Source: Prevotella sp. (GTDB lineage: Bacteria; Bacteroidota; Bacteroidia; Bacteroidales; Bacteroidaceae). From it: a stretch of 64,000 nt of DNA. Location of the stretch: assembly GCA_017619375.1 (NCBI GenBank), contig JAFZSL010000062.1:1-64000 (forward strand). The letters are read 5' to 3'. Made by a program: the position numbers and the translations under genes. The stretch's first letter is position 1, and each line of letters starts with the position of its first letter. Under the pieces are notes generated by a model. It saw only the letters and a list, made by a program, of their open reading frames with translations. It ran no database searches and had not been told where the DNA came from. Shown here one piece after another: positions 1-64,000 of this stretch.

Positions 1-4
1 AAAA

Positions 5-256
5 ATGAAAAAAGGCATCCATCCAGAAAACTATCGCCCCGTCGTATTCAAAGATATGTCCAACGGCGATATGTTCCTTACAAAGTCCACATGCAAGACC
101 AATGAGACCGTGGAATTTGAAGGTGAGACTTACCCATTGGTAAAAATAGAGATTTCAAACACCTCGCACCCATTCTACACAGGCAAGAACAAGCTTGTGG
201 ACACGGCAGGTCGTGTCGACCGCTTCATGAGCCGCTATGGGAAACTGAAGAAGTAA
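5..256 (+). CDS. rpmE2: 50S ribosomal protein L31 type B
   Basis: This is an 83-residue protein with the L31 type B pattern: it opens [15 protein letters not shown] and ends in a [10 protein letters not shown]-like tail. L31 sits on the large ribosomal subunit at the intersubunit bridge. The zinc-binding CxxC pairs of classical L31 are absent (one Cys only, in STCKT), which defines the zinc-independent type B paralogue. In many bacteria that form replaces the zinc form under zinc limitation, although some Bacteroidota carry only type B. The start lies 5 bases into the window, so its promoter is not visible. Confidence 0.96.
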
Positions 257-375
257 GGCGCCGCCTCACCCCTTCAGCCTGCGAGTGCATGAACAAGCAT
301 AGCATCAAGTGCGTCCGAGCGTAGTTGCATATACGCTCTGTCGCACTTTTTTCATTAACCAAAAACCATAACACC

Positions 376-1269
376 ATGAGACATCTCCACCTTCTGCTAA
401 CCATGCTCGCCGTGCTGGCATTCGTGTCTTGCGGCAGCGACGACAACGACGAGTTCACCCCCGGTGACTCCACCAAGAGCAAGAACGTGAACGCCAACCC
501 CACCACGCGACCCGAATACGCAAGGTTGGAAATGCCCCGCATCAAAAACAACAGCACCAACCTCGTGGTGGTGCACTCCACCTATGACTATGGCGTGAAC
601 TTCATCTTAGAATGGGACTGCCAGAAGAAATCACAACGATGGACTTGCTACACCCTTGACAAGAGAAACAGTCCAAAGAACGTGTCACGCTACTATGCCG
701 GCAGCGGTGAAAGCCAATACCCTTGGGATCCCGACATCCCCACCGCCTACACGTTCAACAGCGACCCCTACTACGGTTCTGGCTACGACCACGGGCACAT
801 CTGCCCCTCCTATGACCGGTTGAACAGTCGTGAGGCCAACATACAGACATTCTACCAGAGCAACATGCAACCCCAGCGCAACGTGTTCAATGCCGGCATA
901 TGGCTGAAAATGGAAAACATCGTGAGCAACACATGGAACCTCAACACGTTCCGCGACACGCTCTACGTCTGCAAGGGCGGCACGATAGACAAACCCGAGC
1001 AAATCCTTCTCACCACCAAACAGGGGTTGCTCGTACCCAAATACTTCTTCATGGCCGTACTGTGCAAGAATTCCAAAGGCTACAAGGCCATCGGCTTCTG
1101 GGTGGAACACCTGAACGAAGACCATAGCAAAGACAACCTCTACGACTACGTGGTGAGCATTGACGAACTGGAGCACCTCACCGGCATCGACTTCTTCTGC
1201 AACCTTCCGGACGACGAGGAGGAAAAAACCGAGAAGGTGGTGTACCCCAGCGCATGGGGACTGAGATGA
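376..1269 (+). CDS. DNA/RNA non-specific endonuclease, lipoprotein
   Basis: The product is 297 residues. The chosen ATG gives a lipoprotein signal peptide (MRHLHLLLTMLAVLAFVSC, lipobox Cys19), while an upstream in-frame ATG at 325 would bury it. A short Asp/Ser-rich linker follows, then a NUC1-type beta-beta-alpha metal nuclease domain from about residue 60. The active-site block is at 138-141, where the usual DRGH reads DHGH, followed by a downstream SNMQPQ..N segment supplying the metal-binding Asn. The likely role is degradation of extracellular nucleic acid at the cell surface or in the periplasm. The general base His of the motif is kept, so activity is plausible despite the Arg to His change. 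It has no partner gene. Confidence 0.88.
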   Translation: MRHLHLLLTMLAVLAFVSCGSDDNDEFTPGDSTKSKNVNANPTTRPEYARLEMPRIKNNSTNLVVVHSTYDYGVNFILEWDCQKKSQRWTCYTLDKRNSPKNVSRYYAGSGESQYPWDPDIPTAYTFNSDPYYGSGYDHGHICPSYDRLNSREANIQTFYQSNMQPQRNVFNAGIWLKMENIVSNTWNLNTFRDTLYVCKGGTIDKPEQILLTTKQGLLVPKYFFMAVLCKNSKGYKAIGFWVEHLNEDHSKDNLYDYVVSIDELEHLTGIDFFCNLPDDEEEKTEKVVYPSAWGLR

Positions 1270-1737
1270 AATAAAATTGAAAATTGAGCTACGCTCGAAG
1301 TTGCTCACGCTCGGCAGACACTCGCTTAATCGCAACTTTGAAGATTGAAGATTGAAAATTGAAGATTGAAGATTGACCTTCGGTCGAAGTTGCTCTCGCT
1401 CGGCAGACACCAAGCAAGCTTGGTCTGCACTCGCTTAATCGCAACTTTGAAAATGGAAGATGAGAAATCTGATTAATCAGTTTTTTCATCTTCCATTTAT
1501 TCTGCATTGCCAGCAATGCCCTGCATCACCAGCTCCATTAGCAGTGGGGGCATGACTGTAATCAGAGCAACCTTTCAGGGAACAATCTTTTCATTCCATG
1601 CGTATTCTCGATGTCAATCATTGGGACAATGCATCGAAATCTAAAAATTTGCCTTTCCGAGTTGAATATTTTTAGGCAACTTATGCCGACATATAATAAA
1701 TAATGTGTAAGTTTGCATGCTCAAATGACAAAACGGC
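1270..1737. repeat. Repeat-rich intergenic region
   Basis: No gene is seen in these 468 bases. The first part holds two copies of a roughly 48-base unit, at about 1294-1342 and 1384-1452. The second copy carries an extra 20 bases that include the palindrome ccaagcaagcttgg. Between them lies a run of 7-base units of the form gattgaa/aattgaa. A 13-bp inverted repeat (1451-1463 with 1486-1498) follows and encloses a perfect 12-bp palindrome (1469-1480). From 1500 to 1737 the sequence is AT-rich and should contain the promoter of the next gene (candidate TTTGC boxes near 1650 and 1710), but no clean -33/-7 pair is visible. Confidence 0.7.
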
Positions 1738-2676
1738 ATGAGAAAGACGCGACAAGCACGCTTATGGATGGCCTGGGGGCTCCTTCCCCTACTCTTCCTC
1801 ATCTTGTCGGGATGTCGTCGACATGACGCCACCCCGACACGATCGGCGTACTATTGGAGCACGACATGGGAGACCGACTCTGCCCTGGTCTCATTCCTGC
1901 AAAGCAACGATGTCGGCAAGATATACCTGCGCTTCTTCGACGTGGTGGTGGATGACAACGGCGAGGTGATGCCCAACGCCACCTTGCGGTTCGCCGACCC
2001 CATGCCCGACAGCGTAGAGGTGGTCCCCACCGTCTTCATCGTGAACGGCTGCATGAAAAAAGACGTGGGCAAGCTGGACCAATTGTTGATGAAGCGCATC
2101 CTGCAGATGTGCGAGACCCACGACGTGATGGGGGTTAAAGAGATACAAATCGACTGCGACTGGAGCCCCAGCACCCGGAAGACCTATTTCGAGATGCTCT
2201 CACGGCTCCGCGACAGCCTCCACGCAAAAGGACTCCGCCTCTCCGCCACCATCCGTCTTCACCAGTTGGGCGAGGCCCCGCCGCCAGTCGACCATGGCGT
2301 ACTGATGATGTACAACACCGGCGAGGTGGGCAACAAGGACAAGAACCCCATCCTCGACCTTGACGACTGTGCGCCCTACCTGCCCAACCTGTCGAAATAC
2401 GACCTCCCGCTGAGCACCGCCTACCCCGTCTTCAGTTGGGAACTGCTCTTCCGCAGAGACCACTTCGTGGGCATCATGCACGGCGACGACCTCCCCGTGA
2501 TCGAGGGCGACACCATCATCACCCGCGAAGCAACACTTGAAACCATACAAAAGGCGAAGGCTGCCATCCAACGGATCAAGCCAAGCGCCAACGACGAGGT
2601 GATACTCTTCGACATCAGCAAAGACAATATCAAACGCATCAAACAATATCATTATGAGAAAATCTACAATCGTTAG
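1738..2676 (+). CDS. Conserved secreted lipoprotein, TIM-barrel-like
   Basis: The product is 312 residues. A basic N-terminus, a hydrophobic stretch at about 12-25 and the lipobox LILSGC (Cys26) indicate a lipoprotein. The body has features of a glycosidase-like TIM barrel: a YLRFFDV strand near residue 62, EIQIDCDWS near 140 with an acidic cluster, LSATIRLHQL near 170 and LMMYNTGE near 190. This resembles DUF3142-type proteins, but I could not confirm the family. No substrate can be named. Its last 23 bases overlap the next gene in another frame, so the two are almost certainly cotranscribed and translationally coupled, and they may act together in the envelope. Confidence 0.7.
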   Translation: MRKTRQARLWMAWGLLPLLFLILSGCRRHDATPTRSAYYWSTTWETDSALVSFLQSNDVGKIYLRFFDVVVDDNGEVMPNATLRFADPMPDSVEVVPTVFIVNGCMKKDVGKLDQLLMKRILQMCETHDVMGVKEIQIDCDWSPSTRKTYFEMLSRLRDSLHAKGLRLSATIRLHQLGEAPPPVDHGVLMMYNTGEVGNKDKNPILDLDDCAPYLPNLSKYDLPLSTAYPVFSWELLFRRDHFVGIMHGDDLPVIEGDTIITREATLETIQKAKAAIQRIKPSANDEVILFDISKDNIKRIKQYHYEKIYNR

Positions 2677-4750
2677 CATCTTGTTGCTTGCCCTTTGCAC
2701 CCAGACATGGGCCTGTGGAGGCGAGGGCACCAACAACTACTACATGTTCAGCGTGTTCCGCCGCGAGATGATGAACACGAGTCTCTTCTCCGACCAATTC
2801 AACAAATTCTGGGAGACCTACACCAACGGCGAGCACAGCAACTACATGTGGAACCAGGATGAAATCATGGAGGTGGCCAAGAAGAAGAAGGACACCGAGA
2901 TGACGACCTACCTCACACAACTCAACAAATACCTGGACATCAGCCAACAACTTGGCGAGACCTGGGACTATCCCACGAAAGAGCAGCTGGCACAGCGCAA
3001 AATCGACCTCAATGCCATCATCACGAAAGCCGACAACTACAAAGGCACCCGGCTGAAATCACAATGGGAATTGCTCCGGATGCGTGCCAACATGGTGCTT
3101 GGCAACCATGCCGCCAACATCACCCAGTGGGAGCAAAAGAGCAGCAAACTGCCCGCCAGCGCCTACCGTGAGATGATGCGCAACATCTACGCCGGCGCCT
3201 TGCTCCACCAAGGACAGAGAGGCAAGGCATGCGACATCTATGCCGAACAAGGCGACCTGGTAAGCATCAAATGGGCGATGAGGAAACACCGCAACTTCGC
3301 CGGCATCAAAGCCATCTTCGCCGAGCGCCCCGACTCCCCCACGATGAACTTCCTCGTGCAGGACTTCGTGAACAATGTACAAGAAACCATCGACAGCGAT
3401 GGCGACAAGGAATGGGTGGAAGAGATGATAGACCATCGCGTCATCCCACGGAACGACGTGAACAGCTTCATCAGCTATGCCCAAAAGCTTGTGGATGAAA
3501 AGAAGACCAAATCGCCGGCCATGTGGATGGCCGCCATCGGTGAACTGCAATACCTCCATGGCCAATACAAAGAAGCGATGACCTCGCTCAACAAAGCCAT
3601 GGAAATGGACGGCACGGAGCGCATGCGCGACAACGCCCGCACCATCCGCCTCATCGCCTCTGTCAAAACCGCACGTTTCGACCAGGCTTACAACAAATGG
3701 CTCGCCGACGAGTTCAACTGGCTGATAGAGAAGAGCAAGGAAGAAGCCAAATTCAGCGAAGACGGCGTATGGAACAACCACTATTACGAAATGATCTCCA
3801 GGCTTGTATACGACAACCTGGTGCCTCGGTACACCGCCGCCGGCCAAACCAACATGGCTGCCGCCCTTTTGCTGATGATGACCCGCAACAAGCTCTACAA
3901 CACCATTTCCAACCATACCATCGACAATGATGAATATCTCGACTATAGCAGCGAACACTTTGACTGCATCGACAAAATGTCGCCCGCCGAGCTCATCAAC
4001 TACAAGAAGTTCCTCCAAACCAAGGCTCAAGACCCGTTTGAGGCAGTCGTGAAAAAGTACATCGACTATAACGAGAATTACTACAACGACCTCATCGGCA
4101 CCGCCTACCTGGCTTGCGACGACCAAGAGAATGCCGCCCAGTACCTGAAACTCGTCCCCCTGAGCTTCATCGAGAGCCAAGCCATCCGTCCCTACACCGT
4201 GCGCGACTACACAAAAGCCAGATGGCTGGGCAAGCAGAAAGTCGACGAATATGGGTCGCCTGCTGTCAAGTCGAACCCGAAACTCAATTTCTGCAACAAC
4301 CTTTCCACACTGAAGGCGAATTATGCCAATGCCACCGGTGAAGCACGCAAGCAAGCCGCCTACGACCTTGCCGTCCGCTATTTCCAAGCCTCCCACAAGG
4401 GTGACTGCTGGTATCTCACCCAGTATGGCGTGAGTGTCATCGACACCACACGAGCAGACCGTGCCGACTTGATTGGCAAAACCGTCCAACTGCTTGAGGA
4501 AAGCGCCACGTCGAGCAATGAGACATTGAAACTCAACAGTCTCTACGCCTTGGCTTATGTCCCCTTGGACGAATGGTGCGAGTGGGATTATGACTGGGAC
4601 AAAAACAGCTATTACATCAGCAAGGTTTACACGGACAGCAAGCAATACGCCCACCTGTTCGACCTCCACCAATACACCAAGAACAAGGACCGACTGCCTT
4701 CTTACGTCACCAAATGCGACGTGCTGAAGAAATTCAGGTCAAACTTGTAA
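2654..4750 (+). CDS. Large secreted protein of unknown function, helical repeat type
   Basis: The product is 698 residues with a clear Sec signal peptide (cleavage after TWA, with a Cys at 21 that could also be a lipid site). The mature protein starts with CGGEGTNNYYMFSVF. The remainder is rich in aromatic residues and amphipathic helices with spacing like TPR/solenoid repeats (for example the GQYKEAMTSLNKAMEMDG segment around residue 310). No catalytic motif is recognised. It overlaps the upstream lipoprotein gene by 23 bases. A terminator hairpin follows at 4772-4817, so the two genes form a closed bicistronic unit. TPR-like solenoids usually act as scaffolds, so a complex with the lipoprotein is an inference. 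Confidence 0.75.
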   Translation: MRKSTIVSILLLALCTQTWACGGEGTNNYYMFSVFRREMMNTSLFSDQFNKFWETYTNGEHSNYMWNQDEIMEVAKKKKDTEMTTYLTQLNKYLDISQQLGETWDYPTKEQLAQRKIDLNAIITKADNYKGTRLKSQWELLRMRANMVLGNHAANITQWEQKSSKLPASAYREMMRNIYAGALLHQGQRGKACDIYAEQGDLVSIKWAMRKHRNFAGIKAIFAERPDSPTMNFLVQDFVNNVQETIDSDGDKEWVEEMIDHRVIPRNDVNSFISYAQKLVDEKKTKSPAMWMAAIGELQYLHGQYKEAMTSLNKAMEMDGTERMRDNARTIRLIASVKTARFDQAYNKWLADEFNWLIEKSKEEAKFSEDGVWNNHYYEMISRLVYDNLVPRYTAAGQTNMAAALLLMMTRNKLYNTISNHTIDNDEYLDYSSEHFDCIDKMSPAELINYKKFLQTKAQDPFEAVVKKYIDYNENYYNDLIGTAYLACDDQENAAQYLKLVPLSFIESQAIRPYTVRDYTKARWLGKQKVDEYGSPAVKSNPKLNFCNNLSTLKANYANATGEARKQAAYDLAVRYFQASHKGDCWYLTQYGVSVIDTTRADRADLIGKTVQLLEESATSSNETLKLNSLYALAYVPLDEWCEWDYDWDKNSYYISKVYTDSKQYAHLFDLHQYTKNKDRLPSYVTKCDVLKKFRSNL

Positions 4751-4771
4751 AAGGTGCATTCACATCATCCT

Positions 4772-4817
4772 CCAAGGGTCTCCGGCATCTCCGCCAGGGA
4801 CCCTTGGTCATTTTTTT
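4772..4817 (+). terminator. Rho-independent terminator after the 1738-4750 operon
   Basis: A 9-bp stem (ccaagggtc at 4772-4780 with gacccttgg at 4799-4807) is followed by a T run at 4811-4817, 22 bases after the stop codon. Confidence 0.8.
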
Positions 4818-5000
4818 GCCGAATTCAACCATCGACGAGAAAAGTGATGCAGGGAATGACATTTTGTCAGCAAGAATCTTGTTTAACGTAATAATTTGTT
4901 AAATAATTGCAATAATCGTATTTTTCGAACCCGTGTAAATCAAAAATCACTATTTTTGCAGTGAAAAAAATTGAACGACAACAAAAAAAACGATACAACC

Positions 5001-5387
5001 ATGCGTAAAATCATCATGACCACATTGCTGCTGATGTTCGCATTCACCTTTGCATCAGCCCAGAAGCAAGCCGAAATCAAGTTTGACAAAAAAACGCACA
5101 ATTTCGGCACGTTCTCCGAGAAGAACGCCGTTCATAAATGCACATTCACGTTTACCAACGTGGGTGACGCCCCGTTGGTAATCAACCAAGCCGTTGCCAG
5201 CTGCGGCTGTACAGACCCCCAATATCCCAAAAGCCCCATCGCCCCGGGCGAGAAGGGTACGATTGAGGTGACATATGACGGAACCGGCAAGATCCCCGGC
5301 CACTTCAAGAAGAGCATCACAGTGCGCACCAACGGAGTGACCGAAATGACACGACTCTACGTGGAGGGAGACATGACGGAAGAATAA
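5001..5387 (+). CDS. DUF1573 domain secreted protein
   Basis: The product is 128 residues. The ATG at 5001 gives a standard signal peptide (MRKIIMTTLLLMFAFTFASAQ); the longer reading frame would need a TTG start. The mature part is a single Ig-like beta-sandwich with the DUF1573 hallmarks: FDKKTHNFGTF at the start, FTFTNVGDAPL, the SCGCT motif and SPIAPGEKGTIEVTYD. Such proteins are abundant in Bacteroidota envelopes, but their biochemical role is unknown. The gene stands alone between two terminators. A -7-like box (cactatttttgcag, about 4949-4962) precedes it. Confidence 0.88.
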   Translation: MRKIIMTTLLLMFAFTFASAQKQAEIKFDKKTHNFGTFSEKNAVHKCTFTFTNVGDAPLVINQAVASCGCTDPQYPKSPIAPGEKGTIEVTYDGTGKIPGHFKKSITVRTNGVTEMTRLYVEGDMTEE

Positions 5388-5413
5388 GGATTACAATTAA
5401 AAAGAATATAAAA

Positions 5414-5451
5414 GGGGAGCCAGACATCGGTCTTGGCTCCCCTGATTTTTT
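5414..5451 (+). terminator. Terminator between convergent genes
   Basis: A 9-bp stem ggggagcca/tggctcccc (5414-5422, 5434-5442) is followed by ga and a T run. The A-rich flank on the other side suggests it also stops the convergent minus-strand gene ending at 5508. Confidence 0.85.
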
Positions 5452-5507
5452 GTCTTCATACACGCCTTGTCGTAAGAAACGATATCGATGGACAGGTTGC
5501 GAATACC

Positions 5508-6812
5508 TCAGAAGGTGTAGGAGAATCCCAGCGACATGAACTCCTTGAACTGGAAGTAGCCATGGTCTTCGTCGCGCGGGGTGCTGTCGTCAAACCTTGG
5601 ATAGAGGAACAGCTTGGATGAGATGTACTTGTTGAAATTGAAAGTGAAGGTGTTCTCCCATTCCCATTCAGCGCGCTTGTAGGTGGTGAAGCCGTACATG
5701 CGTGTCTGGTAGGTGATGTTGTCGGCAATGGCCCATTTGAGGTCGATGGTGAACTGCGAACCGAAGTCGTGGAGCACGTGCTTGCCTTCATCGAGTCCGT
5801 AACGCTTGGGGAACCAACTATTTGGCTCAAACCAGCTCCTACCCACATATTTCAAGTTGTATGCAATGGGCGCAAGGTGGATGTTGCCCGTGAGTTTCTT
5901 GTTCCAAGCCTCCACCTTGTAGTCCATACCGGGAGAGATGTTCAGGTTGAAAGGTGCCATGAAGTCGGAGTACACCCTCTTGTCGTTGCTCTTGTAACTT
6001 TTGTAGAACTGGGTGTAGGCCAGCACCTGCAACGTGTAGTACCAGTTCTTGGTGGCCTGCAGGCCCAGTTTGCTGGTAAGGCGCAGGAGGTCTTCATTTG
6101 ACTTGAAGGAGTGGACGCTGTCGCTCTTCGATGTGAGGAAGCCCAACTTCATCTCCAATTTGTTTTCCCATTTGAGTTTCTGCTGATTGTCGTAATTAGC
6201 CTCCATGGTGATGCTTCCAAGGATGGAATAGGAACTTTCACCACCTTTGTACCAGTTCCCGGAAATGTAGTTTTGCATACCTTGCAGGAAATAGTCGCCC
6301 TTGTATTTCCAGAAATTGGGTTTGGTGACCAGTACGGTGTCGGAGATGTCGTCCATGATTTCCTGCAGCACAGGGTCCGTTTTCTCCACGAGAGGAGCAT
6401 CCTGCTGTATGGGTTGTATGAATTCATTGTCCACGCCACCCACCTGATTGAGTTTTTCCTCGCTGTTCTCCACGAGGTCGGGTCTATTGAGATAGACGCT
6501 GAGCAAGGTGTTGTCGATTTCTTCGTTCACATCGTCCGCCATTGCAGTCCTTCCTGTGAGTGTCAGCGCATGTTGTGCCGGAGCGTGATAGAAAGTGAGT
6601 GGTGCGAAGAGGCGGTAGAAGCGGCCGTCCATCTCTTCATCCCCTGTGACGGCCTTCGACTCCAGTTGTTCCTTGAAGTTGACCAGGGAATCGGAATAGT
6701 TTTTGTTGACTTGGTATTGCTGATACTCGATGTATCGAGTTGAAACGCTGCGGTTTTGAGCTCCCGCCTGCATGGCAGCGGCAAGCAACAAAAAAGTGAT
6801 AAGATTTCTCAT
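5508..6812 (-). CDS. DUF3078 family outer-membrane protein
   Basis: The product is 434 residues. The start at 6812 (MRNLITFLLLAAAMQAGAQ) gives a clean signal peptide; Met codons 6 and 30 bases upstream are possible but less likely. The C-terminal two thirds alternate hydrophobic and polar residues with frequent aromatics and end in LGFSYTF, a terminal Phe typical of outer-membrane beta-barrels. The pattern NFWKYKGDYFLQGMQNYISGNWYKGGESSYS matches the DUF3078 region of Bacteroidota proteins. Function is unknown. No operon partner is visible. The gap upstream holds a terminator-like hairpin at 7035-7066 that could be part of its leader. Confidence 0.82.
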   Translation of the reverse strand: MRNLITFLLLAAAMQAGAQNRSVSTRYIEYQQYQVNKNYSDSLVNFKEQLESKAVTGDEEMDGRFYRLFAPLTFYHAPAQHALTLTGRTAMADDVNEEIDNTLLSVYLNRPDLVENSEEKLNQVGGVDNEFIQPIQQDAPLVEKTDPVLQEIMDDISDTVLVTKPNFWKYKGDYFLQGMQNYISGNWYKGGESSYSILGSITMEANYDNQQKLKWENKLEMKLGFLTSKSDSVHSFKSNEDLLRLTSKLGLQATKNWYYTLQVLAYTQFYKSYKSNDKRVYSDFMAPFNLNISPGMDYKVEAWNKKLTGNIHLAPIAYNLKYVGRSWFEPNSWFPKRYGLDEGKHVLHDFGSQFTIDLKWAIADNITYQTRMYGFTTYKRAEWEWENTFTFNFNKYISSKLFLYPRFDDSTPRDEDHGYFQFKEFMSLGFSYTF

Positions 6813-7034
6813 ATGCATGACTATTTGGTTGTTTTCGTGCAAACTTATACAAAAAATCCGAAGGAAGCAAAAAAAAGCCGGTTTTTCTTGAAATCAATCC
6901 CCCGAACCGCCATTTCGGGCATGCGGGGACTTCAGCGGATACACCTTTACATATTCCTCATTTCCATCGATGTCGGGCCGGCCAGGCTGACAAAGTCGTC
7001 CTTGGAAAAGCCAAAAACCAAAACGATTGGGCAC

Positions 7035-7066
7035 AAAAAAAAATTGATTGTCTCACGACAACCAAT
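7035..7066 (-). terminator. Hairpin with T run, minus strand
   Basis: On the minus strand, a 10-bp stem with one G-T pair (7066-7057 with 7052-7043, loop of four) runs directly into nine T residues. It lies 105 bases past the stop of the DUF3256 gene, so it may end that transcript, or it may end a short RNA starting near 7102. Confidence 0.75.
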
Positions 7067-7102
7067 CTTTATTAACCTTAATAATCTAATACCATGAAAA
7101 AC
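7035..7102 (-). ncRNA. Candidate small RNA or leader
   Basis: A -7-like element TACCTTTG (7116 to 7109, minus strand) would start a transcript near 7102. That transcript would contain a 16-base inverted repeat (7069-7084, TTATTAA arms around CC) and stop at the hairpin at 7066-7035, giving about 68 nt. The -33 box is weak (CTTG with a 17-base spacer). The alternatives are the 3' UTR of the DUF3256 gene, or an attenuated leader for the DUF3078 gene that starts 222 bases further on. Confidence 0.35.
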
Positions 7103-7170
7103 ACGTTGCAAAGGTAATGCTTTTCTCTGATATCAAGAAATAATTCCTGAAATAAATCAGAAAATTAACA

Positions 7171-7797
7171 TTAATTAAACGTTGTTCCGTTCCATTTAAG
7201 TTTCCTTTGCAGCATTATGGGTTTCACCTGCATGATCTCCTCCCTGGTGAGGAGCGGCATGGACAGACTCCATACCAGTTCCTGCCGTCCAGGAGCATAA
7301 TCCGCAGTCATCATCACAGGTTCAAAGAACCTTACCAGCCGATTGTATCTTTCCACGTCCATGGTGTCGGGTCTTGACAACAACTGCGATGGTTCCACCT
7401 TCGCCATCAACTTCGCGACATCACGTGGATGCCACTTCTCGTCATAGAAGGACACGACCGACTCCGGGGCTTCCCCCATGAAACTTCTCACCATGCAGAT
7501 GAGCAAGTCGCCCTCAGACGTCTTGAGCAAGGCAAGTTGCATTTTGGCACTTTCGTTCAGGGTGACATGGGCATAATCGTCGGCGATGGAGTCAAGCACC
7601 GTCGTCGTTGCCAGGAGATTGCTGGTTTCAGCCTTCACCCCCATTTCGTAGAAGTCAACCATTTCCGTTCTCTTAGTTGCATTGAGGTATTCCACAAGGG
7701 AGTCGGGCATCTCAATCCATATTTGCCTCATGTTGCGCTGTGCAAACGCCTGTGTCATGGAAAGGCATGCGACAAGCGCGAAGATGGTACGAATCAT
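7171..7797 (-). CDS. DUF3256 family secreted protein
   Basis: The product is 208 residues. The start at 7797 gives the signal peptide MIRTIFALVACLSMTQAFAQ. The mature N-terminus (QIWIEMPDSLVEYLN, then KRTEMVDFYEMG) and the LICMVRSF.G..PESVVSFYD block match the DUF3256 family, known only from Bacteroidota. Function is unknown. It is monocistronic, divergent from the M6 protease gene, with 166 bases between the two starts. Confidence 0.85.
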   Translation of the reverse strand: MIRTIFALVACLSMTQAFAQRNMRQIWIEMPDSLVEYLNATKRTEMVDFYEMGVKAETSNLLATTTVLDSIADDYAHVTLNESAKMQLALLKTSEGDLLICMVRSFMGEAPESVVSFYDEKWHPRDVAKLMAKVEPSQLLSRPDTMDVERYNRLVRFFEPVMMTADYAPGRQELVWSLSMPLLTREEIMQVKPIMLQRKLKWNGTTFN

Positions 7798-7904
7798 ATC
7801 ATATATCAAGGTGAATGAATAGTTTGCAAAATTAGTCAATAGGGCAGAGATGTGCAACAAATTGCCGTTAAAATGTCACAATTTCTTGAAAAGGGAGGAT
7901 TTCT

Positions 7905-7936
7905 TTTGATTATTCGTGGAAATATGCTTACTTTTG
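7905..7936 (+). promoter_or_regulatory. Promoter of the M6 protease gene
   Basis: A -33 TTTG at 7905-7908, a 20-base spacer and a -7 TACTTTTG at 7929-7936 match the Bacteroidetes consensus. The expected start leaves a leader of about 20 bases before the ATG at 7964. Confidence 0.75.
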
Positions 7937-7963
7937 CAACATCATCACATAATCACATCGACA

Positions 7964-9784
7964 ATGAAAAAGATATTGCTCATATTGGTTGGCCTCATAT
8001 GTGCCTTCAACAGTTGGGCCGACAAAGGCTACCCCTTTCCCGTAGAAGTGCGCCAAGCCGACGGGTCCACCCTTACCATCGTCCTGCATGGTGATGAAGA
8101 TTTCCATTACTACACCACGCTCGACGACATCCTTTTGGTGCAACGCGACGGCAGTTATTACATCGGCGCCGTAGATGTCAATGGCACGTTGACAGCCACG
8201 CCGTTGCTGGCGCATAACGCCGGCGAGCGCAGTGCGGAGGAGATTCGCCAGGCATCGCAGCAAGACAAGGAAGCCTTCTTCGCCACTGGCGAGACCCACC
8301 GTTCCATCCTCAAGGCCAAGCGTGAACCGATAGACAGCACCGGGATGCGCCTTTTCCCACACAAGGGCACTCCTCGCGCCGTTGTCATCCTGGCAGAGTT
8401 CAGTGATTCCGCCAATCATTTCACGATAGAGAATCCCAAGCGTTCTTTCCATGAGTACTTCAACTCAACGGAGCCCTTGGAGGACCATGGCCGTGGCGAG
8501 AACCGCAATTTCGTCAGCGTGCGCCAGTATTTCAAACTGGCCAGCTTCGGGCAATACACACCCGAATTCGATGTTTACGGTCCCGTGACACTTCCCAGCA
8601 CCTTGGCCACCTACGGCGCCGACACCAACGGCGAGGGGAAAGGCGAGCGGATGGATTTGCTTTTCCAGGATGCGTGCATGCTGATGAACGACAGTCTCGA
8701 CTTTTCCAAATACGACAGCAACAACGACGACTATGTGGACTTGGTCATCATCATCTATGCGGGCTACTCCCAGTCGATGTCAGGCAATTCGAGCGACTGC
8801 ATCTGGCCCAAGTCGGGCACCATCTCCGGTGGCACCTATGACGGCAAACGCGTTCAACGTTACGCCGTGAGTGCAGAGTTGAACGGTTTCCCAGGATGCT
8901 GGTCCAGTGCCCCATGGGAGCGCATCAACGGCATAGGCACGCTGTGCCATGAATTCTGCCACACCATGGGCCTTCCCGACTTCTACCCCACCGGCACCGC
9001 ATGGAAGGGCGACAACCAAGGCATGGAATATTGGAGTCTGATGGACAGCGGCAACTACATAAGCAACGGCTACACGCCCTGTAGTCTCAACGCATGGGAG
9101 CGTGAAGCGATGGAGTGGATGGAAATCGCCCCCCTTGACGCTGGCGGAGAGATGGAAATCAAGCCTATAGACGAGGGCGGCACGGCCTATCGCGTCACCA
9201 ATCCCGCCAACGCCCAAGAATACTTCGTGTTGGAAAACATCCAGGCCACCGGTCTGAACACCTACCAGAAAGGACACGGCTTGGTGGTGACCCATGTGGA
9301 ATATGACCCTTCTGCCTTCTCCATTCGCTCTGGCAACACCGTCAACAACGTCAAAGGTCATCCTCGCATGACCGTGGTGCCTGCAGACGGATTGTTGTTC
9401 GCCCAATACAATGTAGGCAAGACCATCGACGGAAAGGTGATCAAAAACGCCGACTTCTACGCTGAATTGGCCGGCGACCCGTTCCCAGGCACGAAAGGCG
9501 TGACGGAATTGAACGACACCATGGGCGTCGTGAACTACAAGTTCTACACCAACGGGGACAAGACCAACAAAGCCCTTGCCAACATCAGCGAGAATGCCGA
9601 CGGCGTGGTGACCTTCACCTACATCGACGATTTCGAGAGTTACCTGCTCGACGTCCCCACCCTCCTCGCACCCGAGAAAGCCTCAGACGCCATCTACACC
9701 ATTGACGGCCGTCGCGTGCAGGGCGAGTTGGACGACCTCCCCCACGGCATCTACATCCGCCAGGGAAAGAAAGTGGTGAAATGA
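7964..9784 (+). CDS. M6 family secreted metalloprotease with C-terminal sorting tail
   Basis: The product is 606 residues. A signal peptide (MKKILLILVGLICAFNSWAD) is followed by a propeptide-like region to about 130. The immune-inhibitor-A-like M6 catalytic domain then carries the zinc motif HEFCHTMGLPDF (His329, Glu330, His333). GMEYWSLMDSG follows, matching the Met-turn region of this family. The last 30 or so residues (AIYTIDGRRVQGELDDLPHGIYIRQGKKVVK region) have the strand-DGRRV-LPxGIYI-GKKVVK form of short type A type IX secretion signals in Prevotella-like bacteria, so surface or extracellular export is likely. Start chosen by signal peptide and promoter spacing; the reading frame is open further upstream. 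Confidence 0.9.
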   Translation: MKKILLILVGLICAFNSWADKGYPFPVEVRQADGSTLTIVLHGDEDFHYYTTLDDILLVQRDGSYYIGAVDVNGTLTATPLLAHNAGERSAEEIRQASQQDKEAFFATGETHRSILKAKREPIDSTGMRLFPHKGTPRAVVILAEFSDSANHFTIENPKRSFHEYFNSTEPLEDHGRGENRNFVSVRQYFKLASFGQYTPEFDVYGPVTLPSTLATYGADTNGEGKGERMDLLFQDACMLMNDSLDFSKYDSNNDDYVDLVIIIYAGYSQSMSGNSSDCIWPKSGTISGGTYDGKRVQRYAVSAELNGFPGCWSSAPWERINGIGTLCHEFCHTMGLPDFYPTGTAWKGDNQGMEYWSLMDSGNYISNGYTPCSLNAWEREAMEWMEIAPLDAGGEMEIKPIDEGGTAYRVTNPANAQEYFVLENIQATGLNTYQKGHGLVVTHVEYDPSAFSIRSGNTVNNVKGHPRMTVVPADGLLFAQYNVGKTIDGKVIKNADFYAELAGDPFPGTKGVTELNDTMGVVNYKFYTNGDKTNKALANISENADGVVTFTYIDDFESYLLDVPTLLAPEKASDAIYTIDGRRVQGELDDLPHGIYIRQGKKVVK

Positions 9785-9860
9785 CCGCAGTAGCCGGCCA
9801 CACCCCAAAAAGCAAGAGAAACAAGAAAAACTTGAACATAATAAATACATCGACAAAACA

Positions 9861-10337
9861 ATGAGATCCAGAACAGCAGACTGGTTTGAGACAAAGATTC
9901 GTTATGAGAAAACGATGGAAGACGGCATGCCGAAGAAAGTCACCGAGCAATACACCGTCGACGCCTTGAGTTTCACCGAAGCCGAATCATCCATCACGGA
10001 GGAGATGTCCTCCTACATCCGTGGCGAATATGAAGTAGCAGACATCAAGAAAGCCACCTACAAAGAGGTGTTCTTCAGCGACGCCGACAGTGACGACCGC
10101 TGGTACAAGGCCAAGCTCCAATTCATCACCATCGACGAGAAGACACAGAAGGAAAAGCGTTCCAACGTCTATTATCTGGTGCAGGCAGCCAGCCTACCCT
10201 TGGCCGTGAAATACATCGAAGAAGTGATGGGCACCACCGCCATCGACTATGTGATAGCCAGTCTTGCCGAAACGATGATCATGGATGTCTTCGAGCACAA
10301 GGCTTCCGTTTCCGTTCCAGAAAAACCCGAAGAATAA
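9861..10337 (+). CDS. DUF4494 domain protein
   Basis: The product is 158 residues, cytoplasmic, with no signal peptide or membrane segment. It opens SRTADWFETKIRYEKTMEDG and has the pattern KVTEQYTVDALSFTEAE expected of DUF4494, a Bacteroidota family of unknown function that may include phage- or T9SS-unrelated housekeeping members. It is followed after 4 bases by the yggS gene, so the two are cotranscribed. The gap of 76 bases after the protease gene shows no terminator. Confidence 0.8.
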   Translation: MRSRTADWFETKIRYEKTMEDGMPKKVTEQYTVDALSFTEAESSITEEMSSYIRGEYEVADIKKATYKEVFFSDADSDDRWYKAKLQFITIDEKTQKEKRSNVYYLVQAASLPLAVKYIEEVMGTTAIDYVIASLAETMIMDVFEHKASVSVPEKPEE

Positions 10338-10341
10338 GCAT

Positions 10342-11013
10342 ATGGAAGGTGTGCGCGCCAACCTCCGTTGTGTGTTGGAGAGCCTGCCCGATGGCGTACG
10401 CCTTGTGGCTGTAAGCAAATTCCACCCCGTGGAAAGCATCCTGGAGGCTTATGCCGAGGGGCAGCGTCTCTTCGGCGAGAGTCACGTGCAGGAGTTGCAG
10501 GCCAAGCATCCGTTGCTCCCCGATGACATAGAGTGGCATTTCATAGGTCATCTGCAGACCAACAAGGTGAAATACATCGTGCCCTACGTATCGATGATAG
10601 AGGCTGTCGACTCTTTCCGTTTGCTTGCAGAGATTGACCGCCAGGCCTCCAAATGCGACCGTGTGGTCGACGTGCTGCTGGAACTTCACATCGCCGAAGA
10701 AGAGACGAAGTACGGTTTGACATTCGAGGCGTGCCGGGCACTGCTCGACGACGGTGCCTGGCGCAAATTGTCACACATACGCATCTGCGGCCTGATGATG
10801 ATGGCTTCCTATGTGGAGGACGAGCGGCAAATACGGGAAGAGATGTCTTCCGCCGCCAATTTCTTCGATGAAGTGAAATCGCAATATTTCGCTGACGCCG
10901 ACTATTTCCGCGAGCGCAGTTGGGGGATGAGCCACGACTATGCCATCGCCTGTGAATGTCGCTCCACGATAGTCCGCATAGGAACGACCATTTTTGGAGA
11001 AAGGGAGTACTGA
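10342..11013 (+). CDS. yggS: YggS/PLPBP family pyridoxal-phosphate protein
   Basis: The product is 223 residues. The start at 10342 matches the family N-terminus; the frame is open upstream inside the preceding gene but that extension has no family match. It is a TIM-barrel fold type III PLP-binding protein. The PLP lysine is Lys26 in LVAVSKFHP, followed by FGESHVQE, EWHFIGHLQTNKVKY and CGLMMMA, with the C-terminal SWGMSHDY.IAxE-type phosphate-binding block (here reading IACECRSTIVRIGTTIFGER). The family maintains PLP homeostasis and has no known catalysis. Confidence 0.94.
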   Translation: MEGVRANLRCVLESLPDGVRLVAVSKFHPVESILEAYAEGQRLFGESHVQELQAKHPLLPDDIEWHFIGHLQTNKVKYIVPYVSMIEAVDSFRLLAEIDRQASKCDRVVDVLLELHIAEEETKYGLTFEACRALLDDGAWRKLSHIRICGLMMMASYVEDERQIREEMSSAANFFDEVKSQYFADADYFRERSWGMSHDYAIACECRSTIVRIGTTIFGEREY

Positions 11014-11124
11014 TTATAATTGAGAATTGAGAAAAAGAGGTGTGAAGAAGGTTTTATAATGGTATGGATTGTAATATTTCCTTCCATAAGGCGGTAAATA
11101 TGAGCATATACCTCTTTAACTCCC

Positions 11125-12258
11125 TCATCTGAGCAAATCGACCATGATCCTTGCGGCATTCCCCGGAGCATCAGGTTTGCCGATGGCCTTCCGCATATCG
11201 GCATAGCCTTTGAGCATTTCCTCCCGTCCTTGCGCCCCCGGCAGGATGCGTTGCAATTCTTCCTTCAGACGTTGGTTGGTGAAGGTGTCGGCCACGAGTT
11301 CCGGCACGACCTCCTTGTCTGCGATGAGGTTGACAAGGGATATGTATTTCACCTTGAGAATCATCCTTCTCAGGAATCCCCAGAAAGGCGCCACCGGCGT
11401 AGCGTAGCACACGACTTGAGGCACATTGAACAATGCTGTCTCCAGCGTCGCCGTCCCACTGGTGACGAGAGCCGCCGTTGCATTGGCCAGCAAGGCGAAG
11501 GTGTCGGCATGCACGACTTTCAACGGTGCATCCCCTATGAATTTCCCATAATATTCATCATCTATTGCCGGTGCTCCGGCAAGCACGAACTGATATTGCG
11601 GGAAGACATCCATCATCTTCATCATACGCGGGAGGTTGTCCTTGATTTCCGTCCTCCGACTCCCTGCGAGCAAGGCGATGACGGGACGGTCGTCCAACCC
11701 GTTCCTCTGGCAGAATTGTAAGAATGTTTCCTTGTAGTTTTTTGAGAATTCGAGGACCTCGTCGGCCGTCGGGTTTCCCACATAATGGATGGGATAATGG
11801 TGCTTTTTCTCAAAGAAATCCACCTCGAAAGGAAGGATGGAGAACAGGGCGTCGACATCCCGCTTGATGTTTTTGATACGATACTCCTTCCATGCCCAAA
11901 TCTTGGGAGAGATATAATAGAACACCTTTGCCAAATGATTGGCATGCACATATTTGGCTATATCAAGATTAAATCCGGGATAGTCCACCAAGATGACGGC
12001 GTCGGGCCTCCATTGCGTGATGTCCTTCTTGCACATGGCCATGTTTCGGAAGATGGAAGGAAGGTGTGTCAAGACGGTGAGGAATCCCATGTATGCCGTG
12101 TCGCGATAGTGCCGCACAAGCGTTCCGCCCACCTGAGCCATCAGGTCGCCACCGAAAAACCTGAACTCGGCATCTTTGTCAACTTCTTTCAAAGCCTTCA
12201 TCAAATGAGAAGCATGCAAATCGCCGCTTGCCTCCCCCACTATAAGATAGTATTTCAT
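11125..12258 (-). CDS. lpxB: Lipid-A-disaccharide synthase
   Basis: The product is 377 residues. It is a GT19 enzyme that joins UDP-2,3-diacylglucosamine and lipid X to make the lipid A disaccharide at the inner membrane. The start at 12258 gives MKYYLIVGEASGDLHASHLM, the family's N-terminal nucleotide-sugar fold signature, then FFGGDLMAQVGG, YYISPKIWAWKE, ALLAGSRRTEI and ATAALVTSGTATLETAL. Its ATG overlaps the stop of surE by four bases, so the two are translated as a coupled operon. The terminal stretch runs to LRIMVDLLR-like residues before a 111-base gap with the convergent yggS. Confidence 0.96.
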   Translation of the reverse strand: MKYYLIVGEASGDLHASHLMKALKEVDKDAEFRFFGGDLMAQVGGTLVRHYRDTAYMGFLTVLTHLPSIFRNMAMCKKDITQWRPDAVILVDYPGFNLDIAKYVHANHLAKVFYYISPKIWAWKEYRIKNIKRDVDALFSILPFEVDFFEKKHHYPIHYVGNPTADEVLEFSKNYKETFLQFCQRNGLDDRPVIALLAGSRRTEIKDNLPRMMKMMDVFPQYQFVLAGAPAIDDEYYGKFIGDAPLKVVHADTFALLANATAALVTSGTATLETALFNVPQVVCYATPVAPFWGFLRRMILKVKYISLVNLIADKEVVPELVADTFTNQRLKEELQRILPGAQGREEMLKGYADMRKAIGKPDAPGNAARIMVDLLR

Positions 12259-13037
12259 CGCTCCTCGGTGTTGAAATCCCAACTGTTCATCTGCTGTATC
12301 ATTTCGTAATGGGTGACATCCATTCGAGTGGGGGTGATGGCCACATAGCCATGGGTGAGAGCCCAGTTGTCCGTGTCCTCTGCCTCAGGTTCGTCATTGC
12401 GGTATTTGCCCACCATCCAGAAATAGTCGTATCCACGAGGATGTCTCTCCTTCACACATTCGTCGTACCAAGTGCCGTGTGCCATCCTGCACACCCGCAC
12501 CCCATTAAAATGACCTTTGGGGAAGTTGACATTGAGGCACACCCCTTTGGGCAGCCCCTCATCCAGCACCTTACGTGTAATCAGCCTCACGAGTGGCCTC
12601 AACGGGGAAAAGTCGGCATCCTCGTTGTAGTCGCACAAGGAAAAAGCCACCGAAGGCAAGTATTTCATACATCCTTCCAAGGCCACCCCCATGGTGCCGG
12701 AATAATGGGTGTTGACCGAAGCATTGTCCCCATGGTTGATACCCCCTATGACGATGTCGGGCATCCTGTCGGTGCAGAATTGGTTGAGCGCCAACTTTAC
12801 ACAGTCGACAGGAGTTCCATTGCATGACCACACCTTCAGCCCCTCCTCCTCCGTTCTCAAAATGAGTCTCAGGGGGGTAACAGCGGAGAAAGCCGTAGCA
12901 TTGCCCGACCTCGCTCCCTCCGGGGCGCAGACGAGCACATCTCCCAAGTCGCGGACCATGTCGACGAGACAGTTGATTCCCTTCGCCCGATATCCGTCAT
13001 CATTCGAAATAAGTATTAACGGTTTTTTAATTTTCAT
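12255..13037 (-). CDS. surE: 5'/3'-nucleotidase SurE
   Basis: The product is 260 residues. It is a metal-dependent nucleoside monophosphatase; its acidic metal site is in ISNDDG (Asp13, Asp14), with Ser44 in EGARSGNA and Asn in GGINHGDNAS. Length and motifs are normal for the family. It is first in a surE-lpxB operon, with a four-base overlap. A -7-like TACTTTTG lies at 13067-13060, back to back with the par operon promoter region. Confidence 0.95.
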   Translation of the reverse strand: MKIKKPLILISNDDGYRAKGINCLVDMVRDLGDVLVCAPEGARSGNATAFSAVTPLRLILRTEEEGLKVWSCNGTPVDCVKLALNQFCTDRMPDIVIGGINHGDNASVNTHYSGTMGVALEGCMKYLPSVAFSLCDYNEDADFSPLRPLVRLITRKVLDEGLPKGVCLNVNFPKGHFNGVRVCRMAHGTWYDECVKERHPRGYDYFWMVGKYRNDEPEAEDTDNWALTHGYVAITPTRMDVTHYEMIQQMNSWDFNTEER

Positions 13038-13059
13038 AAATAATCTTTAGTTTTGGGTG

Positions 13060-13116
13060 CAAAAGTACGAAAAAAGGTTTAAAATACGAGTTTCTCGCAC
13101 AAAATATGTACCTTTG
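13060..13116. promoter_or_regulatory. Divergent promoter region surE / parA
   Basis: Two -7 elements point away from each other: TACTTTTG on the minus strand (13067-13060) for surE and TACCTTTG on the plus strand (13109-13116) for parA. The -33 boxes are poor for both. Confidence 0.5.
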
Positions 13117-13143
13117 TAGTCGAAAGTTCGGAGAAAGGCGAAA

Positions 13144-13167
13144 AGGACAGCCTCCACGGCTGTTCCT
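13144..13167 (+). other. Leader hairpin upstream of parA
   Basis: The parA leader contains a hairpin, aggacagcc with ggctgttcct around a five-base loop, with one bulged T. No T run follows, so it is not a simple terminator. Its function is unknown. Confidence 0.4.
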
Positions 13168-13189
13168 CCGACATGAAAAAATAGCTTAC

Positions 13190-13972
13190 ATGGGAAAAAT
13201 CATAGCATTAGCCAACCAAAAAGGCGGCGTGGGCAAAACCACCACCACGATCAATTTAGCCGCATCCTTGGCAACACTTGAAAAGACGGTACTGGTGATA
13301 GACGCCGACCCCCAGGCCAACGCCTCCAGCGGATTGGGTGTGGACATCCACGACTTGGATTGTTCTCTTTACGAATGCCTCATCGGCGAAGCCGACGTAC
13401 GCGAAGCGATTTACACCACCGACATAGAAGGCCTTGACATCATCCCCAGCCATATCGACTTGGTAGGCGCAGAGATAGAGATGCTCAACATCGACAACCG
13501 CGAGAAAGTGGTCAGCCGTCTCTTGAGTTCCATCCGCAACGACTACGACTATATCCTGATAGACTGCTCGCCCTCCTTGGGTCTGATTACGGTCAACTCA
13601 CTGACGGCGGCCGACTCGGTCATCATACCCGTCCAGTGCGAATATTTCGCCTTGGAAGGCATCGGCAAACTGCTTAACACCATCAAGATCATCAAGAGCA
13701 AGCTGAACCCTCGCCTTGAGATAGAAGGCTTCCTTCTGACGATGTACGACAGCCGTCTTCGTCTTGCCAACCAGATTTACGACGAAGTGAAGCGCCATTT
13801 CCAGGAATTGGTGTTCAAGACAGTCATCCAGCGCAATGTGAAGTTGAGCGAAAGTCCCAGCCACGGCATACCAGTGATTCTTTATGATGCCGACAGCACC
13901 GGCAGCAAGAACCATCTCGCCCTTGCCAAGGAGATCATCAACAAGAACGAGGCGAAGAAGCCCAAACCTTGA
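13190..13972 (+). CDS. parA: Chromosome-partitioning ATPase ParA (Soj)
   Basis: The product is 260 residues. The ATG at 13190 gives the family start MGKIIALANQKGGVGKTT with the deviant Walker A (Lys11 and Lys16). It continues with VLVIDADPQANASSGLG (Walker A'), and YILIDCSPSLGLITVNSL (Walker B). The ATPase binds nucleoid DNA and is stimulated by ParB to move origin regions. It is first in a run parA-parB-DUF5683-lytic transglycosylase-relA/spoT. No parS-like 16-mer (gtttcacgtgaaac type) was seen nearby. Confidence 0.95.
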   Translation: MGKIIALANQKGGVGKTTTTINLAASLATLEKTVLVIDADPQANASSGLGVDIHDLDCSLYECLIGEADVREAIYTTDIEGLDIIPSHIDLVGAEIEMLNIDNREKVVSRLLSSIRNDYDYILIDCSPSLGLITVNSLTAADSVIIPVQCEYFALEGIGKLLNTIKIIKSKLNPRLEIEGFLLTMYDSRLRLANQIYDEVKRHFQELVFKTVIQRNVKLSESPSHGIPVILYDADSTGSKNHLALAKEIINKNEAKKPKP

Positions 13973-14004
13973 GGCCCTTCCCCTTTCCAAACCAAAGAAG
14001 CAAC

Positions 14005-14895
14005 ATGGCAGCAAAAAAGAAATATAGTGCATTAGGCCGCGGTCTCGACGCCCTTATCTCCACCGACGAGGTGAAGCCCCAAGGCAGCTCCACCATCAAC
14101 GAAATCCCCTTGGACCAGATAGAGGCCAACCCGAACCAACCCCGTCGCGAATTCGACCCCGAGACCCTTCAGGACCTTGCCAACAGCATCCGTGTATTGG
14201 GCATCGTGCAGCCCATCACCCTCCGTCAAATCGGCGAAGACAAATACCAGATAATTGCTGGAGAGCGTCGCTGGCGCGCCTCCATGGAAGCCGGGCTCAC
14301 CACCATACCCGCCTACATCCGCACCATAGACGACGAGAGCGTGATGGAAATGGCACTGGTGGAGAATATCCAGCGCGAAGACCTCAACGCGATAGAAATC
14401 GCGTTGGCTTACGCCCACCTGCTTCAGCAAGAGGGCATGACACAGGAGAAAGTAGCCGACCGTGTGGGAAAAAGCCGTGTGGCAGTAGCCAACTACCTGC
14501 GGCTGCTGAAATTGCCCGCCCAAGTGCAGATGGCCCTTCAAAAAAGGACCATCGACATGGGGCACGCACGCGCCCTCCTCTCCCTTGACAGCCCTTCCCA
14601 GCAACTGAAGGTATTCAAGGAAATCCTACACACTGGCGCCTCCGTCCGCCAAGTGGAGGAATTGGTGAAAAAGCTAAAGAACGGAGAAAAGGCTGGCCTG
14701 TCGAAAAACGGCGGGGCCACCAGCAAGCTTCCGGAAGAGTTCAACATCCTCCGGGAGCAGATGGCCAGCTTTTTCCAAACCAAGGTTTCGCTGAGCATGT
14801 CGCCCGACGGAAAAGGAAAGATCAGCATCCCCTTTGACAATGAAGAGGAACTGGAGCGCATCATGAGTCTTTTCGACAACCTGAAACGCCCATGA
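14005..14895 (+). CDS. parB: Chromosome-partitioning protein ParB (Spo0J)
   Basis: The product is 296 residues. It is a parS-binding CTPase clamp. It starts AAKKKYSALGRGLDALIS, which includes the short ParA-stimulating basic segment, then the ParB/Srx box with GERRWRA (86-92), then NIQREDLNAIE and the helix-turn-helix EKVADRVGKSRVAVANYLRLLKLP (about 153-176). A C-terminal dimerisation region follows. It begins 32 bases after parA. Its last four bases overlap the start of the next gene. Confidence 0.95.
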   Translation: MAAKKKYSALGRGLDALISTDEVKPQGSSTINEIPLDQIEANPNQPRREFDPETLQDLANSIRVLGIVQPITLRQIGEDKYQIIAGERRWRASMEAGLTTIPAYIRTIDDESVMEMALVENIQREDLNAIEIALAYAHLLQQEGMTQEKVADRVGKSRVAVANYLRLLKLPAQVQMALQKRTIDMGHARALLSLDSPSQQLKVFKEILHTGASVRQVEELVKKLKNGEKAGLSKNGGATSKLPEEFNILREQMASFFQTKVSLSMSPDGKGKISIPFDNEEELERIMSLFDNLKRP

Positions 14896-15650
14896 CTTTC
14901 CACAAAAGGCATCTCGTCCACCTGCACAGGCTCATCCTTTGGGTTGTGTTGTCAGCATTGGCGGCACCCTGCCTGTCGCAGACACCTTCCGACAGTCTCT
15001 CTTCGGGGCGCATCATCACCGAGTCAGGCGACACGCTGATCGACCTCTTCGAAGACGACGTCATGCTGGATGAGATGATAGACACCATCCACTTCGACAC
15101 CCAGGACGGGACCAAGCCTTGGAAAGCGAAGCGCGACTGGAGCACGTGGCGTCCCGACCCCAAACGTGCCTTATGGCTCGCCATCGTCATCCCAGGCGGC
15201 GGCCAGATATACAACCGCAAATACTGGAAGCTCCCCATCGTATATGGAGGCTTCGTAGGCTGTGCATACGCCATGCAATGGAACAACCAGATGTACAACG
15301 ACTATTCACAGGCCTACCTCGACATCATGGACAATGATCCCAACACACAGAGCTACAACCAGTTCATGCATTTTGGGACCACCATCGACGACAGCAACAA
15401 GGAAAGATACAAAAGTCTGTTCAAAAAGCGCAAGGACTACTACCGCCGCTATCGCGACTTGAGTTTCTTCATCCTCGTGGGCGTTTACGCATTGTCTGTG
15501 ATAGACGCATACGTCGACGCCTCCCTGTCCGACTTCGACATCAGCAAGGACCTCACCATGCGAGTGTCCCCGACCATCCTCACGAACAAGACCGAGCGCA
15601 ACCCTCTACGCTCCTCTGCACTGGGAGTCCAATGCAGCTTGAATTTCTAA
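14892..15650 (+). CDS. DUF5683 domain membrane protein
   Basis: The product is 252 residues. A signal/anchor segment lies at about 13-29 (LILWVVLSALAAPCLSQ). A central block RPDPKRALWLAIVIPGGGQIYN with RKYWKLPIVYGGFVG and a membrane segment near 195-210 (LSFFILVGVYALSVIDAYVDASL) is diagnostic of DUF5683. The family is Bacteroidota-specific, and its place after parB is a recurrent arrangement as far as I know. The ATGA overlap with parB shows translational coupling. The role is unknown, perhaps linking the envelope to chromosome partitioning. Confidence 0.85.
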   Translation: MTFHKRHLVHLHRLILWVVLSALAAPCLSQTPSDSLSSGRIITESGDTLIDLFEDDVMLDEMIDTIHFDTQDGTKPWKAKRDWSTWRPDPKRALWLAIVIPGGGQIYNRKYWKLPIVYGGFVGCAYAMQWNNQMYNDYSQAYLDIMDNDPNTQSYNQFMHFGTTIDDSNKERYKSLFKKRKDYYRRYRDLSFFILVGVYALSVIDAYVDASLSDFDISKDLTMRVSPTILTNKTERNPLRSSALGVQCSLNF

Positions 15651-15695
15651 CATCCGCCCTACTAACACCACCCAAAACAAGAAAGAGAAGAAAAA

Positions 15696-17030
15696 ATGAA
15701 GAAAACGAAACTGAATCTCATCGCCGCCCTGTTGGCATGCCTGTCACTACCCCTGGCAGCCCAGAACACCGAAGACGAATTTGAAATCATCTTCACCGAC
15801 GATGGGAACCAGCGCGAGGTCATCGGCGTGCCGATGGCCCTATACATGTCGGAATTGGACAGTCTGATGAGCCTCTACCACAACCAGACCTATCTGACAT
15901 TGGACGACGACTGCGAATTCCGCAACGAAAGCCCCAACTACACCTCAGAGGAACTGCAAGACCGCCTCAGCAGGATGCCATGCACAATCAACATGACATA
16001 CAACCCCATCGTCAAGCAATTCATCGACCGATACGTCATGCGCATGAGAAAGACGGTGAGTGTCATGCTCGGCACATCCAATTTCTACATGCCCATCTTC
16101 GAGCAAGCCCTCGAATCCTACAACGTACCACTGGAACTCAAATATCTGCCTGTCATCGAGTCGGCCCTGAATCCCAAAGCCGTCTCACGCGTGGGTGCCA
16201 CCGGATTGTGGCAGTTCATGCTCGCCACCGGCAAGCAGTACGGCCTTCGTGTGAACTCCCTTGTCGACGACCGTAAAGACCCCATCCGTTCCTCCTATGC
16301 AGCAGCACGTTTCCTTCGCGACCTCTACCGCATCTTCGGCGACTGGACACTTGCCATCGCCGCCTACAACTGCGGTCCAGAGAACGTGAACAAGGCCATC
16401 CGTCGCAGCGGCGGCAACCGCGACTATTGGACCATCTACCCATACCTCCCCGCCGAGACACGCGGATACGTCCCGGCCTTCATAGCCGCCAACTATGTGA
16501 TGACCTACTACTGCGAGCACAACATATGCCCCATGCTCACCAACCTGCCGGAACACACCGACACGGTGGTGGTGAACAAGAACGTGTCATTCTCCACCCT
16601 CTCGAAGTTCTGCGACATCGACATCAACCTTCTTCGAGAACTCAATCCACAATACCGTCGAGACTTGGTGAACGGTCTCAGCGAGCCTTCCACCATCCGT
16701 ATGCCGATTTCCGCCATCAACAAGTTTGTGGAATCCCAAGATTCCATCATCGCCTACGACATGGAGCACCATAGCAGCCGCAGCTACGCTGCAACCGAAG
16801 AACGCTCGTCATCTTCCAAGAGTTCCTCGAGAAGCAGCTCGTCGAGAAGCAGTTATCGCTCTTCCACCTCCAGCAAGTCCTATGCCAACACAAGGAGCTA
16901 CGGCCGCGGAAGCACCTCTGCCTCAGCCTCTTCAGGCAGCACCTCCAGATATGGGCGAAGCAGCCGTGCCTCCTCCGCATCGGCATCCAACAACACATCA
17001 GCACGCAACAAAAAAGGCCGTCGCGGATGA
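15696..17030 (+). CDS. mltD: MltD-like lytic transglycosylase with Ser-rich tail
   Basis: The product is 444 residues. A signal peptide (cleavage after LAAQ) is followed by an N-terminal helical region and an SLT domain (about 130-270). The SLT domain has the catalytic Glu155 in VIESALNPKAVSRVGATGLWQFM, then AYNCGPENV and YPYLPAETRGYVPAFIAA. It cleaves peptidoglycan glycan strands to 1,6-anhydro ends in the periplasm. One LysM-like module (about 287-335) remains. The C-terminal LysM that usually ends Bacteroidota MltD is missing and is replaced by about 90 residues of Ser/Arg/Tyr low-complexity sequence ending in KKGRRG. It lies 45 bases after the DUF5683 gene. Confidence 0.88.
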   Translation: MKKTKLNLIAALLACLSLPLAAQNTEDEFEIIFTDDGNQREVIGVPMALYMSELDSLMSLYHNQTYLTLDDDCEFRNESPNYTSEELQDRLSRMPCTINMTYNPIVKQFIDRYVMRMRKTVSVMLGTSNFYMPIFEQALESYNVPLELKYLPVIESALNPKAVSRVGATGLWQFMLATGKQYGLRVNSLVDDRKDPIRSSYAAARFLRDLYRIFGDWTLAIAAYNCGPENVNKAIRRSGGNRDYWTIYPYLPAETRGYVPAFIAANYVMTYYCEHNICPMLTNLPEHTDTVVVNKNVSFSTLSKFCDIDINLLRELNPQYRRDLVNGLSEPSTIRMPISAINKFVESQDSIIAYDMEHHSSRSYAATEERSSSSKSSSRSSSSRSSYRSSTSSKSYANTRSYGRGSTSASASSGSTSRYGRSSRASSASASNNTSARNKKGRRG

Positions 17031-17118
17031 TAGACAATGGCGTGTGGTCCACTCTATCTTGATATAGGCCTGGAAAGTCCAGGCAAACCAACGAATCAAC
17101 CCATCCACACAAGACTAT

Positions 17119-19410
17119 ATGGACGAAAACACCCATAACCCCAAAGACGCCGAACGTGAAGCCACCGATGAGCAACTGGTCAACCACGCTTTCGAAGAGT
17201 TGCTGAACAGTTACCTTTCATCACCTCACCGCAAAAAGGTGGACATCATCAAGAAGGCGTTCAACTTCGCCCGGCAGGCCCACAAAGGCGTGCGCCGCTT
17301 GTCTGGCGAGCCATACATCATGCACCCCATCTCCGTGGCCATGATAGCCTCCGCAGAGATGGGCTTGGGCTCCACGAGCATCTGCTCCGCCCTCTTGCAC
17401 GACGTGGTGGAAGACACCGACTACACGGTGGAAGACATTGAGACCATCTTTGGCTCAAAGATAGCCCAGATCGTCGACGGCTTGACAAAAATCTCCGGCG
17501 GCATATTCGGCGACCAGGCCTCCGCCCAGGCAGAGAATTTCAAGAAACTGCTGCTCACCATGAGCGATGACATCCGCGTCATCCTCATCAAGATTTGCGA
17601 CCGCCTTCACAATATGCGCACACTGAGCAGCCAACCTGCCAACAAGCAGTACAAGATAGCTGGCGAGACCTTATATATATATGCTCCCCTCGCCAACCGC
17701 CTCGGCCTGAACAGGATCAAGAACGAACTGGAGAATCTCAGTTTCAAATACGAGCATCCTACGGAATACGATAGCATCCGTATGAGACTGGCAAGCACCG
17801 AAGAGTCGCGCAACACCCTTTTCGAGCAATTCACGGCTCCCATCCGTGAGGCGTTGGACAAGATCGGGCTCCCTTACGTCATCCACGCCCGTGTGAAGAC
17901 CCCTTACTCCATCTGGACGAAGATGCAAAACAAGAAAGTGACGTTCAAGGAGATCTACGACATCCTTGCCGTGCGCATCATCTTCACCCCGGAAAGCAGG
18001 GAGACGGAAATAAACGACTGTTTCAAGATCTACGTCGCCATCAACAGGCTCTACAAATCGCATCCCGACCGTCTGCGCGACTGGGTGAACCACCCCAAAG
18101 CCAACGGATACCAGGCCTTGCACGTCACGCTGATGTCGCAAACCGGACAATGGGTGGAGGTGCAGATACGCTCGGAGCGCATGGACGAGATAGCAGAACA
18201 AGGCTTTGCCGCACATTGGAAATACAAAGAAGGCGGCACTGGAGAGATTGGTGAGGATTCAGAACTGAACGACTGGCTCCACACCATCAAGGAAATCCTT
18301 GACGATCCTCAGCCCGACGCCATGGACTTCCTCGACACCATCAAGCTCAACCTTTTCGCCTCTGAAATATTCGTGTTCACACCCAAGGGCGAAATCCGCA
18401 CGATGCCCGCCGGCTGCACCGCACTCGACTTCGCCTTCCAAATACACACCTTGGTGGGAAGCCACTGCATTGGTGCAAAAGTCAATCACAAGTTGGTGCC
18501 CCTGAGCCACAAGCTGAACAGTGGAGACCAAGTGGAAATCCTCACCTCCAAGTCGCAGCACGTCAACGCCTCATGGGTGAACTTCGCTACCACAGCCAAG
18601 GCCAAGCAGAAAATACAAGCCATCCTGCGCCATAACGCACGTGAAATCCAAAAAGAGGGTGAAAACATCCTGAAGGAGTTTCTCGAGCAATACGACATGG
18701 AACTCACCACAAGCGCCATCGACCGTCTCTGCTCTTTCCACGACATATCGAAGCCTGAAAAACTTTTCCAGGCCATCGGCAACAAGATCATCATCCTTGG
18801 CGACAAGGACATCGACGAACTGTTGGAGCGCAAGCCTGGCAGCAAGAAGGGTTGGCGCAAATACGTGCCCTTCATCGGTTCTGGTAAGCAAGAGACCACC
18901 ACCAAATCTTCCGACGACACAGATGCCACCACCTTGCTGGTCGTCGGGAAAGAGTTCAACCGCAAGAAGCCCTTCTACGTTGACGACGAAAATGTGATGC
19001 GCCTGGTGATTCCCAAATGCTGTCGCGCCATCCCTGGCGACGATGCCTTGGGATACATCGACAACAAGAACCATATCGAGCTTCACCGCCGCGACTGCCA
19101 TGTTGCCGACCGTTTGAAAAGCAGTTTCGGCAACCGCATCATCGACATCAAATGGAACATGCACCGTCGCATACTCTTCGATGCCACCATACGAGTCAGC
19201 GGTATCGACCGCATCGGCCTTTTGAACGAAGTCACCGGCATTCTTTCGCAACAACTCAATGTGAACATCCAGAAACTCACCATCTCCACCAAAGACGGTG
19301 TCTTCGACGGCACCATCGAACTCAAGGTATACGACCGTAACGACGTGAAGATCATCATCGACGCACTAAGCAACATCCAAAACCTTGAAGAAATCAAGGA
19401 GATACAATAG
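17119..19410 (+). CDS. RelA/SpoT (p)ppGpp synthetase/hydrolase
   Basis: The product is 763 residues, the full Rsh layout. The HD hydrolase domain keeps His69 (YIMHP), His94-Asp95 (LLHDVVED) and Asp161 (ICDRLHNMRT), so hydrolysis should work. The synthetase domain starts near 255 with RVKTPYSIWTKM and has YDILAVRIIF and NGYQALH. A TGS domain at about 415-475 has FVFTPKGEI and PAGCTALDFAFQIHT. The C-terminal ACT domain starts near 690. This is the bifunctional alarmone enzyme of the stringent response. It is fifth in the par run, 88 bases after the transglycosylase gene, and 11 bases before the pectinesterase gene. Confidence 0.95.
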   Translation: MDENTHNPKDAEREATDEQLVNHAFEELLNSYLSSPHRKKVDIIKKAFNFARQAHKGVRRLSGEPYIMHPISVAMIASAEMGLGSTSICSALLHDVVEDTDYTVEDIETIFGSKIAQIVDGLTKISGGIFGDQASAQAENFKKLLLTMSDDIRVILIKICDRLHNMRTLSSQPANKQYKIAGETLYIYAPLANRLGLNRIKNELENLSFKYEHPTEYDSIRMRLASTEESRNTLFEQFTAPIREALDKIGLPYVIHARVKTPYSIWTKMQNKKVTFKEIYDILAVRIIFTPESRETEINDCFKIYVAINRLYKSHPDRLRDWVNHPKANGYQALHVTLMSQTGQWVEVQIRSERMDEIAEQGFAAHWKYKEGGTGEIGEDSELNDWLHTIKEILDDPQPDAMDFLDTIKLNLFASEIFVFTPKGEIRTMPAGCTALDFAFQIHTLVGSHCIGAKVNHKLVPLSHKLNSGDQVEILTSKSQHVNASWVNFATTAKAKQKIQAILRHNAREIQKEGENILKEFLEQYDMELTTSAIDRLCSFHDISKPEKLFQAIGNKIIILGDKDIDELLERKPGSKKGWRKYVPFIGSGKQETTTKSSDDTDATTLLVVGKEFNRKKPFYVDDENVMRLVIPKCCRAIPGDDALGYIDNKNHIELHRRDCHVADRLKSSFGNRIIDIKWNMHRRILFDATIRVSGIDRIGLLNEVTGILSQQLNVNIQKLTISTKDGVFDGTIELKVYDRNDVKIIIDALSNIQNLEEIKEIQ

Positions 19411-19421
19411 TCCCCTAACCC

Positions 19422-20390
19422 ATGCGCCTGACCACATCCTTCATCGCACTCCTCTGCTGCCTCGCCACTCTGGCCGCCAACAAGTATGACAACCCCGACA
19501 CATTGATCGTCGCCCGCGACGGCACAGGAGAATTCCGCAACGTCAACGACGCCGTGGAGGTGTGCAGGGCCTTCATGGAATACCACAAGGTGATATTTGT
19601 CAAAAAAGGCACTTACAAGGAAAAGGTCATCATCCCCTCATGGCTCGACAACATTGAAATCGTAGGGGAAGACGTGGAAAGCACCATCATCACTTTCGAC
19701 GACCACGCCAACATCCGCCTTGCCGGCACGGAACAAGGGATGGGCACTTTCCGCACCTATACGATGAAAATCGAGGGAAACGGCATCGTGCTGAAGAACA
19801 TCACCATAGAGAACAACTCCGCACGACTGGGGCAGGCTGTTGCACTTCACACGGAAGGCGACCGACTGCAGTTCATCGGATGCCGCTTCCTTGGACACCA
19901 AGACACGGTGTATACCGGCAAGGCTGGCACACGGCTCTATTTCCTCAACTGTTACATCGAGGGCACCACAGATTTCATTTTCGGCCCCTCCACTGCCTGG
20001 TTCGAGGGATGCGCCATCAAAAGCAAGGCCAACTCCTACGTCACCGCAGCCTCTACTCCCAAAGATGTGGAATACGGCTACATCTTCAACCACTGCCGAC
20101 TCATCGCCGACGAGGGGGTGGAGAAAGTATATCTGGGACGACCTTGGCGTCCATACGCCCATACGCTTTTCATGAACTGCGAAATGGGCAGGCACATCGT
20201 TCCTGCAGGTTGGCACAACTGGGGCAACGAAGCCAACGAAAAGACCGCCAGATATATGGAATACAACAACAGCGGAGCTGGTGCCGACAAAGGGCAACGA
20301 ACAGTTTGGAGCCACCAACTCACTGCCAAAGAAGCCAAGGCCATCACTTTGGAGCGAGTGTTCAGCATCACCAGCACATGGATGCCATAA
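19422..20390 (+). CDS. Secreted pectin methylesterase, CE8
   Basis: The product is 322 residues. A signal peptide (about 1-19) precedes a right-handed beta-helix of the pectinesterase family. The signature residues are intact: Gln138 in GQAVAL, Gln160-Asp161 in QDTV, Asp184 in TDFIFG and Arg240-Trp242 in LGRPW. The two Asp residues and the Arg form the active site. It removes methyl groups from homogalacturonan, exposing it to lyases and hydrolases. It sits 11 bases after relA/spoT, which suggests read-through. It is 320 bases upstream of a SusC/SusD pair, hinting at a small pectin-linked locus, although no other pectinase is present in the window. Confidence 0.92.
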   Translation: MRLTTSFIALLCCLATLAANKYDNPDTLIVARDGTGEFRNVNDAVEVCRAFMEYHKVIFVKKGTYKEKVIIPSWLDNIEIVGEDVESTIITFDDHANIRLAGTEQGMGTFRTYTMKIEGNGIVLKNITIENNSARLGQAVALHTEGDRLQFIGCRFLGHQDTVYTGKAGTRLYFLNCYIEGTTDFIFGPSTAWFEGCAIKSKANSYVTAASTPKDVEYGYIFNHCRLIADEGVEKVYLGRPWRPYAHTLFMNCEMGRHIVPAGWHNWGNEANEKTARYMEYNNSGAGADKGQRTVWSHQLTAKEAKAITLERVFSITSTWMP

Positions 20391-20711
20391 AAGGATTGGA
20401 GGAATCGGAATAGTCGGAAAGTTTGGAAAGGTCGGGATTTTGAATTGTTAAAATTACAATATTTTATTTAAAATAAACCAAAAAGGCGACATGTGGCACC
20501 TTTGTAGTTGATTATTTTTGTACTTTTGAACAAAATTACGAATCATCTTGGAAATGTTGCTGAAACATTCAAGAAATGTCACGGATATTCCGTGAATTGA
20601 TGAGAAAACCTTAACATATACCATACAGACACATAGGATCGACCTAACGAGGGCGAATCCCCTTTAGAAACAACCTATCTTAAAATATAAGTATAACTAA
20701 AACAAACATTT
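20391..20711 (+). promoter_or_regulatory. Long leader and promoter region of the susC gene
   Basis: No gene is seen in these 321 bases. Two -7-like boxes occur, GCACCTTTG (ending 20504) and TACTTTTG (20521-20528); a TTTG at 20501-20504 is 16 bases before the second, short of the usual 19-20. The leader after it is about 180 bases and holds a perfect 7-bp hairpin, tcacgga/tccgtga (20579-20585, 20589-20595). Long structured leaders before susC genes can be targets of antisense RNA control, but nothing here shows that directly. Confidence 0.5.
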
Positions 20712-23700
20712 ATGTATCTACCAATCAAGAGGGCCGTCATGGCCTTGTGCATGAGTCTGTTTTGCATCTTTGCCTTTGCGCAGAAGACCATTACAGGCAC
20801 GGTGAAAGACGCTGCCGGCGATCCGCTGATCGGCGCCACCGTCTCATTGGGAGGAAACAATGGTGTCATCACCGACATCGATGGCAACTTCACCCTCCCC
20901 GGTGTCAACAACGGCGCCACACTCACGGTTTCCTACATCGGCTACGAAACGACAACGGTGAAAGTAGGCAACCAGCAACACTACGACATCGTGCTGGAGA
21001 GCAACGACAAGTCACTCGACGAAGTGGTGGTCATCGGCTATGGCACGGTGAAACGTCGCGACCTCACCGGAGCCGTGGCATCCGTGACAGGCGAGCGACT
21101 GGCCAAGAACCCTGTCGCCAACGTCGCCCAGGCATTGCAGGGACAACTGCCAGGTGTCAACGTCATCTCACAAGACGGACGACCTGGTGCCACCATGTCC
21201 ATCCGTGTTCGTGGCGGTGGTTCCATCACCCAGAGCAACGAACCCCTTTACGTGGTTGACGGTGTGATCACCGGCCGCATCGATGACATTCCTGCCGACG
21301 ACATTGAGAGCATTGATGTGCTGAAAGATGCCGCCTCGACAGCCATCTATGGCGCCAGTGGTGCCAACGGTGTGATTCTCATCACCACCAAGAGTGCCAA
21401 AGAGGGCAAGAACGAAGTGAAGTACAACATGTACTATCAACTGAAGGAGCAGCCGGAACAGCTCGACGTACTCGACCCCTACGACTATGTGCTCCACACC
21501 TGGAGTTATGCCACAGCCTACGGTGAGTCGTATGGAGACAACGTGGCCAAATATTTCGGCCTCGGAAGCAAATACGGAAACCATCTCAATGAATACAAGA
21601 ACATGAGCACCCACAACTGGGTGGACGACATCATGGACAGTTCACACTCCTGGAACCACGACCTCTCGCTCTCCGGAGGTTCGTCAACCACGAAATATCG
21701 CGCCTCCGTCAACTATATGAATGACGACGGTGCACGTCTCAACACCGGTTTCCGCCGCTGGAACGCCAGTTTCAAGTTCTCACAGGACATCAGCAAGAAG
21801 CTGAAATGGGACCTTGACGCCCGATACAGCGAGATGAGATTCCGTGGCACGAGATTCAACACTGCAACATCCGCCTATCAGTTCCGCCCCGTCGACAACC
21901 CGCTTGGTGCCGATGCCGACCCCTCGCAGATGGGACAAGGCTCCTCCTTCGTGGAACTTTCAAGAAACCCGCTCGACTACACCAAGAACTACGACCAATA
22001 CAACGACATCAACCGCTTGCGTGTCAACACCGGCCTCACATGGACCATCATCAACGGACTTGTGGCCAAGTCGGAAATCGGCCTCTCAAGAGGTTGGACT
22101 GAACGCCGTGCATGGGACGGCGGACATGGCGACCAAGGCTATTCCTCCGCACAATTGTACAAGAGCAACAGCTACAACGTGAGATGGTCGAACACCCTGA
22201 ACTACAACGTGCAGGGACTCGGCGAAGGCCACAGCCTCGGAATGCTCGCCGGCTATGAGATTCTGGCAGACAAGACCAACTACAGCAACATCTACGGCTA
22301 TGGCTACCCATCGGAATTCACCATGAACGACGCTTTCGGCATGATCAACTTCACAGGCAAGACGAAGGGCAGCGAAGGACTCGACAAGTTTGAAAATGTG
22401 ATTGGCGAACCGAAACACGTCACATCTTTCTTCGGGCGCGTCAATTATTCCTACCTCGGCAGATACCTGCTCACCGCCACTTTCCGCGCCGATGGATCCT
22501 CGAGGTTCGCCTCCAACAACACCTGGGGCTACTTCCCCGCAGCAGCCGCAGCATGGCGCATCTCTGACGAACCTTTCATGGAAGGCGCAAGAGATTGGCT
22601 CGACAATCTCAAAATCCGTCTCTCGTTTGGTACTTCCGGCAACGACAACATCGACGCCGGCCTGTGGCGAGAGACCTGGACCACCAGCACCATCAATGTG
22701 GACGGTGTGAACAAAGTGGTCTACATCCCCGGTTCGATGAAGGGCAACCCTGACCTCAAATGGGAGACCACCGTCTCACGCAACCTCGGTTTCGACTTCG
22801 GCATCCTCCGCGGCAAACTCCGCGGCAGCCTCGACCTCTATTGGAACACCACCAAGGACATCCTCATGAAGGTGCCCATCGACGAGGCCACCGGCTACAG
22901 TTACCAATACCAGAACGTGGGACAGACCTCCAACCGAGGTGTCGAACTCGCCCTCTTCTACGAGGCCGTGCGCAGCAAGGACTTCGGACTGAGTTTCAAC
23001 CTCACCTACAATTACAACAACAACATGGTGGACAAACTCAATCCCGACATCGACCTCAATCCCGACACCCATACCGGATGGGGTTCCTCCATGCGCAAAC
23101 CATACTATGACTACATCATCCGCGTGGGCGAGCCGGTAGGCACCATCCAAGGCTTCAAGAGCAACGGTTTCTACACCCTCGACGACTTCAACTACTCCAA
23201 TGGCGTCTATACCTTGAAAGACGGCGTGCCCGACACCAAGAGCATCGTCAACTATCCCGCCAACGCCTTCAAAGGCAACAAACCTGATGGTCAAACCGCC
23301 TTCCCAGGCATGGTCAAATTCGAGGATGTCAACGGCGACGGCGTGATTGACGACAGCGACGCCACCGTCATCGGCAAGACACAGCCACACCACACCGGCG
23401 GCTTAAACATCATGGGCAACTACAAGAACCTGGACTTCTCACTGGGATTCACCTATCAAATCGGCGGCAAAGTATATAATGCCAACGTGATGCACGACAT
23501 GATGGGCGACAAGGACAACAGCTTGGGCGCCAACAGGCTCGACGTGGTCAAAGACTGCTTCCGCATCTACGACGTGGGCAGCGACGGCAACCTCGTAGCC
23601 GTGACAGAACCCGAAGCCCTCAGGGCACTCAACGCAAATGCGAAATATGCATTGCCCTATTCAGAATACGGACTTGCTTCTTCAGAGTTCATCGAGGACG

Positions 23701-23957
23701 CCTCCTATCTCCGTCTCAACACGCTGACCGTGGGATATACCCTCCCGAAAGCATGGTTGAACACCGTAGGCATCAAGAACGTGAGGGTTTACTTCACCGG
23801 TGCCAACCTCTTCTGCATCACTGGTTACAGTGGCCTTGACCCAGACGTCAACACCAACATGAACGCTGGTGGCGACGGATTCCCCACCCCGTTCTATGAC
23901 TACCAGGCATATCCCAAAACAAGGTCATACACTTTCGGACTCAACGTAACATTCTAA
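20712..23957 (+). CDS. susC: SusC-like TonB-dependent outer-membrane transporter
   Basis: The product is 1081 residues. A signal peptide (cleavage after AFAQ) is followed by a carboxypeptidase-like regulatory domain (KTITGTVKDAAGDPLIGATV, about 24-100). The SusC TonB box region comes next (LDEVVVIGYGTVKRRDLTGAV, about 107-127), then the plug with RGGGSITQSNEPLYVVDG and a large beta-barrel ending in a terminal Phe (GLNVTF). It imports a large nutrient, usually a glycan oligomer, in complex with SusD. No sigma/anti-sigma pair or hybrid two-component regulator lies beside it. Substrate is unknown; the pectin esterase upstream makes a pectin fragment a possibility. Confidence 0.94.
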   Translation: MYLPIKRAVMALCMSLFCIFAFAQKTITGTVKDAAGDPLIGATVSLGGNNGVITDIDGNFTLPGVNNGATLTVSYIGYETTTVKVGNQQHYDIVLESNDKSLDEVVVIGYGTVKRRDLTGAVASVTGERLAKNPVANVAQALQGQLPGVNVISQDGRPGATMSIRVRGGGSITQSNEPLYVVDGVITGRIDDIPADDIESIDVLKDAASTAIYGASGANGVILITTKSAKEGKNEVKYNMYYQLKEQPEQLDVLDPYDYVLHTWSYATAYGESYGDNVAKYFGLGSKYGNHLNEYKNMSTHNWVDDIMDSSHSWNHDLSLSGGSSTTKYRASVNYMNDDGARLNTGFRRWNASFKFSQDISKKLKWDLDARYSEMRFRGTRFNTATSAYQFRPVDNPLGADADPSQMGQGSSFVELSRNPLDYTKNYDQYNDINRLRVNTGLTWTIINGLVAKSEIGLSRGWTERRAWDGGHGDQGYSSAQLYKSNSYNVRWSNTLNYNVQGLGEGHSLGMLAGYEILADKTNYSNIYGYGYPSEFTMNDAFGMINFTGKTKGSEGLDKFENVIGEPKHVTSFFGRVNYSYLGRYLLTATFRADGSSRFASNNTWGYFPAAAAAWRISDEPFMEGARDWLDNLKIRLSFGTSGNDNIDAGLWRETWTTSTINVDGVNKVVYIPGSMKGNPDLKWETTVSRNLGFDFGILRGKLRGSLDLYWNTTKDILMKVPIDEATGYSYQYQNVGQTSNRGVELALFYEAVRSKDFGLSFNLTYNYNNNMVDKLNPDIDLNPDTHTGWGSSMRKPYYDYIIRVGEPVGTIQGFKSNGFYTLDDFNYSNGVYTLKDGVPDTKSIVNYPANAFKGNKPDGQTAFPGMVKFEDVNGDGVIDDSDATVIGKTQPHHTGGLNIMGNYKNLDFSLGFTYQIGGKVYNANVMHDMMGDKDNSLGANRLDVVKDCFRIYDVGSDGNLVAVTEPEALRALNANAKYALPYSEYGLASSEFIEDASYLRLNTLTVGYTLPKAWLNTVGIKNVRVYFTGANLFCITGYSGLDPDVNTNMNAGGDGFPTPFYDYQAYPKTRSYTFGLNVTF

Positions 23958-23976
23958 TTAATCAAGGAGAAGAAAA

Positions 23977-26070
23977 ATGAAAAAGACATTATATATCACA
24001 TTGTTTGCGGCAGGAGTCCTTTCCATGACATCTTGTGAGGACTACCTGGAGACCAAATCTCCATCAACCGTCGATGCCAACTTCGTTTTCTCCAACATGG
24101 TGACCGCCCACGCCGCCATCGACGGAGGTTATGAGGCTTGGAGAGACGTCCTGCAGAATGGTGTCTTCGGCGACGGACTGTGGTATGCCGCCGACGTGGC
24201 CGGTTCCGACATCATGCGCCACCCGGAGGCTTTCAGCAACCAACCCGGACGTCACTACCCCGAGAGTTTCTATCAGAACGGCAAGTATGCCGCTTCCTAC
24301 GGACTGCTCTCCTATCTCAAGGAGAACGACATTTACGCCAAGTTGTTCAACGTGGTCAGCAAGGCCAACGCCATCATCACCGCCGTGCAGGACATGTCTG
24401 ATTTCGAGGCCAAAATCAAGAACGCCACAGAGCCCAACGGACTGAGCCAACTCTACGGCGAGGCCGTGGCCCTGAAAGCCTCCGCCTACCGCGAACTCAT
24501 CAAGAACTGGGGCGACGTGCCGTATCAGAGACGATTGGGCGAGGCCGCCAGCGGCTTGACCTCACGCGACTCCATCTACGACGCCATCCTGGAAGACCTC
24601 ATTGCCGTGGAGCCACTCATGTATCCCATCGGTCAATGCCCGGAATACGACCAGAACGTGAAGAACTACTTCTCAAAGACCTACGTCCAAGGACTCATCG
24701 GCCGCATCGCCCTCGAGGCCGGCGGCTATCAGACCCGTCGTGGCGACATCACCCCCGTTGACGGAAAGGGCAATGCGTTGAGCATCGAGAAGAAGGGCAA
24801 CGACAACAATGGTGCTTCCTACGGACGTAGAAGCGACTGGAAGACCTATATGGAGGTGGCAAGGACTTACTTCAAGAAAGCCATCGACAATCCTGGTTCG
24901 GCCACCTTCTCCGACAGCTACGACACCTTCTTCAACGAGATGCAAAGCGCCGATGCCGCCTATGCCGGCGAGTCCATCTACGAGGCGCCCATGCAGCAAG
25001 GTGGTGGCAACGACGCCCGCTCCTATTCCTTCGGACGCCCCAGCGACGGTGGCTCCAAGGATGCATATCCCTGCAAGGCATACGGGCAAGGACGCATCAA
25101 CCCCGCATTCTATTACGGCATGTTCGACCCGAAAGACATCCGACGCGACGTGTCCTGCACCGTCACCGGCAGCACGGGCAAGGGAGTGGAGAGGCTCATC
25201 CCCTTCAAACCCAACTCGAAGGCCAGCGGTGGCGGCATCTCCACCAACAAGTGGGATGAGAACCGCCAAAAGACCGTGTGGACCAAGAACCAACGCAAGT
25301 CGGGTATCAACCAACCCTACATGCGCATCTCTGAAATCTATCTCGGCTACGCAGAAGCATGCGCCGCCCTTGGCGACAACGGCAACGCCAGGACCTACCT
25401 CGACAAGATTCGCAACCGTGCCTTCCCCTATGGAGGTGCCAACACCGAAGCATTCATCGCCAAGTCGGGCTCTCTCTACAATGCCATCATCGACGAGCGC
25501 GGATTTGAATTCGCCGGAGAAGGCGACCGCCGCTTCACCCTCATCCGTTCGGGACTCATCGGGGAGAAGATCAAGGCAGTGAAGGAACTGACAGGCGCCA
25601 TGATCAACGGTCTGAAGACCAACGGCTATTTCCAGTTTGAAAACGGCAACGTCATCTCCTCCTACGTATGGACGAAACTCGTCGATGCCAAGAGCATCTA
25701 CGGCTACCGTCTCACCGGCATCACGCCGCAAGGTATGGAGAACGACCCCGTGCTCTATCCGGGATGGCGTGGACAAAACGACGACTGGGAGGCCTACGGA
25801 CTGAGCTACGGCACAGCCACTCCCGCCACCAACCTGGCCATCAAGGGGCTCTTCACCCGCATTTCCGACGAGGAGGCTGCCGCCCTTGAGGCCGATGGAT
25901 ACAAGAAGGAGAACTGGGGTGTCGACCTCGTGTCCAACGAAGACGAGTACTACAAGTACCTCTTCCTCGACTACGACTATGTGAGCGCCCCCATTTACCT
26001 CTGGCCGTTCACACCGAACATCCTCGCCACCGGCGGTTTCACCAACGGATACGGCTTCTCCAACGAGTAA
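23977..26070 (+). CDS. susD: SusD/RagB family nutrient-binding lipoprotein
   Basis: The product is 697 residues, long for SusD. The lipobox SMTSC puts the lipid on Cys20, so it is a surface lipoprotein capping the SusC barrel. The N-terminal CEDYLETKSPSTVD is characteristic. TPR-like helices follow, for example ALKASAYRELIKNWGDVPY (about 168), ISEIYLGYAEACAALGDN (about 451) and IIDERGFEFAGEGDRRFTLIR. It starts 19 bases after susC, so the pair is one transcript. A strong bidirectional terminator follows at 26121-26154. Confidence 0.93.
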   Translation: MKKTLYITLFAAGVLSMTSCEDYLETKSPSTVDANFVFSNMVTAHAAIDGGYEAWRDVLQNGVFGDGLWYAADVAGSDIMRHPEAFSNQPGRHYPESFYQNGKYAASYGLLSYLKENDIYAKLFNVVSKANAIITAVQDMSDFEAKIKNATEPNGLSQLYGEAVALKASAYRELIKNWGDVPYQRRLGEAASGLTSRDSIYDAILEDLIAVEPLMYPIGQCPEYDQNVKNYFSKTYVQGLIGRIALEAGGYQTRRGDITPVDGKGNALSIEKKGNDNNGASYGRRSDWKTYMEVARTYFKKAIDNPGSATFSDSYDTFFNEMQSADAAYAGESIYEAPMQQGGGNDARSYSFGRPSDGGSKDAYPCKAYGQGRINPAFYYGMFDPKDIRRDVSCTVTGSTGKGVERLIPFKPNSKASGGGISTNKWDENRQKTVWTKNQRKSGINQPYMRISEIYLGYAEACAALGDNGNARTYLDKIRNRAFPYGGANTEAFIAKSGSLYNAIIDERGFEFAGEGDRRFTLIRSGLIGEKIKAVKELTGAMINGLKTNGYFQFENGNVISSYVWTKLVDAKSIYGYRLTGITPQGMENDPVLYPGWRGQNDDWEAYGLSYGTATPATNLAIKGLFTRISDEEAAALEADGYKKENWGVDLVSNEDEYYKYLFLDYDYVSAPIYLWPFTPNILATGGFTNGYGFSNE

Positions 26071-26120
26071 ATGCAGAACATGAACCTACGAGGCATTACC
26101 ATAAAGGATAGCCTCTTCAT

Positions 26121-26157
26121 AAAAATCGGGCGGATGTGCATCCGCCCGATTTTTATT
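26121..26157 (+). terminator. Terminator after susD
   Basis: A perfect 15-bp stem aaaaatcgggcggat with atccgcccgattttt (26121-26135, 26140-26154) has a four-base loop and is flanked by A and T runs, so it can work in both directions. Confidence 0.92.
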
Positions 26158-26249
26158 TATGAGATATCAGAGCCATGGGAAGTTTTAGGAGGAAATAAGT
26201 AGAGGTAGGAGAGATAGGGGGTGCTCCCACTCGGAAAATCTCAAAAACT

Positions 26250-26281
26250 TTTGGATTTTCGCTCACTTAATCGTACCTTTG
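26250..26281 (+). promoter_or_regulatory. Promoter of alaS
   Basis: TTTG at 26250-26253, a 20-base spacer and TACCTTTG at 26274-26281. The stretch gctcacttaatcgtacctttgc resembles the ends of the repeats at 1321-1342 and 1429-1452. Confidence 0.75.
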
Positions 26282-26318
26282 CAGCGTTTTTGAAACGAAT
26301 AGAGAAAAGGAAAGAAAA

Positions 26319-28946
26319 ATGATGACAGCCAACGAAATCCGCGACTCCTTCAAGCAATTCTTCGAGTCGAAAGGCCACACCATCGTGCCATCCGCTCCGA
26401 TGGTAGTGAAAGACGACCCCACCCTGATGTTCACCAACGCCGGTATGAACCAATGGAAAGACATCATCCTCGGCACCCGCGCGCCGGAACCCCGCCGCCG
26501 TGCCGACAGTCAGAAATGCCTGCGTGTGAGCGGGAAGCACAACGATTTGGAAGAGGTAGGCCATGACACCTACCATCACACCATGTTCGAGATGCTGGGC
26601 AACTGGAGTTTCGGCGACTATTTCAAGGAGGAGGCCATCGCATGGGCATGGGAATACCTGGTCGATGTGCTCCATCTCAACCCCGAGGACCTCTATGTCA
26701 CCGTGTTTGAAGGATCTGCAGAGGAAGGTCTTTCCCGTGACGACGAGGCCGCCGGCTACTGGTTGAAACACGTCCCTGCCGACCATATCATCAACGGCAA
26801 CAAGCATGACAATTTCTGGGAGATGGGCGACACCGGTCCTTGCGGCCCCTGTTCAGAAATCCACCTCGACTCCCGCACCGCCGAGGAGAAAGCCAAGGTG
26901 CCCGGACGGGAATTGGTGAACAAGGACGACCCCCAGGTTATAGAGATTTGGAACCTGGTGTTCATGCAATACAACAGGAAGGCCGACGGCACGTTGGAGA
27001 AATTGTCGATGAACGTCATCGACACCGGCATGGGCTTCGAGCGCCTCGTCCGCGCCATGCAAGGGAAACACTCCAACTACGACACCGACATCTTCCAGCC
27101 CATCATCCATGAGATAGAAAGACTGTCGGGCCTCCGTTATGGACAGGATGAAAACACCGACGTAGCGATGCGCGTGATAGCCGACCACCTCCGCGCCGTG
27201 TCGTTCAGCATCGCCGACGGACAACTGCCAAGCAACGCCAAGGCCGGCTACGTCATCCGACGCATCCTCAGGCGCGCCGTCCGCTATGCCTATACTTTCC
27301 TCGGACAGAAGGAAGCCTTCATCCATCGCCTCATCCCCACCCTCGTGGCAGAGATGGGAGCCTCATATCCAGAACTTCCCGCCCAGCAAACGCTCATCAG
27401 CCGAGTGATAAAAGAAGAGGAAGACTCCTTCCTCCGCACACTTGACAAAGGCATCAGCCTGCTGAACGGCGACATGGACGAGTTGAAAGCCCATGGCGAG
27501 ACGGTGCTTGACGGAAAGCAAGCCTTCCGCCTGTTTGACACCTACGGCTTCCCCCTCGACCTCACCCAACTCATCCTGCGGGAGAATGGCTTCACCGTCG
27601 ACGAGCGTCAGTTTGACGAGGAGATGCAGAAGCAGAAGACCCGCGCACGCAACGCTGCTGCTGTGGAGAGCAGCGACTGGGTGGAGCTTCGCCCCGGCGA
27701 GCAGGAGTTCGTGGGCTACGACTACACGGAATACGAATGCCGTATCCTCCGCTACCGCAAGGTGACACAGAAGAAGAACACCTATTACGAGTTGGTGCTC
27801 GACCACACCCCCTTCTATGGTGAGATGGGTGGCCAGGTGGGCGACCGCGGTGTCCTGGTGAGCGAGTTCGAGACGGTGGACATCATCGATACGAAGTGTG
27901 AGAACAACCAGAGCGTGCACATCGTGAAAGCCCTACCCAAAGACCCGGAAGCCGACTTCATGGCTTGCGTGGACACCGACCTGCGCGACGCCAGCGCCGC
28001 CAACCATACCGCCACCCACCTGTTGGACTATGCCCTAAAGCAAGTGCTTGGCGACCATGTAGAGCAGAAGGGTTCCTATGTGAGTCCCGACAGCCTGCGT
28101 TTCGACTTCTCACACTTCCAGAAGGTGACCGACGCAGAGTTGCGCGAGGTGGAGCGGATAGTGAACGACATGATCCGCCAGGACCTGCCTCTCGATGAGC
28201 ATCGCGACACCCCCTACGCTCAAGCGAAGGAGATGGGCGCCATCGCCTTGTTTGGCGAGAAATATGGCGACAAGGTGCGCGTGGTGCGTTTCGGCCCGAG
28301 TTGTGAACTATGCGGTGGCGTTCACGCCTCTTCCACTGGCCGTATCGGATTCTTCAAGATTGTCAGCGAGAGCAGCGTAGCCGCCGGCATCCGCCGTTTG
28401 GAAGCCAAGACGGGCAAGCAATGCGAGGAGATGCTCTACATGATGGAGGATATGATGAAATCCATCCGCGAGTTGTTCAACAACGCCAAGGACCTTCGTG
28501 GTGTCATCGACAAGTACATCAACGAGCACGACAGCATGAAGAAACAGATTGAAGGTTTCCGCGCCCAAGCCACAGAACGCGCCAAGGAGCAGTTGGTGTC
28601 GAAGAAGGAAGTACGGAATGGTATCAACATCGTCCGCACCGTCATACCCATCGACCCCGCCTCTGCGAAAGACCTGGTGTTCAAGGTGCACCAAGCCATT
28701 CCCGAGCATTTGGTCTGCGTGTTGGGTTCGGTATATGATTCCAAGCCGATGCTCAACGTGATGGTGAGCGAGGATTTGGTGAAGGAGCATGGCTTGCACG
28801 CCGGCCAACTGGTCCGCGAGGCAGCCAAACTCATCAACGGCGGTGGCGGCGGCCAGCCCCATTTCGCATCCGCTGGTGGCAAGAACCCAGATGGTCTCAC
28901 CGCCGCCGTCGAAAAGGTGGTGGCCATAGCCTTGGAAAAAATATAG
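26319..28946 (+). CDS. alaS: Alanine-tRNA ligase
   Basis: The product is 875 residues, the normal AlaRS length. It charges tRNA-Ala and clears mischarged species. The class II catalytic domain starts [23 protein letters not shown] and has [12 protein letters not shown] (motif 1 region), [15 protein letters not shown] and GPCGPCSE. The editing domain has the zinc-binding HTATHLL (about 565) and CELCGGVH (about 663). The C-terminal Ala domain ends with [14 protein letters not shown]. Two consecutive ATG codons (26319 and 26322) could start it. Monocistronic, with its own promoter and terminator. Confidence 0.97.
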
Positions 28947-28966
28947 AGATAGTAGAAATACAAGAT

Positions 28967-29007
28967 ACGCCCCTCGCCGCATAGGTCGGCGAGGGGCGTT
29001 AGTTTTT
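28967..29007 (+). terminator. Terminator after alaS, shared with the convergent gene
   Basis: A perfect 12-bp GC-rich stem acgcccctcgcc/ggcgaggggcgt (28967-28978, 28988-28999) is followed by agttttt. The T run touches the stop codon of the convergent gene ending at 29007. Confidence 0.9.
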
Positions 29008-31811
29008 CAACGCTGCGTGCAAACGGGCACTCCCCCCGGGGCGATGCCTGCAGCATCCACCATCACCCTCGTAGTCTTTCCGTTATTGTAGAACGTGGTG
29101 TGGAAGAAGCCCTCCTCGTCCACACGAGCGTTGGGGTTCCAATAGAGTGTGCGCCGATAGTCCTTTCTCCCCTCCTCGGGCAAGGCCTGGCTGTAGTCGG
29201 GGTGATAGAAATCGTCTGGCACATAGATGCCATGCATGATAATCCTCCTGTCGCGGTAGGTGGGTTGCCTTGCATCATTGGGAATGGTGACGAAATCCAT
29301 CGTGACATCTGCTATAAGCGACGACCTTTCCAAGTATTTTTCTTCATTTCTCAACTCGAAATCGCTGAAGAGCCTGATTTCCTTCTGCCTGTAAAGCACG
29401 AGGTCTTTCGCAATGGCGTAGTTGCTCTTCATCTGTTCGGTAATCACGCCGAATGGATCGTCAGGAGCATAGTTCCTATAAAAGACGTAATCATTCATCC
29501 ATCCTTCGATGAGCAACTGCTGCTCACTATTGTAGTTGCCTAAAAGCAGCAGGCACACCTGTTGAGGAAAGCGTCTGAAATTGAGTTTTCCGAACGATAG
29601 TCCATAATCCGTGGCGAGGTTGTAAAGTTCATAGGCATTACCCACGAACATAGGTTGTGTGTAGTCGATGGCCCTCCTACCCCTTCTCTTTTTCCCTTTC
29701 ACCTCGAGGTTGTCGAGTTGCCTGTCCATGGACGAGAGTCTCCCCCCCACGTTGAGCAGCAAATCGTAATTTTCCTTGTCGTTTACGTAGTCATATTCAG
29801 GCAAGTGATTCTGGTAAAAGTCGTATTTCTTGGCGAAGACAGGGAAGAAGAGGTCGCGCTTGACATAGTAGTCAGGCCATTCGTTCTCGTTGATGAACCC
29901 ATTGATTCTCTTCTTTTTCGCCTTGTCCTCCCCGAGACTTGTCTTGTGTGCGTTGAGGAAGAGGATGGCATCGCCATAGAACGGTGGCACGTTGAAGGAG
30001 AATTTGCCTCCGTTGGTCGTTTCCATCTCCACGGTGGCCACCTGCGTACCAATCACCAGTTCACCCTGCACGGTCACTTCATGTTTCAGTCCTCCATGGT
30101 TGACGCCATAATGTGGGTCGTTGGCACTGACGGGAGACGAAGCAGCCAGTTCCTGTCCTATGGTTTCCATCTGAATTGACCCCGTCATATCTGTGTCCGC
30201 CCCCGTGTTTTCCCCCATCGTCATCTGTTGATATGCAGGGTCGTTGGGGTCCATGACATCCTCATCACCGTCGGCATATCCGAAGATGCCCATGGGCCAG
30301 TATTTCATCTCCCCTTCGCGTATGGGGTCGAAGGAGACGGTGTGATACACACCACCCTCCACGGTCAGATTCTTCTCGGGAAGGTATCTGGGTGGTGTCG
30401 CCGCAGCGAGTTCCTTGTAGTCATAGCGTCTCCATCCCTGCACTCTTAAAAGCAGGTCGAGGTGCTGCCGATGTTCCTCCCCTTTCATGAAATATTGCTC
30501 AGGATACGGTATGAAACCTTTCAAATCGCCTGCTAGCAAGAGTTCGGTGTAGATGTTTCCCGTGTCAAACGTCAATTCCTGGGTGCCAGCATCCCTGACG
30601 GCGATGGACAAGTGCTCCACTCCTTTCGGCGCCTTGATGTCAAGGTTGATGGGTTCGAAGGGTTCATAGTCCAACTTCTCCGTGGCAGCCTCGAGTCTTG
30701 CCTCCTCGTATTCGTTGTTGTTGACGAAGAAGAGTCTGTCGGCGAGAGGGTTGCCGTTGCCGTCTATGACCACGAGGTCGTTCACCCCAGTGGGCAGTTC
30801 CGTCTCGTCGATGTTGAGGGATGCTTTTCCTGCGGCGTCGAGGGAGAGATGCTCAAACCATTTCAATCCTCCTCTGCAAAGCACGATGGCAGCGAAAGTC
30901 TGGTTGCCAGCCATCGCCTTGATGGTGATGTCGGCCTTCACCCTGCCCTGCTGATTGGTCAGTGCGAGCGCACACCCAGTCTTCTCCGACTTGGGCAAAC
31001 TGAAGGAATACTGCTTCCCTTCAAACTCGAACCTTACCTTCGGCATGTCCCCTGTCACATCCAGGGGGAAGAGCCCCCGCCCCTCATGCATTGTTTCGAC
31101 AGGCTTGTCTCCCACCGTTCCCTTCACGTCCACATATTGGCCCTCCTCGTCACGTGCCTCGAACGCCACCATGCACCTGGTGCCCTCGATGAGATGCCCT
31201 CCCTCGGGATAGAACGACACCTTCAGGCGCTCCTTCAGATCCTTGTCGGCCCTGGTCTTCGCCCTGTTGACAATATACCTGGTGGAATAATCGCCCTCCT
31301 TCTCCGGCCGTTCATACACTGGCACCACCCTGCTATAGACGGCACCGTAGAGACGGAAGAAATCGTCGGCCATCCTTTTGTTATAGAACTGCTCCCTGTC
31401 TTTCCTGCTGTAAGGATGCTTGGTGACACAGAAATTCAGCATCCATCGGGTGTAAGCCCTCAGTTCGTAAAATCCGGAATAGAGGGAGTCGCTGATTTCG
31501 AAGTCTCCCGCCCCATATCCTTTTTCCGAAACGACGATAGTCTGCCTCTCCACCACCAGTCCGTCGGGTGAGACCAGTTCGACATACAACAGTCGGCTTT
31601 GGTCTGTATATTCCAGTGTTTGCGCATCAGTGACATACGCCTTGTACCAAATGGTATCTCCCTTGAAATAGCAATTGTTGTCGATATGGAGGTACACTTT
31701 CTCTTGGACGGGTGCTTCTTCCAGAATGTCGCGCAGGCTCTCGAGGCTTTGCTGCGCATGGATGGCCAAGGCAGCAAAAACCCATATGAGAATGATGGCT
31801 GTTCGTTTCAT
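29007..31811 (-). CDS. Large secreted MG2-domain protein
   Basis: The product is 934 residues. A signal peptide (MKRTAIILIWVFAALAIHAQ) is followed by an alpha-2-macroglobulin MG2-type domain (EKVYLHIDNNCYFKGDTIWYKAYV, about 37-60). Further beta-sandwich modules come next, including SFYPEGGHLIEGTRCMVAFEA (about 203-223), and FEPINLDI...GVEHLSIAVRD (about 385-410). The C-terminal region (from about 560) has HGGLKHEVTVQGELVIGTQVATVEME. No thioester motif or protease bait feature is seen. Such proteins are common in Bacteroidota next to or in place of TonB-linked components, but their role is not established. Monocistronic on the minus strand. Confidence 0.75.
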   Translation of the reverse strand: MKRTAIILIWVFAALAIHAQQSLESLRDILEEAPVQEKVYLHIDNNCYFKGDTIWYKAYVTDAQTLEYTDQSRLLYVELVSPDGLVVERQTIVVSEKGYGAGDFEISDSLYSGFYELRAYTRWMLNFCVTKHPYSRKDREQFYNKRMADDFFRLYGAVYSRVVPVYERPEKEGDYSTRYIVNRAKTRADKDLKERLKVSFYPEGGHLIEGTRCMVAFEARDEEGQYVDVKGTVGDKPVETMHEGRGLFPLDVTGDMPKVRFEFEGKQYSFSLPKSEKTGCALALTNQQGRVKADITIKAMAGNQTFAAIVLCRGGLKWFEHLSLDAAGKASLNIDETELPTGVNDLVVIDGNGNPLADRLFFVNNNEYEEARLEAATEKLDYEPFEPINLDIKAPKGVEHLSIAVRDAGTQELTFDTGNIYTELLLAGDLKGFIPYPEQYFMKGEEHRQHLDLLLRVQGWRRYDYKELAAATPPRYLPEKNLTVEGGVYHTVSFDPIREGEMKYWPMGIFGYADGDEDVMDPNDPAYQQMTMGENTGADTDMTGSIQMETIGQELAASSPVSANDPHYGVNHGGLKHEVTVQGELVIGTQVATVEMETTNGGKFSFNVPPFYGDAILFLNAHKTSLGEDKAKKKRINGFINENEWPDYYVKRDLFFPVFAKKYDFYQNHLPEYDYVNDKENYDLLLNVGGRLSSMDRQLDNLEVKGKKRRGRRAIDYTQPMFVGNAYELYNLATDYGLSFGKLNFRRFPQQVCLLLLGNYNSEQQLLIEGWMNDYVFYRNYAPDDPFGVITEQMKSNYAIAKDLVLYRQKEIRLFSDFELRNEEKYLERSSLIADVTMDFVTIPNDARQPTYRDRRIIMHGIYVPDDFYHPDYSQALPEEGRKDYRRTLYWNPNARVDEEGFFHTTFYNNGKTTRVMVDAAGIAPGGVPVCTQR

Positions 31812-31960
31812 AATGACATGGATAAGAGTCTCACCATAAGCGATGGTGTCTCAATCGTTGATTTGCGAAATACAAGGGCAAAAATAGTAAAAAAAGAGGA
31901 AATGTCAAAAAAAGCAGATTAAAAAGATGACGCATAAAAGTTTTTAGGAATGGAGGAGTG

Positions 31961-32062
31961 TCACTTTGCACTACCTTATCCAAAGGTAGGCTGCAGCTTG
32001 GCCTTGAAAACAAAAAACTTTGTCTTTTGTTTTGCAATGCGCTCACTTTGCACTACCTTTGC
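31961..32062 (+). repeat. Promoter-containing intergenic repeat
   Basis: The 16-mer tcactttgcactacct occurs at 31961-31976 and again at 32043-32058. Between the copies are an inverted repeat ctacctt/aaggtag (31971-31977 with 31982-31988) and a second one built of aaaacaaaaaac and gtcttttgtttt (32007-32033). The second copy provides the -7 box of the next gene. Confidence 0.7.
32031..32061 (+). promoter_or_regulatory. Promoter of the aminotransferase operon
   Basis: TTTG at 32031-32034, a 19-base spacer and TACCTTTG at 32054-32061. The transcript would start near 32068, leaving a leader of about 18 bases. Confidence 0.8.
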
Positions 32063-32085
32063 ACGTAAATAGCAAAATCAAGCGT

Positions 32086-33300
32086 ATGCCCGACATATCA
32101 ATTCGAGGATTAGAGATGCCCGAATCGCCAATCAGGAAATTGGCCCCTCTCGCTGCAGCCGCCAAGCAGCGTGGAATAAAAGTGTACCACCTTAACATCG
32201 GACAGCCCGACCTTCCCACACCTCGTGAAGGTCTTGACGCATTGAAAGCCATCGACCGAGACATTCTGGAATATTCCCCCTCTCAAGGTTATCAAAGCTA
32301 TCGTGAGAAACTTGTAGGTTATTACGCCAAATACAACATCAACGTCAGCGCCGACGACATCATCATCACCTCCGGCGGCAGCGAGGCTGTGCTTTTCGCC
32401 TTCCTCTCCTGCTTGAACCCCGGAGACGAGATCATCGTGCCGGAACCCGCCTATGCCAACTATATGGCCTTCGCCATCTCAGCAGGCGCAAAAATCAAGA
32501 CCATCGCCACCACCATCGAAGAAGGGTTCTCCCTCCCCAAAGTGGAGAAATTCGAGGAACTGATCAACGACCGTACGCGTGCCATCATGATCTGCAACCC
32601 CAACAACCCCACCGGCTATCTCTACACCCGCCGCGAGATGAACCAAATCCGCGACTTGGTGAAGAAATACGACCTTTACCTCTTCTCCGACGAGGTGTAT
32701 CGCGAATACATCTACACCGGCTCCCCCTACATCAGCGCCTGTCACCTTGAAGGCATCGAGCAGAACGTCATTCTCATCGACTCCGTTTCGAAACGTTACT
32801 CTGAATGTGGCATCCGCATCGGAGCCTTGATTACAAAGAACAAGCAAGTGAGGGCGGCGGTGATGAAGTTCTGCCAGGCGCGCCTGTCTCCTCCACTCAT
32901 AGGCCAGATTGTGGCAGAGGCGTCACTTGACGCCTCTGAGGAATACTATCGCGAGGTGTATGACGAATATGTGGAGCGCCGCAAATGCCTTATCGACGGG
33001 CTCAACCGCATCCCGGGTGTATATTCGCCCATCCCGATGGGTGCTTTCTACACTGTGGCGAAACTGCCGGTGGATGATGCAGAGAATTTCTGCCGGTGGT
33101 GCCTGGAGAAGTTCAATGATGAAGGCGAGACCGTTATGATGGCTCCGGCTTCGGGTTTCTACACCACCCCCGGCGCTGGCATCAACCAAGTGCGTATCGC
33201 CTATGTGCTGAAGAAAGAAGACCTCACACGCGCTCTTGCCGTGCTCAGGAAAGCCCTTGAGTGTTACCCAGGACGTGTTTACGACGACCCGCTCACATGA
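32086..33300 (+). CDS. Pyridoxal-phosphate-dependent aminotransferase, class I
   Basis: The product is 404 residues. Fold type I with YHLNIGQPDLPTP near the N-terminus, TSGGSEAV (about 95-102), the MICNPNNPTGYLYTR substrate/PLP block (about 168-182), FSDEVYREY and the Schiff-base lysine Lys236 in IDSVSKRYSECGIRIG. The pattern fits the aspartate/aromatic aminotransferase group; the exact substrate is not readable. Start at 32086 from the promoter spacing; the frame is open upstream into the repeat. Its stop overlaps the next start by four bases. Confidence 0.88.
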   Translation: MPDISIRGLEMPESPIRKLAPLAAAAKQRGIKVYHLNIGQPDLPTPREGLDALKAIDRDILEYSPSQGYQSYREKLVGYYAKYNINVSADDIIITSGGSEAVLFAFLSCLNPGDEIIVPEPAYANYMAFAISAGAKIKTIATTIEEGFSLPKVEKFEELINDRTRAIMICNPNNPTGYLYTRREMNQIRDLVKKYDLYLFSDEVYREYIYTGSPYISACHLEGIEQNVILIDSVSKRYSECGIRIGALITKNKQVRAAVMKFCQARLSPPLIGQIVAEASLDASEEYYREVYDEYVERRKCLIDGLNRIPGVYSPIPMGAFYTVAKLPVDDAENFCRWCLEKFNDEGETVMMAPASGFYTTPGAGINQVRIAYVLKKEDLTRALAVLRKALECYPGRVYDDPLT

Positions 33301-34547
33301 ACCTTTCCCTTTTCATCGCGCGCCGCCTCCATCACGAAGAGGAAGACAACCGTCAGAAAGTCAGCCGCCCAGCCATCCGCATTTCCATCGCCGGAGTGGC
33401 CATCGGCCTGGCCGTGATGATTGTGTCGGTGTGCGTGGTGCTCGGTTTCAAGCACACCATTCGCGACAAGGTGTTGGGATTCGGAAGCCACATCATCATA
33501 GCAGAGGCACAGTCTCTCTACAAGGACAATTCCTACCCTGTGTGCATGGACGACTCCATGATGAGTGAATTGCGCAACATCCCCAATGTGAACCATGTCC
33601 AACGTTATGCCACCAAGCAAGGTATCCTCAAAACCGACAGCGACTTCCTCGGAGTGACCTTCAAAGGCTACGGTCAGGAATACGACTCCACCTTCATCAG
33701 CAGTTGCATGGTGGAAGGCCGTCTGCCCGCTCTCAGCGACACGGTGAGCAGCAACGAGATTGTCATATCCCAGAACATCGCCGACAAACTGGGTTTGAAG
33801 CGCGGCGACCGCATCTTCTCTTATTTCATGGGTACAGACAATGTACGCACCCGTCGTTTCACCATTTGCGGCATCTATTGCACCAACCTGCGTCGTTTCG
33901 ATGAAACCATTTGTTTCACCGACCTGCGCAGCATTGTGAAACTCAATGGTTGGGAGGGTGACCAAGCTTCCGGTGCCGAGATCACGCTTTCCGACTATTC
34001 CAAGATAGACGAGACCTTCTTCCTCGTCGGGACATTGGTCGACCGCCGCGTCGACAAGCATGAAAGCATCTACTTGTCGGAAACCACGCAGCATCTTTAC
34101 CCCAACATTTTCGCCTGGCTCGACCTTCTCGACATCGACGTATGGATCATTCTCGGCTTGATGGTGGCTGTAGCAGTAATCACGATGATTTCCGGCTTGC
34201 TCATCATCATCATCGAACGCACGAGCATGATCGGCACGCTGAAAGCGATGGGAGCCCGCAACAGCACCATCCGCCACACCTTCTTGTGGTTTGCGGTGTT
34301 CATCATCGGCAAAGGCATGTTGATAGGCAACCTGCTTGGCATTGGCTTGGTGGCACTCCAGCATTTCACGGGCCTGGTGCGCCTTGACCCCTCCACCTAT
34401 TATGTGGAGAAGGTGCCGGTGGAACTCAACATCCCATTGATCTTGCTGCTGAACATAGGCACGCTTCTCATTAGCGTGGCGATGCTGATAGCACCCAGTT
34501 TCCTCATCTCACACATCCAACCAGCAAAGTCCATGAAATACGAGTGA
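33297..34547 (+). CDS. FtsX/LolCE-type ABC transporter permease
   Basis: The product is 416 residues. Four membrane segments are visible (about 29-50, 280-305, 322-346 and 380-405), with a large periplasmic domain between the first and second. This is the MacB/LolC/E permease topology. The loop RTSMIGTLKAMGARNSTIRHTF after the second segment is the coupling region that contacts the ATPase. Lipoprotein release is the most common role of this form, but the ATPase is not adjacent. ATGA overlap with the aminotransferase gene shows coupling, although a shared function is not evident. Confidence 0.85.
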   Translation: MNLSLFIARRLHHEEEDNRQKVSRPAIRISIAGVAIGLAVMIVSVCVVLGFKHTIRDKVLGFGSHIIIAEAQSLYKDNSYPVCMDDSMMSELRNIPNVNHVQRYATKQGILKTDSDFLGVTFKGYGQEYDSTFISSCMVEGRLPALSDTVSSNEIVISQNIADKLGLKRGDRIFSYFMGTDNVRTRRFTICGIYCTNLRRFDETICFTDLRSIVKLNGWEGDQASGAEITLSDYSKIDETFFLVGTLVDRRVDKHESIYLSETTQHLYPNIFAWLDLLDIDVWIILGLMVAVAVITMISGLLIIIIERTSMIGTLKAMGARNSTIRHTFLWFAVFIIGKGMLIGNLLGIGLVALQHFTGLVRLDPSTYYVEKVPVELNIPLILLLNIGTLLISVAMLIAPSFLISHIQPAKSMKYE

Positions 34548-34621
34548 GACTTGCCATAACCATTGTGACTCCTCAGACAAAAAATTAACGAAGTCATAGA
34601 GGTTATCGCTGCGCTCGAAGT

Positions 34622-34655
34622 TGACGACAATAGTACCTTGGGATGATTGTTGTCA
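34622..34655. other. Imperfect hairpin between convergent genes
   Basis: tgacgacaat pairs with attgttgtca (34622-34631, 34646-34655, one mismatch), just after a 12-mer cgctcgaagttg (34612-34623) shared with the repeat at 1292-1303. There is no T run, so it is a weak terminator candidate. Confidence 0.4.
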
Positions 34656-34691
34656 GTCCCTTCCCCGAGGTTGACGGAGCCAGCCAGGCTA

Positions 34692-35711
34692 TCATTCCAC
34701 AGTGGCCCGGAAATCACTTGCAGAGGTCCCAAGTGAATTCTTGTATTGCCCGACAAAAGTGCTCCCTTCCAACCTCCCCTCGAAGAATCGCCCGGAAGAG
34801 ACACCATTCTTGTATTCACGAAGCACCATCACTCCCTCGCCATCAATCTCACCACTCAAGGCATATCTGGCGCCATCACCATCGACATCATATTCACCCT
34901 CCACATTTCCCTCAGAGATGGCAAGGTACATATTGAATGCTTTTGAATTTCCTTCCGACATGGAGCCCCTCAACCTCAACGCATTCCAAGGCACATCACG
35001 ACGCACATCCTCCCGATGCTCCACCCTTTCCTGTTCCGAAAGCGTGCTCAACACCTCCTCAGCCTTCTGCCCAAGCATGCCTTTCTCCGAGCCGGAAGAG
35101 GTGAGGATGTCGTCCACCATCCATTGCCCATGTTCCATGAGAAGCATCACCATGAGCGACTCCTGGTTGGAATAATGTCCCAACATCCCTTGCACCATCA
35201 CCTCCGCACTCGCCCTGTCCTCCGTTGCGGCGGTGACCGACTTGATTCGCATGGTGTGGTGGGAACCAGCCTTCCTTGCCCATAGGTCATGGTCGAGAAT
35301 CGTGCTTCCGCTCTCCTGCTCTGCCTTCAAGACATCAAGCATCACCCGCCTGAAATCAGAAGAGAGATAGGTGAAGGCATAAGGTCTGGAATCACCCAGC
35401 ATTTCATCGTAGATTTTCTCCAGTCTTATCGCCACCTCTTCCTCTTTTCCAATTTCACCCTGCGCCATGGCATGAGAGACTAATGAGTTTGACACATCGA
35501 CCTTGTCAGGTGCTTGCCTGTCATTGTTGATGAAGCAGACGACACGATAAACGGCAAACACCATGGCGATGCAAGCCAAAGGAAAGAGGATGCACCTCGT
35601 CCAGAAAGCCCTTTTCGACTTCCTCACGTAATAATCGGGACGTTCTTCCAGAATGAGCCTGCGCCCTTCCTTCTCTCCCTCTTTTCCATGCATCTTCTCA
35701 GCGTCTTCCAT
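34692..35711 (-). CDS. Membrane-anchored protein of unknown function
   Basis: The product is 339 residues. It has a charged cytoplasmic N-terminus, one membrane segment (about 38-60) and a large periplasmic part. Residues about 90-210 look like a DUF3828/NTF2-like fold (EKIYDEMLGDSRPYAF..YLSSDFRRVMLDV and GQWMVDDILTSSGSE). The last 90 residues have a MORN-like rhythm (GDGARYALSGEIDGEGVMVLREYKNG, GRFFEGRLEGSTFVGQY). No family name is certain. It is monocistronic and convergent with the permease gene. Confidence 0.65.
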   Translation of the reverse strand: MEDAEKMHGKEGEKEGRRLILEERPDYYVRKSKRAFWTRCILFPLACIAMVFAVYRVVCFINNDRQAPDKVDVSNSLVSHAMAQGEIGKEEEVAIRLEKIYDEMLGDSRPYAFTYLSSDFRRVMLDVLKAEQESGSTILDHDLWARKAGSHHTMRIKSVTAATEDRASAEVMVQGMLGHYSNQESLMVMLLMEHGQWMVDDILTSSGSEKGMLGQKAEEVLSTLSEQERVEHREDVRRDVPWNALRLRGSMSEGNSKAFNMYLAISEGNVEGEYDVDGDGARYALSGEIDGEGVMVLREYKNGVSSGRFFEGRLEGSTFVGQYKNSLGTSASDFRATVE

Positions 35712-35879
35712 AGGTCACGCAGCCTTTTTGGTCAAATTATGTGACAAAAATAGGAAATAAGGTTGGAATGTGCAAGAAATGAGCAACTAAAGTTGGATGA
35801 AGAAGTCTTTTTAAAACCATCACATGACGTGTCGTCAAGGCATAGTCAGAGAGATAGATAAAAAAAAACGTTGTTTTCT

Positions 35880-35909
35880 TGGAAATAAGATAGAAAGTAC
35901 TTACTTTTG
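35880..35909 (+). promoter_or_regulatory. Promoter of the 35969 gene
   Basis: A -7 TACTTTTG at 35902-35909, with a -33 CTTG (35878-35881) 20 bases upstream, one base off TTTG. Confidence 0.6.
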
Positions 35910-35968
35910 CAGCATAACTCAAAAACCAGTACCATCCGAAGAAAAGGATTCATTTACCAAGACAAAAT

Positions 35969-36766
35969 ATGAAACAAAGAGACAAGAAGGGACTAACTTT
36001 GAAGAACCTGAACAAGAGCAACGTCTGGGACTTGCAAGAGAACGACATCTTCCGTTTGTGGGAAGCCGCTGAGAAGGATGCAGATATCAAGGACAACATT
36101 CGTCATTACATCGACATCATTAAAAGCGCTTTCGACATGGAGGAGGTGAGCGTAGACAAGCCCGAGGTAGTGAAGAAATACGAATCACGCGGTTTCAAAG
36201 TGGGTCTATTAAGAATGGACGAGAGCACGAAAGTGAAATGGGCAGTGAAGAAGCGCCCCATCCTTCGTGTTACGGATCTTACATACGAGAACATACGCCA
36301 CATTTCCACCACCAAGTTGCTTGAGGTGATCGACCGCAATTTCGGTGGCGGTTGGGACAGCCTTTCCCAAAGCATCCAAGACATCATCGAGAGCGGTTTC
36401 GACATCAGCACCACCACCCTTCCCAAAGACCGCCTTCGCAAGCCAGGCAGCATGTATGAGAAGAAGATTGAAGATGGTTTCGAGGTACTCGAGATAGCCA
36501 AAGGCATGTGGGTGGAAGCCATTTTCGCCAAGGCGAAGCCGTTGTTGGAGAAGCCGCATATGAAAGCCGAGTTGGACCAGGATCCATCCCCCGAGGAAGA
36601 GGAGGACGAATTCAATGAGAAGGAAGACTACTACAGCTCTGACGACGATGACGACACCTTCGACGAGGACAAGTTGACGGAAGAGAGTTATCGCACCACT
36701 TTCGACACCGACCCGGAAGACCTGAGCTTGGAGGCCGAGGGTATCTCCGACGAATACGAAGACTAA
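35969..36766 (+). CDS. Cytoplasmic protein with long acidic tail, unknown
   Basis: The product is 265 residues with no signal peptide or membrane segment. The first 195 or so residues look globular and helical, with several tryptophans (NVWDLQEN, FRLWEAAEKD, KVKWAVKKRP, FGGGWDSL). The last 60 or so, from PSPEEEEDEF on, are almost half Asp and Glu, with clusters EEEED, SSDDDDDTFDED and DEYED. I do not recognise the family. The layout recalls acidic-tail partners of nucleic-acid enzymes, such as the RNA polymerase delta subunit of Firmicutes, but sequence similarity to it is not apparent. Monocistronic with its own promoter and terminator. Confidence 0.75.
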   Translation: MKQRDKKGLTLKNLNKSNVWDLQENDIFRLWEAAEKDADIKDNIRHYIDIIKSAFDMEEVSVDKPEVVKKYESRGFKVGLLRMDESTKVKWAVKKRPILRVTDLTYENIRHISTTKLLEVIDRNFGGGWDSLSQSIQDIIESGFDISTTTLPKDRLRKPGSMYEKKIEDGFEVLEIAKGMWVEAIFAKAKPLLEKPHMKAELDQDPSPEEEEDEFNEKEDYYSSDDDDDTFDEDKLTEESYRTTFDTDPEDLSLEAEGISDEYED

Positions 36767-36865
36767 TTGTTTTCACCGGTTGATGTTTTCCAGTCAAGGT
36801 GCTTTTGCCTCCTGGGACCTTCCGGAAATTCCTAAAACATCATAGCCCTTCATGGACAAGCATCA

Positions 36866-36895
36866 AAAAGGCGCCCTGCGAGGGCGCCTTTTCAT
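36866..36895 (+). terminator. Bidirectional terminator
   Basis: A perfect 12-bp stem aaaaggcgccct/agggcgcctttt (36866-36877, 36881-36892) with a three-base loop lies between convergent genes. Confidence 0.9.
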
Positions 36896-36913
36896 ATATG
36901 AAGCATATTTGTA

Positions 36914-38470
36914 TCAGAATGTATATCCTACGGTGCACAAGATCTGATGCCGTTTGTTGTCCACTTTCACTTGGTTGGCTATGTTGTCCCAATCCTCATA
37001 TTCATTGTCCACATAACTCATGAACGGAGAGAAGTAGCCTTCCGAGGCGCTATACTGATAAGCCAGGTCGAGATTCCACTTGTCGATTCTCCATCCAATA
37101 CCAAAAGTGAAGCGGTTGGTTGCCTTCCAGTTGGTGTAATCAGTGGCTGTGGCATAGTAGCTGCCCGGTGAGTTGAGAGTTCCATCCTTGAAACCATCCT
37201 GGTCATACATGGCAGAGACATGGTTGTATCCTGCCCTTACAGCCATTTCTGGAATGGGTCTCACCTCTGCACCCACCTTGAATGTGGTCACCCCCTTGAG
37301 TGTTCTCTTGGTATGGGCGTTCATCTCTTTGTCGCTACTGCTCGACTCGTAATAGTCGTAGAAATCATAGCTTCCGCCATCATTGATCCTAGAGTCGGTG
37401 TGGGCATAGTCGGTAAAATCGACACCGGCCCCCAGAGCAAACATCTTGCCGTCGGTGTATCCCATGTTGAGGCCGAATTTCCAAGGCGTATAGACCTTGA
37501 AATCATAGGCATCCTCACTCCAGATGGTGGTGTTGCCGTCACTCACCTCGGTATAGTTGCTTGTGGTGAGTTTGTACCAGGTAGGAGTGGAGACATTGAC
37601 ACCGATGAGGAAAGGAGCATACTCCACAGGGCGGAAGATGGCGCCAAACTTGATGTTATAGCCCGTACCTGTGATTCTCCTATCGTCATACACGTTGAGG
37701 GAGTTGAGGTTGATGTTGTTGGGCACCACCATTGCCTCTGTGTAGTCGGAGATATGCTTGTAATGCACATCCTCCAGTCCCACAGTCATGCCCAGATACA
37801 CCCTGTCGTTGATGTTTCCGCTAATATTGAAATCATATGCCCCGATATACCCTTTGTGCGCCCTGTCGAAGTCATAAGTGGCGGCATCATAGTAGTATGC
37901 GGTGCTATTGTTATTTTCATAGAAGAGATTCCTCGTGAAGATGTCGTCCAACTGGTTGCAAGTTACATAGTCGGCATCAAGGTTGAAATCTCCTTCGAAA
38001 GTCTTGTTATAGAGCAGGCCATTTGCCAATTTCATATAGGAGTTCTTGTTCTGTGAAGCGTTGTCGAGCCTGTCGTCAGCAGAGAGGATGAAATTGAAGT
38101 TACGGCTTTTATGATAATTGAATCCCATATTGAGGTATGAGTTCTCGCCACTTCTTGTTGCATAAACGAATCCCAGCTGATCGAAACTCAGGTTTGTCTC
38201 GTCTCCTTCAGAGTACTTTGCAGCATCTTGCTGAGACACCATTCCCACGGTACCCTCGACCTTGTTGTGCCTGAAGAGACCGATACCAGCGGGATTGGAG
38301 CTGATGGAGGAAATTTCACCTCCAAGTGCGTCCGTCGCACCACCCATTCCCACATAACGTGCTGTACCGTTAAGGTCCTGGGTGATGATTTTCGCATTCT
38401 CATAGGTTTCCTGCGCTGCCATGGGCAGTGCGATGATGGCAGCAGCCATCAGCAAATATCTCTTTTTCAT
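36914..38470 (-). CDS. FadL/OmpP1-type outer-membrane transporter
   Basis: The product is 518 residues. A signal peptide (MKKRYLLMAAAIIALPMAAQ) is followed by an N-terminal hatch with GTARYVGMGGATDALGGEISSISSNPAGIGLFR, the signature of the FadL family. The rest is a beta-barrel with many Tyr/Asn strands ending in CTVGYTF. It likely takes up hydrophobic compounds; the substrate is unknown. It starts 48 bases after the stop of the Tyr/Gly-rich protein gene upstream, with no terminator seen, so the two are probably cotranscribed. Confidence 0.87.
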   Translation of the reverse strand: MKKRYLLMAAAIIALPMAAQETYENAKIITQDLNGTARYVGMGGATDALGGEISSISSNPAGIGLFRHNKVEGTVGMVSQQDAAKYSEGDETNLSFDQLGFVYATRSGENSYLNMGFNYHKSRNFNFILSADDRLDNASQNKNSYMKLANGLLYNKTFEGDFNLDADYVTCNQLDDIFTRNLFYENNNSTAYYYDAATYDFDRAHKGYIGAYDFNISGNINDRVYLGMTVGLEDVHYKHISDYTEAMVVPNNINLNSLNVYDDRRITGTGYNIKFGAIFRPVEYAPFLIGVNVSTPTWYKLTTSNYTEVSDGNTTIWSEDAYDFKVYTPWKFGLNMGYTDGKMFALGAGVDFTDYAHTDSRINDGGSYDFYDYYESSSSDKEMNAHTKRTLKGVTTFKVGAEVRPIPEMAVRAGYNHVSAMYDQDGFKDGTLNSPGSYYATATDYTNWKATNRFTFGIGWRIDKWNLDLAYQYSASEGYFSPFMSYVDNEYEDWDNIANQVKVDNKRHQILCTVGYTF

Positions 38471-38518
38471 TTCTTACCAATTTATATATTCAAGGTGTAT
38501 ATGTTCTGTTTCAAAAGC

Positions 38519-39598
38519 CTATCTTCTACCACCAGAGCGACCGCCGCCACCGCCGCCGAAGGAGCCACCTGAGCGGGAACCGCCGCCGCCACCGCCGCCG
38601 CCGAAGGAGCCGCCGCCACCGCCGCCGCTGCCGCCGAACGAACTACTGGAGCTACTTGAAGAGCCACTATAGCTGGAACTTCTGGAAGAGCCGCCATAGC
38701 TTGAAGAGCCGCTGTAGCCGGAACTGGAACTTCTTGACGTTGTCCCATAAGCACCTCTTGACGACGATGAAGACGAAGTGCCGGAATAGCTGCCGCTACC
38801 TCCGAAGCCAGCCCTTCTGTTGGTAGAGTTGGCATAGGTTGTCCTTGCCCCATTGCTCCCAGTGCTTGAACCGGAAGAGGAGAACGCTCCACTAGTAACC
38901 CTTCTTCCTCCGAAGGTGCCATTTTGAGCCGTGGAATATCCATTTCCTCTAATCATGCTCCTGCTTGCAGAGGAGTAGTTGGCATGTCTCCAATTCTGGT
39001 TGTCATAATGGTATGCCACCCCGCCACCATAATAATAAACGTATGGGTATCCATAATAGTAGGGATCCCACCATCCTCTATAGCCATAATAGCCGTAATA
39101 GCCGTAATAGAAGGGGTCATACCAAGGTGAATAAAAGCCGTAATACCAACCTGGATAATAATATCCCCATGGCGACCAGATGCCATAGTAGTGTCCCCAC
39201 CTCCATCCGAGATAGTCATAGAAGAAGGGGTTGTACCATCCATAATAGTCGTCAAAAAGCCCTAGTCGAGCAGAGTAGTAGTAGTCGTCGTCATACCTTC
39301 TGCCATCGACATAGATGGTGTCTCTCTGAGGATAGCCATCACCAGCCGTGAAGTCGATGATGTCATCTCCAAGCGAGTCTGTGCCAAGGGTTTGGTATGA
39401 GCTCCGCATATACCTGCGGTTGTACTCGTCAACCGACATCCCAAGGGGCTTGGGCGCCGGCAGATTGGCCCTTTCAGGTCCAGTCTTCACCTTCTCCACC
39501 TTTTCCACCTTCTTCGGGACATAGTACATGTCATCTTGTGCGAAGATGGAGAGCGGGAGCACTCCAACCATCAGTAAAAGCAATAATTTCCTTTTCAT
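38519..39598 (-). CDS. Secreted Tyr/Gly/Ser-rich low-complexity protein
   Basis: The product is 359 residues from the ATG at 39598 (an ATG two codons upstream at 39604 is also possible). The signal peptide ends IFAQ. Residues about 30-110 are ordinary, with SVDEYNRRYMRSSYQ. From about 110 to 200 the chain is packed with Tyr, Trp and Gly (WGHYYGIWSPWGYYYPGWYY style). After about 225 it turns to Ser/Gly repeats ending in poly-Gly blocks and GGRR. No enzyme motif is seen. The composition suggests an adhesive or matrix-like surface protein, or an unstructured partner of the FadL-type porin encoded next. Confidence 0.75.
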   Translation of the reverse strand: MKRKLLLLLMVGVLPLSIFAQDDMYYVPKKVEKVEKVKTGPERANLPAPKPLGMSVDEYNRRYMRSSYQTLGTDSLGDDIIDFTAGDGYPQRDTIYVDGRRYDDDYYYSARLGLFDDYYGWYNPFFYDYLGWRWGHYYGIWSPWGYYYPGWYYGFYSPWYDPFYYGYYGYYGYRGWWDPYYYGYPYVYYYGGGVAYHYDNQNWRHANYSSASRSMIRGNGYSTAQNGTFGGRRVTSGAFSSSGSSTGSNGARTTYANSTNRRAGFGGSGSYSGTSSSSSSRGAYGTTSRSSSSGYSGSSSYGGSSRSSSYSGSSSSSSSSFGGSGGGGGGSFGGGGGGGGSRSGGSFGGGGGGRSGGRR

Positions 39599-39787
39599 AT
39601 CCATTAATTTTTGATATTCACTATTTCACATTGCAAAATTAAACCAAGATTCCATGCAAATTTAAGGAAAAACCCTAAAGGAGCATAGGTTTTTCCCTAT
39701 TTTTTATAAATTTGCACCGTCATTTCGCATCATTGCCCGCATTTCGCGATTAGGCGACCATGGGGGCAAGCAAAAAGGAACGAGGAT

Positions 39788-40654
39788 ATGAAATACTTGA
39801 CAGCCACATTCCATTTGCATTCCGACGACCTTTCGTCGGACATGTCAGACACCGCATTCGACCTGTTGGCCTACCTTGGCGGTGAAGCGGGTTTCGAAAC
39901 TTTCGAGCGTGAAGGAGAGGTCTTGAAAGGTTATGTCCAGGAAGAGTTGTTTGACAAGGACCTTCTTTCTACACTGCTTTCAGACTTTCCCTTGCCAGGG
40001 GTCACGGTGTCATACTCCATGGAGCAGTCGGAATACAAGGATTGGAACGAGGAATGGGAGTCAGAAGGCTTCGAACCTATCGAAGTGGGCGGCCGCTGCA
40101 TCATCCACGATACGAAACACGCTGTCGAGCACGCCGAGGGAATGATCGACGTGGTGATTGACGCCCGTATGGCATTTGGCACCGGCACCCACTCCACCAC
40201 GCAGATGATGGTGGCACAGTTGCTCAGCGACGACCTTCAAGGCAAGCGTGTTCTCGACTGCGGCTGCGGGACAGGCATCCTTTCCATCGTTGCCTCCAAG
40301 GCCGGCGCCAGCGAGGTGGTCGCCTACGACATTGACGAATGGAGTGTGGAGAACACCCGCCACAACGCCTCATTGAACCAAGTGACCAACATCGTGGTGC
40401 TTTGCGGTGCCCGTAACGTCCTGACGCATGTAAGCGGCGTCTTCGACCACGTCATTGCCAACATCAACCGGAACATCCTTCTCCAAGACATGGGTGCGAT
40501 GCGCGAAGTGATGTCGGCAAGCGGCCGCCTGACCATCAGCGGTTTCTACGAGAGCGACACAACCATATTGATGGAAGAAGCCACCCGCCTGGGTCTGAAA
40601 CTTCAGTCGAAGATGTCACTGGGCGACTGGGTATCACTGTCGTTCTGTTCATAG
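39788..40654 (+). CDS. prmA: Ribosomal protein L11 methyltransferase
   Basis: The product is 288 residues. An N-terminal substrate-recognition domain is followed by a class I methyltransferase fold with GTGTHSTTQMM (about 138-148) and the AdoMet loop VLDCGCGTGILSI (about 155-167). The catalytic-side motif is DHVIANINRNILL (about 218). It trimethylates lysines and the N-terminus of L11. Its last 52 bases are antisense to the last 52 of the GH25 gene, an unusual convergent overlap. Confidence 0.93.
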   Translation: MKYLTATFHLHSDDLSSDMSDTAFDLLAYLGGEAGFETFEREGEVLKGYVQEELFDKDLLSTLLSDFPLPGVTVSYSMEQSEYKDWNEEWESEGFEPIEVGGRCIIHDTKHAVEHAEGMIDVVIDARMAFGTGTHSTTQMMVAQLLSDDLQGKRVLDCGCGTGILSIVASKAGASEVVAYDIDEWSVENTRHNASLNQVTNIVVLCGARNVLTHVSGVFDHVIANINRNILLQDMGAMREVMSASGRLTISGFYESDTTILMEEATRLGLKLQSKMSLGDWVSLSFCS

Positions 40655-41559
40655 ACAGTGGTATCATTTTGCAAGCTGTCAGGGTTTTCCATTTCTGGAA
40701 CGACCAAATCTTCTTCTTGGATGACCAATTTTTTCAGTCCGAACATCGACCCGTTGTAAATGTCCAGGTCGACATATCCCACGATACCCGGCAAACGTCC
40801 CACATCGGTGTGCTGCCAGAATTTCCATTGTCCCTGGTATTGCACGTCGGACACATAATAATGGGCCACCCAGAAAGGATAGGCGTCGAAACGTTCGTCT
40901 TGGAGATACCTCTCCTTGAATTTATAATAGGTGTAGATGATGGGTTTGACATGGTATCTGTCCTCCACGATGTGAAGCCAAGCCAGCAATTCCATCTGGA
41001 AGTCTTCCTCGCTCATACTCTCCTGTTTCGCTTCCACATCGAGCACGGGAGGCAGGTCCCCCGCCTCCAACTTGACGTTATCGAGGAAGAAAGCAGCTTG
41101 TTCCCTGGCCGTGGAGGTGATGCTCCAGAAATGGTAGGCACCTCTGATGAATCCGTATTCCTTGGCTTTCCTGAAATTCTCTTCGAAGCAATCGTCGAGA
41201 TAGTTGGCACCCTCGGTTGCCTTCACCATGATGAACACCAAATTGGAGCGGTCCACCATGGCGTTGCTGAGTTTCGTCCAATCTATTTTCCCTTGGTGAT
41301 GGCTGATGTCGATGCCGTGAACGCTGTATCCTTTGGGATAAGACGGGTCTCCAAAGACGGCTCGCCATCTGAAGCCGAAAGGTTCCACGAAAAAGACATA
41401 GAATGCCCAGGCATAAGAGAAAGCCGCCACGCCGGCAATGGTCCACCATGTCCATTGCGGCAACCCCGACAACTTTCTCCCCACGGCCTTCCACCATCCA
41501 CGCATGTTTCCGGTGTGTCCATGGGTTGTCTTCTGCGCCTTTTTCCTTTTCTTGGGCAT
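40603..41559 (-). CDS. GH25 family lysozyme, membrane anchored
   Basis: The product is 318 residues. A basic N-terminus (MPKKRKKAQKTTHGH) leads to one membrane segment (about 37-58). A GH25 muramidase barrel follows, starting VHGIDISHHQGKIDW with Asp84. The catalytic pair is Asp174 and Glu176 in PVLDVEAK, with VKATEGANYLD and RGAYHFW matching the family. It cleaves the beta-1,4 bond between MurNAc and GlcNAc in the periplasm. The last 50 residues are acidic, Asn/Gln-rich and lie in the antisense overlap with prmA. A terminator hairpin separates it from the pfp gene upstream. Confidence 0.93.
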   Translation of the reverse strand: MPKKRKKAQKTTHGHTGNMRGWWKAVGRKLSGLPQWTWWTIAGVAAFSYAWAFYVFFVEPFGFRWRAVFGDPSYPKGYSVHGIDISHHQGKIDWTKLSNAMVDRSNLVFIMVKATEGANYLDDCFEENFRKAKEYGFIRGAYHFWSITSTAREQAAFFLDNVKLEAGDLPPVLDVEAKQESMSEEDFQMELLAWLHIVEDRYHVKPIIYTYYKFKERYLQDERFDAYPFWVAHYYVSDVQYQGQWKFWQHTDVGRLPGIVGYVDLDIYNGSMFGLKKLVIQEEDLVVPEMENPDSLQNDTTVYEQNDSDTQSPSDIFD

Positions 41560-41572
41560 TCGTCAAATAAAA

Positions 41573-41608
41573 GGGTGGGCATATGGGGCATCACCCACAT
41601 GCCCACCC
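41573..41608 (-). terminator. Terminator after pfp
   Basis: On the minus strand, a 15-bp stem gggtgggcatgtggg/cccatatgcccaccc with one G-T pair is followed by ttttattt. It lies 16 bases past the pfp stop. Confidence 0.85.
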
Positions 41609-41623
41609 GGATGAGAGAAAGAA

Positions 41624-43267
41624 TTACTTCACATGCTCCAATGCGAGCGTGATGGTGGTCTTGTCGCAAACCTCCGTGGGTCCCCAATACTGGATGGGGC
41701 CGGGATAGAGGTAGCAAGTCTCGATAGCCCATTTGTCACGAAGGGCGACAAAGGTCTTGAAAGGATTGCCATCCAGTTCCACCAATGCTTTCCTGATGAC
41801 CGGCTTCATTTTTCCGTTCCTCCGCTCCATGTTCATCATCATGGTGATGGGGACGCCTCCTGCCTTCCATTCATCAGTGGGTGCAGTGGTGTTTTTCACG
41901 ATGGCCATGTAGCCAGTCTTCCCATTGGCGATGAGTTGTGCGGCGCTTGCACCAAGTGCATAGCAGTAGTCAGCATCGAAATTGGACGGGGTTGCACACC
42001 TGCCCTCATATCCAAAGAAATGGTGAAGTGTGGCGAACTTTCCGACAAATTTGCCTTCAGCAGCCCATTTCCTCAACTTGGCCTCGCACATGTCGGAGAG
42101 AAGTTTCTCTGTCTCGATGAGTGAAACTTGCACATTTCCGTGCGGGTCTCTGTCGAGGGAAAGTTGACGGGCCACATTTTCAGGAAGAGTTTCGAAAGTC
42201 TCGGCATTCTCCTTGTTGAGGTGTTTGAGGATATACTTGAATTGGGCCTCGGGAGCCAGGTCCCTGTATTCATTCCCATGGGCAGCAAGCAGGTCGTTGA
42301 GTTCATCGATGAGTCTTCCAATGGCAGGAATGAACTCGATGAGTCCTTCCGGCACGAGAACCACGCCAAAGTTGTCGCCTTTCTCAGCCCTTTTGGCTAC
42401 AGCCTCGCAGATTTGCTCTACGATATCGTTGAGCGTAAGGTCTTTAGCCTCCACCTCCTCAGAAATGAGGCAGATGTTGGGCTGGCATTGCAGAGCGCAC
42501 TCCAATGCGATGTGGCTGGCCGACCTGCCCATGAGTTTGATGAAATGCCAGTATTTGCGAGCGGAGTTGCAGTCGCGCTCAATGTTTCCGATCAATTCGG
42601 CATAGGTCTTGGTGGCAGTATCAAAGCCGAAACTGGTTTCGATCTGGTCGTTCTTCAAGTCGCCGTCGATGGTCTTCGGGCATCCGATGACCTGCACGCC
42701 ATATTTTTGTGCAGCATAGTATTCGGCCAGCACGCAAGCGTTGGTGTTGGAGTCGTCACCACCGATGATGACGATGGCCTGTATGTCGAGTTTGCGGATG
42801 ATTTCAATACCTTTTTCAAATTGGTCTTCCTGCTCCAATTTGGTGCGGCCGCTTCCAATCATGTCGAAGCCGCCCGTGTTGCGGTAGTTGTCCACATAGT
42901 CGGCCGTGATCTCCATATATTGGTGATCCACCAGGCCACCAGGGCCCATGAGGAAGCCATAAAGTTTGTTCTCAGGATTAAGTTTCTTGACGGTGTCAAA
43001 AAGTCCACAGATGACGTTGTGTCCACCCGGTGCCTGACCTCCACTGAGGATGATGCCGACATTCATTTTCTTGTTGTTCTCCACATCACCAGGAACAAAC
43101 TCCACGAGAGGCATGCCATAGGTGTTGGGGAAGAGGTTCTTGATATCCTCTTGATTGTCCACACTTTGCGTTGGTTCACCCTCCACGACCTTCACGGCAC
43201 CCTGGAGAGCTTTTGGCAGTTTGGGCTTGTAGGCTGCCCTGGCCTGCTGCAATACGCTTTTTTCCAT
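41624..43267 (-). CDS. pfp: PPi-dependent phosphofructokinase
   Basis: The product is 547 residues, the long PFP form. It interconverts fructose 6-phosphate and fructose 1,6-bisphosphate using pyrophosphate, a reversible glycolytic step. The phosphate donor loop is [21 protein letters not shown], with Asp in the PPi-specific position, and [10 protein letters not shown] complete the active site, and [17 protein letters not shown] follows. A -7-like TAATTTTG (43325-43318, minus) precedes it. Monocistronic. Confidence 0.95.
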
Positions 43268-43396
43268 AATTGCTGATATAATATTGTATTAAAAAATGAT
43301 GTTTATACAAATCCGTGCAAAATTACTCAAAAAAAGCGAGAAAAGGAAAGAAAAATGTCAAAAATGCAAAAGAAGTCATTTTTTTCTCTCATAGTT

Positions 43397-43428
43397 GTTG
43401 CGGGTATGATTATTATTTCTTATCTTTG
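43397..43428 (+). promoter_or_regulatory. Promoter of the 43.5-50.3 kb operon
   Basis: A -33-like GTTG (43397-43400), a 20-base spacer and TATCTTTG (43421-43428). The leader to 43537 is about 100 bases. Confidence 0.6.
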
Positions 43429-43536
43429 CCATACATGAAGACCTGGAAGTCATCAGCAAGCGTTCTCCGCAGCTTATTTCAGACTTCCGGCCTTGGATGT
43501 ACAAAAACCAACATCATTTATCACACCCCTACCATC

Positions 43537-43812
43537 ATGCCCAACAGAAAAGACTTGAAAAAGAGCATCAACAGCATCTGCAGTGACGTTTTCGCCGAGT
43601 GCGTCGCAATGTCACTTTACCATGGCAATACGGATGAAGCCAATGTTGATGCGTTGTTGTCATCCATCCTGGCCATCCGCGCCGATTTCATCAGCCGCAT
43701 CTCCCATCCGGAGCCAGGAATGAAGAAAAAAGATTACTATGACCATCTGGCCAAGGCCTTCACTGAGCAAATATCCGAGGTGATAGACCAGATATGCAAC
43801 ATGAGCGAATAA
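43537..43812 (+). CDS. Conserved small protein of unknown function
   Basis: The product is 91 residues from the ATG at 43537 (MPNRKDLKKSINSICSDVFAECVAMSLYHG). An in-frame ATG at 43435 lies at the expected transcription start, so the shorter form is preferred. The sequence is helical, with DALLSSILAIRADFISRISHPEPG and QISEVIDQICNM. It is cytoplasmic and, as far as I recall, recurs in Bacteroidales before acyltransferase genes, with no known role. It is first in a six-gene run with a -7 TATCTTTG at 43421-43428, and the acyltransferase gene begins two bases later. Confidence 0.8.
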   Translation: MPNRKDLKKSINSICSDVFAECVAMSLYHGNTDEANVDALLSSILAIRADFISRISHPEPGMKKKDYYDHLAKAFTEQISEVIDQICNMSE

Positions 43813-43814
43813 GA

Positions 43815-44360
43815 ATGTGGAAGAAATTTTGCAACTGGCTTTTGTATAAACATATGGGGTGGAAGAAGCACGTCACTGCCCCCCACCCCGACAAGTACAT
43901 CATTTGCCTTGCACCGCACACCAGCAACTGGGACTTCATCATGGGTCAGTTGTATGCTGGTGCAGAAGGCTGGAAAATCAATTTCTTGATGAAGAAGGAA
44001 TGGTTTTTCTGGCCTTTGGGTGTTTTATTCCGTCGGTTGGGAGGAATTCCTGTTTGGCGTAGCAAGCGCACAAGCATGACAGACAACCTGGCCGCCGAAG
44101 CCATCAATGCCGAGTCCTTCAAGTTGTGCATCACCCCGGAAGGCACGCGTTCCGCCAATGCAGATTGGAAATGTGGTTTCCTTGTCATCGCGCGCAAAGC
44201 CAACATCCCCGTGTTGCTTTACGGATTGGATTATGAACGCAAGTTGATAGAATGCATACGTACGGTGACCCCGGGGAGCGACATCGCCACCGACATGGCA
44301 TCCATCAAGGAATACTTCAAGGATTTCAAAGGCAAGCACCCCGAAAAATTCAGGATATGA
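43815..44360 (+). CDS. 1-acyl-glycerol-3-phosphate acyltransferase-like protein
   Basis: The product is 181 residues, shorter than PlsC. Catalytic HX4D motif is His35-Asp40 in APHTSNWDF; FLMKKEWFFWPLGVLFRRLGGIPVWR and the PEGTRS block (about 103) follow, matching motifs II and III of the acyltransferase family. It likely transfers an acyl chain onto a lysophospholipid or a similar acceptor at the inner membrane. It begins two bases after the preceding stop and its own stop overlaps the next start by four bases, so it is part of a tight operon. Confidence 0.85.
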   Translation: MWKKFCNWLLYKHMGWKKHVTAPHPDKYIICLAPHTSNWDFIMGQLYAGAEGWKINFLMKKEWFFWPLGVLFRRLGGIPVWRSKRTSMTDNLAAEAINAESFKLCITPEGTRSANADWKCGFLVIARKANIPVLLYGLDYERKLIECIRTVTPGSDIATDMASIKEYFKDFKGKHPEKFRI

Positions 44361-47266
44361 AGACTTCACATATGATTCTGGCCACCTGCCTGTTACTCTT
44401 CATCACCACAGGCATGAGTGCACAAACCACCGGCGACCGCTCCGCATTGGAGCGCTCGCTTCGCTATTATTTCGAGAATTATGGTTCAGGACGTTCCGGT
44501 TTTCCAGTAAGAGCCTCATTGAGCAGCGTCCAAGTGGATGACGAACGCCGTCACATCCGCGTCACTGCAAGCGATGGTTTCAGCGAGCAAGAGTTCACGC
44601 CCGAGATTGTCAAAGACATCTACTCCAAGGTGAAGAAACAACTGCCCGACCCCTACCAGCGCTACTCCTTGCAAATCTTCTCACACGGCTACAGCATAGA
44701 TGAACTGGTCCCCAACCGTCTTCGCGAAGGGAACCACGACAACAACCGTAAATGGGGGCACATCAACTATGACGGAAAACAATGGGTGACGAACGAATCC
44801 CGCCCCAATTCCATCAACCGGGGATTGGAGGGCCGCCACCTCACCATTGCCGCCAGCCACGGCAAGGTGTATGACCAAAAGACGGGAAAATGGAAATGGC
44901 AACGTCCCAATCTGTTCTGCACCACCGAGGACTTGTTCACACAGACCATCGTCATCCCCTATCTCATGCCGATGCTCGAAAACGCCGGAGCCATCGTGTG
45001 GTCTCCACGAGAGCGTGATTGGCAGAAAAACGAGGTCATCATCGACAACGACGGGCGTTATCCGGCCAACTACTACAACGAGCGCAACGGCAACCACCCT
45101 TGGCGCAACACGCCGATGAACGGCTATGCAAACCACTCAGGCACCTACGTCAACAACGAGAACCCCTTCCACGCCGGCACCTGCCGCATGGCGGAAACCA
45201 CGTCGGGCAAGCAGACCAGCACCGTGTATTACATCCCCGACATCCCCGAAGCAGGCCGATACGCCGTCTACGTCAGTTACCAATCCGTGGACCAGTCTGT
45301 CGAAGACGCAGAATACACCGTTTGGCACAAGGGCGTGCGTACCGTGTTCCACGTCAACCAACGCATGGGGGGAAGCACCTGGACATACCTGGGGACTTTC
45401 GATTTCGAGAAAGGCTGCGGCAACCGCAACATGGTGACGGTGAGCAACCATAGCAAGCAGCATGGCGTGGTGACCGCCGACGCCGTGAGATTCGGAGGCG
45501 GCATGGGTAACATCGTGCGGGGTGGCAAGACCAGCGGCATCCCCAGATGCCTGGAAGGCACCCGGTATTTCGCCCAATGGGCAGGCGCTCCCGACTCAGT
45601 CTACAACAAGTTTGACAACACTAACGACTACAACGACGACCTCAACGCGCGTTCCCGTTTCACCAACTGGCTTGCCGGAGGCTCCGCCTTTGTCCCCAAC
45701 AGCCGTGGGCAAGGCGTCCCCTTGGAACTGATGCTTTCCGTGCACAGTGACGCCGGAGTCGACAGCAACGGCGGCAACGGCATCGTTGGCACCCTCTCCA
45801 TCTGCTCCACAGGTTTCTACAACGGTCGCCTCAACGCCGGCATCTCTCGCATGGCCTCATACGACCTGGCCGACGCTCTTCTTTACAACACCTGGGCCGA
45901 CCTCAACGCCACCTATGGAAGATGGCGCCGCCGCGTGATGTGGGACAAGAACTACAACGAGACCCGTGAGCCAGCCGTGCCATCGGCCATACTCGAGGTG
46001 ATGTCCCATCAGAACTTCGGCGACATGCGTTACGGTCTCGACCCCAATTTCCGCTTCACGCTGGCACGCTCCATTTACAAGACCCTGCTGCGTTATGTCA
46101 ACGAGATGCATGGCACCAAATGCGTGGTGCAACCCCTTGCACCCAGGAACTTCCGCATTGAGTTTGGTTCAAAGAACAAGCTCCGTCTCACATGGGCTGC
46201 CGTGAAAGACCCGATGGAGCCGTCCGCCACACCCACGGAATACATTGTCTACACCGCCATCGGCAACAACGATTTCGACAACGGCGTGGTGGTGAAAGGC
46301 ACCTCATGCAATGTCAACATACAACCCGGCACCTTGTATCATTTCAAGGTGACAGCAGCCAACAGTGGAGGCGAAAGTTTCCCCACCGAAGTGCTCTCTG
46401 CCGAATACGTCCCATCTGCCACGAAAACAGTGCTGGTGGTGAACGCCTTCAACCGTCTCTCCTCACCCGCCGTCATCGACACCGGCGACAAGAAAGGCTT
46501 CGACATCGACGCCGACCCTGGAGTCACCTATGGACGCATGGCCGGATGGAGTGGACGCCAAACCATTTTCGACAACAGCAAACGTGGCAAGGAGGGACCG
46601 GGAGCATTGGGTTATTGCGGTGAAGAACTTGTAGGACTGTTTGTCGCCGGCAATGACTTCAACTATGTGCGAGAGCATGCTGAAGCCATCCACAGCGCAG
46701 GGAAATACAACATCCTCAGCTGCAGCAGCGAGGCTTTCGAGTCAGGCAAGGTCAAGCTCAACAACATCGACTGCGTCGACCTCGCCTTGGGACTTGAGAA
46801 AGACGACGGGCACTCCCTGTTGCTTTACAAGAGTTTCTCCCAAGATATGCAGCAACGCCTCACCAGTTTCGTCCGCAATCACGGACGACTACTCGTCAGC
46901 GGTTCATACGTGGGAAGCGACATGACCAAGTCGTCCGAACAACGTTTCCTCAACGACGTCCTCAAACTCTCCTTCGGCGGCAGCGACCAGAACAACCCTT
47001 CCAGCAAGGTCCAAGGGCTCGGAATGAATTTCGACATCTACCGCACGCTCAACGAAACCCACTATGCCGCCACCGCTCCCGACATCCTCAACCCTGTCGG
47101 CAATGCACAATGCGTGATGCGCTACGGTGACGGGCGCAACGCCGCCGTGGCATACAGCGGCCGCGACTACAGCTGCTTCACCATGGGATTCCCATTGGAA
47201 TGCATCATAGACCACAACACCCGTAACGCCATCATGCGAGGCATCTTGGCCTATCTGTTGAAATAA
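44357..47266 (+). CDS. Secreted amidase-like protein with Fn3 module
   Basis: The product is 969 residues. The start at 44357 gives a signal peptide (MKTSHMILATCLLLFITTGMSAQ). Residues about 200-260 and 440-560 look like an N-acetylmuramoyl-L-alanine amidase core split by an insert; the HSDAGVD motif (about 463) matches the second His of amidase_3 enzymes. The insert (about 280-390), with YYIPDIPEAGRYAVYVSYQ, resembles the golvesin/xanthan-lyase-type beta-sandwich. A fibronectin type III module follows (about 595-690). Relatives are often labelled xanthan lyase, which may be a misnomer. Peptidoglycan is the likely target. Confidence 0.75.
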   Translation: MKTSHMILATCLLLFITTGMSAQTTGDRSALERSLRYYFENYGSGRSGFPVRASLSSVQVDDERRHIRVTASDGFSEQEFTPEIVKDIYSKVKKQLPDPYQRYSLQIFSHGYSIDELVPNRLREGNHDNNRKWGHINYDGKQWVTNESRPNSINRGLEGRHLTIAASHGKVYDQKTGKWKWQRPNLFCTTEDLFTQTIVIPYLMPMLENAGAIVWSPRERDWQKNEVIIDNDGRYPANYYNERNGNHPWRNTPMNGYANHSGTYVNNENPFHAGTCRMAETTSGKQTSTVYYIPDIPEAGRYAVYVSYQSVDQSVEDAEYTVWHKGVRTVFHVNQRMGGSTWTYLGTFDFEKGCGNRNMVTVSNHSKQHGVVTADAVRFGGGMGNIVRGGKTSGIPRCLEGTRYFAQWAGAPDSVYNKFDNTNDYNDDLNARSRFTNWLAGGSAFVPNSRGQGVPLELMLSVHSDAGVDSNGGNGIVGTLSICSTGFYNGRLNAGISRMASYDLADALLYNTWADLNATYGRWRRRVMWDKNYNETREPAVPSAILEVMSHQNFGDMRYGLDPNFRFTLARSIYKTLLRYVNEMHGTKCVVQPLAPRNFRIEFGSKNKLRLTWAAVKDPMEPSATPTEYIVYTAIGNNDFDNGVVVKGTSCNVNIQPGTLYHFKVTAANSGGESFPTEVLSAEYVPSATKTVLVVNAFNRLSSPAVIDTGDKKGFDIDADPGVTYGRMAGWSGRQTIFDNSKRGKEGPGALGYCGEELVGLFVAGNDFNYVREHAEAIHSAGKYNILSCSSEAFESGKVKLNNIDCVDLALGLEKDDGHSLLLYKSFSQDMQQRLTSFVRNHGRLLVSGSYVGSDMTKSSEQRFLNDVLKLSFGGSDQNNPSSKVQGLGMNFDIYRTLNETHYAATAPDILNPVGNAQCVMRYGDGRNAAVAYSGRDYSCFTMGFPLECIIDHNTRNAIMRGILAYLLK

Positions 47267-47277
47267 TCCAAGAACAT

Positions 47278-47625
47278 ATGTACAAGATACAAGCCAACCA
47301 TTCAGGAACGAGAAGCATCTCCGTCAACGAAGAGCATCTATCCACCATCGAGAAATACCACCTGCTCGACCACCTTGTCGACAGCAACGGCATCATCGAT
47401 GAGAGCGTGCTCGACAAACTGAAATTCAACATCCGGTCGATGCTGGCTGGTGACGCCGGCAGCGACCGGGCACTGCTCGACCTTTGCCTTGACGTCATCT
47501 ACCACAGCAACATGAAAGCACTCGGCCTTCAACATCTCATCACACTCTATGAGAAATGGGAGAGCGAGCGGCCGGCCAACAACGATGACGAGACGGCAAG
47601 CAGCGAAGAGCAGCTACCAGAATAA
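47278..47625 (+). CDS. Small conserved protein of unknown function
   Basis: The product is 115 residues, cytoplasmic. It has the form SISVNEEHLSTIEKYHLLDHLVDSNGIIDESVLDKLKFNIRSM followed by a helical region and an acidic C-terminus (NNDDETASSEEQLPE). No family is recognised. It lies 11 bases after the amidase gene and 3 bases before ygiQ, so it belongs to the operon. Confidence 0.75.
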   Translation: MYKIQANHSGTRSISVNEEHLSTIEKYHLLDHLVDSNGIIDESVLDKLKFNIRSMLAGDAGSDRALLDLCLDVIYHSNMKALGLQHLITLYEKWESERPANNDDETASSEEQLPE

Positions 47626-47628
47626 GCC

Positions 47629-49563
47629 ATGGCAACACACCGGCTGAGCGAGTGGCTTCCTACGACGCGTAAAGAAGTGGAACTGAGAGGATGGGACGAA
47701 CTTGACGTCATCCTGTTCTCAGGTGACGCTTACGTCGACCACCCTTCCTTCGGGGCCGCAGTGATAGGTCGCGCCATAGAGGCCGCCGGATGGCGCGTTG
47801 CCATCATCCCTCAGCCCGACTGGCACGGCGACTACCGCGACTTCAAGAAACTCGGTCGTCCGCGTTTGTTTTTCGGCATCTCGCCAGGGTGCATGGACTC
47901 CATGGTTAACAAATACACCGCCAACAGACGACTGCGCTCGGAAGACGCCTACAGCCCCGACGGCCGGCACGACTGCCGTCCCGAATACCCCACCATCGTT
48001 TACACCAAGATTCTCAAAAGTCTCTATCCCGACGTTCCAGTGGTGCTGGGAGGCATAGAGGCTTCCATGCGTCGCCTCACCCATTACGACTATTGGCAAG
48101 ACCGTCTACGCCCGTCCATCCTTTACGACTCCGGCGCCGACATGATCATCTACGGCATGGGGGAGCGTGGCATTGTTGAACTGTGCCATCTACTCGATGC
48201 CGGGGGTACGATGGCCGACGCCCGTCGCCTGCCGCAGACCGTGCATGTCGTGAGACCCGGAGAACTTCCCGACGGGCAGCGCCCCGACGACATCGTGCTG
48301 CACAGCCACGAGCATTGCCTCGCCGACAAACAGTGCGAAGCTGAAAACTACCGGCATATCGAGGAAGAATCCAACAAGGTGCATGCATGCCGTCTCCTAC
48401 AAGAGACAGGCAACCGCATCACCGTAGTGAATCCCCCCTACCCTCCCATGAGCACCGAGGAGCTTGATGCATCCTTCGCCTATCCCTACACCCGTCTGCC
48501 CCACCCCAAATACAAGGGAAAGCGCATTCCCGCCTACGAGATGATCAAGCACTCCGTGAACATACACCGTGGGTGTTTCGGCGGCTGCGCCTTCTGCACC
48601 ATCAGCGCACACCAAGGGAAATTCATCACTTCACGGAGCAAGGAAAGCATACTCAGGGAGGTGCGCCAAGTGATGGAACTTGACGACTTCCGCGGCTACC
48701 TGAGCGACCTGGGGGGGCCGTCGGCAAACATGTACGGCATGGGGGGCAAGGACCGCACCCTCTGCGAGCGCTGCAAGCGCCCTTCATGCATCCATCCCCG
48801 TATCTGCCGCAACCTTGACACCAATCCACAGGCGTTGCTCGACATCTACCATGCCGTGGACAGCCTTCCCGGCATCAAGAAAAGTTTCATAGGAAGCGGC
48901 GTGCGATACGACCTGCTGCTACACCGCAGCGGCGATGCCGCCACCGACGCCGCTGCCGACGCCTACACACGAGAATTGGTCTGCCGGCATGTAAGCGGGC
49001 GTCTCAAAGTCGCCCCCGAACATACAAGCGACGAAGTGCTGCACCTCATGCGCAAGCCCTCGTTCTCGCAGTTCGAATCCTTCAAACGGCTGTTCGACCG
49101 CATCAACCAACAAGAGGGCCTGCGACAACAAATCATCCCCTATTTCATCAGTAGCCACCCCGGGTGCAGCGAGTCGGACATGGCCAACCTGGCACTCATC
49201 ACCAAACGCCTGGACTTCCAATTGGAGCAGGTACAAGATTTCACACCCACACCGATGACCATCAGCACGGAAATGTGGTACACCGGCTATGACCCCTACA
49301 CGCTCCAGCCTGTGAGGAGTGCAAAAACCCAGCAGGAGAAACTTGCCCAGCGCATGTTCTTCTTCTGGTACAAGCCTGAGGAACGCCCAAAAATCGAGCG
49401 CGAACTGCGGCGCATCGGTCTGGAGCGACTCATCCCGCAATTACTTGGACGTCCCAATCCACATTCACCTGTAGGAAATGAAAAGCATCAACATCAAGGA
49501 AAGCCTCGTGACAGGCAAGCGAAACCAGGAAACGTGCGAAGACGGCATCGTGGCGACCGCTGA
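47629..49563 (+). CDS. ygiQ: YgiQ family radical SAM protein
   Basis: The product is 644 residues. A cobalamin-binding-like N-terminal region with DVILFSGDAYVDHPSFG and LFFGISPGCMDSMVN is followed by a radical SAM core. The 4Fe-4S site is GCFGGCAFC (about 315-322), and a C-terminal DUF3362-type region with RLKVAPEHTSDEVLHLMRKPSF and a EQVQDFTPTPMT block follows. The biochemical role is unknown. The normal end seems to fall near LIPQLLGRPN (about residue 605). The frame then continues some 35 basic residues into the next gene, an 86-base overlap, which looks like a lost stop codon. Confidence 0.92.
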   Translation: MATHRLSEWLPTTRKEVELRGWDELDVILFSGDAYVDHPSFGAAVIGRAIEAAGWRVAIIPQPDWHGDYRDFKKLGRPRLFFGISPGCMDSMVNKYTANRRLRSEDAYSPDGRHDCRPEYPTIVYTKILKSLYPDVPVVLGGIEASMRRLTHYDYWQDRLRPSILYDSGADMIIYGMGERGIVELCHLLDAGGTMADARRLPQTVHVVRPGELPDGQRPDDIVLHSHEHCLADKQCEAENYRHIEEESNKVHACRLLQETGNRITVVNPPYPPMSTEELDASFAYPYTRLPHPKYKGKRIPAYEMIKHSVNIHRGCFGGCAFCTISAHQGKFITSRSKESILREVRQVMELDDFRGYLSDLGGPSANMYGMGGKDRTLCERCKRPSCIHPRICRNLDTNPQALLDIYHAVDSLPGIKKSFIGSGVRYDLLLHRSGDAATDAAADAYTRELVCRHVSGRLKVAPEHTSDEVLHLMRKPSFSQFESFKRLFDRINQQEGLRQQIIPYFISSHPGCSESDMANLALITKRLDFQLEQVQDFTPTPMTISTEMWYTGYDPYTLQPVRSAKTQQEKLAQRMFFFWYKPEERPKIERELRRIGLERLIPQLLGRPNPHSPVGNEKHQHQGKPRDRQAKPGNVRRRHRGDR

Positions 49564-50299
49564 CCATGTGGCCGTGATAGATGGCAGCACCAGCAAAGCC
49601 GCACATCCGTTGAGTGGCGACATGAGCAACGGTCGTTTGGCGATGACGCTTGTCAAGGAAGTGGTGAACTCCCTGCCTTTCGATGCCACCAAGTCGGACT
49701 TCTGCCGCCTCGTCACGCAACGCATCCGTGACGAATATCAGCGCCATGGCGTGACGCGAGAGCGCCTCGAAGCCCATCCTGAAGAACGCCTCACAGCCAG
49801 TGTCGGGATTTTCAGCCGCCACCATGGTGAAGTATGGTTGGTGGGCGACTGCCAATGCTTGTATGGCAGTACGTTGTATGACAACCCCAAGCCCGCCGAG
49901 TCGGGCATAGCAGAACGTCGCTCCCAACTCGCCCACGAGTTGTTGTCCAGCGGAATGGCCACCACGGCCTCCCTTCGAGAGCACGACATCGCACGCGACG
50001 CCATCGTCAGCCTCATCGTGGACAGTTGTCACCGTCAAAACATTGATTTCTCCGTGGTGGATGGATTCGACATCCCTTTGGACAAGGTGAAGACCATCTC
50101 CATCACCCGAGGCAGCGACATCGTCTTGGCCACCGACGGCTATCCCATCCTGCTGCCCACGCTTGAGGAGAGCGAGGCCGCCCTTGCCCACATCATAGCC
50201 ACCGACCCCTTGTGCATCTCCCTCCACAAGGCCACCAAGTGTGTCTTGTCCGGCAACGTGTCGTTCGACGACCGCTCGTATGTCAGGTTCTGCTACTGA
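49478..50299 (+). CDS. PP2C-like phosphatase domain protein
   Basis: The product is 273 residues. The motif order fits PP2C-type metal phosphatases: a NQETCED..VATADHVAVIDGST segment (about 16-37) matching the RSxNED and FGVFDGHGG blocks, then WLVGDCQ (about 119) for the GDSR block, DIVLATDGYP (about 212) for LASDG, and FDDRSYVRF at the C-terminus for DNxT. Metal-binding Asp residues are therefore at about 22, 35, 217 and 267. Its identity as a phosphatase is inferred. The start at 49478 is preceded by taggaa, and the gene overlaps ygiQ by 86 bases. Confidence 0.65.
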   Translation: MKSINIKESLVTGKRNQETCEDGIVATADHVAVIDGSTSKAAHPLSGDMSNGRLAMTLVKEVVNSLPFDATKSDFCRLVTQRIRDEYQRHGVTRERLEAHPEERLTASVGIFSRHHGEVWLVGDCQCLYGSTLYDNPKPAESGIAERRSQLAHELLSSGMATTASLREHDIARDAIVSLIVDSCHRQNIDFSVVDGFDIPLDKVKTISITRGSDIVLATDGYPILLPTLEESEAALAHIIATDPLCISLHKATKCVLSGNVSFDDRSYVRFCY

Positions 50300-50351
50300 C
50301 AGGGAAGGTTTTATCGGAGTGGCCGGAGAAATCGGGGTGATCTGAGAAAAA

Positions 50352-50395
50352 GAAGCGGGAAATGCCACAAAACTTGGCATTTCCCGCTTCCTTTT
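50352..50395. terminator. Bidirectional terminator
   Basis: A perfect 16-bp stem gaagcgggaaatgcca/tggcatttcccgcttc (50352-50367, 50375-50390) lies between the convergent PP2C-like and glmM genes, with A-rich and T-rich flanks. Confidence 0.93.
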
Positions 50396-50412
50396 CGTTT
50401 TTATCTCTTGCT

Positions 50413-51798
50413 TTATCCTTGCATGTCGTAAACCACTTGCATGATGTCTTTTCCAAGTTTGTCGGCCTCCTCGATGGTGGCAGCCTCGCTATAGACCCTG
50501 ATGATGGGTTCGGTGTTCGACTTTCTCAGATGCACCCATTTGTCGGGGAAGTCAATCTTCACCCCATCGATGTCGTTGACCTGTTGGTCGGCATAAAGTT
50601 GCTTCACCTTTTCAAGGATGGCGTCAACGTCAGTATCGGGTGTGAGGTCGATACGGTTTTTCGCAATGCAATATTCAGGCATCTCCGCCCTGAGTTCGCT
50701 CACCTTGCATCCTTTCTGTGCAAGCGAAGAAAGGAAGAGCGCTATTCCCACCAAAGCGTCCCTGCCATAGTGGCTCTCGGGATAGATGACTCCACCGTTG
50801 CCCTCTCCACCGATGACAGCGCCCACCTCTTTCATCTTCGTGGTGACATTCACCTCACCCACGGCAGCGGCGGCATATTGCCCTCCATGCTTCTGGGTGA
50901 CGTCTCTCAACGCCCTTGTGGAAGAGAGGTTGGACACGGTGTTGCCCGGCGTACGCCCAAGCACATAGTCGGCGACAGACACCAAGGTGTACTCTTCGCC
51001 AAACATCTTTCCATCCTCACAGATGAAAGCAAGACGGTCCACGTCAGGGTCGACGACAATGCCGAGGTCGTATTTTCCGCTTTTCATCTCCTCCATGATC
51101 CCCGTGAGGTTACGCTCCAGCGGCTCCGGGTTGTGTGCGAAGTCGCCAGTGGGTTCAGCATTGAGGATATGATGTTTCACTCCAAGTTGGTCAAGCAGTC
51201 GGGGAAGGATGACACCCCCCACGCTGTTGATGGCATCTACACAGACGGAGAATCCTGCTTTTCTGATAGCCTCCTTGTCTACAAGGGCAAGAGCCATCAC
51301 GGCATCGATGTGTCTTTGGTCGAAGGAGTCGTCACGGGTGTAACTTCCCAGTTGGTCCACATCGGCAAACTCGAAATCCTCAGCCTCTGCTATCTCCAGC
51401 ACCATGTTGCCGTCATCCTTGGTAAGGAATTCCCCCTTGGCGTTGAGCAGTTTAAGTGCATTCCATTGTCTGGGGTTATGACTGGCGGTAATGATGATGC
51501 CTCCGTCAGCCTGGGCCATGGTGACCGCCAACTCGGTAGTGGGCGTGGTGGCCAGGCCGATGTCGATGACATCGAATCCCATGCCTGTCAGCGTGCCACA
51601 GACGACACTTCTCACCATCTCTCCAGAAATGCGGGCGTCACGGCCGACGACGATGCGGTTGAATGATGTCTCTGCGCTGCGCCTGATGAAGGTGGCGTAG
51701 GCAGAGGTGAACTTTACGATATCGAGCGGGTTGAGTGTATCACCGGCTTTTCCGCCAATGGTTCCGCGGATGCCAGATATTGATTTGATAAGTGTCAT
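50413..51798 (-). CDS. glmM: Phosphoglucosamine mutase-type phosphohexomutase
   Basis: The product is 461 residues. The phosphoserine loop is TASHNP with Ser106; the metal loop is DPDVDRL (about 246), the sugar-binding loop GGEGNGG (about 335), and the phosphate-binding loop RKSNTEPIIRVYSEA (about 430). The family includes phosphoglucosamine and phosphomannose mutases. GlmM is the most likely role, making glucosamine 1-phosphate for cell wall precursors. It is last in a minus-strand run and begins 11 bases after the DUF4827 stop. Confidence 0.9.
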   Translation of the reverse strand: MTLIKSISGIRGTIGGKAGDTLNPLDIVKFTSAYATFIRRSAETSFNRIVVGRDARISGEMVRSVVCGTLTGMGFDVIDIGLATTPTTELAVTMAQADGGIIITASHNPRQWNALKLLNAKGEFLTKDDGNMVLEIAEAEDFEFADVDQLGSYTRDDSFDQRHIDAVMALALVDKEAIRKAGFSVCVDAINSVGGVILPRLLDQLGVKHHILNAEPTGDFAHNPEPLERNLTGIMEEMKSGKYDLGIVVDPDVDRLAFICEDGKMFGEEYTLVSVADYVLGRTPGNTVSNLSSTRALRDVTQKHGGQYAAAAVGEVNVTTKMKEVGAVIGGEGNGGVIYPESHYGRDALVGIALFLSSLAQKGCKVSELRAEMPEYCIAKNRIDLTPDTDVDAILEKVKQLYADQQVNDIDGVKIDFPDKWVHLRKSNTEPIIRVYSEAATIEEADKLGKDIMQVVYDMQG

Positions 51799-51809
51799 TT
51801 TTCTTTTTT

Positions 51810-52439
51810 CTATAATCCTCTTTCGTAAGTGATTTCATAATAACAAGGTGTGACATTTGCCAGTGCGGCACTCGTGCCTTGGCTATGGGGCACGATGAGT
51901 CTCACCTTGGCCAGTTCGTCTCCTTCTTCCACCATCCTTCCAACGTTGACATAGGAGAGTGGCACCAGCCACCCTGCTGGCACGGAAGTCGACTGATACT
52001 GGAGGCTCATCACTCCGGTGATGAAAGTTGCTGTGAAAGTTCCAAGTGTGTTGGTGACCGTCATCTTGTCTGGCAAGGAAGAGAAGGCAAGGATGTTGTT
52101 GGTCAAGATCAAGGAGTCGGTGAGAAGATTATACTCGTTGAACCTGCAGAGGACATTTACGGTCTCTCCTTGTCCAATTTTCTTTCCACAGCCTTTTCTG
52201 ACGATTTGCATATAGACCCCCGTGTTTTCAAAGAGCACGAACTCCTTTTTGGAAGCGTCTGTGACGGAGTCTCTTTTGAACTCAGTTTCGGAGATGACAT
52301 TGATGCCTTGTTCCTGAATGAATGCCTTGATGGCCGTCCTTTCTCTTTTTTTCTGGTCTGCGTAAGTCTCGGTGTCATGGCAAGCAGCCAGCAGGCCAGC
52401 CAACACGATGGCGCACAGAACGGAAGTGATATTCTTCAT
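51810..52439 (-). CDS. DUF4827 family lipoprotein
   Basis: The product is 209 residues. The lipobox is LLAAC with Cys20. The pattern ERTAIKAFIQEQGINVISETEF and VYMQIVRKGCGKKIGQGETVNVLCRFNEYNLLTDS fits DUF4827, a group with a peptidyl-prolyl isomerase-like (FKBP-type) core. The catalytic residues of FKBPs are not evident, so an isomerase role is uncertain. A Met three codons upstream (52448) is an alternative start. It precedes glmM in a likely operon. Confidence 0.8.
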   Translation of the reverse strand: MKNITSVLCAIVLAGLLAACHDTETYADQKKRERTAIKAFIQEQGINVISETEFKRDSVTDASKKEFVLFENTGVYMQIVRKGCGKKIGQGETVNVLCRFNEYNLLTDSLILTNNILAFSSLPDKMTVTNTLGTFTATFITGVMSLQYQSTSVPAGWLVPLSYVNVGRMVEEGDELAKVRLIVPHSQGTSAALANVTPCYYEITYERGL

Positions 52440-52512
52440 TTTCAGCACGTGATGTTTAAAATTTGGTGCAAAGTTAATACAAATGGCAGTAATGACAAAG
52501 TGAAAGTGACTT

Positions 52513-53574
52513 TTATTTCACGTCGGGAAGATGCGTGGCGAAATACAAGATGGCTTGGTGTGTGATTTGCACTGCTTCTTCCATGGTGCCGTTGACACGC
52601 CCTCCGGCGGCATTCTTATGTCCACCACCGTTGAAGAACATTTCCGCCAGCCCGTTGCAATAGAATTGGTCGACAGACCTGAGGCTGACCCATACAGTGT
52701 TCTCCTTCTCCGTATCCTCCCTGAGCGATATGGAGAGCCGCATTCCCTTGATGCGAAGAGGTTCGTTGACAAGCCCTTCGGCATCACCTTTGTTGAAATG
52801 GTAATTGCACATCTCTTCCTTGGTGAGGGTATAATAGCAGGCGTGAGTACCTTCGATGACGACCAGTTTCTGGCTCATCACATATCCCCTCATCCGGATA
52901 CACCATTCGCTGTAGTTGTTGTAGACATTCCTGTATACCTTGTCCTTGTCAAAACGCGCCTTTTCCAGCATCATGGCAATGATTTGGAATACTTCAGGCC
53001 TGTTTGAATTATAGGTGAACCCACCCGTGTCTGTCATCATCCCTGCATAGAGCGGCAGGATGGTGTTACGGGTCAAGGTGTCATACCCGCCAAGTTGGCA
53101 TATGACGCGGAACACCAGTTCGCAAGTGCTGCTCAAATTAGGGAAAGACACAGACAATGCCGCCTCAATGTCTGGTGCCTCGTGATGGTCGAAGAGCACT
53201 TTGGGTGCCGTGGACTGTTCCAGTGGTTGCTGCATGTCAAGCACTCTCTTCGTGCTGTTGAAGTCGAGGCAGAACACGAGACCGGCCTTTTGCAAGGCCG
53301 TCTCCACAGTATTCTTGTGCTTGTCGTATCTGACGATTTTCTCTATTCCCGGCATCCATTTGAGGAAGTCGGGGTAAGCATCAGGAGCGACAAGCAAGGG
53401 ATTTTTCCCCATGGTTCTGACAAATCCAGCCCATCCGAGCATGGAGCCGATGGCATCACCATCCGGGCTTTTGTGACAGCACAGGATGATGTCTTCGGCT
53501 CCACTGATGAGTTGGATGAGTTCAGCCGCCTGAGCATCTGTCAGGATGTTGAGGTTGGCCATCCCTTTGGTCAA
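52513..53574 (-). CDS. nrnA: DHH/DHHA1 phosphoesterase, NrnA-like
   Basis: The product is 353 residues. The DHH motifs are complete: HKSPDGDAIGS (about 34-44), the DHHEAPD motif (about 126-132) and, in the DHHA1 domain, NGGGHKNAAGG (about 317-327). This matches the bifunctional oligoribonuclease/3'-phosphoadenosine-5'-phosphate phosphatase group. It clears short RNAs and pAp. The start at 53574 overlaps the stop of the preceding nucleotidyltransferase gene by four bases; MANLNIL four codons later is an alternative. Confidence 0.9.
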   Translation of the reverse strand: MTKGMANLNILTDAQAAELIQLISGAEDIILCCHKSPDGDAIGSMLGWAGFVRTMGKNPLLVAPDAYPDFLKWMPGIEKIVRYDKHKNTVETALQKAGLVFCLDFNSTKRVLDMQQPLEQSTAPKVLFDHHEAPDIEAALSVSFPNLSSTCELVFRVICQLGGYDTLTRNTILPLYAGMMTDTGGFTYNSNRPEVFQIIAMMLEKARFDKDKVYRNVYNNYSEWCIRMRGYVMSQKLVVIEGTHACYYTLTKEEMCNYHFNKGDAEGLVNEPLRIKGMRLSISLREDTEKENTVWVSLRSVDQFYCNGLAEMFFNGGGHKNAAGGRVNGTMEEAVQITHQAILYFATHLPDVK

Positions 53575-54482
53575 AAGAGTTTTTCGGGATACACCCCATC
53601 CTTGATGAGTTGCTGAATCTTCTCCACCACGCTTGGCCTGTCAGCCGAATAAGTCACTCCAAACCATTTGCTGGTGGTGTCGAGCACTCTTACGGTGGAG
53701 GTATGCTCGTTGATGAGTTTGTTGACCATCAACGGGATGAAGAACTCAGCCTTGAGGTTCTCCATGTTCTTGGGGTCGGCGAGGAATTCTTTGAAATAAG
53801 CCTCGCTATGGTCGAAATAGTCGGGAGTGAACCCCCACATGTTCATGCTGACCGGTGTGTTGTCCTCCACAGGCACCCATGCACCTTCCTCGTCCTTGTA
53901 GCAGATGGGGCCGTCAACCCTCATGATTTCCGTGCGCTCCACCACAGTGGTGAGGTTTTCGTTCTCATCCTTTGAGCAGATGCCCCTTGCCACGGTGCCG
54001 TTCTCTGAGAGCGTGTTGCCCACTCTGAATCCCACCATGGCATAGGTGTTGGTGCATCCTTGGGGAAGGTCGGCGAGGAACTTCCCGATGACCATGAAAG
54101 CGTCGCGGTTGTAGAAGTCGTCACAATTGATGACGCAGAACGGCTCCTTGATGGCATCCTTTGCCATCATGACAGCGTGGTTGGTTCCCCACGGCTTCAC
54201 CCTGCCCTCCGGCACGGCGAATCCCTCCGGCAGTGCATCGAGGCTTTGGAACACGAGTTCCGCAGGGATGTGACCTTCGTATTTGCTGAGTATCTTTTCC
54301 TTGAAATCTTGCTCGAAGTCTTTCCTGATGACGAAAACGATTTTGCCGAATCCAGCCTTGATGGCATCATAGATGGAATAGTCCATGATGGTTTCACCAT
54401 TGGGTCCAAGTCCATCGAGCTGCTTGAGCCCGCCGTATCTGCTACCCATGCCGGCAGCAAGCAATAACAATGTAGGTTTCAT
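53571..54482 (-). CDS. Sugar nucleotidyltransferase
   Basis: The product is 303 residues. The start at 54482 gives MKPTLLLLAAGMGSRYGGLKQLD, the nucleotidyltransferase signature with the nucleotide-binding GMGSR, then GPNGETIMDYSIYDA and the metal-binding VINCDDFYNRD (about 118). GTNHAVMMAKD completes the active site. The pattern is that of NTP-transferase family enzymes making activated sugars; the exact sugar is not clear. It is coupled to nrnA by a four-base overlap. Confidence 0.87.
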   Translation of the reverse strand: MKPTLLLLAAGMGSRYGGLKQLDGLGPNGETIMDYSIYDAIKAGFGKIVFVIRKDFEQDFKEKILSKYEGHIPAELVFQSLDALPEGFAVPEGRVKPWGTNHAVMMAKDAIKEPFCVINCDDFYNRDAFMVIGKFLADLPQGCTNTYAMVGFRVGNTLSENGTVARGICSKDENENLTTVVERTEIMRVDGPICYKDEEGAWVPVEDNTPVSMNMWGFTPDYFDHSEAYFKEFLADPKNMENLKAEFFIPLMVNKLINEHTSTVRVLDTTSKWFGVTYSADRPSVVEKIQQLIKDGVYPEKLF

Positions 54483-54606
54483 ACTATTCTTTATTTGTTG
54501 GTTGTTTCGTGCAAAATTACGAAAAAAATACGAGCCTTGCACGACATCACACCTTAATTATCATTATTTAACTCAACAAAGTCGGAATGGTGGTGCACGT
54601 TTCTTG

Positions 54607-55101
54607 TCACGCCTTGGTCAATTCGTCCAACAATCCCTGGCATGCATCCTCAAGGAGATGAATGACCAATTCGAAATCATGGTCTGTTCCATAATAAGGG
54701 TCGGGGACCGTATTGTACATGGGATGATGCCTGAGGAATCGGGCCATGGGGACGAGTTTCCTCAAGTCGTATGGACTTCTCGCAATGGTTTTCAGTTCAT
54801 TGAGATTGTTGTCATCCATGGGGATGACGAGGTCGAATTTGTCAAAATCTCCAGGAACGACCATTCTTGCACGCGAGTCGAACCGGTATCCATGTCTTTT
54901 GCCAAACAAGACCATCCTGTCGTCAGGCAATTCGCCCACATGCCATGGTCCCAGGCCGGCAGAGTCGACTTCTATTCGTCCCTCCATGCCATTTTCCTTC
55001 ACCATATGTTTCATGATGCCTTCTGCAGCGGGAGACCTGCAAATGTTGCCAAGACATACGAACAGGATTCTTTTGATTTTTTGTTGATGATGATTAGCCA
55101 T
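54607..55101 (-). CDS. Low-molecular-weight protein-tyrosine phosphatase
   Basis: The product is 164 residues. The signature loop CLGNICRS has the nucleophile Cys16 and Arg22, and the general acid loop is VPDPYYG (about 135-141). It dephosphorylates phosphotyrosine, in many bacteria on capsule or exopolysaccharide kinases, but no kinase is nearby. It is divergent from the AraC-type regulator gene. The gap to the nucleotidyltransferase gene is 124 bases. Confidence 0.94.
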   Translation of the reverse strand: MANHHQQKIKRILFVCLGNICRSPAAEGIMKHMVKENGMEGRIEVDSAGLGPWHVGELPDDRMVLFGKRHGYRFDSRARMVVPGDFDKFDLVIPMDDNNLNELKTIARSPYDLRKLVPMARFLRHHPMYNTVPDPYYGTDHDFELVIHLLEDACQGLLDELTKA

Positions 55102-55138
55102 ATTTTTTAATGTAATGTGTATGAAAAAAACAGATAAG

Positions 55139-55170
55139 TTTGCAAATATGATGGATAATTATTACTTTTG
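55139..55170 (+). promoter_or_regulatory. Promoter of the AraC-type gene, overlapping a divergent one
   Basis: TTTG at 55139-55142, a 20-base spacer and TACTTTTG at 55163-55170. On the other strand, CATATTTG (55150-55143) forms a -7 box for the phosphatase gene and overlaps the -33 of this one. Confidence 0.7.
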
Positions 55171-55197
55171 CTGCAAAAAGAGTATACCTTACGATTC

Positions 55198-56067
55198 ATG
55201 CAGACCCCCCAAGACCATCCACAAGAAGCCATTTCATGGAAAGGGAAGATTGCTTGCCAATACATATACAGCAACCTCCGTTTGGACACGAGCCAAGTGA
55301 AAACCTCTGTCAACAGCTACATCTACGCCTTTTTCGAGAAAGGCTCTGCCAAGATCCTGTATGACAAGAAGGAAGTGACCGTCCAACCTGGTGATTTCAT
55401 GTTCTTCCCCCCACACATACCTCCTGTGGTTTTGGAACGGACAGATGACTATGAAGTCATTTGCTTGATTGTCAGTTCGAATTTCGTCTTGGATTGCCCC
55501 ACGGCACGCAACTTGTACCAAACGGCCTCCTTCACGACAAATGGGAAATATCCCGTCTTACATCTTGAAGAGAAGGTGCGAAACGACTTGCGAAGAACGT
55601 TGATGTCTTTCATGAGTCATCTTTCCCGTCCTCACAGCCACACGACAGAGGCGCTTCAATCCCTCTATGGCCTCATGCTTTCCGACCTTCTTGCCATAGT
55701 TGAGACCAACAACTCAGAAACATACACCTCCCAGCATTCTTACAAATTGTTCGTCAAGTTCAACGAACTACTCCGTATCCATTTCCGTGAGCATCACGAG
55801 ATTTCTTTCTATGCAGAGCAATTAGGCATCTCCCCTCGCTACCTTTCCATGATGACGAAGCAGGTCGCCCATACCACGGTGGCAGCATTCATCAACAACC
55901 ATCTGATGCTTGAGGCTTGCTGGTTGTTGAAAACCACCGACTACAGCATACAGCGCATCAGTGAGTTGCTCCATTTTGCCGACCAAGCCTCGTTCTCCAA
56001 GTTTTTCAAACGTGTCAATGGTCGCAATCCCTTGCAATACCGACGCGACCAGGAGCCTCATACCTGA
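55198..56067 (+). CDS. AraC family transcriptional regulator
   Basis: The product is 289 residues. The start at 55198 follows from the promoter spacing. The N-terminal half is a cupin-type sensor domain with YAFFEKGSAKILYDKKEVTVQPGDFMFFPPHIPP. The C-terminal half is a pair of helix-turn-helix motifs with ISFYAEQLGISPRYLSMMTKQ and TDYSIQRISELLHFADQASFSKFFKRVNGRNPLQYRR. No ligand can be read. It is monocistronic, next to the Fic-like gene, which has a separate promoter-like box, so a link between the two is only positional. Confidence 0.9.
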   Translation: MQTPQDHPQEAISWKGKIACQYIYSNLRLDTSQVKTSVNSYIYAFFEKGSAKILYDKKEVTVQPGDFMFFPPHIPPVVLERTDDYEVICLIVSSNFVLDCPTARNLYQTASFTTNGKYPVLHLEEKVRNDLRRTLMSFMSHLSRPHSHTTEALQSLYGLMLSDLLAIVETNNSETYTSQHSYKLFVKFNELLRIHFREHHEISFYAEQLGISPRYLSMMTKQVAHTTVAAFINNHLMLEACWLLKTTDYSIQRISELLHFADQASFSKFFKRVNGRNPLQYRRDQEPHT

Positions 56068-56407
56068 TGCTCCCTCATTCGCTTACGGAGGTATCGTTTC
56101 CGATAATCCCCCACCCTTTTCGGTAGTATCCCAATCCGATTGAAGTCTTCCGAGTGGAGGCACCAGATGCGTCACCTTTTCGGATAGGGCCCTTTTCGTC
56201 AGTGTCCATACAAAAGTAGTGAAAAAAGGCGAACCATCTATCCTGTTTTGATAAAAAAATGCGACTGTGACGACTGTGACGCCGGAAAAGCCTTTGTTTG
56301 AGGGCAGAGAAAGCATCTTTTTCCATATTTTCCCCAAAAAATTGGTGGATTGACATTTTTTTATTATTTTTGCGCGTTAAGACCAGCTTAAGGATTTTCA
56401 CATCACC
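56068..56407. other. Intergenic gap, 340 bases
   Basis: No gene is seen. The motif CCTTTTCGG or a close variant occurs three times in 56106-56199 (acccttttcggtag, caccttttcggatag, gcccttttcgtcag). A short direct repeat gactgtgac occurs twice at about 56264-56281. A -7-like box (attatttttgcgc, about 56363-56375) should serve the Fic-like gene. Confidence 0.5.
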
Positions 56408-57229
56408 ATGGAAACTATAAAAAAATACTTGACAAGCAGAAACAAACGAGAGCGTGAAGCCTGTCTGCTTTGGCTAACCGCTTTTGGCATCCAATCGGTC
56501 GTAGACTTGAAGCCCAGTGCAGATTTGCTCCGCATCATCTGCAATCACATAGAAGGCAAATACGACATAGAGCGCACACGTAGCGAGGTTCGTGCTTTTT
56601 ACCATGAGCAGCACAAGATGAACGGCAGTGGTCATCACCACCGTTTCGAAGAAGCCGACAAGGTATCCGTGCGCATAGTGGACTATTTTGAGCGTGGGGA
56701 ATTCTCCCTTACGCCCGAATCATTCAGCTTCTCCCACCGCAGCCTGTTTCACAACCTATATCATCATTCCGGGCAACTGAGAGAGGCCGCGGCCAGCAAG
56801 AAGGAATGGGTATTGGGCAACACTTCCGTCCTTTATCCGAAGCATGAGGAAATCTCGCCCTACCTGAACTACCTGTTTTCCAACGAACGAGGCGTGGACC
56901 TTTCCAAGCTATCGCCCCAGCATCGTCTTCGCCATTTGAGCGAATTCATAGCCAAGTTGTTCATGATCAATGCATTCCAATATGCAAACAGTCGTACGAC
57001 TTTCGTCTATTCGATGAAATACCTCATGTCATTAGGCTATCAACTCCAAAACGACACTTTCTTCCGTGAGGCGTGGTATTTCCGCAATGCCATCATTCGT
57101 GCATGCTACACCAACATGCACCAGGGCGTTTATCCCACGACGAAGTACATGGAAATGTTTTTAAGCAACCTTTTCCTTAATGAGGAAAATGAGTTGCGCA
57201 ACCATCGCATGGTCATCAGGGGCGAATGA
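56408..57229 (+). CDS. Fic domain protein with degenerate active site
   Basis: The product is 273 residues and full length. Residues 108-160 (HRSLFHNLYHHSGQLREAAASKKEWVLG form) and 176-265 match Bacteroidota Fic enzymes, with the later part being YLMSLGYQLQNDTFF and the WYFRNAIIRACYTN helix. The expected catalytic loop HxF-x-x-GN-x-R-TT reads N188-A-F-Q-Y-A-N-S-R196-T-T, so the catalytic His is Asn and the first Gly is Ala. The N-terminal helix 45-50 (CNHIEG) resembles the inhibitory (S/T)xxxE(G/N) motif, with Cys in place of Ser/Thr. AMP transfer to target proteins is therefore unlikely. Its end overlaps the convergent peptidase gene by 14 bases. Confidence 0.82.
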   Translation: METIKKYLTSRNKREREACLLWLTAFGIQSVVDLKPSADLLRIICNHIEGKYDIERTRSEVRAFYHEQHKMNGSGHHHRFEEADKVSVRIVDYFERGEFSLTPESFSFSHRSLFHNLYHHSGQLREAAASKKEWVLGNTSVLYPKHEEISPYLNYLFSNERGVDLSKLSPQHRLRHLSEFIAKLFMINAFQYANSRTTFVYSMKYLMSLGYQLQNDTFFREAWYFRNAIIRACYTNMHQGVYPTTKYMEMFLSNLFLNEENELRNHRMVIRGE

Positions 57230-57977
57230 CTTTCTTCTCCACCAACCCCGACGTCACCCATTCCTGAAGCAAGCGGTTGCAATCGCCTGAAGCAGTCAGC
57301 GTGTCGATATCGTATTCACCCAAGACGATATCGACCATCTTCTGCATTGTGAAGTCTTCCCCTATCTTATCCCAGATGGTCTTCGCCGTCTCGTTGAAAG
57401 TGACGATACGGTGCATGTCGACCAAACGGCCGACGGTGTCCACCTTGATGATTGTCTTTCCCTTGACGTCCAGACGTAGGGAAGAGTTCTTGCAGTAGGT
57501 GGCGTTGTAATCCATCTGTCCATCGGTGGCGCTGTCTCTCACCAAGGCCTCTCCCTTGTTGAGGCCGACGACCTTGGCCAACACATCAGCCAGGTTCGCT
57601 TTCTCCGTCTCGCGATTGTTGTCGCCTTTCAACGTAAGAATCTCCCCATCCCTCCTCAAGACACGGTGCATGATGTAATGGTCTTTTTCTATTTCGGCCA
57701 ACACAATGTCGCCGGGTTTCACGTCTCGGATTTCCTTCAATAACACCACGTCCTCCTTGTCATGAATGGTGGGAAGCATACTGATGCCCGACGGCACCAT
57801 CTTCACCGTATATCCTTCATTTAGATAAGGTTTCATCACCTCGAAGAAGCGTGGGTTATCCACTTTCACCACATTTACGGAATCCTTATGAGGCCTCTTT
57901 TTGAAGGAAGGTCCCTTGCATGCGGTGAAGCAGGCCATCAGTGCCAATCCCAAGCAAAAGATGTGTATTCTTTTCAT
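57216..57977 (-). CDS. S24/S26-type peptidase fused to PqqD-like domain, lipoprotein
   Basis: The product is 253 residues. The start at 57977 gives a lipoprotein signal (LALMAC, Cys16; a second Cys at 20). The peptidase domain has Ser66 in SGISMLPT, then VKPGDIVLAE, His104 in YIMHRVLRRDG and KGDNN (117-121). The His in the second box marks the Sec11/SipW type with a Ser-His dyad. Residues about 170-250 form a PqqD-like domain (VTFNETAKTIWDKIG, YDIDTLTAS, LLQEWVTSGLVE). Two small peptide genes lie upstream on the same strand, and a terminator hairpin lies 39 bases before the start. The likely role is processing of those peptides. Confidence 0.78.
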   Translation of the reverse strand: MKRIHIFCLGLALMACFTACKGPSFKKRPHKDSVNVVKVDNPRFFEVMKPYLNEGYTVKMVPSGISMLPTIHDKEDVVLLKEIRDVKPGDIVLAEIEKDHYIMHRVLRRDGEILTLKGDNNRETEKANLADVLAKVVGLNKGEALVRDSATDGQMDYNATYCKNSSLRLDVKGKTIIKVDTVGRLVDMHRIVTFNETAKTIWDKIGEDFTMQKMVDIVLGEYDIDTLTASGDCNRLLQEWVTSGLVEKKVIRP

Positions 57978-58011
57978 TTTTCCAAGCAAGTTGAAGAAAG
58001 ATAGATAGCAC

Positions 58012-58039
58012 AAAAAAGCCAGGCTAAAAAGCCTGGCTT
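58012..58039 (-). terminator. Hairpin between peptide gene 1 and the peptidase gene
   Basis: On the minus strand, a 10-bp stem aagccaggct/agcctggctt (58039-58030 with 58025-58016) is followed by a T run. It lies 17 bases past the peptide stop and 38 bases before the peptidase start, so read-through is needed to reach the peptidase unless it has its own promoter. Confidence 0.85.
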
Positions 58040-58056
58040 GTTCTGCTTCTGATTGA

Positions 58057-58185
58057 TTAGAAGAGGGGAGCCTCCTCGTCGTCGCCACCAGTTGGGGTCT
58101 CTGACTCGGGATCGATAGTCTTCTCGCAGATAGCCTTGACATTTACAGTCACGACCTTTGTGATTGGTTCAGAATAAATCTTCAT
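58057..58185 (-). CDS. Small acidic precursor-like peptide, copy 1
   Basis: A 42-residue peptide beginning MKIYSEPITK. From residue 10 on it is nearly identical to the second peptide: KVVTVNVKAICEKTIDPESE, then T-P-TGGDDEEAPLF. The N-terminal half is beta-prone with alternating Val, and Cys20 is the only cysteine. The last 12 are acidic. This shape (conserved N-half, Gly-Gly, short acidic tail) resembles precursors of ribosomally made modified peptides, but no maturase other than the PqqD-containing peptidase is nearby. Near-perfect promoter at 58231-58261. Codon use and length argue that it is a real gene; proof needs expression data. Confidence 0.72.
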   Translation of the reverse strand: MKIYSEPITKVVTVNVKAICEKTIDPESETPTGGDDEEAPLF

Positions 58186-58230
58186 AACAGTAAATTTTAA
58201 TTGTTAAACAATAAATTATCAAAAACGATA

Positions 58231-58261
58231 CAAAGATAGGCATTTTTTTCTACCCACCAAA
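58231..58261 (-). promoter_or_regulatory. Promoter of peptide gene 1
   Basis: On the minus strand, TTTG at 58261-58258, a 19-base spacer and TATCTTTG at 58238-58231. The leader to the ATG at 58185 is about 40 bases. Confidence 0.8.
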
Positions 58262-58344
58262 AAAAATCATACTTTTTTTTCATCAGCCCCCAATTTATTT
58301 GACAAGAAAGGGGCAGAGCACGACGCATGGGCGAACTGGCGTAT

Positions 58345-58374
58345 ACAAAAAAGCCAGGCTAAAATGCCTGGCTT
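58345..58374 (-). terminator. Terminator after peptide gene 2
   Basis: On the minus strand, a 9-bp stem aagccaggc/gcctggctt (58374-58366 with 58359-58351), then a T run. Nearly the same stem sequence as at 58012-58039, consistent with duplication of the whole unit. Confidence 0.87.
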
Positions 58375-58396
58375 GTAGTTTTTTGCGATCAAATGA

Positions 58397-58528
58397 TTAG
58401 AAAAGGGGAGCCTCTTCGTCGTCACCACCAGTGTTTGTCTCTGATTCGGGATCGATGGTCTTCTCGCAAATGGCCTTGACATTCACAGTCACAACCTTAG
58501 TTGCAGGCATGAAATAGTTCTTTTTCAT
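58397..58528 (-). CDS. Small acidic precursor-like peptide, copy 2
   Basis: A 43-residue peptide beginning MKKNYFMPATKVV. From residue 11 it matches peptide 1 except for one position (Asn32 instead of Pro31), ending TGGDDEEAPLF. The N-terminus (MKKNYFMPATKVV) is of the kind seen in many short Bacteroidota proteins of unknown role. Cys21 is the single cysteine. The unit has its own near-perfect promoter and terminator, so two expression cassettes stand in tandem before the peptidase/PqqD gene. Confidence 0.72.
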   Translation of the reverse strand: MKKNYFMPATKVVTVNVKAICEKTIDPESETNTGGDDEEAPLF

Positions 58529-58583
58529 AATGGTAAATTTTTTGTATTAATACAGTTAAAACTTAATGTGTTAAAAACACGTT

Positions 58584-58615
58584 GCAAAGATATGTCTTTT
58601 TTCTATTTCAGCAAA
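58584..58615 (-). promoter_or_regulatory. Promoter of peptide gene 2
   Basis: On the minus strand, TTTG at 58615-58612, a 19-base spacer and TATCTTTG at 58592-58585. The initial transcribed sequence aacgtgttttt matches that predicted downstream of the -7 at 7116-7109. Confidence 0.82.
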
Positions 58616-58714
58616 CAGTTTCAAGGAATTATTAACAGAAATTAACAGTAAATTGATAAATATCGGGAATTATTCAATATTTATGCAATTTCAACAAGGT
58701 TTACGCATATGGAT

Positions 58715-58954
58715 TCATTTGAATTTGTTCCATAGCCAAAGTACGACAAGAGCGCCCACGGCAGAAGTACCGATTTGCCCTATGGTTCCTCCCCATGAGA
58801 TGTCGAGCAGATGGAAGAGCCATCCTCCAACGAGGCCTCCCACGATACCAAGAATGAGGTCGACCAAGCAGCCTTTTCCATGTCCTGATGTCAACCTTGA
58901 TGCGATGTAACCGGCGATGACGCCGACAATGATGGAATATAACAAATAGCTCAT
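58715..58954 (-). CDS. GlsB/YeaQ/YmgE family small membrane protein
   Basis: The product is 79 residues with three membrane segments. The pattern IIVGVIAGYIASRLTSGHGKGCLVDLILGIVGGLVGGWLFHLL is typical of the transglycosylase-associated family, often stress induced, with unknown molecular function. It lies 30 bases after the vsr stop on the same strand. Confidence 0.9.
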   Translation of the reverse strand: MSYLLYSIIVGVIAGYIASRLTSGHGKGCLVDLILGIVGGLVGGWLFHLLDISWGGTIGQIGTSAVGALVVLWLWNKFK

Positions 58955-58984
58955 ACGTTATGAAATTAAGGTTTACTATAGGTT

Positions 58985-59500
58985 TCATTCTATTGGATTC
59001 ATTCTGCCTTCAGCCGCCAATCCCTCACTGCGTTCCCCTTCCTCCAAGTCTGGATAAGCAATGGAGTGGTCTTTGAGGTAGATGGAATTGAGCGTGTATT
59101 CCAATGCAGAGAGTGTTTGCACCCTGATGGAAGGTTTAAGTTGGCACTCCCAGACGACGATGGTGTGCCACCCCATCTTGGCGAGTTGCCTCAATCCTTC
59201 CTGGTCCCTTGTTTTGTTGCGTTCTATTTTGTTTTTCCAAAACTCGGTATTGGTTTTTGGCATTTTGAAAGCCTTGCAGTTGTCATGCCCGTGCCAGAAG
59301 CAACCGTTGACGAAAATGCAGGTTCGGTATTTCCTCATGACAAGGTCGGGATGCCCCGGCAGCCTCTTATGGTATAGCCTGTATCTGAACCCCCTTGAGA
59401 AGAGGTATTTCCTGACGATGATTTCCGGCTTGGTGTTTTTCGCCCTGATGGCCGCCATCACCTTGTGTCTTTTTTCCTTGTCGAACACATCCATAGGCAT
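58985..59500 (-). CDS. vsr: Very short patch repair endonuclease
   Basis: The product is 171 residues. It nicks next to T:G mismatches that arise from deaminated 5-methylcytosine. Family signatures are MDVFDKEKRHKVMAAIRAKNTKPE, GHPDLVMRKYRTCIFVNGCFWHGHDNC with the zinc/metal residues, and GWHTIVVWECQLK. MDVFDKEK at 59494 is an alternative start two codons in. The last 30 or so residues (LEEGERSEGLAAEGRMNPIE) are beyond the usual family end. No cytosine methyltransferase is in the window, so this vsr is an orphan here. It starts 17 bases before the cysE stop on the same strand. Confidence 0.9.
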   Translation of the reverse strand: MPMDVFDKEKRHKVMAAIRAKNTKPEIIVRKYLFSRGFRYRLYHKRLPGHPDLVMRKYRTCIFVNGCFWHGHDNCKAFKMPKTNTEFWKNKIERNKTRDQEGLRQLAKMGWHTIVVWECQLKPSIRVQTLSALEYTLNSIYLKDHSIAYPDLEEGERSEGLAAEGRMNPIE

Positions 59501-59517
59501 GACTGGAAAAGAGCATA

Positions 59518-60417
59518 CTAAATGCCAAGTCCTCCATTGAAGGAGACATCCACCGCCTTGCTTTGCAATATCCTCGACCCTGGAGGCACGCTATGGGTCA
59601 ACCAGATGTTGCCTCCGATGACCGTATTGCTCCCGATGGTGATTCTCCCAAGGATGGTGGAGTTGGCATAGATGGTGACATGGTCTCCAATGATGGGATG
59701 CCTGGGAACATTGACAGGTCTCCCGTTATCATCCACTTGGAAATTCTTGGCTCCCAGGGTGACGCCTTGGTAAAGTGTCACATGGCTTCCGATAATGCAG
59801 GTCTCTCCGATGACCACGCCGGTGCCATGGTCTATGGCGAAATATTCCCCGATTTTCGCACCAGGATGGATGTCAATGCCTGTTGCGGAATGTGCCATTT
59901 CGGTGAGTATCCTTGGGAGGATGGGCACCCCCATGACATAGAGTTGGTGTGCCACCCTGTAGTGCAGCATGGTTTGCACGACAGGATAGCAAAAAATCAC
60001 CTCGCTGTAGTTTTTTACAGCCGGGTCGTTGTCGTAGATGGCGCTCACGTCGGTATAGAGCATCCTTTTCACTTCAGGCAGGGCCTCTATGAAATGCAGC
60101 ATTTTCTCCCTGGCCTGGTTCAGGGTTTCGTCATCACACTCCTTCTCGAATCTGAGAGCCAATGCGATTTGCTCATTCAGGAGCAGGCTGAGCCTCTCCA
60201 CATTGACCCCTACATGGTATTTCTTGAAGAGCGGGTCACCCTGTTTGTCGTCGAAATAGGCGGGGAAAACGATGTCTCTTACGAGAGACACGATTTCTTT
60301 CAAAGCCTCCACCGATGGTAGTTGCTTGATGTGGCATGAGCAAGGCATGATGGCCTTTTCTTCCGGCGACATGGCGGTAAGCTGTTTGATGACTTGATTG
60401 AAATCTTCTGTTTGCAT
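59518..60417 (-). CDS. cysE: Serine O-acetyltransferase, EpsC type
   Basis: The product is 299 residues. A long N-terminal helical domain is followed by the hexapeptide left-handed beta-helix with IDIHPGAKIGEYFAIDHGTGVVIGETCIIG, TLYQGVTLGA and HPIIGDHVTIYANSTILG. It acetylates serine for cysteine synthesis. The His of IDHGTGVVIGET is the active-site residue. It is first after the esterase gene by 26 bases and is followed 17 bases later by vsr, so it may be part of one minus-strand transcript. Confidence 0.93.
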   Translation of the reverse strand: MQTEDFNQVIKQLTAMSPEEKAIMPCSCHIKQLPSVEALKEIVSLVRDIVFPAYFDDKQGDPLFKKYHVGVNVERLSLLLNEQIALALRFEKECDDETLNQAREKMLHFIEALPEVKRMLYTDVSAIYDNDPAVKNYSEVIFCYPVVQTMLHYRVAHQLYVMGVPILPRILTEMAHSATGIDIHPGAKIGEYFAIDHGTGVVIGETCIIGSHVTLYQGVTLGAKNFQVDDNGRPVNVPRHPIIGDHVTIYANSTILGRITIGSNTVIGGNIWLTHSVPPGSRILQSKAVDVSFNGGLGI

Positions 60418-60443
60418 TTGCAGATGGGTAAAGTTGAAGTCGG

Positions 60444-61910
60444 TTATTTTCTTTTTTTCTTTTGGTCTTTCTGGGGTGCGTGTTGCGGGGAAAGTATGGC
60501 GTCAGCCACCATTTTGGCGATGGCTCCCGCCCCCTTGGCATTGGGGTGTATCCCGTCGGAGGTCATCATGTCCTGCCTGTCTATGGCATGGTGCAGGTCG
60601 ATGGTTTCCAAATTGTTTTTCTCCGCCACTCGTGCTATTTCAGGTATGACCTCCTCGGTGATGACCTTTTCGGTGATGGTCCATTGGTCTTTGAAAGCCC
60701 TGATGGGGAAGGCGAGGAAGATGCGAGGTTTGGTCGGAAGTGCGTTCAAGGAGTCTATCATCATTTGATAATCACCCACGAACTCTTCCTTGTATTTCCA
60801 ATTGTCTGTCTTGCTGTCATTGGTGCCCAACTTGATCACCACCACATGAGGTTGGAAGGCGAGGACGTCTCTCCACGCCAATTCCTTCATATAGGGCCTG
60901 TCGCCCTTGTTGAGCAACGTTCTTGCCCCCACTCCGAAATTTCTCACATGGTAGTTCCCGCCAAGGATTTGTTGTAGCTGGGCGGGATACCCTTTCGTTT
61001 CTGCCATGTCTATTCCAGACCCATCGGTGATGCTGTTTCCGATGCATGCCACCCTGGTGGCGCTTGGTGATGGCGCCTTGAGGCTGTCGAGCCAGACAGA
61101 GAGGTCGTAAAGCATTTGTTGGTGATAGGGAAAAGTCTTTTTGATGCCGAAGCCATGGCCACCTTGAGGATAGACGTGCAAGGCGCATGGATTGCCGGCG
61201 TTCCTCATGGCTGTGTAATAAGCGATGCCATTGGCTACGGGAGGTACGCCGGTGTCGTCGTTGGATAGGAGCACGATGGCCTGAGGAGTGAGATGCCTTC
61301 TCACCTGGGTGTCGTTACTGAAGGACTTGCAAATGGCTTCATCATCCCTGTCGTTCCCAAGGAAGTTTCGACACGACCCCTCATGCTGACCTCGCTTGCC
61401 CATGGTGATGACGGGATAGAAAAGTATGGAGAAATCGGGCCTTTCCGCCCTTTCTGCGTGTGTGGAGATGGTGGATGCGAGATGTCCTCCCGCCGAGAAC
61501 CCCATGATGCCCACATCGAAAGGATTGATGTTCCACTGTTGCGCACTGTCTCTGATGAGTTTCATGGCATCTAATGCGTCACGCATCGGAACATTCTTAT
61601 CGCCTTTTGGCATGCGGTATTGCAACACGAAGAATGCGATGCCTTTCTTGCAGAAGAATTCAGACCATTCCGTACCTTCGTTCTGCATGGAGAGATGGCT
61701 GTATCCACCTCCCGGACAGTCGAGAACGGCCCTTCCTGTGGCATAGGCTTTTTCCGGAAGGAAAACATGCAGTTTGGTGGTGTCATTCTGACGAGGCAAT
61801 TCCAAGATGAAACTTCTTCCCACCCCTTGTGCGAGCGAGACAGCATGGGTGAGTCCCAAAATGGCGGTCAGGGTCCAAATCCTGAGAAGGTTTATTTTCA
61901 GATGACTCAT
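60444..61910 (-). CDS. Two-domain esterase: alpha/beta hydrolase plus SGNH hydrolase
   Basis: The product is 488 residues. Start chosen at 61910 for the signal peptide (about 1-28). The first domain is an alpha/beta hydrolase with the oxyanion HGGGxx-like PGGGYSHL (66-73), nucleophile Ser139 in GFSAGGH, Asp in SNDDTGVPP and His252 in GGHGFG. The second is an SGNH/GDSL hydrolase with Ser293 in CIGNSITDG, GTNDS and DGIHPN near the end. The pairing resembles acetyl xylan esterases of Prevotella, so removal of acetyl groups from plant polysaccharides is likely. The C-terminus is basic (KDQKKKRK). Confidence 0.85.
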   Translation of the reverse strand: MSHLKINLLRIWTLTAILGLTHAVSLAQGVGRSFILELPRQNDTTKLHVFLPEKAYATGRAVLDCPGGGYSHLSMQNEGTEWSEFFCKKGIAFFVLQYRMPKGDKNVPMRDALDAMKLIRDSAQQWNINPFDVGIMGFSAGGHLASTISTHAERAERPDFSILFYPVITMGKRGQHEGSCRNFLGNDRDDEAICKSFSNDTQVRRHLTPQAIVLLSNDDTGVPPVANGIAYYTAMRNAGNPCALHVYPQGGHGFGIKKTFPYHQQMLYDLSVWLDSLKAPSPSATRVACIGNSITDGSGIDMAETKGYPAQLQQILGGNYHVRNFGVGARTLLNKGDRPYMKELAWRDVLAFQPHVVVIKLGTNDSKTDNWKYKEEFVGDYQMMIDSLNALPTKPRIFLAFPIRAFKDQWTITEKVITEEVIPEIARVAEKNNLETIDLHHAIDRQDMMTSDGIHPNAKGAGAIAKMVADAILSPQHAPQKDQKKKRK

Positions 61911-61964
61911 AAGCAAACGAATATCCTTGATTGCAACGAAATGACAGGCCATGACAGACACCCG

Positions 61965-64000
61965 TCAGCCGATGATTTTGAATTTGGCGAATTTTACCAA
62001 TAATATTTTCTGTCCTCCATATCGGAACTGGACCGTGATCTTGAGGTTTTCCCCCCTGCCCTCCATTTTCACCACATTTCCTATGCCAAAGCGTTGGTGC
62101 TCTATGACACACCCTTCGCGGAGTCCACTCGGAGGCGATGACGAGGTGTCTGAGGATGATGGCTTTGGGGTGTCGTGAGGCGTCGCCCCCCATCCACGAG
62201 GTTTCTTCTCTTCGGTGACCGGTCGAGGACTGACAGTGACACGCGGTTTCCAGGCATCCTTCTCCCTGTCCCGTTGGCTGCCGCCTCTCGCCATCATGAA
62301 GCCCGAGCCCCCCACCACGTCCATGAACCTGAAGTCGATGTCGTTGATGAAGCGGCTTCTCGAATTGAATTCCGGTCTTCCGTATCTCAACCTATGTTGG
62401 GCGCTGGTGATGATGCAATGCTTCTCCGCCCTTGTAATGGCGACATAGAAGAGTCGCCTCTCCTCCTCTATTTCCTTTTTTGTAGTAGATGCCATGCTGT
62501 TGGGGAAGATGTTCTCTTCCATCCCGACAATGAACACCGTGGGGAACTCCAGTCCCTTGGCGCTATGTACAGTCATGAGAGCCACCCTACCCTTTTCTTC
62601 CTCCTCGTCGCCGCCGTCGAGGTCGGTGAGGAGTGACACTTCCTGCAAGAAGTCGGCGAGGAACACCGAGTCGCTTCCTTCCTCCCTTCTTGAATCCACG
62701 AAGTCCTTCATGCCGTTGAGCAATTCATCGATGTTTTCCTTTCTGGCCATACCCTCGGGAGAAGTGTCAAGTGCAATATCGTTGGCGATGCCCGTCTGCT
62801 TGATGATGTTCGTTCCCAAGGTGAATACATCGTCGGTGGGCAACTGCCGCATGAAGTTTTCAATGAGTAGTCTGAATTGTTCTATCTTGCCCGAAGTGAC
62901 TTTCGATATCCCCGCGTCCTCCGGATGGCATACCACTTGCCAAAGGCTTGTACCTTGTTCCCTCGCCTTCTGCGTGATTTTCTCGTAAGTGACGTTCCCG
63001 ATGCCCCTGGTGGGATAGTTGATAACCCTTCTCAGCGCCTCTTCATCATCGGGATTGACCACGAGTCTGAAATAGGCGATGACATCCTTGATTTCCTTCC
63101 TTTGATAGAAGCTGAGCCCGCCGAAGATGCGGTAAGGGATGCCTTCCTTCCTGAGTTGCTCCTCGAAAGGTCTGCTTTGCGCATTGGTGCGATAAAGGAT
63201 GGCGAAATCATCGTATCCGCATTGTTCCTCTCGCATGATGCTCTTGATATGCTTGGCTACGACGACGACCTCTTCCTTGTCGCTGTAAAGAGGCTGGTAG
63301 ACGACAGCGTCGCCCACCTCTTTCTTGCTGTAGACATCTTTTTGTATCTGCCGCTCATTATGCTTGATGAGACTGTTTGCCGCATTGACGATTTGCTGGG
63401 TCGACCTGTAGTTACGTTCCAGTTTGAAAAGCCTCGTGTCGTCGTAAAGTTTTTGGAAACCGAGGATGTTTTCAATGTTGGCTCCCCTGAAGGAATATAT
63501 GCTCTGCGCATCGTCGCCTACGACGCACACCCGCTGCCTCTCCTTGGTGAGCAGGTAGACGATTTGCTGTTGTGCATAGTTGGTGTCTTGGTATTCGTCG
63601 ACCAAGACGAACTCAAACCTGTCCACATATTTCCTTCTGACATCTTCATTTGTTTTGAAGAGGATGTAGGTGTTGAGCAAGAGGTCGTCGAAGTCCATGG
63701 CATTGGCCTGTCTGCATCGCAAGGCATACTCGATGTAAACCTGGTAGAGCAACGGCCGGTTTTCAGAGTTGTCACGGTCCCTTGCCTCCCGGTCTTTCTC
63801 ATACATCTCAGGAGTGATGAGCCTGTTTTTGGCCAGTGAGATGACATTGTGCACGGCAGCAGGTTTGTATTTGGTGTCATCAAGTTTCATTTCCTTGATG
63901 ATGTTCTTGAGAAGCGCCCTTGAATCCGACTCGTCGTAGATGGTATAGTTGTTCCCGAAGCCGACATGCCCTGCTTCAGCTCTCAATATCCTTGCGAAGA
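61965..64000 (-). CDS. UvrD/PcrA family DNA helicase, 5' part cut by the window
   Basis: About 678 codons are seen, and the frame runs off the window at 64000. The missing part includes the Walker A loop. Visible helicase motifs: DEYQDTNYAQ (motif II), VVGDDAQSIYSFRGA (motif III), LERNYRST (IV), VALMTVHSAKGLEFPTVFI (V) and EERRLFYVAITRAEK (VI). The C-terminal tail carries a Tudor-like segment (GCVIEHQRFGIGNVVKMEGRGENLKITVQF), common in PcrA, which binds RNA polymerase. It unwinds DNA in nucleotide excision repair and conflict resolution. It is 54 bases upstream of the esterase gene. Confidence 0.93.
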   Translation of the reverse strand, partial: FARILRAEAGHVGFGNNYTIYDESDSRALLKNIIKEMKLDDTKYKPAAVHNVISLAKNRLITPEMYEKDREARDRDNSENRPLLYQVYIEYALRCRQANAMDFDDLLLNTYILFKTNEDVRRKYVDRFEFVLVDEYQDTNYAQQQIVYLLTKERQRVCVVGDDAQSIYSFRGANIENILGFQKLYDDTRLFKLERNYRSTQQIVNAANSLIKHNERQIQKDVYSKKEVGDAVVYQPLYSDKEEVVVVAKHIKSIMREEQCGYDDFAILYRTNAQSRPFEEQLRKEGIPYRIFGGLSFYQRKEIKDVIAYFRLVVNPDDEEALRRVINYPTRGIGNVTYEKITQKAREQGTSLWQVVCHPEDAGISKVTSGKIEQFRLLIENFMRQLPTDDVFTLGTNIIKQTGIANDIALDTSPEGMARKENIDELLNGMKDFVDSRREEGSDSVFLADFLQEVSLLTDLDGGDEEEEKGRVALMTVHSAKGLEFPTVFIVGMEENIFPNSMASTTKKEIEEERRLFYVAITRAEKHCIITSAQHRLRYGRPEFNSRSRFINDIDFRFMDVVGGSGFMMARGGSQRDREKDAWKPRVTVSPRPVTEEKKPRGWGATPHDTPKPSSSDTSSSPPSGLREGCVIEHQRFGIGNVVKMEGRGENLKITVQFRYGGQKILLVKFAKFKIIG

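Follow-up and report, generated by a model that had tools for sequence, protein, structure and literature searches.

The locus described here raises the question of whether two short, nearly identical peptides are precursors that are bound and cut by the product of the neighboring gene, in which a signal-peptidase-like domain is joined to a PqqD-like domain. A link of this kind had been proposed in an earlier note, made from the letters of the window, by which is meant the whole stretch of 64,000 nucleotides of Prevotella sp. DNA that was analyzed.

Gene organization at the locus

The genes are arranged on the minus strand in the order 43-aa peptide (58397..58528), 42-aa peptide (58057..58185), and 253-aa fusion (57216..57977), with 211 nt between the two peptide genes and 79 nt between the 42-aa gene and the ATG of the fusion. 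By sequence and profile both peptides are precursor-like, each with a single Cys and a C-terminal PLF, and with YFMP in the 43-mer and YSEP in the 42-mer; the pair of near-identical small peptides reported upstream of the fusion, on the same strand and with shared strings, was thus found as described. At position Y+5, for which the published motif gives [LVIAFY], the twins have Thr. No signal peptide was present in either twin, and no Pfam or NCBIfam family was matched by the peptides tested. A TATCTTTG box was seen in the sequence upstream of the 43-aa gene (58585..58592, minus strand) and another upstream of the 42-aa gene (58231..58238, minus strand); both are of the TAnnTTTG type, which we take to be the Bacteroidetes -7 type. 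Terminator-like hairpins with a T run, likewise seen in the sequence and unscored, come after the 43-aa gene (58346..58374, minus strand) and after the 42-aa gene (58011..58039, minus strand). As a separate box and a separate hairpin thus accompany each of the two peptide genes, separate transcription is probable.

Over the 33 codons shared by the window twins, about 10.5 silent and 2.5 replacement changes were estimated (dS 0.72, dN 0.033). The corresponding pair at locus L001, which belongs to Prevotella sp. RGIG6036, gave a dS of 0.41 and a dN of 0, and the leaders of orthologues gave a dS of 0.52-0.56 and a dN of about 0.02. The peptide cores are alike within each species and different between the window species and L001. 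The pair is undergoing concerted change with silent drift, the protein sequence being kept between the copies, and coding constraint is thereby shown.

The fusion gene is met by a convergent 273-aa gene (56408..57229, plus strand) with a profile match to Fic below the cut-off, and a homologue of this Fic-like gene is convergent to the fusion in 3/3 fusion genomes. When the ORFs were read, those beside the fusion included none recognizable as a kinase, radical SAM, cyclase, or transporter, no HprK-like kinase, NTP-transferase, or MsbA-like transporter was recognized at the window locus, and neither a macrolactam cyclase nor a B2 cysteine peptidase stood out among the ORFs at 50-64 kb of the window. 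Elsewhere in the window genome, there are HprK-like/S26/RRE genes on contig C16, S26/ABC genes on contig C55, and radical SAM/PqqD/NTP-transferase genes. The earlier statement that modification genes are missing nearby therefore stands for the ORFs beside the fusion and not for the genome, and the description of the locus as minimal is not supported, since likely partners are encoded elsewhere in the genome.

Domains and probable location of the fusion protein

In a Pfam search, Peptidase_S24 was matched by residues 63-124 of the fusion (E 4.5e-7, above the gathering score) and PqqD by residues 185-246 (E 6.6e-9; 36.4 bits against a gathering score of 23.4), and the match to Peptidase_S26 was below the cut-off. 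The S24/S26 domain match, of SipW/Sec11 type, was placed by profile and alignment at 57606..57791, and the C-terminal PqqD-like RRE domain was placed by profiles at 57240..57425, both on the minus strand. The peptidase-PqqD fusion claimed for this locus thus exists, and the PqqD-like nature of its C-terminal domain withstood the profile search. An RRE profile of 15 rows (A4), among them the PqqD-like domain of the fusion, reached the solved TbiB1, 9x90, LppB (9x8z, at 1.1e-6), TfuB1, and PqqD; P0001 queried alone matched no solved structure. A structure prediction of two sequences gave a pLDDT of 41.6, which is too low to use.

In 10 aligned S26 rows, Ser66, His104, and Asp119 of the fusion are invariant and Asp131 is nearly so, and by these residues the fusion appears to be a SipW/archaeal-type Ser-His-Asp leader peptidase with predicted catalysis. 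Asp131 lies outside the stretch of the S24/S26 domain match; it and Asp119 are both candidate counterparts of D93 in LppS, the SipW-like peptidase to which we return in the last section.

The fusion ORF has an alternative upstream start at 58142, and the ATG at 57977 was adopted because it is supported by L001. Read from this ATG, residues 1-20 (57918..57977, minus strand) form a probable lipoprotein signal with LMAC / FTAC. A hydrophobic N-terminal segment ending in Cys motifs is common to all three fusions, namely those of the window, of L001, and of genome G085, and in the two others (L001, G085) the signals end in LVSC / FCAC and LTGC. Lipoprotein signals follow the lipobox rule, and by this rule, applied by eye, the fusions are probably lipoproteins, so that the RRE would sit outside the cytoplasm.

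Family of the peptides

The window genome gave 12 matches to the MKKxYxxP DNA pattern, compared with 1 for a reversed control, and the pattern was found in 194/200 genus genomes, with 0-3 control matches per genome. One of the 12 matches looks spurious, and the 42-mer is missed by the pattern. Class-wide counts of the pattern outside the genus were set aside as evidence; they are close to the control by eye and prove nothing. The window genome carries a dispersed MKKxYxxP family, with variable C-termini behind a conserved N-terminus, and the twins belong to its Cys/PLF subfamily, in which K, Y, P, K, V, C, and the terminal PLF are invariant (10 rows). Besides the twins, the subfamily includes three peptides encoded on contig C39 of the window genome and has members in L001, G085, and G176. 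Full-length Cys/PLF matches were found in 6/200 genus genomes, and 31/200 reached E 0.01, mostly by the leader only.

Tandem Cys/PLF peptides are divergent from a TIGR04133 radical SAM/SPASM enzyme on contig C39 of the window genome (G000:C39) and on G176:C28; the enzyme of the former scored 511 bits against a cut-off of 425, and that of G176 was identified by similarity. This arrangement is a lead that the conserved Cys may be modified. The TIGR04133 enzyme considered here stands beside the three sister peptides, and none stands beside the window pair. No report on TIGR04133 by name was found in the open-access literature.

Distribution of the fusion and of the peptide pair

Among the matches listed, a match spanning both fusion domains was found in 3/200 genus genomes, and at E 1e-25 the window's own was the only fusion match in 60 relatives. 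The three fusions group together in a tree of S26 proteins (support 0.92) and, in the part of the tree that was inspected, apart from the S26 proteins of genus operons. A tandem Cys/PLF pair lies within about 6 kb of the fusion in all three fusion genomes, directly beside it in both the window and L001 (G049:C252), whose fusion is 71% identical to that of the window, and 5.4 kb upstream of it in G085. The chance of all three fusions falling among the six peptide genomes is about 1.5e-5 (20/1313400), a figure that ignores kinship and for which 4/6 genomes supplied rows of the Cys/PLF profile. The fusion might instead be an ordinary signal-peptidase-like or S24-like protein with an accidental neighborhood, as its top NCBIfam match, archaeal-type signal peptidase I at a score below the cut-off, would suggest; its rarity among the matches listed, its RRE domain, and the peptide pair near it in every fusion genome make this very improbable.

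Viewed from the peptides, the co-occurrence that the earlier note had proposed to check is incomplete. Cys/PLF peptides were present without a detected fusion in 3/6 genomes (G176, G009, and G036; fusions as found among the matches listed), and peptides and fusion are thus not obligate partners. In G036, the contig breaks off shortly behind the peptides. At the matching place in G009, the distance from the Fic-like gene to its neighbor is only 128 nt, the fusion being absent, and one of the two peptide copies is frameshifted in its leader (one genome). The S26 query matched 174/200 genus genomes, and a PqqD gene was found near S26 in 26/27 of the best-scoring unfused loci.

It is accordingly possible, if doubtful, that the twins are RiPP-like precursors matured by the HprK-S26-RRE operon or by a radical SAM enzyme, the fusion having some other substrate or role. 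Peptides that occur without the fusion, the prevalence of S26 and of neighboring PqqD genes in the genus, the TIGR04133-type enzyme adjoining the subfamily in G000 and G176, and the periplasmic appearance of the fusion all favor such an arrangement, whereas the closeness of the duplicated pair to 3/3 fusions and the frameshifted leader in G009, the single genome lacking the fusion at the matching place, argue for a tie between the pair and the fusion.

Related clusters in the class

Matches to the S26 profile (A2) were found in 14/346 class genomes and 34/295 order genomes. A set of 42 loci was compiled from these matches, 41 from all 40 matching genomes outside the genus and one from the window genome. 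HprK-like genes were found at 37/42 loci, a separate RRE ORF, unlike the fusion of the window, at 35/42, ABC transporter genes at 27/42, and NTP-transferase genes at 19/42, with lenient thresholds (1e-4, 1e-3) and with some of the 42 loci having supplied query sequences. Here, HprK-like denotes weak matches to HprK-type models below curated cut-offs, together with position in the operon.

Small ORFs with the strict Y..P form were present at 7/42 S26 loci, compared with a mean of 0.38 and a maximum of 4 for 360 other residue pairs; this form was chosen after the result with a loose motif had been seen, and a profile was used in the later leader tests. The loose motif, [KR]..[YW]..P, was rejected, being no commoner (16 loci) than control motifs (8-18). 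With a leave-one-out leader HMM at a threshold of at least 12 bits, a YxxP-leader peptide was found at 10/42 loci, comprising 6/8 seed loci and four loci outside the profile, and reversed ORFs gave 0/42; the seed loci L147 and L159 failed. The YxxP peptide lies between the RRE and HprK-like genes at L205, L206, L207, L209, L213, and L214, and the gene order is peptide-HprK-S26-RRE-NTP-ABC at L148 and peptide-RRE-HprK-S26 at L152. No recognizable YxxP peptide was found at most of the 42 loci, and of 66 matches to the strict DNA pattern in the 40 genomes, seven (at four loci) were within 7 kb of S26.

A leader profile built from nine embedded peptides gave the 43-mer 11.3 bits (33rd of 7,402 sequences) and the 42-mer 7.6 bits, compared with 9.8 for the top-scoring unexplained ORF in a background of 7,374, and other dispersed peptides of the family scored higher, up to 25.5. 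As the scores of the twins are marginal, a family link between them and the embedded YxxP peptides is suggestive. The idea that the twins are precursors is thus strengthened by their YxxP segment, which resembles the one in peptides beside S26, RRE, and HprK-like genes, and held back by these marginal scores.

At the pattern loci that were fetched, 20/36 small ORFs have a same-strand ORF ending at most 150 nt upstream, and the products of 16 of those 20 upstream ORFs (hence 16/36 small ORFs) carry a sorting-domain-like tail, the rough yardstick being 11/219 ORFs of other loci; about 6/36 of the small ORFs look spurious (MKKRY[LF][AP]PS...). One upstream secreted-type protein that was tested, an ORF of L005, matched no family, so the term sorting-domain-like tail rests on a regular expression. 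The MKKxYxxP pattern was also kept in 25/26 genus genomes without an S26 match (100 matches in all), these being genomes with no match at E 1e-5, of which 6/26 were inferred from gaps among the matches listed. The peptides therefore persist without the peptidase as far as the query sees, and since the fusion, which is a divergent member, had served as the query, some of the 26 genomes may be misses. Such observations, and the lack of a signal peptide, would fit twins that are small cytoplasmic proteins acting intact, as regulators or as partners of secreted proteins, with a YxxP likeness that is coincidental or only ancestral. We regard this as distinctly unlikely in view of the YxxP peptides inside RRE/HprK-like/S26 operons and of the variable C-termini that follow the conserved N-terminus.

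Proposed mechanism and wider meaning

On balance, we lean towards the twins being precursors of a processed peptide, with a leader that is bound by the RRE and cut by the fused SipW-like peptidase. The product would be a ribosomally made, processed, and probably modified peptide. The N-terminal K-x-Y-x-x-P-x-x-K-V segment would serve as the leader bound by the PqqD-like domain, and the attached Ser-His-Asp peptidase would remove it by a cut close to the conserved Cys, so that an acidic C-terminal core with a terminal PLF would be released; a single polypeptide, anchored as a lipoprotein, would then do both the binding and the cutting. Any modification would be left to enzymes whose genes lie elsewhere in the genome, such as the HprK-like member of the HprK-S26-RRE operon or the TIGR04133 radical SAM enzyme. 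Place is the main puzzle, for the fusion looks exported and the peptides do not. Either the precursor may first be moved by an exporter, such as the S26/ABC pair of contig C55, or the fusion may serve another substrate.

A broader scheme, which we regard as conjectural and unlikely, is that a system like that of the linear polyphosphorylated peptides (LPPs) exists across the class, that the Prevotella precursors are scattered and served in trans, and that in one lineage an RRE-peptidase lipoprotein captures and cuts precursors outside the cytoplasm. To our knowledge, there is no precedent for an RRE that acts beyond the inner membrane. If the extracytoplasmic reading were true, modification would take place at a new site, the conserved Cys.

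Independently of that scheme, the results offer many unannotated small proteins a testable origin as YxxP precursors, and a single-chain RRE-peptidase would allow recognition of the leader and its cleavage to be followed in one assay.

Comparison with known systems

LPPs are RiPPs of Bacillota described in 2026, and in the sections of PMC13381572 drawn on here, their parts are given as the SipW-like peptidase LppS, the RRE LppB, an HprK-like kinase, an NTP-transferase, an ABC exporter, and YxxP precursors. According to the same sections, LppB presents the leader to LppS, leader cleavage by the SipW-like peptidase in Bacillota being RRE-dependent, and the phosphate is carried on core Ser3 (PMC13381572). 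To the extent of that description, the window shares with the LPP system a SipW-like peptidase with predicted Ser-His-Asp residues, a PqqD-like RRE, and short precursors with a YxxP leader and a variable core, and the related clusters of the class are likened to it by gene content, having HprK-like, NTP-transferase, and ABC genes. The RRE, on the same description, is discrete in the LPP system, whereas at the window it is fused to the peptidase in a probable lipoprotein, at a locus without a recognized kinase, NTP-transferase, or transporter. Of the LPP leader as given there, YxxPxVLxHQxIxFETxxS, the twins match YxxP only, VLxHQxIxFETxxS being absent, and they have a conserved Cys near the place of the modified Ser.

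Phosphorylated lasso peptides of the paeninodin type also share a PqqD-like RRE, a [Y/W]xxP leader, an HprK-like kinase, and an NTP-transferase, as described in those sections of PMC13381572; they differ in that reading of the loci inspected brought to notice neither a lasso cyclase nor a B2 cysteine peptidase. The clusters described here are unmentioned in the parts of PMC10352776 and PMC7533575 that were available, and no report of S26/RRE/HprK clusters or of such peptides in Bacteroidota was recognized in the open-access literature, as far as its available parts extend. LPPs are called restricted to Bacillota in the discussion of PMC13381572, and the present results suggest that close analogues of a peptide pathway described in this way occur in one of the major groups of gut and rumen bacteria.

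The window locus fails several defining features of LPPs and is therefore not filed as one. The earlier view that it matches no system that can be named nevertheless gives way to a more specific comparison, in that, judged by sequence and set against the available sections of PMC13381572, it appears to be like an LPP locus in plan, with parts that resemble those of the LPP system.

Genomic context of the peptide genes

In the window, the twin peptide genes are adjoined by genes for GlsB/YeaQ-like, Vsr and CysE proteins (58715-60417). A CysE homologue also lies within about 3 kb of the Cys/PLF peptides in the genus genomes G085, G009 and G176. Elsewhere in the window's own genome, the dispersed MKKxYxxP peptides are directly preceded by genes whose products terminate in a RGIYIVNGKKVVVK-like sequence (loci L061-L064, L067-L069 and L007). 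At locus L151 there are four tandem YxxP peptides of 25-27 aa (8320-8780), in which the core is nearly absent; genes for RRE, NTP-transferase and S26 proteins lie at a distance of 0.3-2 kb.

Leader peptidase loci

Matches to both S26 and ABC-transporter profiles were carried by a single long ORF at L208 (5095-7377) and at L217 (6907-9168), and these ORFs look as if they would encode a leader peptidase-exporter fusion. The HprK-like/S26/RRE operon adjoins a sigma-factor-like and an HtrA-like gene at L053 (6020-11143), L059, L157 and L160-L162, with a small, exported-looking protein encoded in between; the HtrA assignment was made with Pfam in L053, and the other assignments of these neighbours were made by sequence appearance.

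Radical SAM loci in the same genome

On contig C52 of the window's genome (L058, 3402-5410), a radical SAM/SPASM enzyme that also matches PqqD neighbours a protein with SSY[ED]CAG repeats in its tail, possibly a RiPP system of its own. On contig C55 (L008, 330-2926), consecutive genes encode radical SAM, PqqD-like and NTP-transferase proteins, and the NCBIfam model nearest to this PqqD-like protein was the lasso type, at 41 bits against a cut-off of 80.
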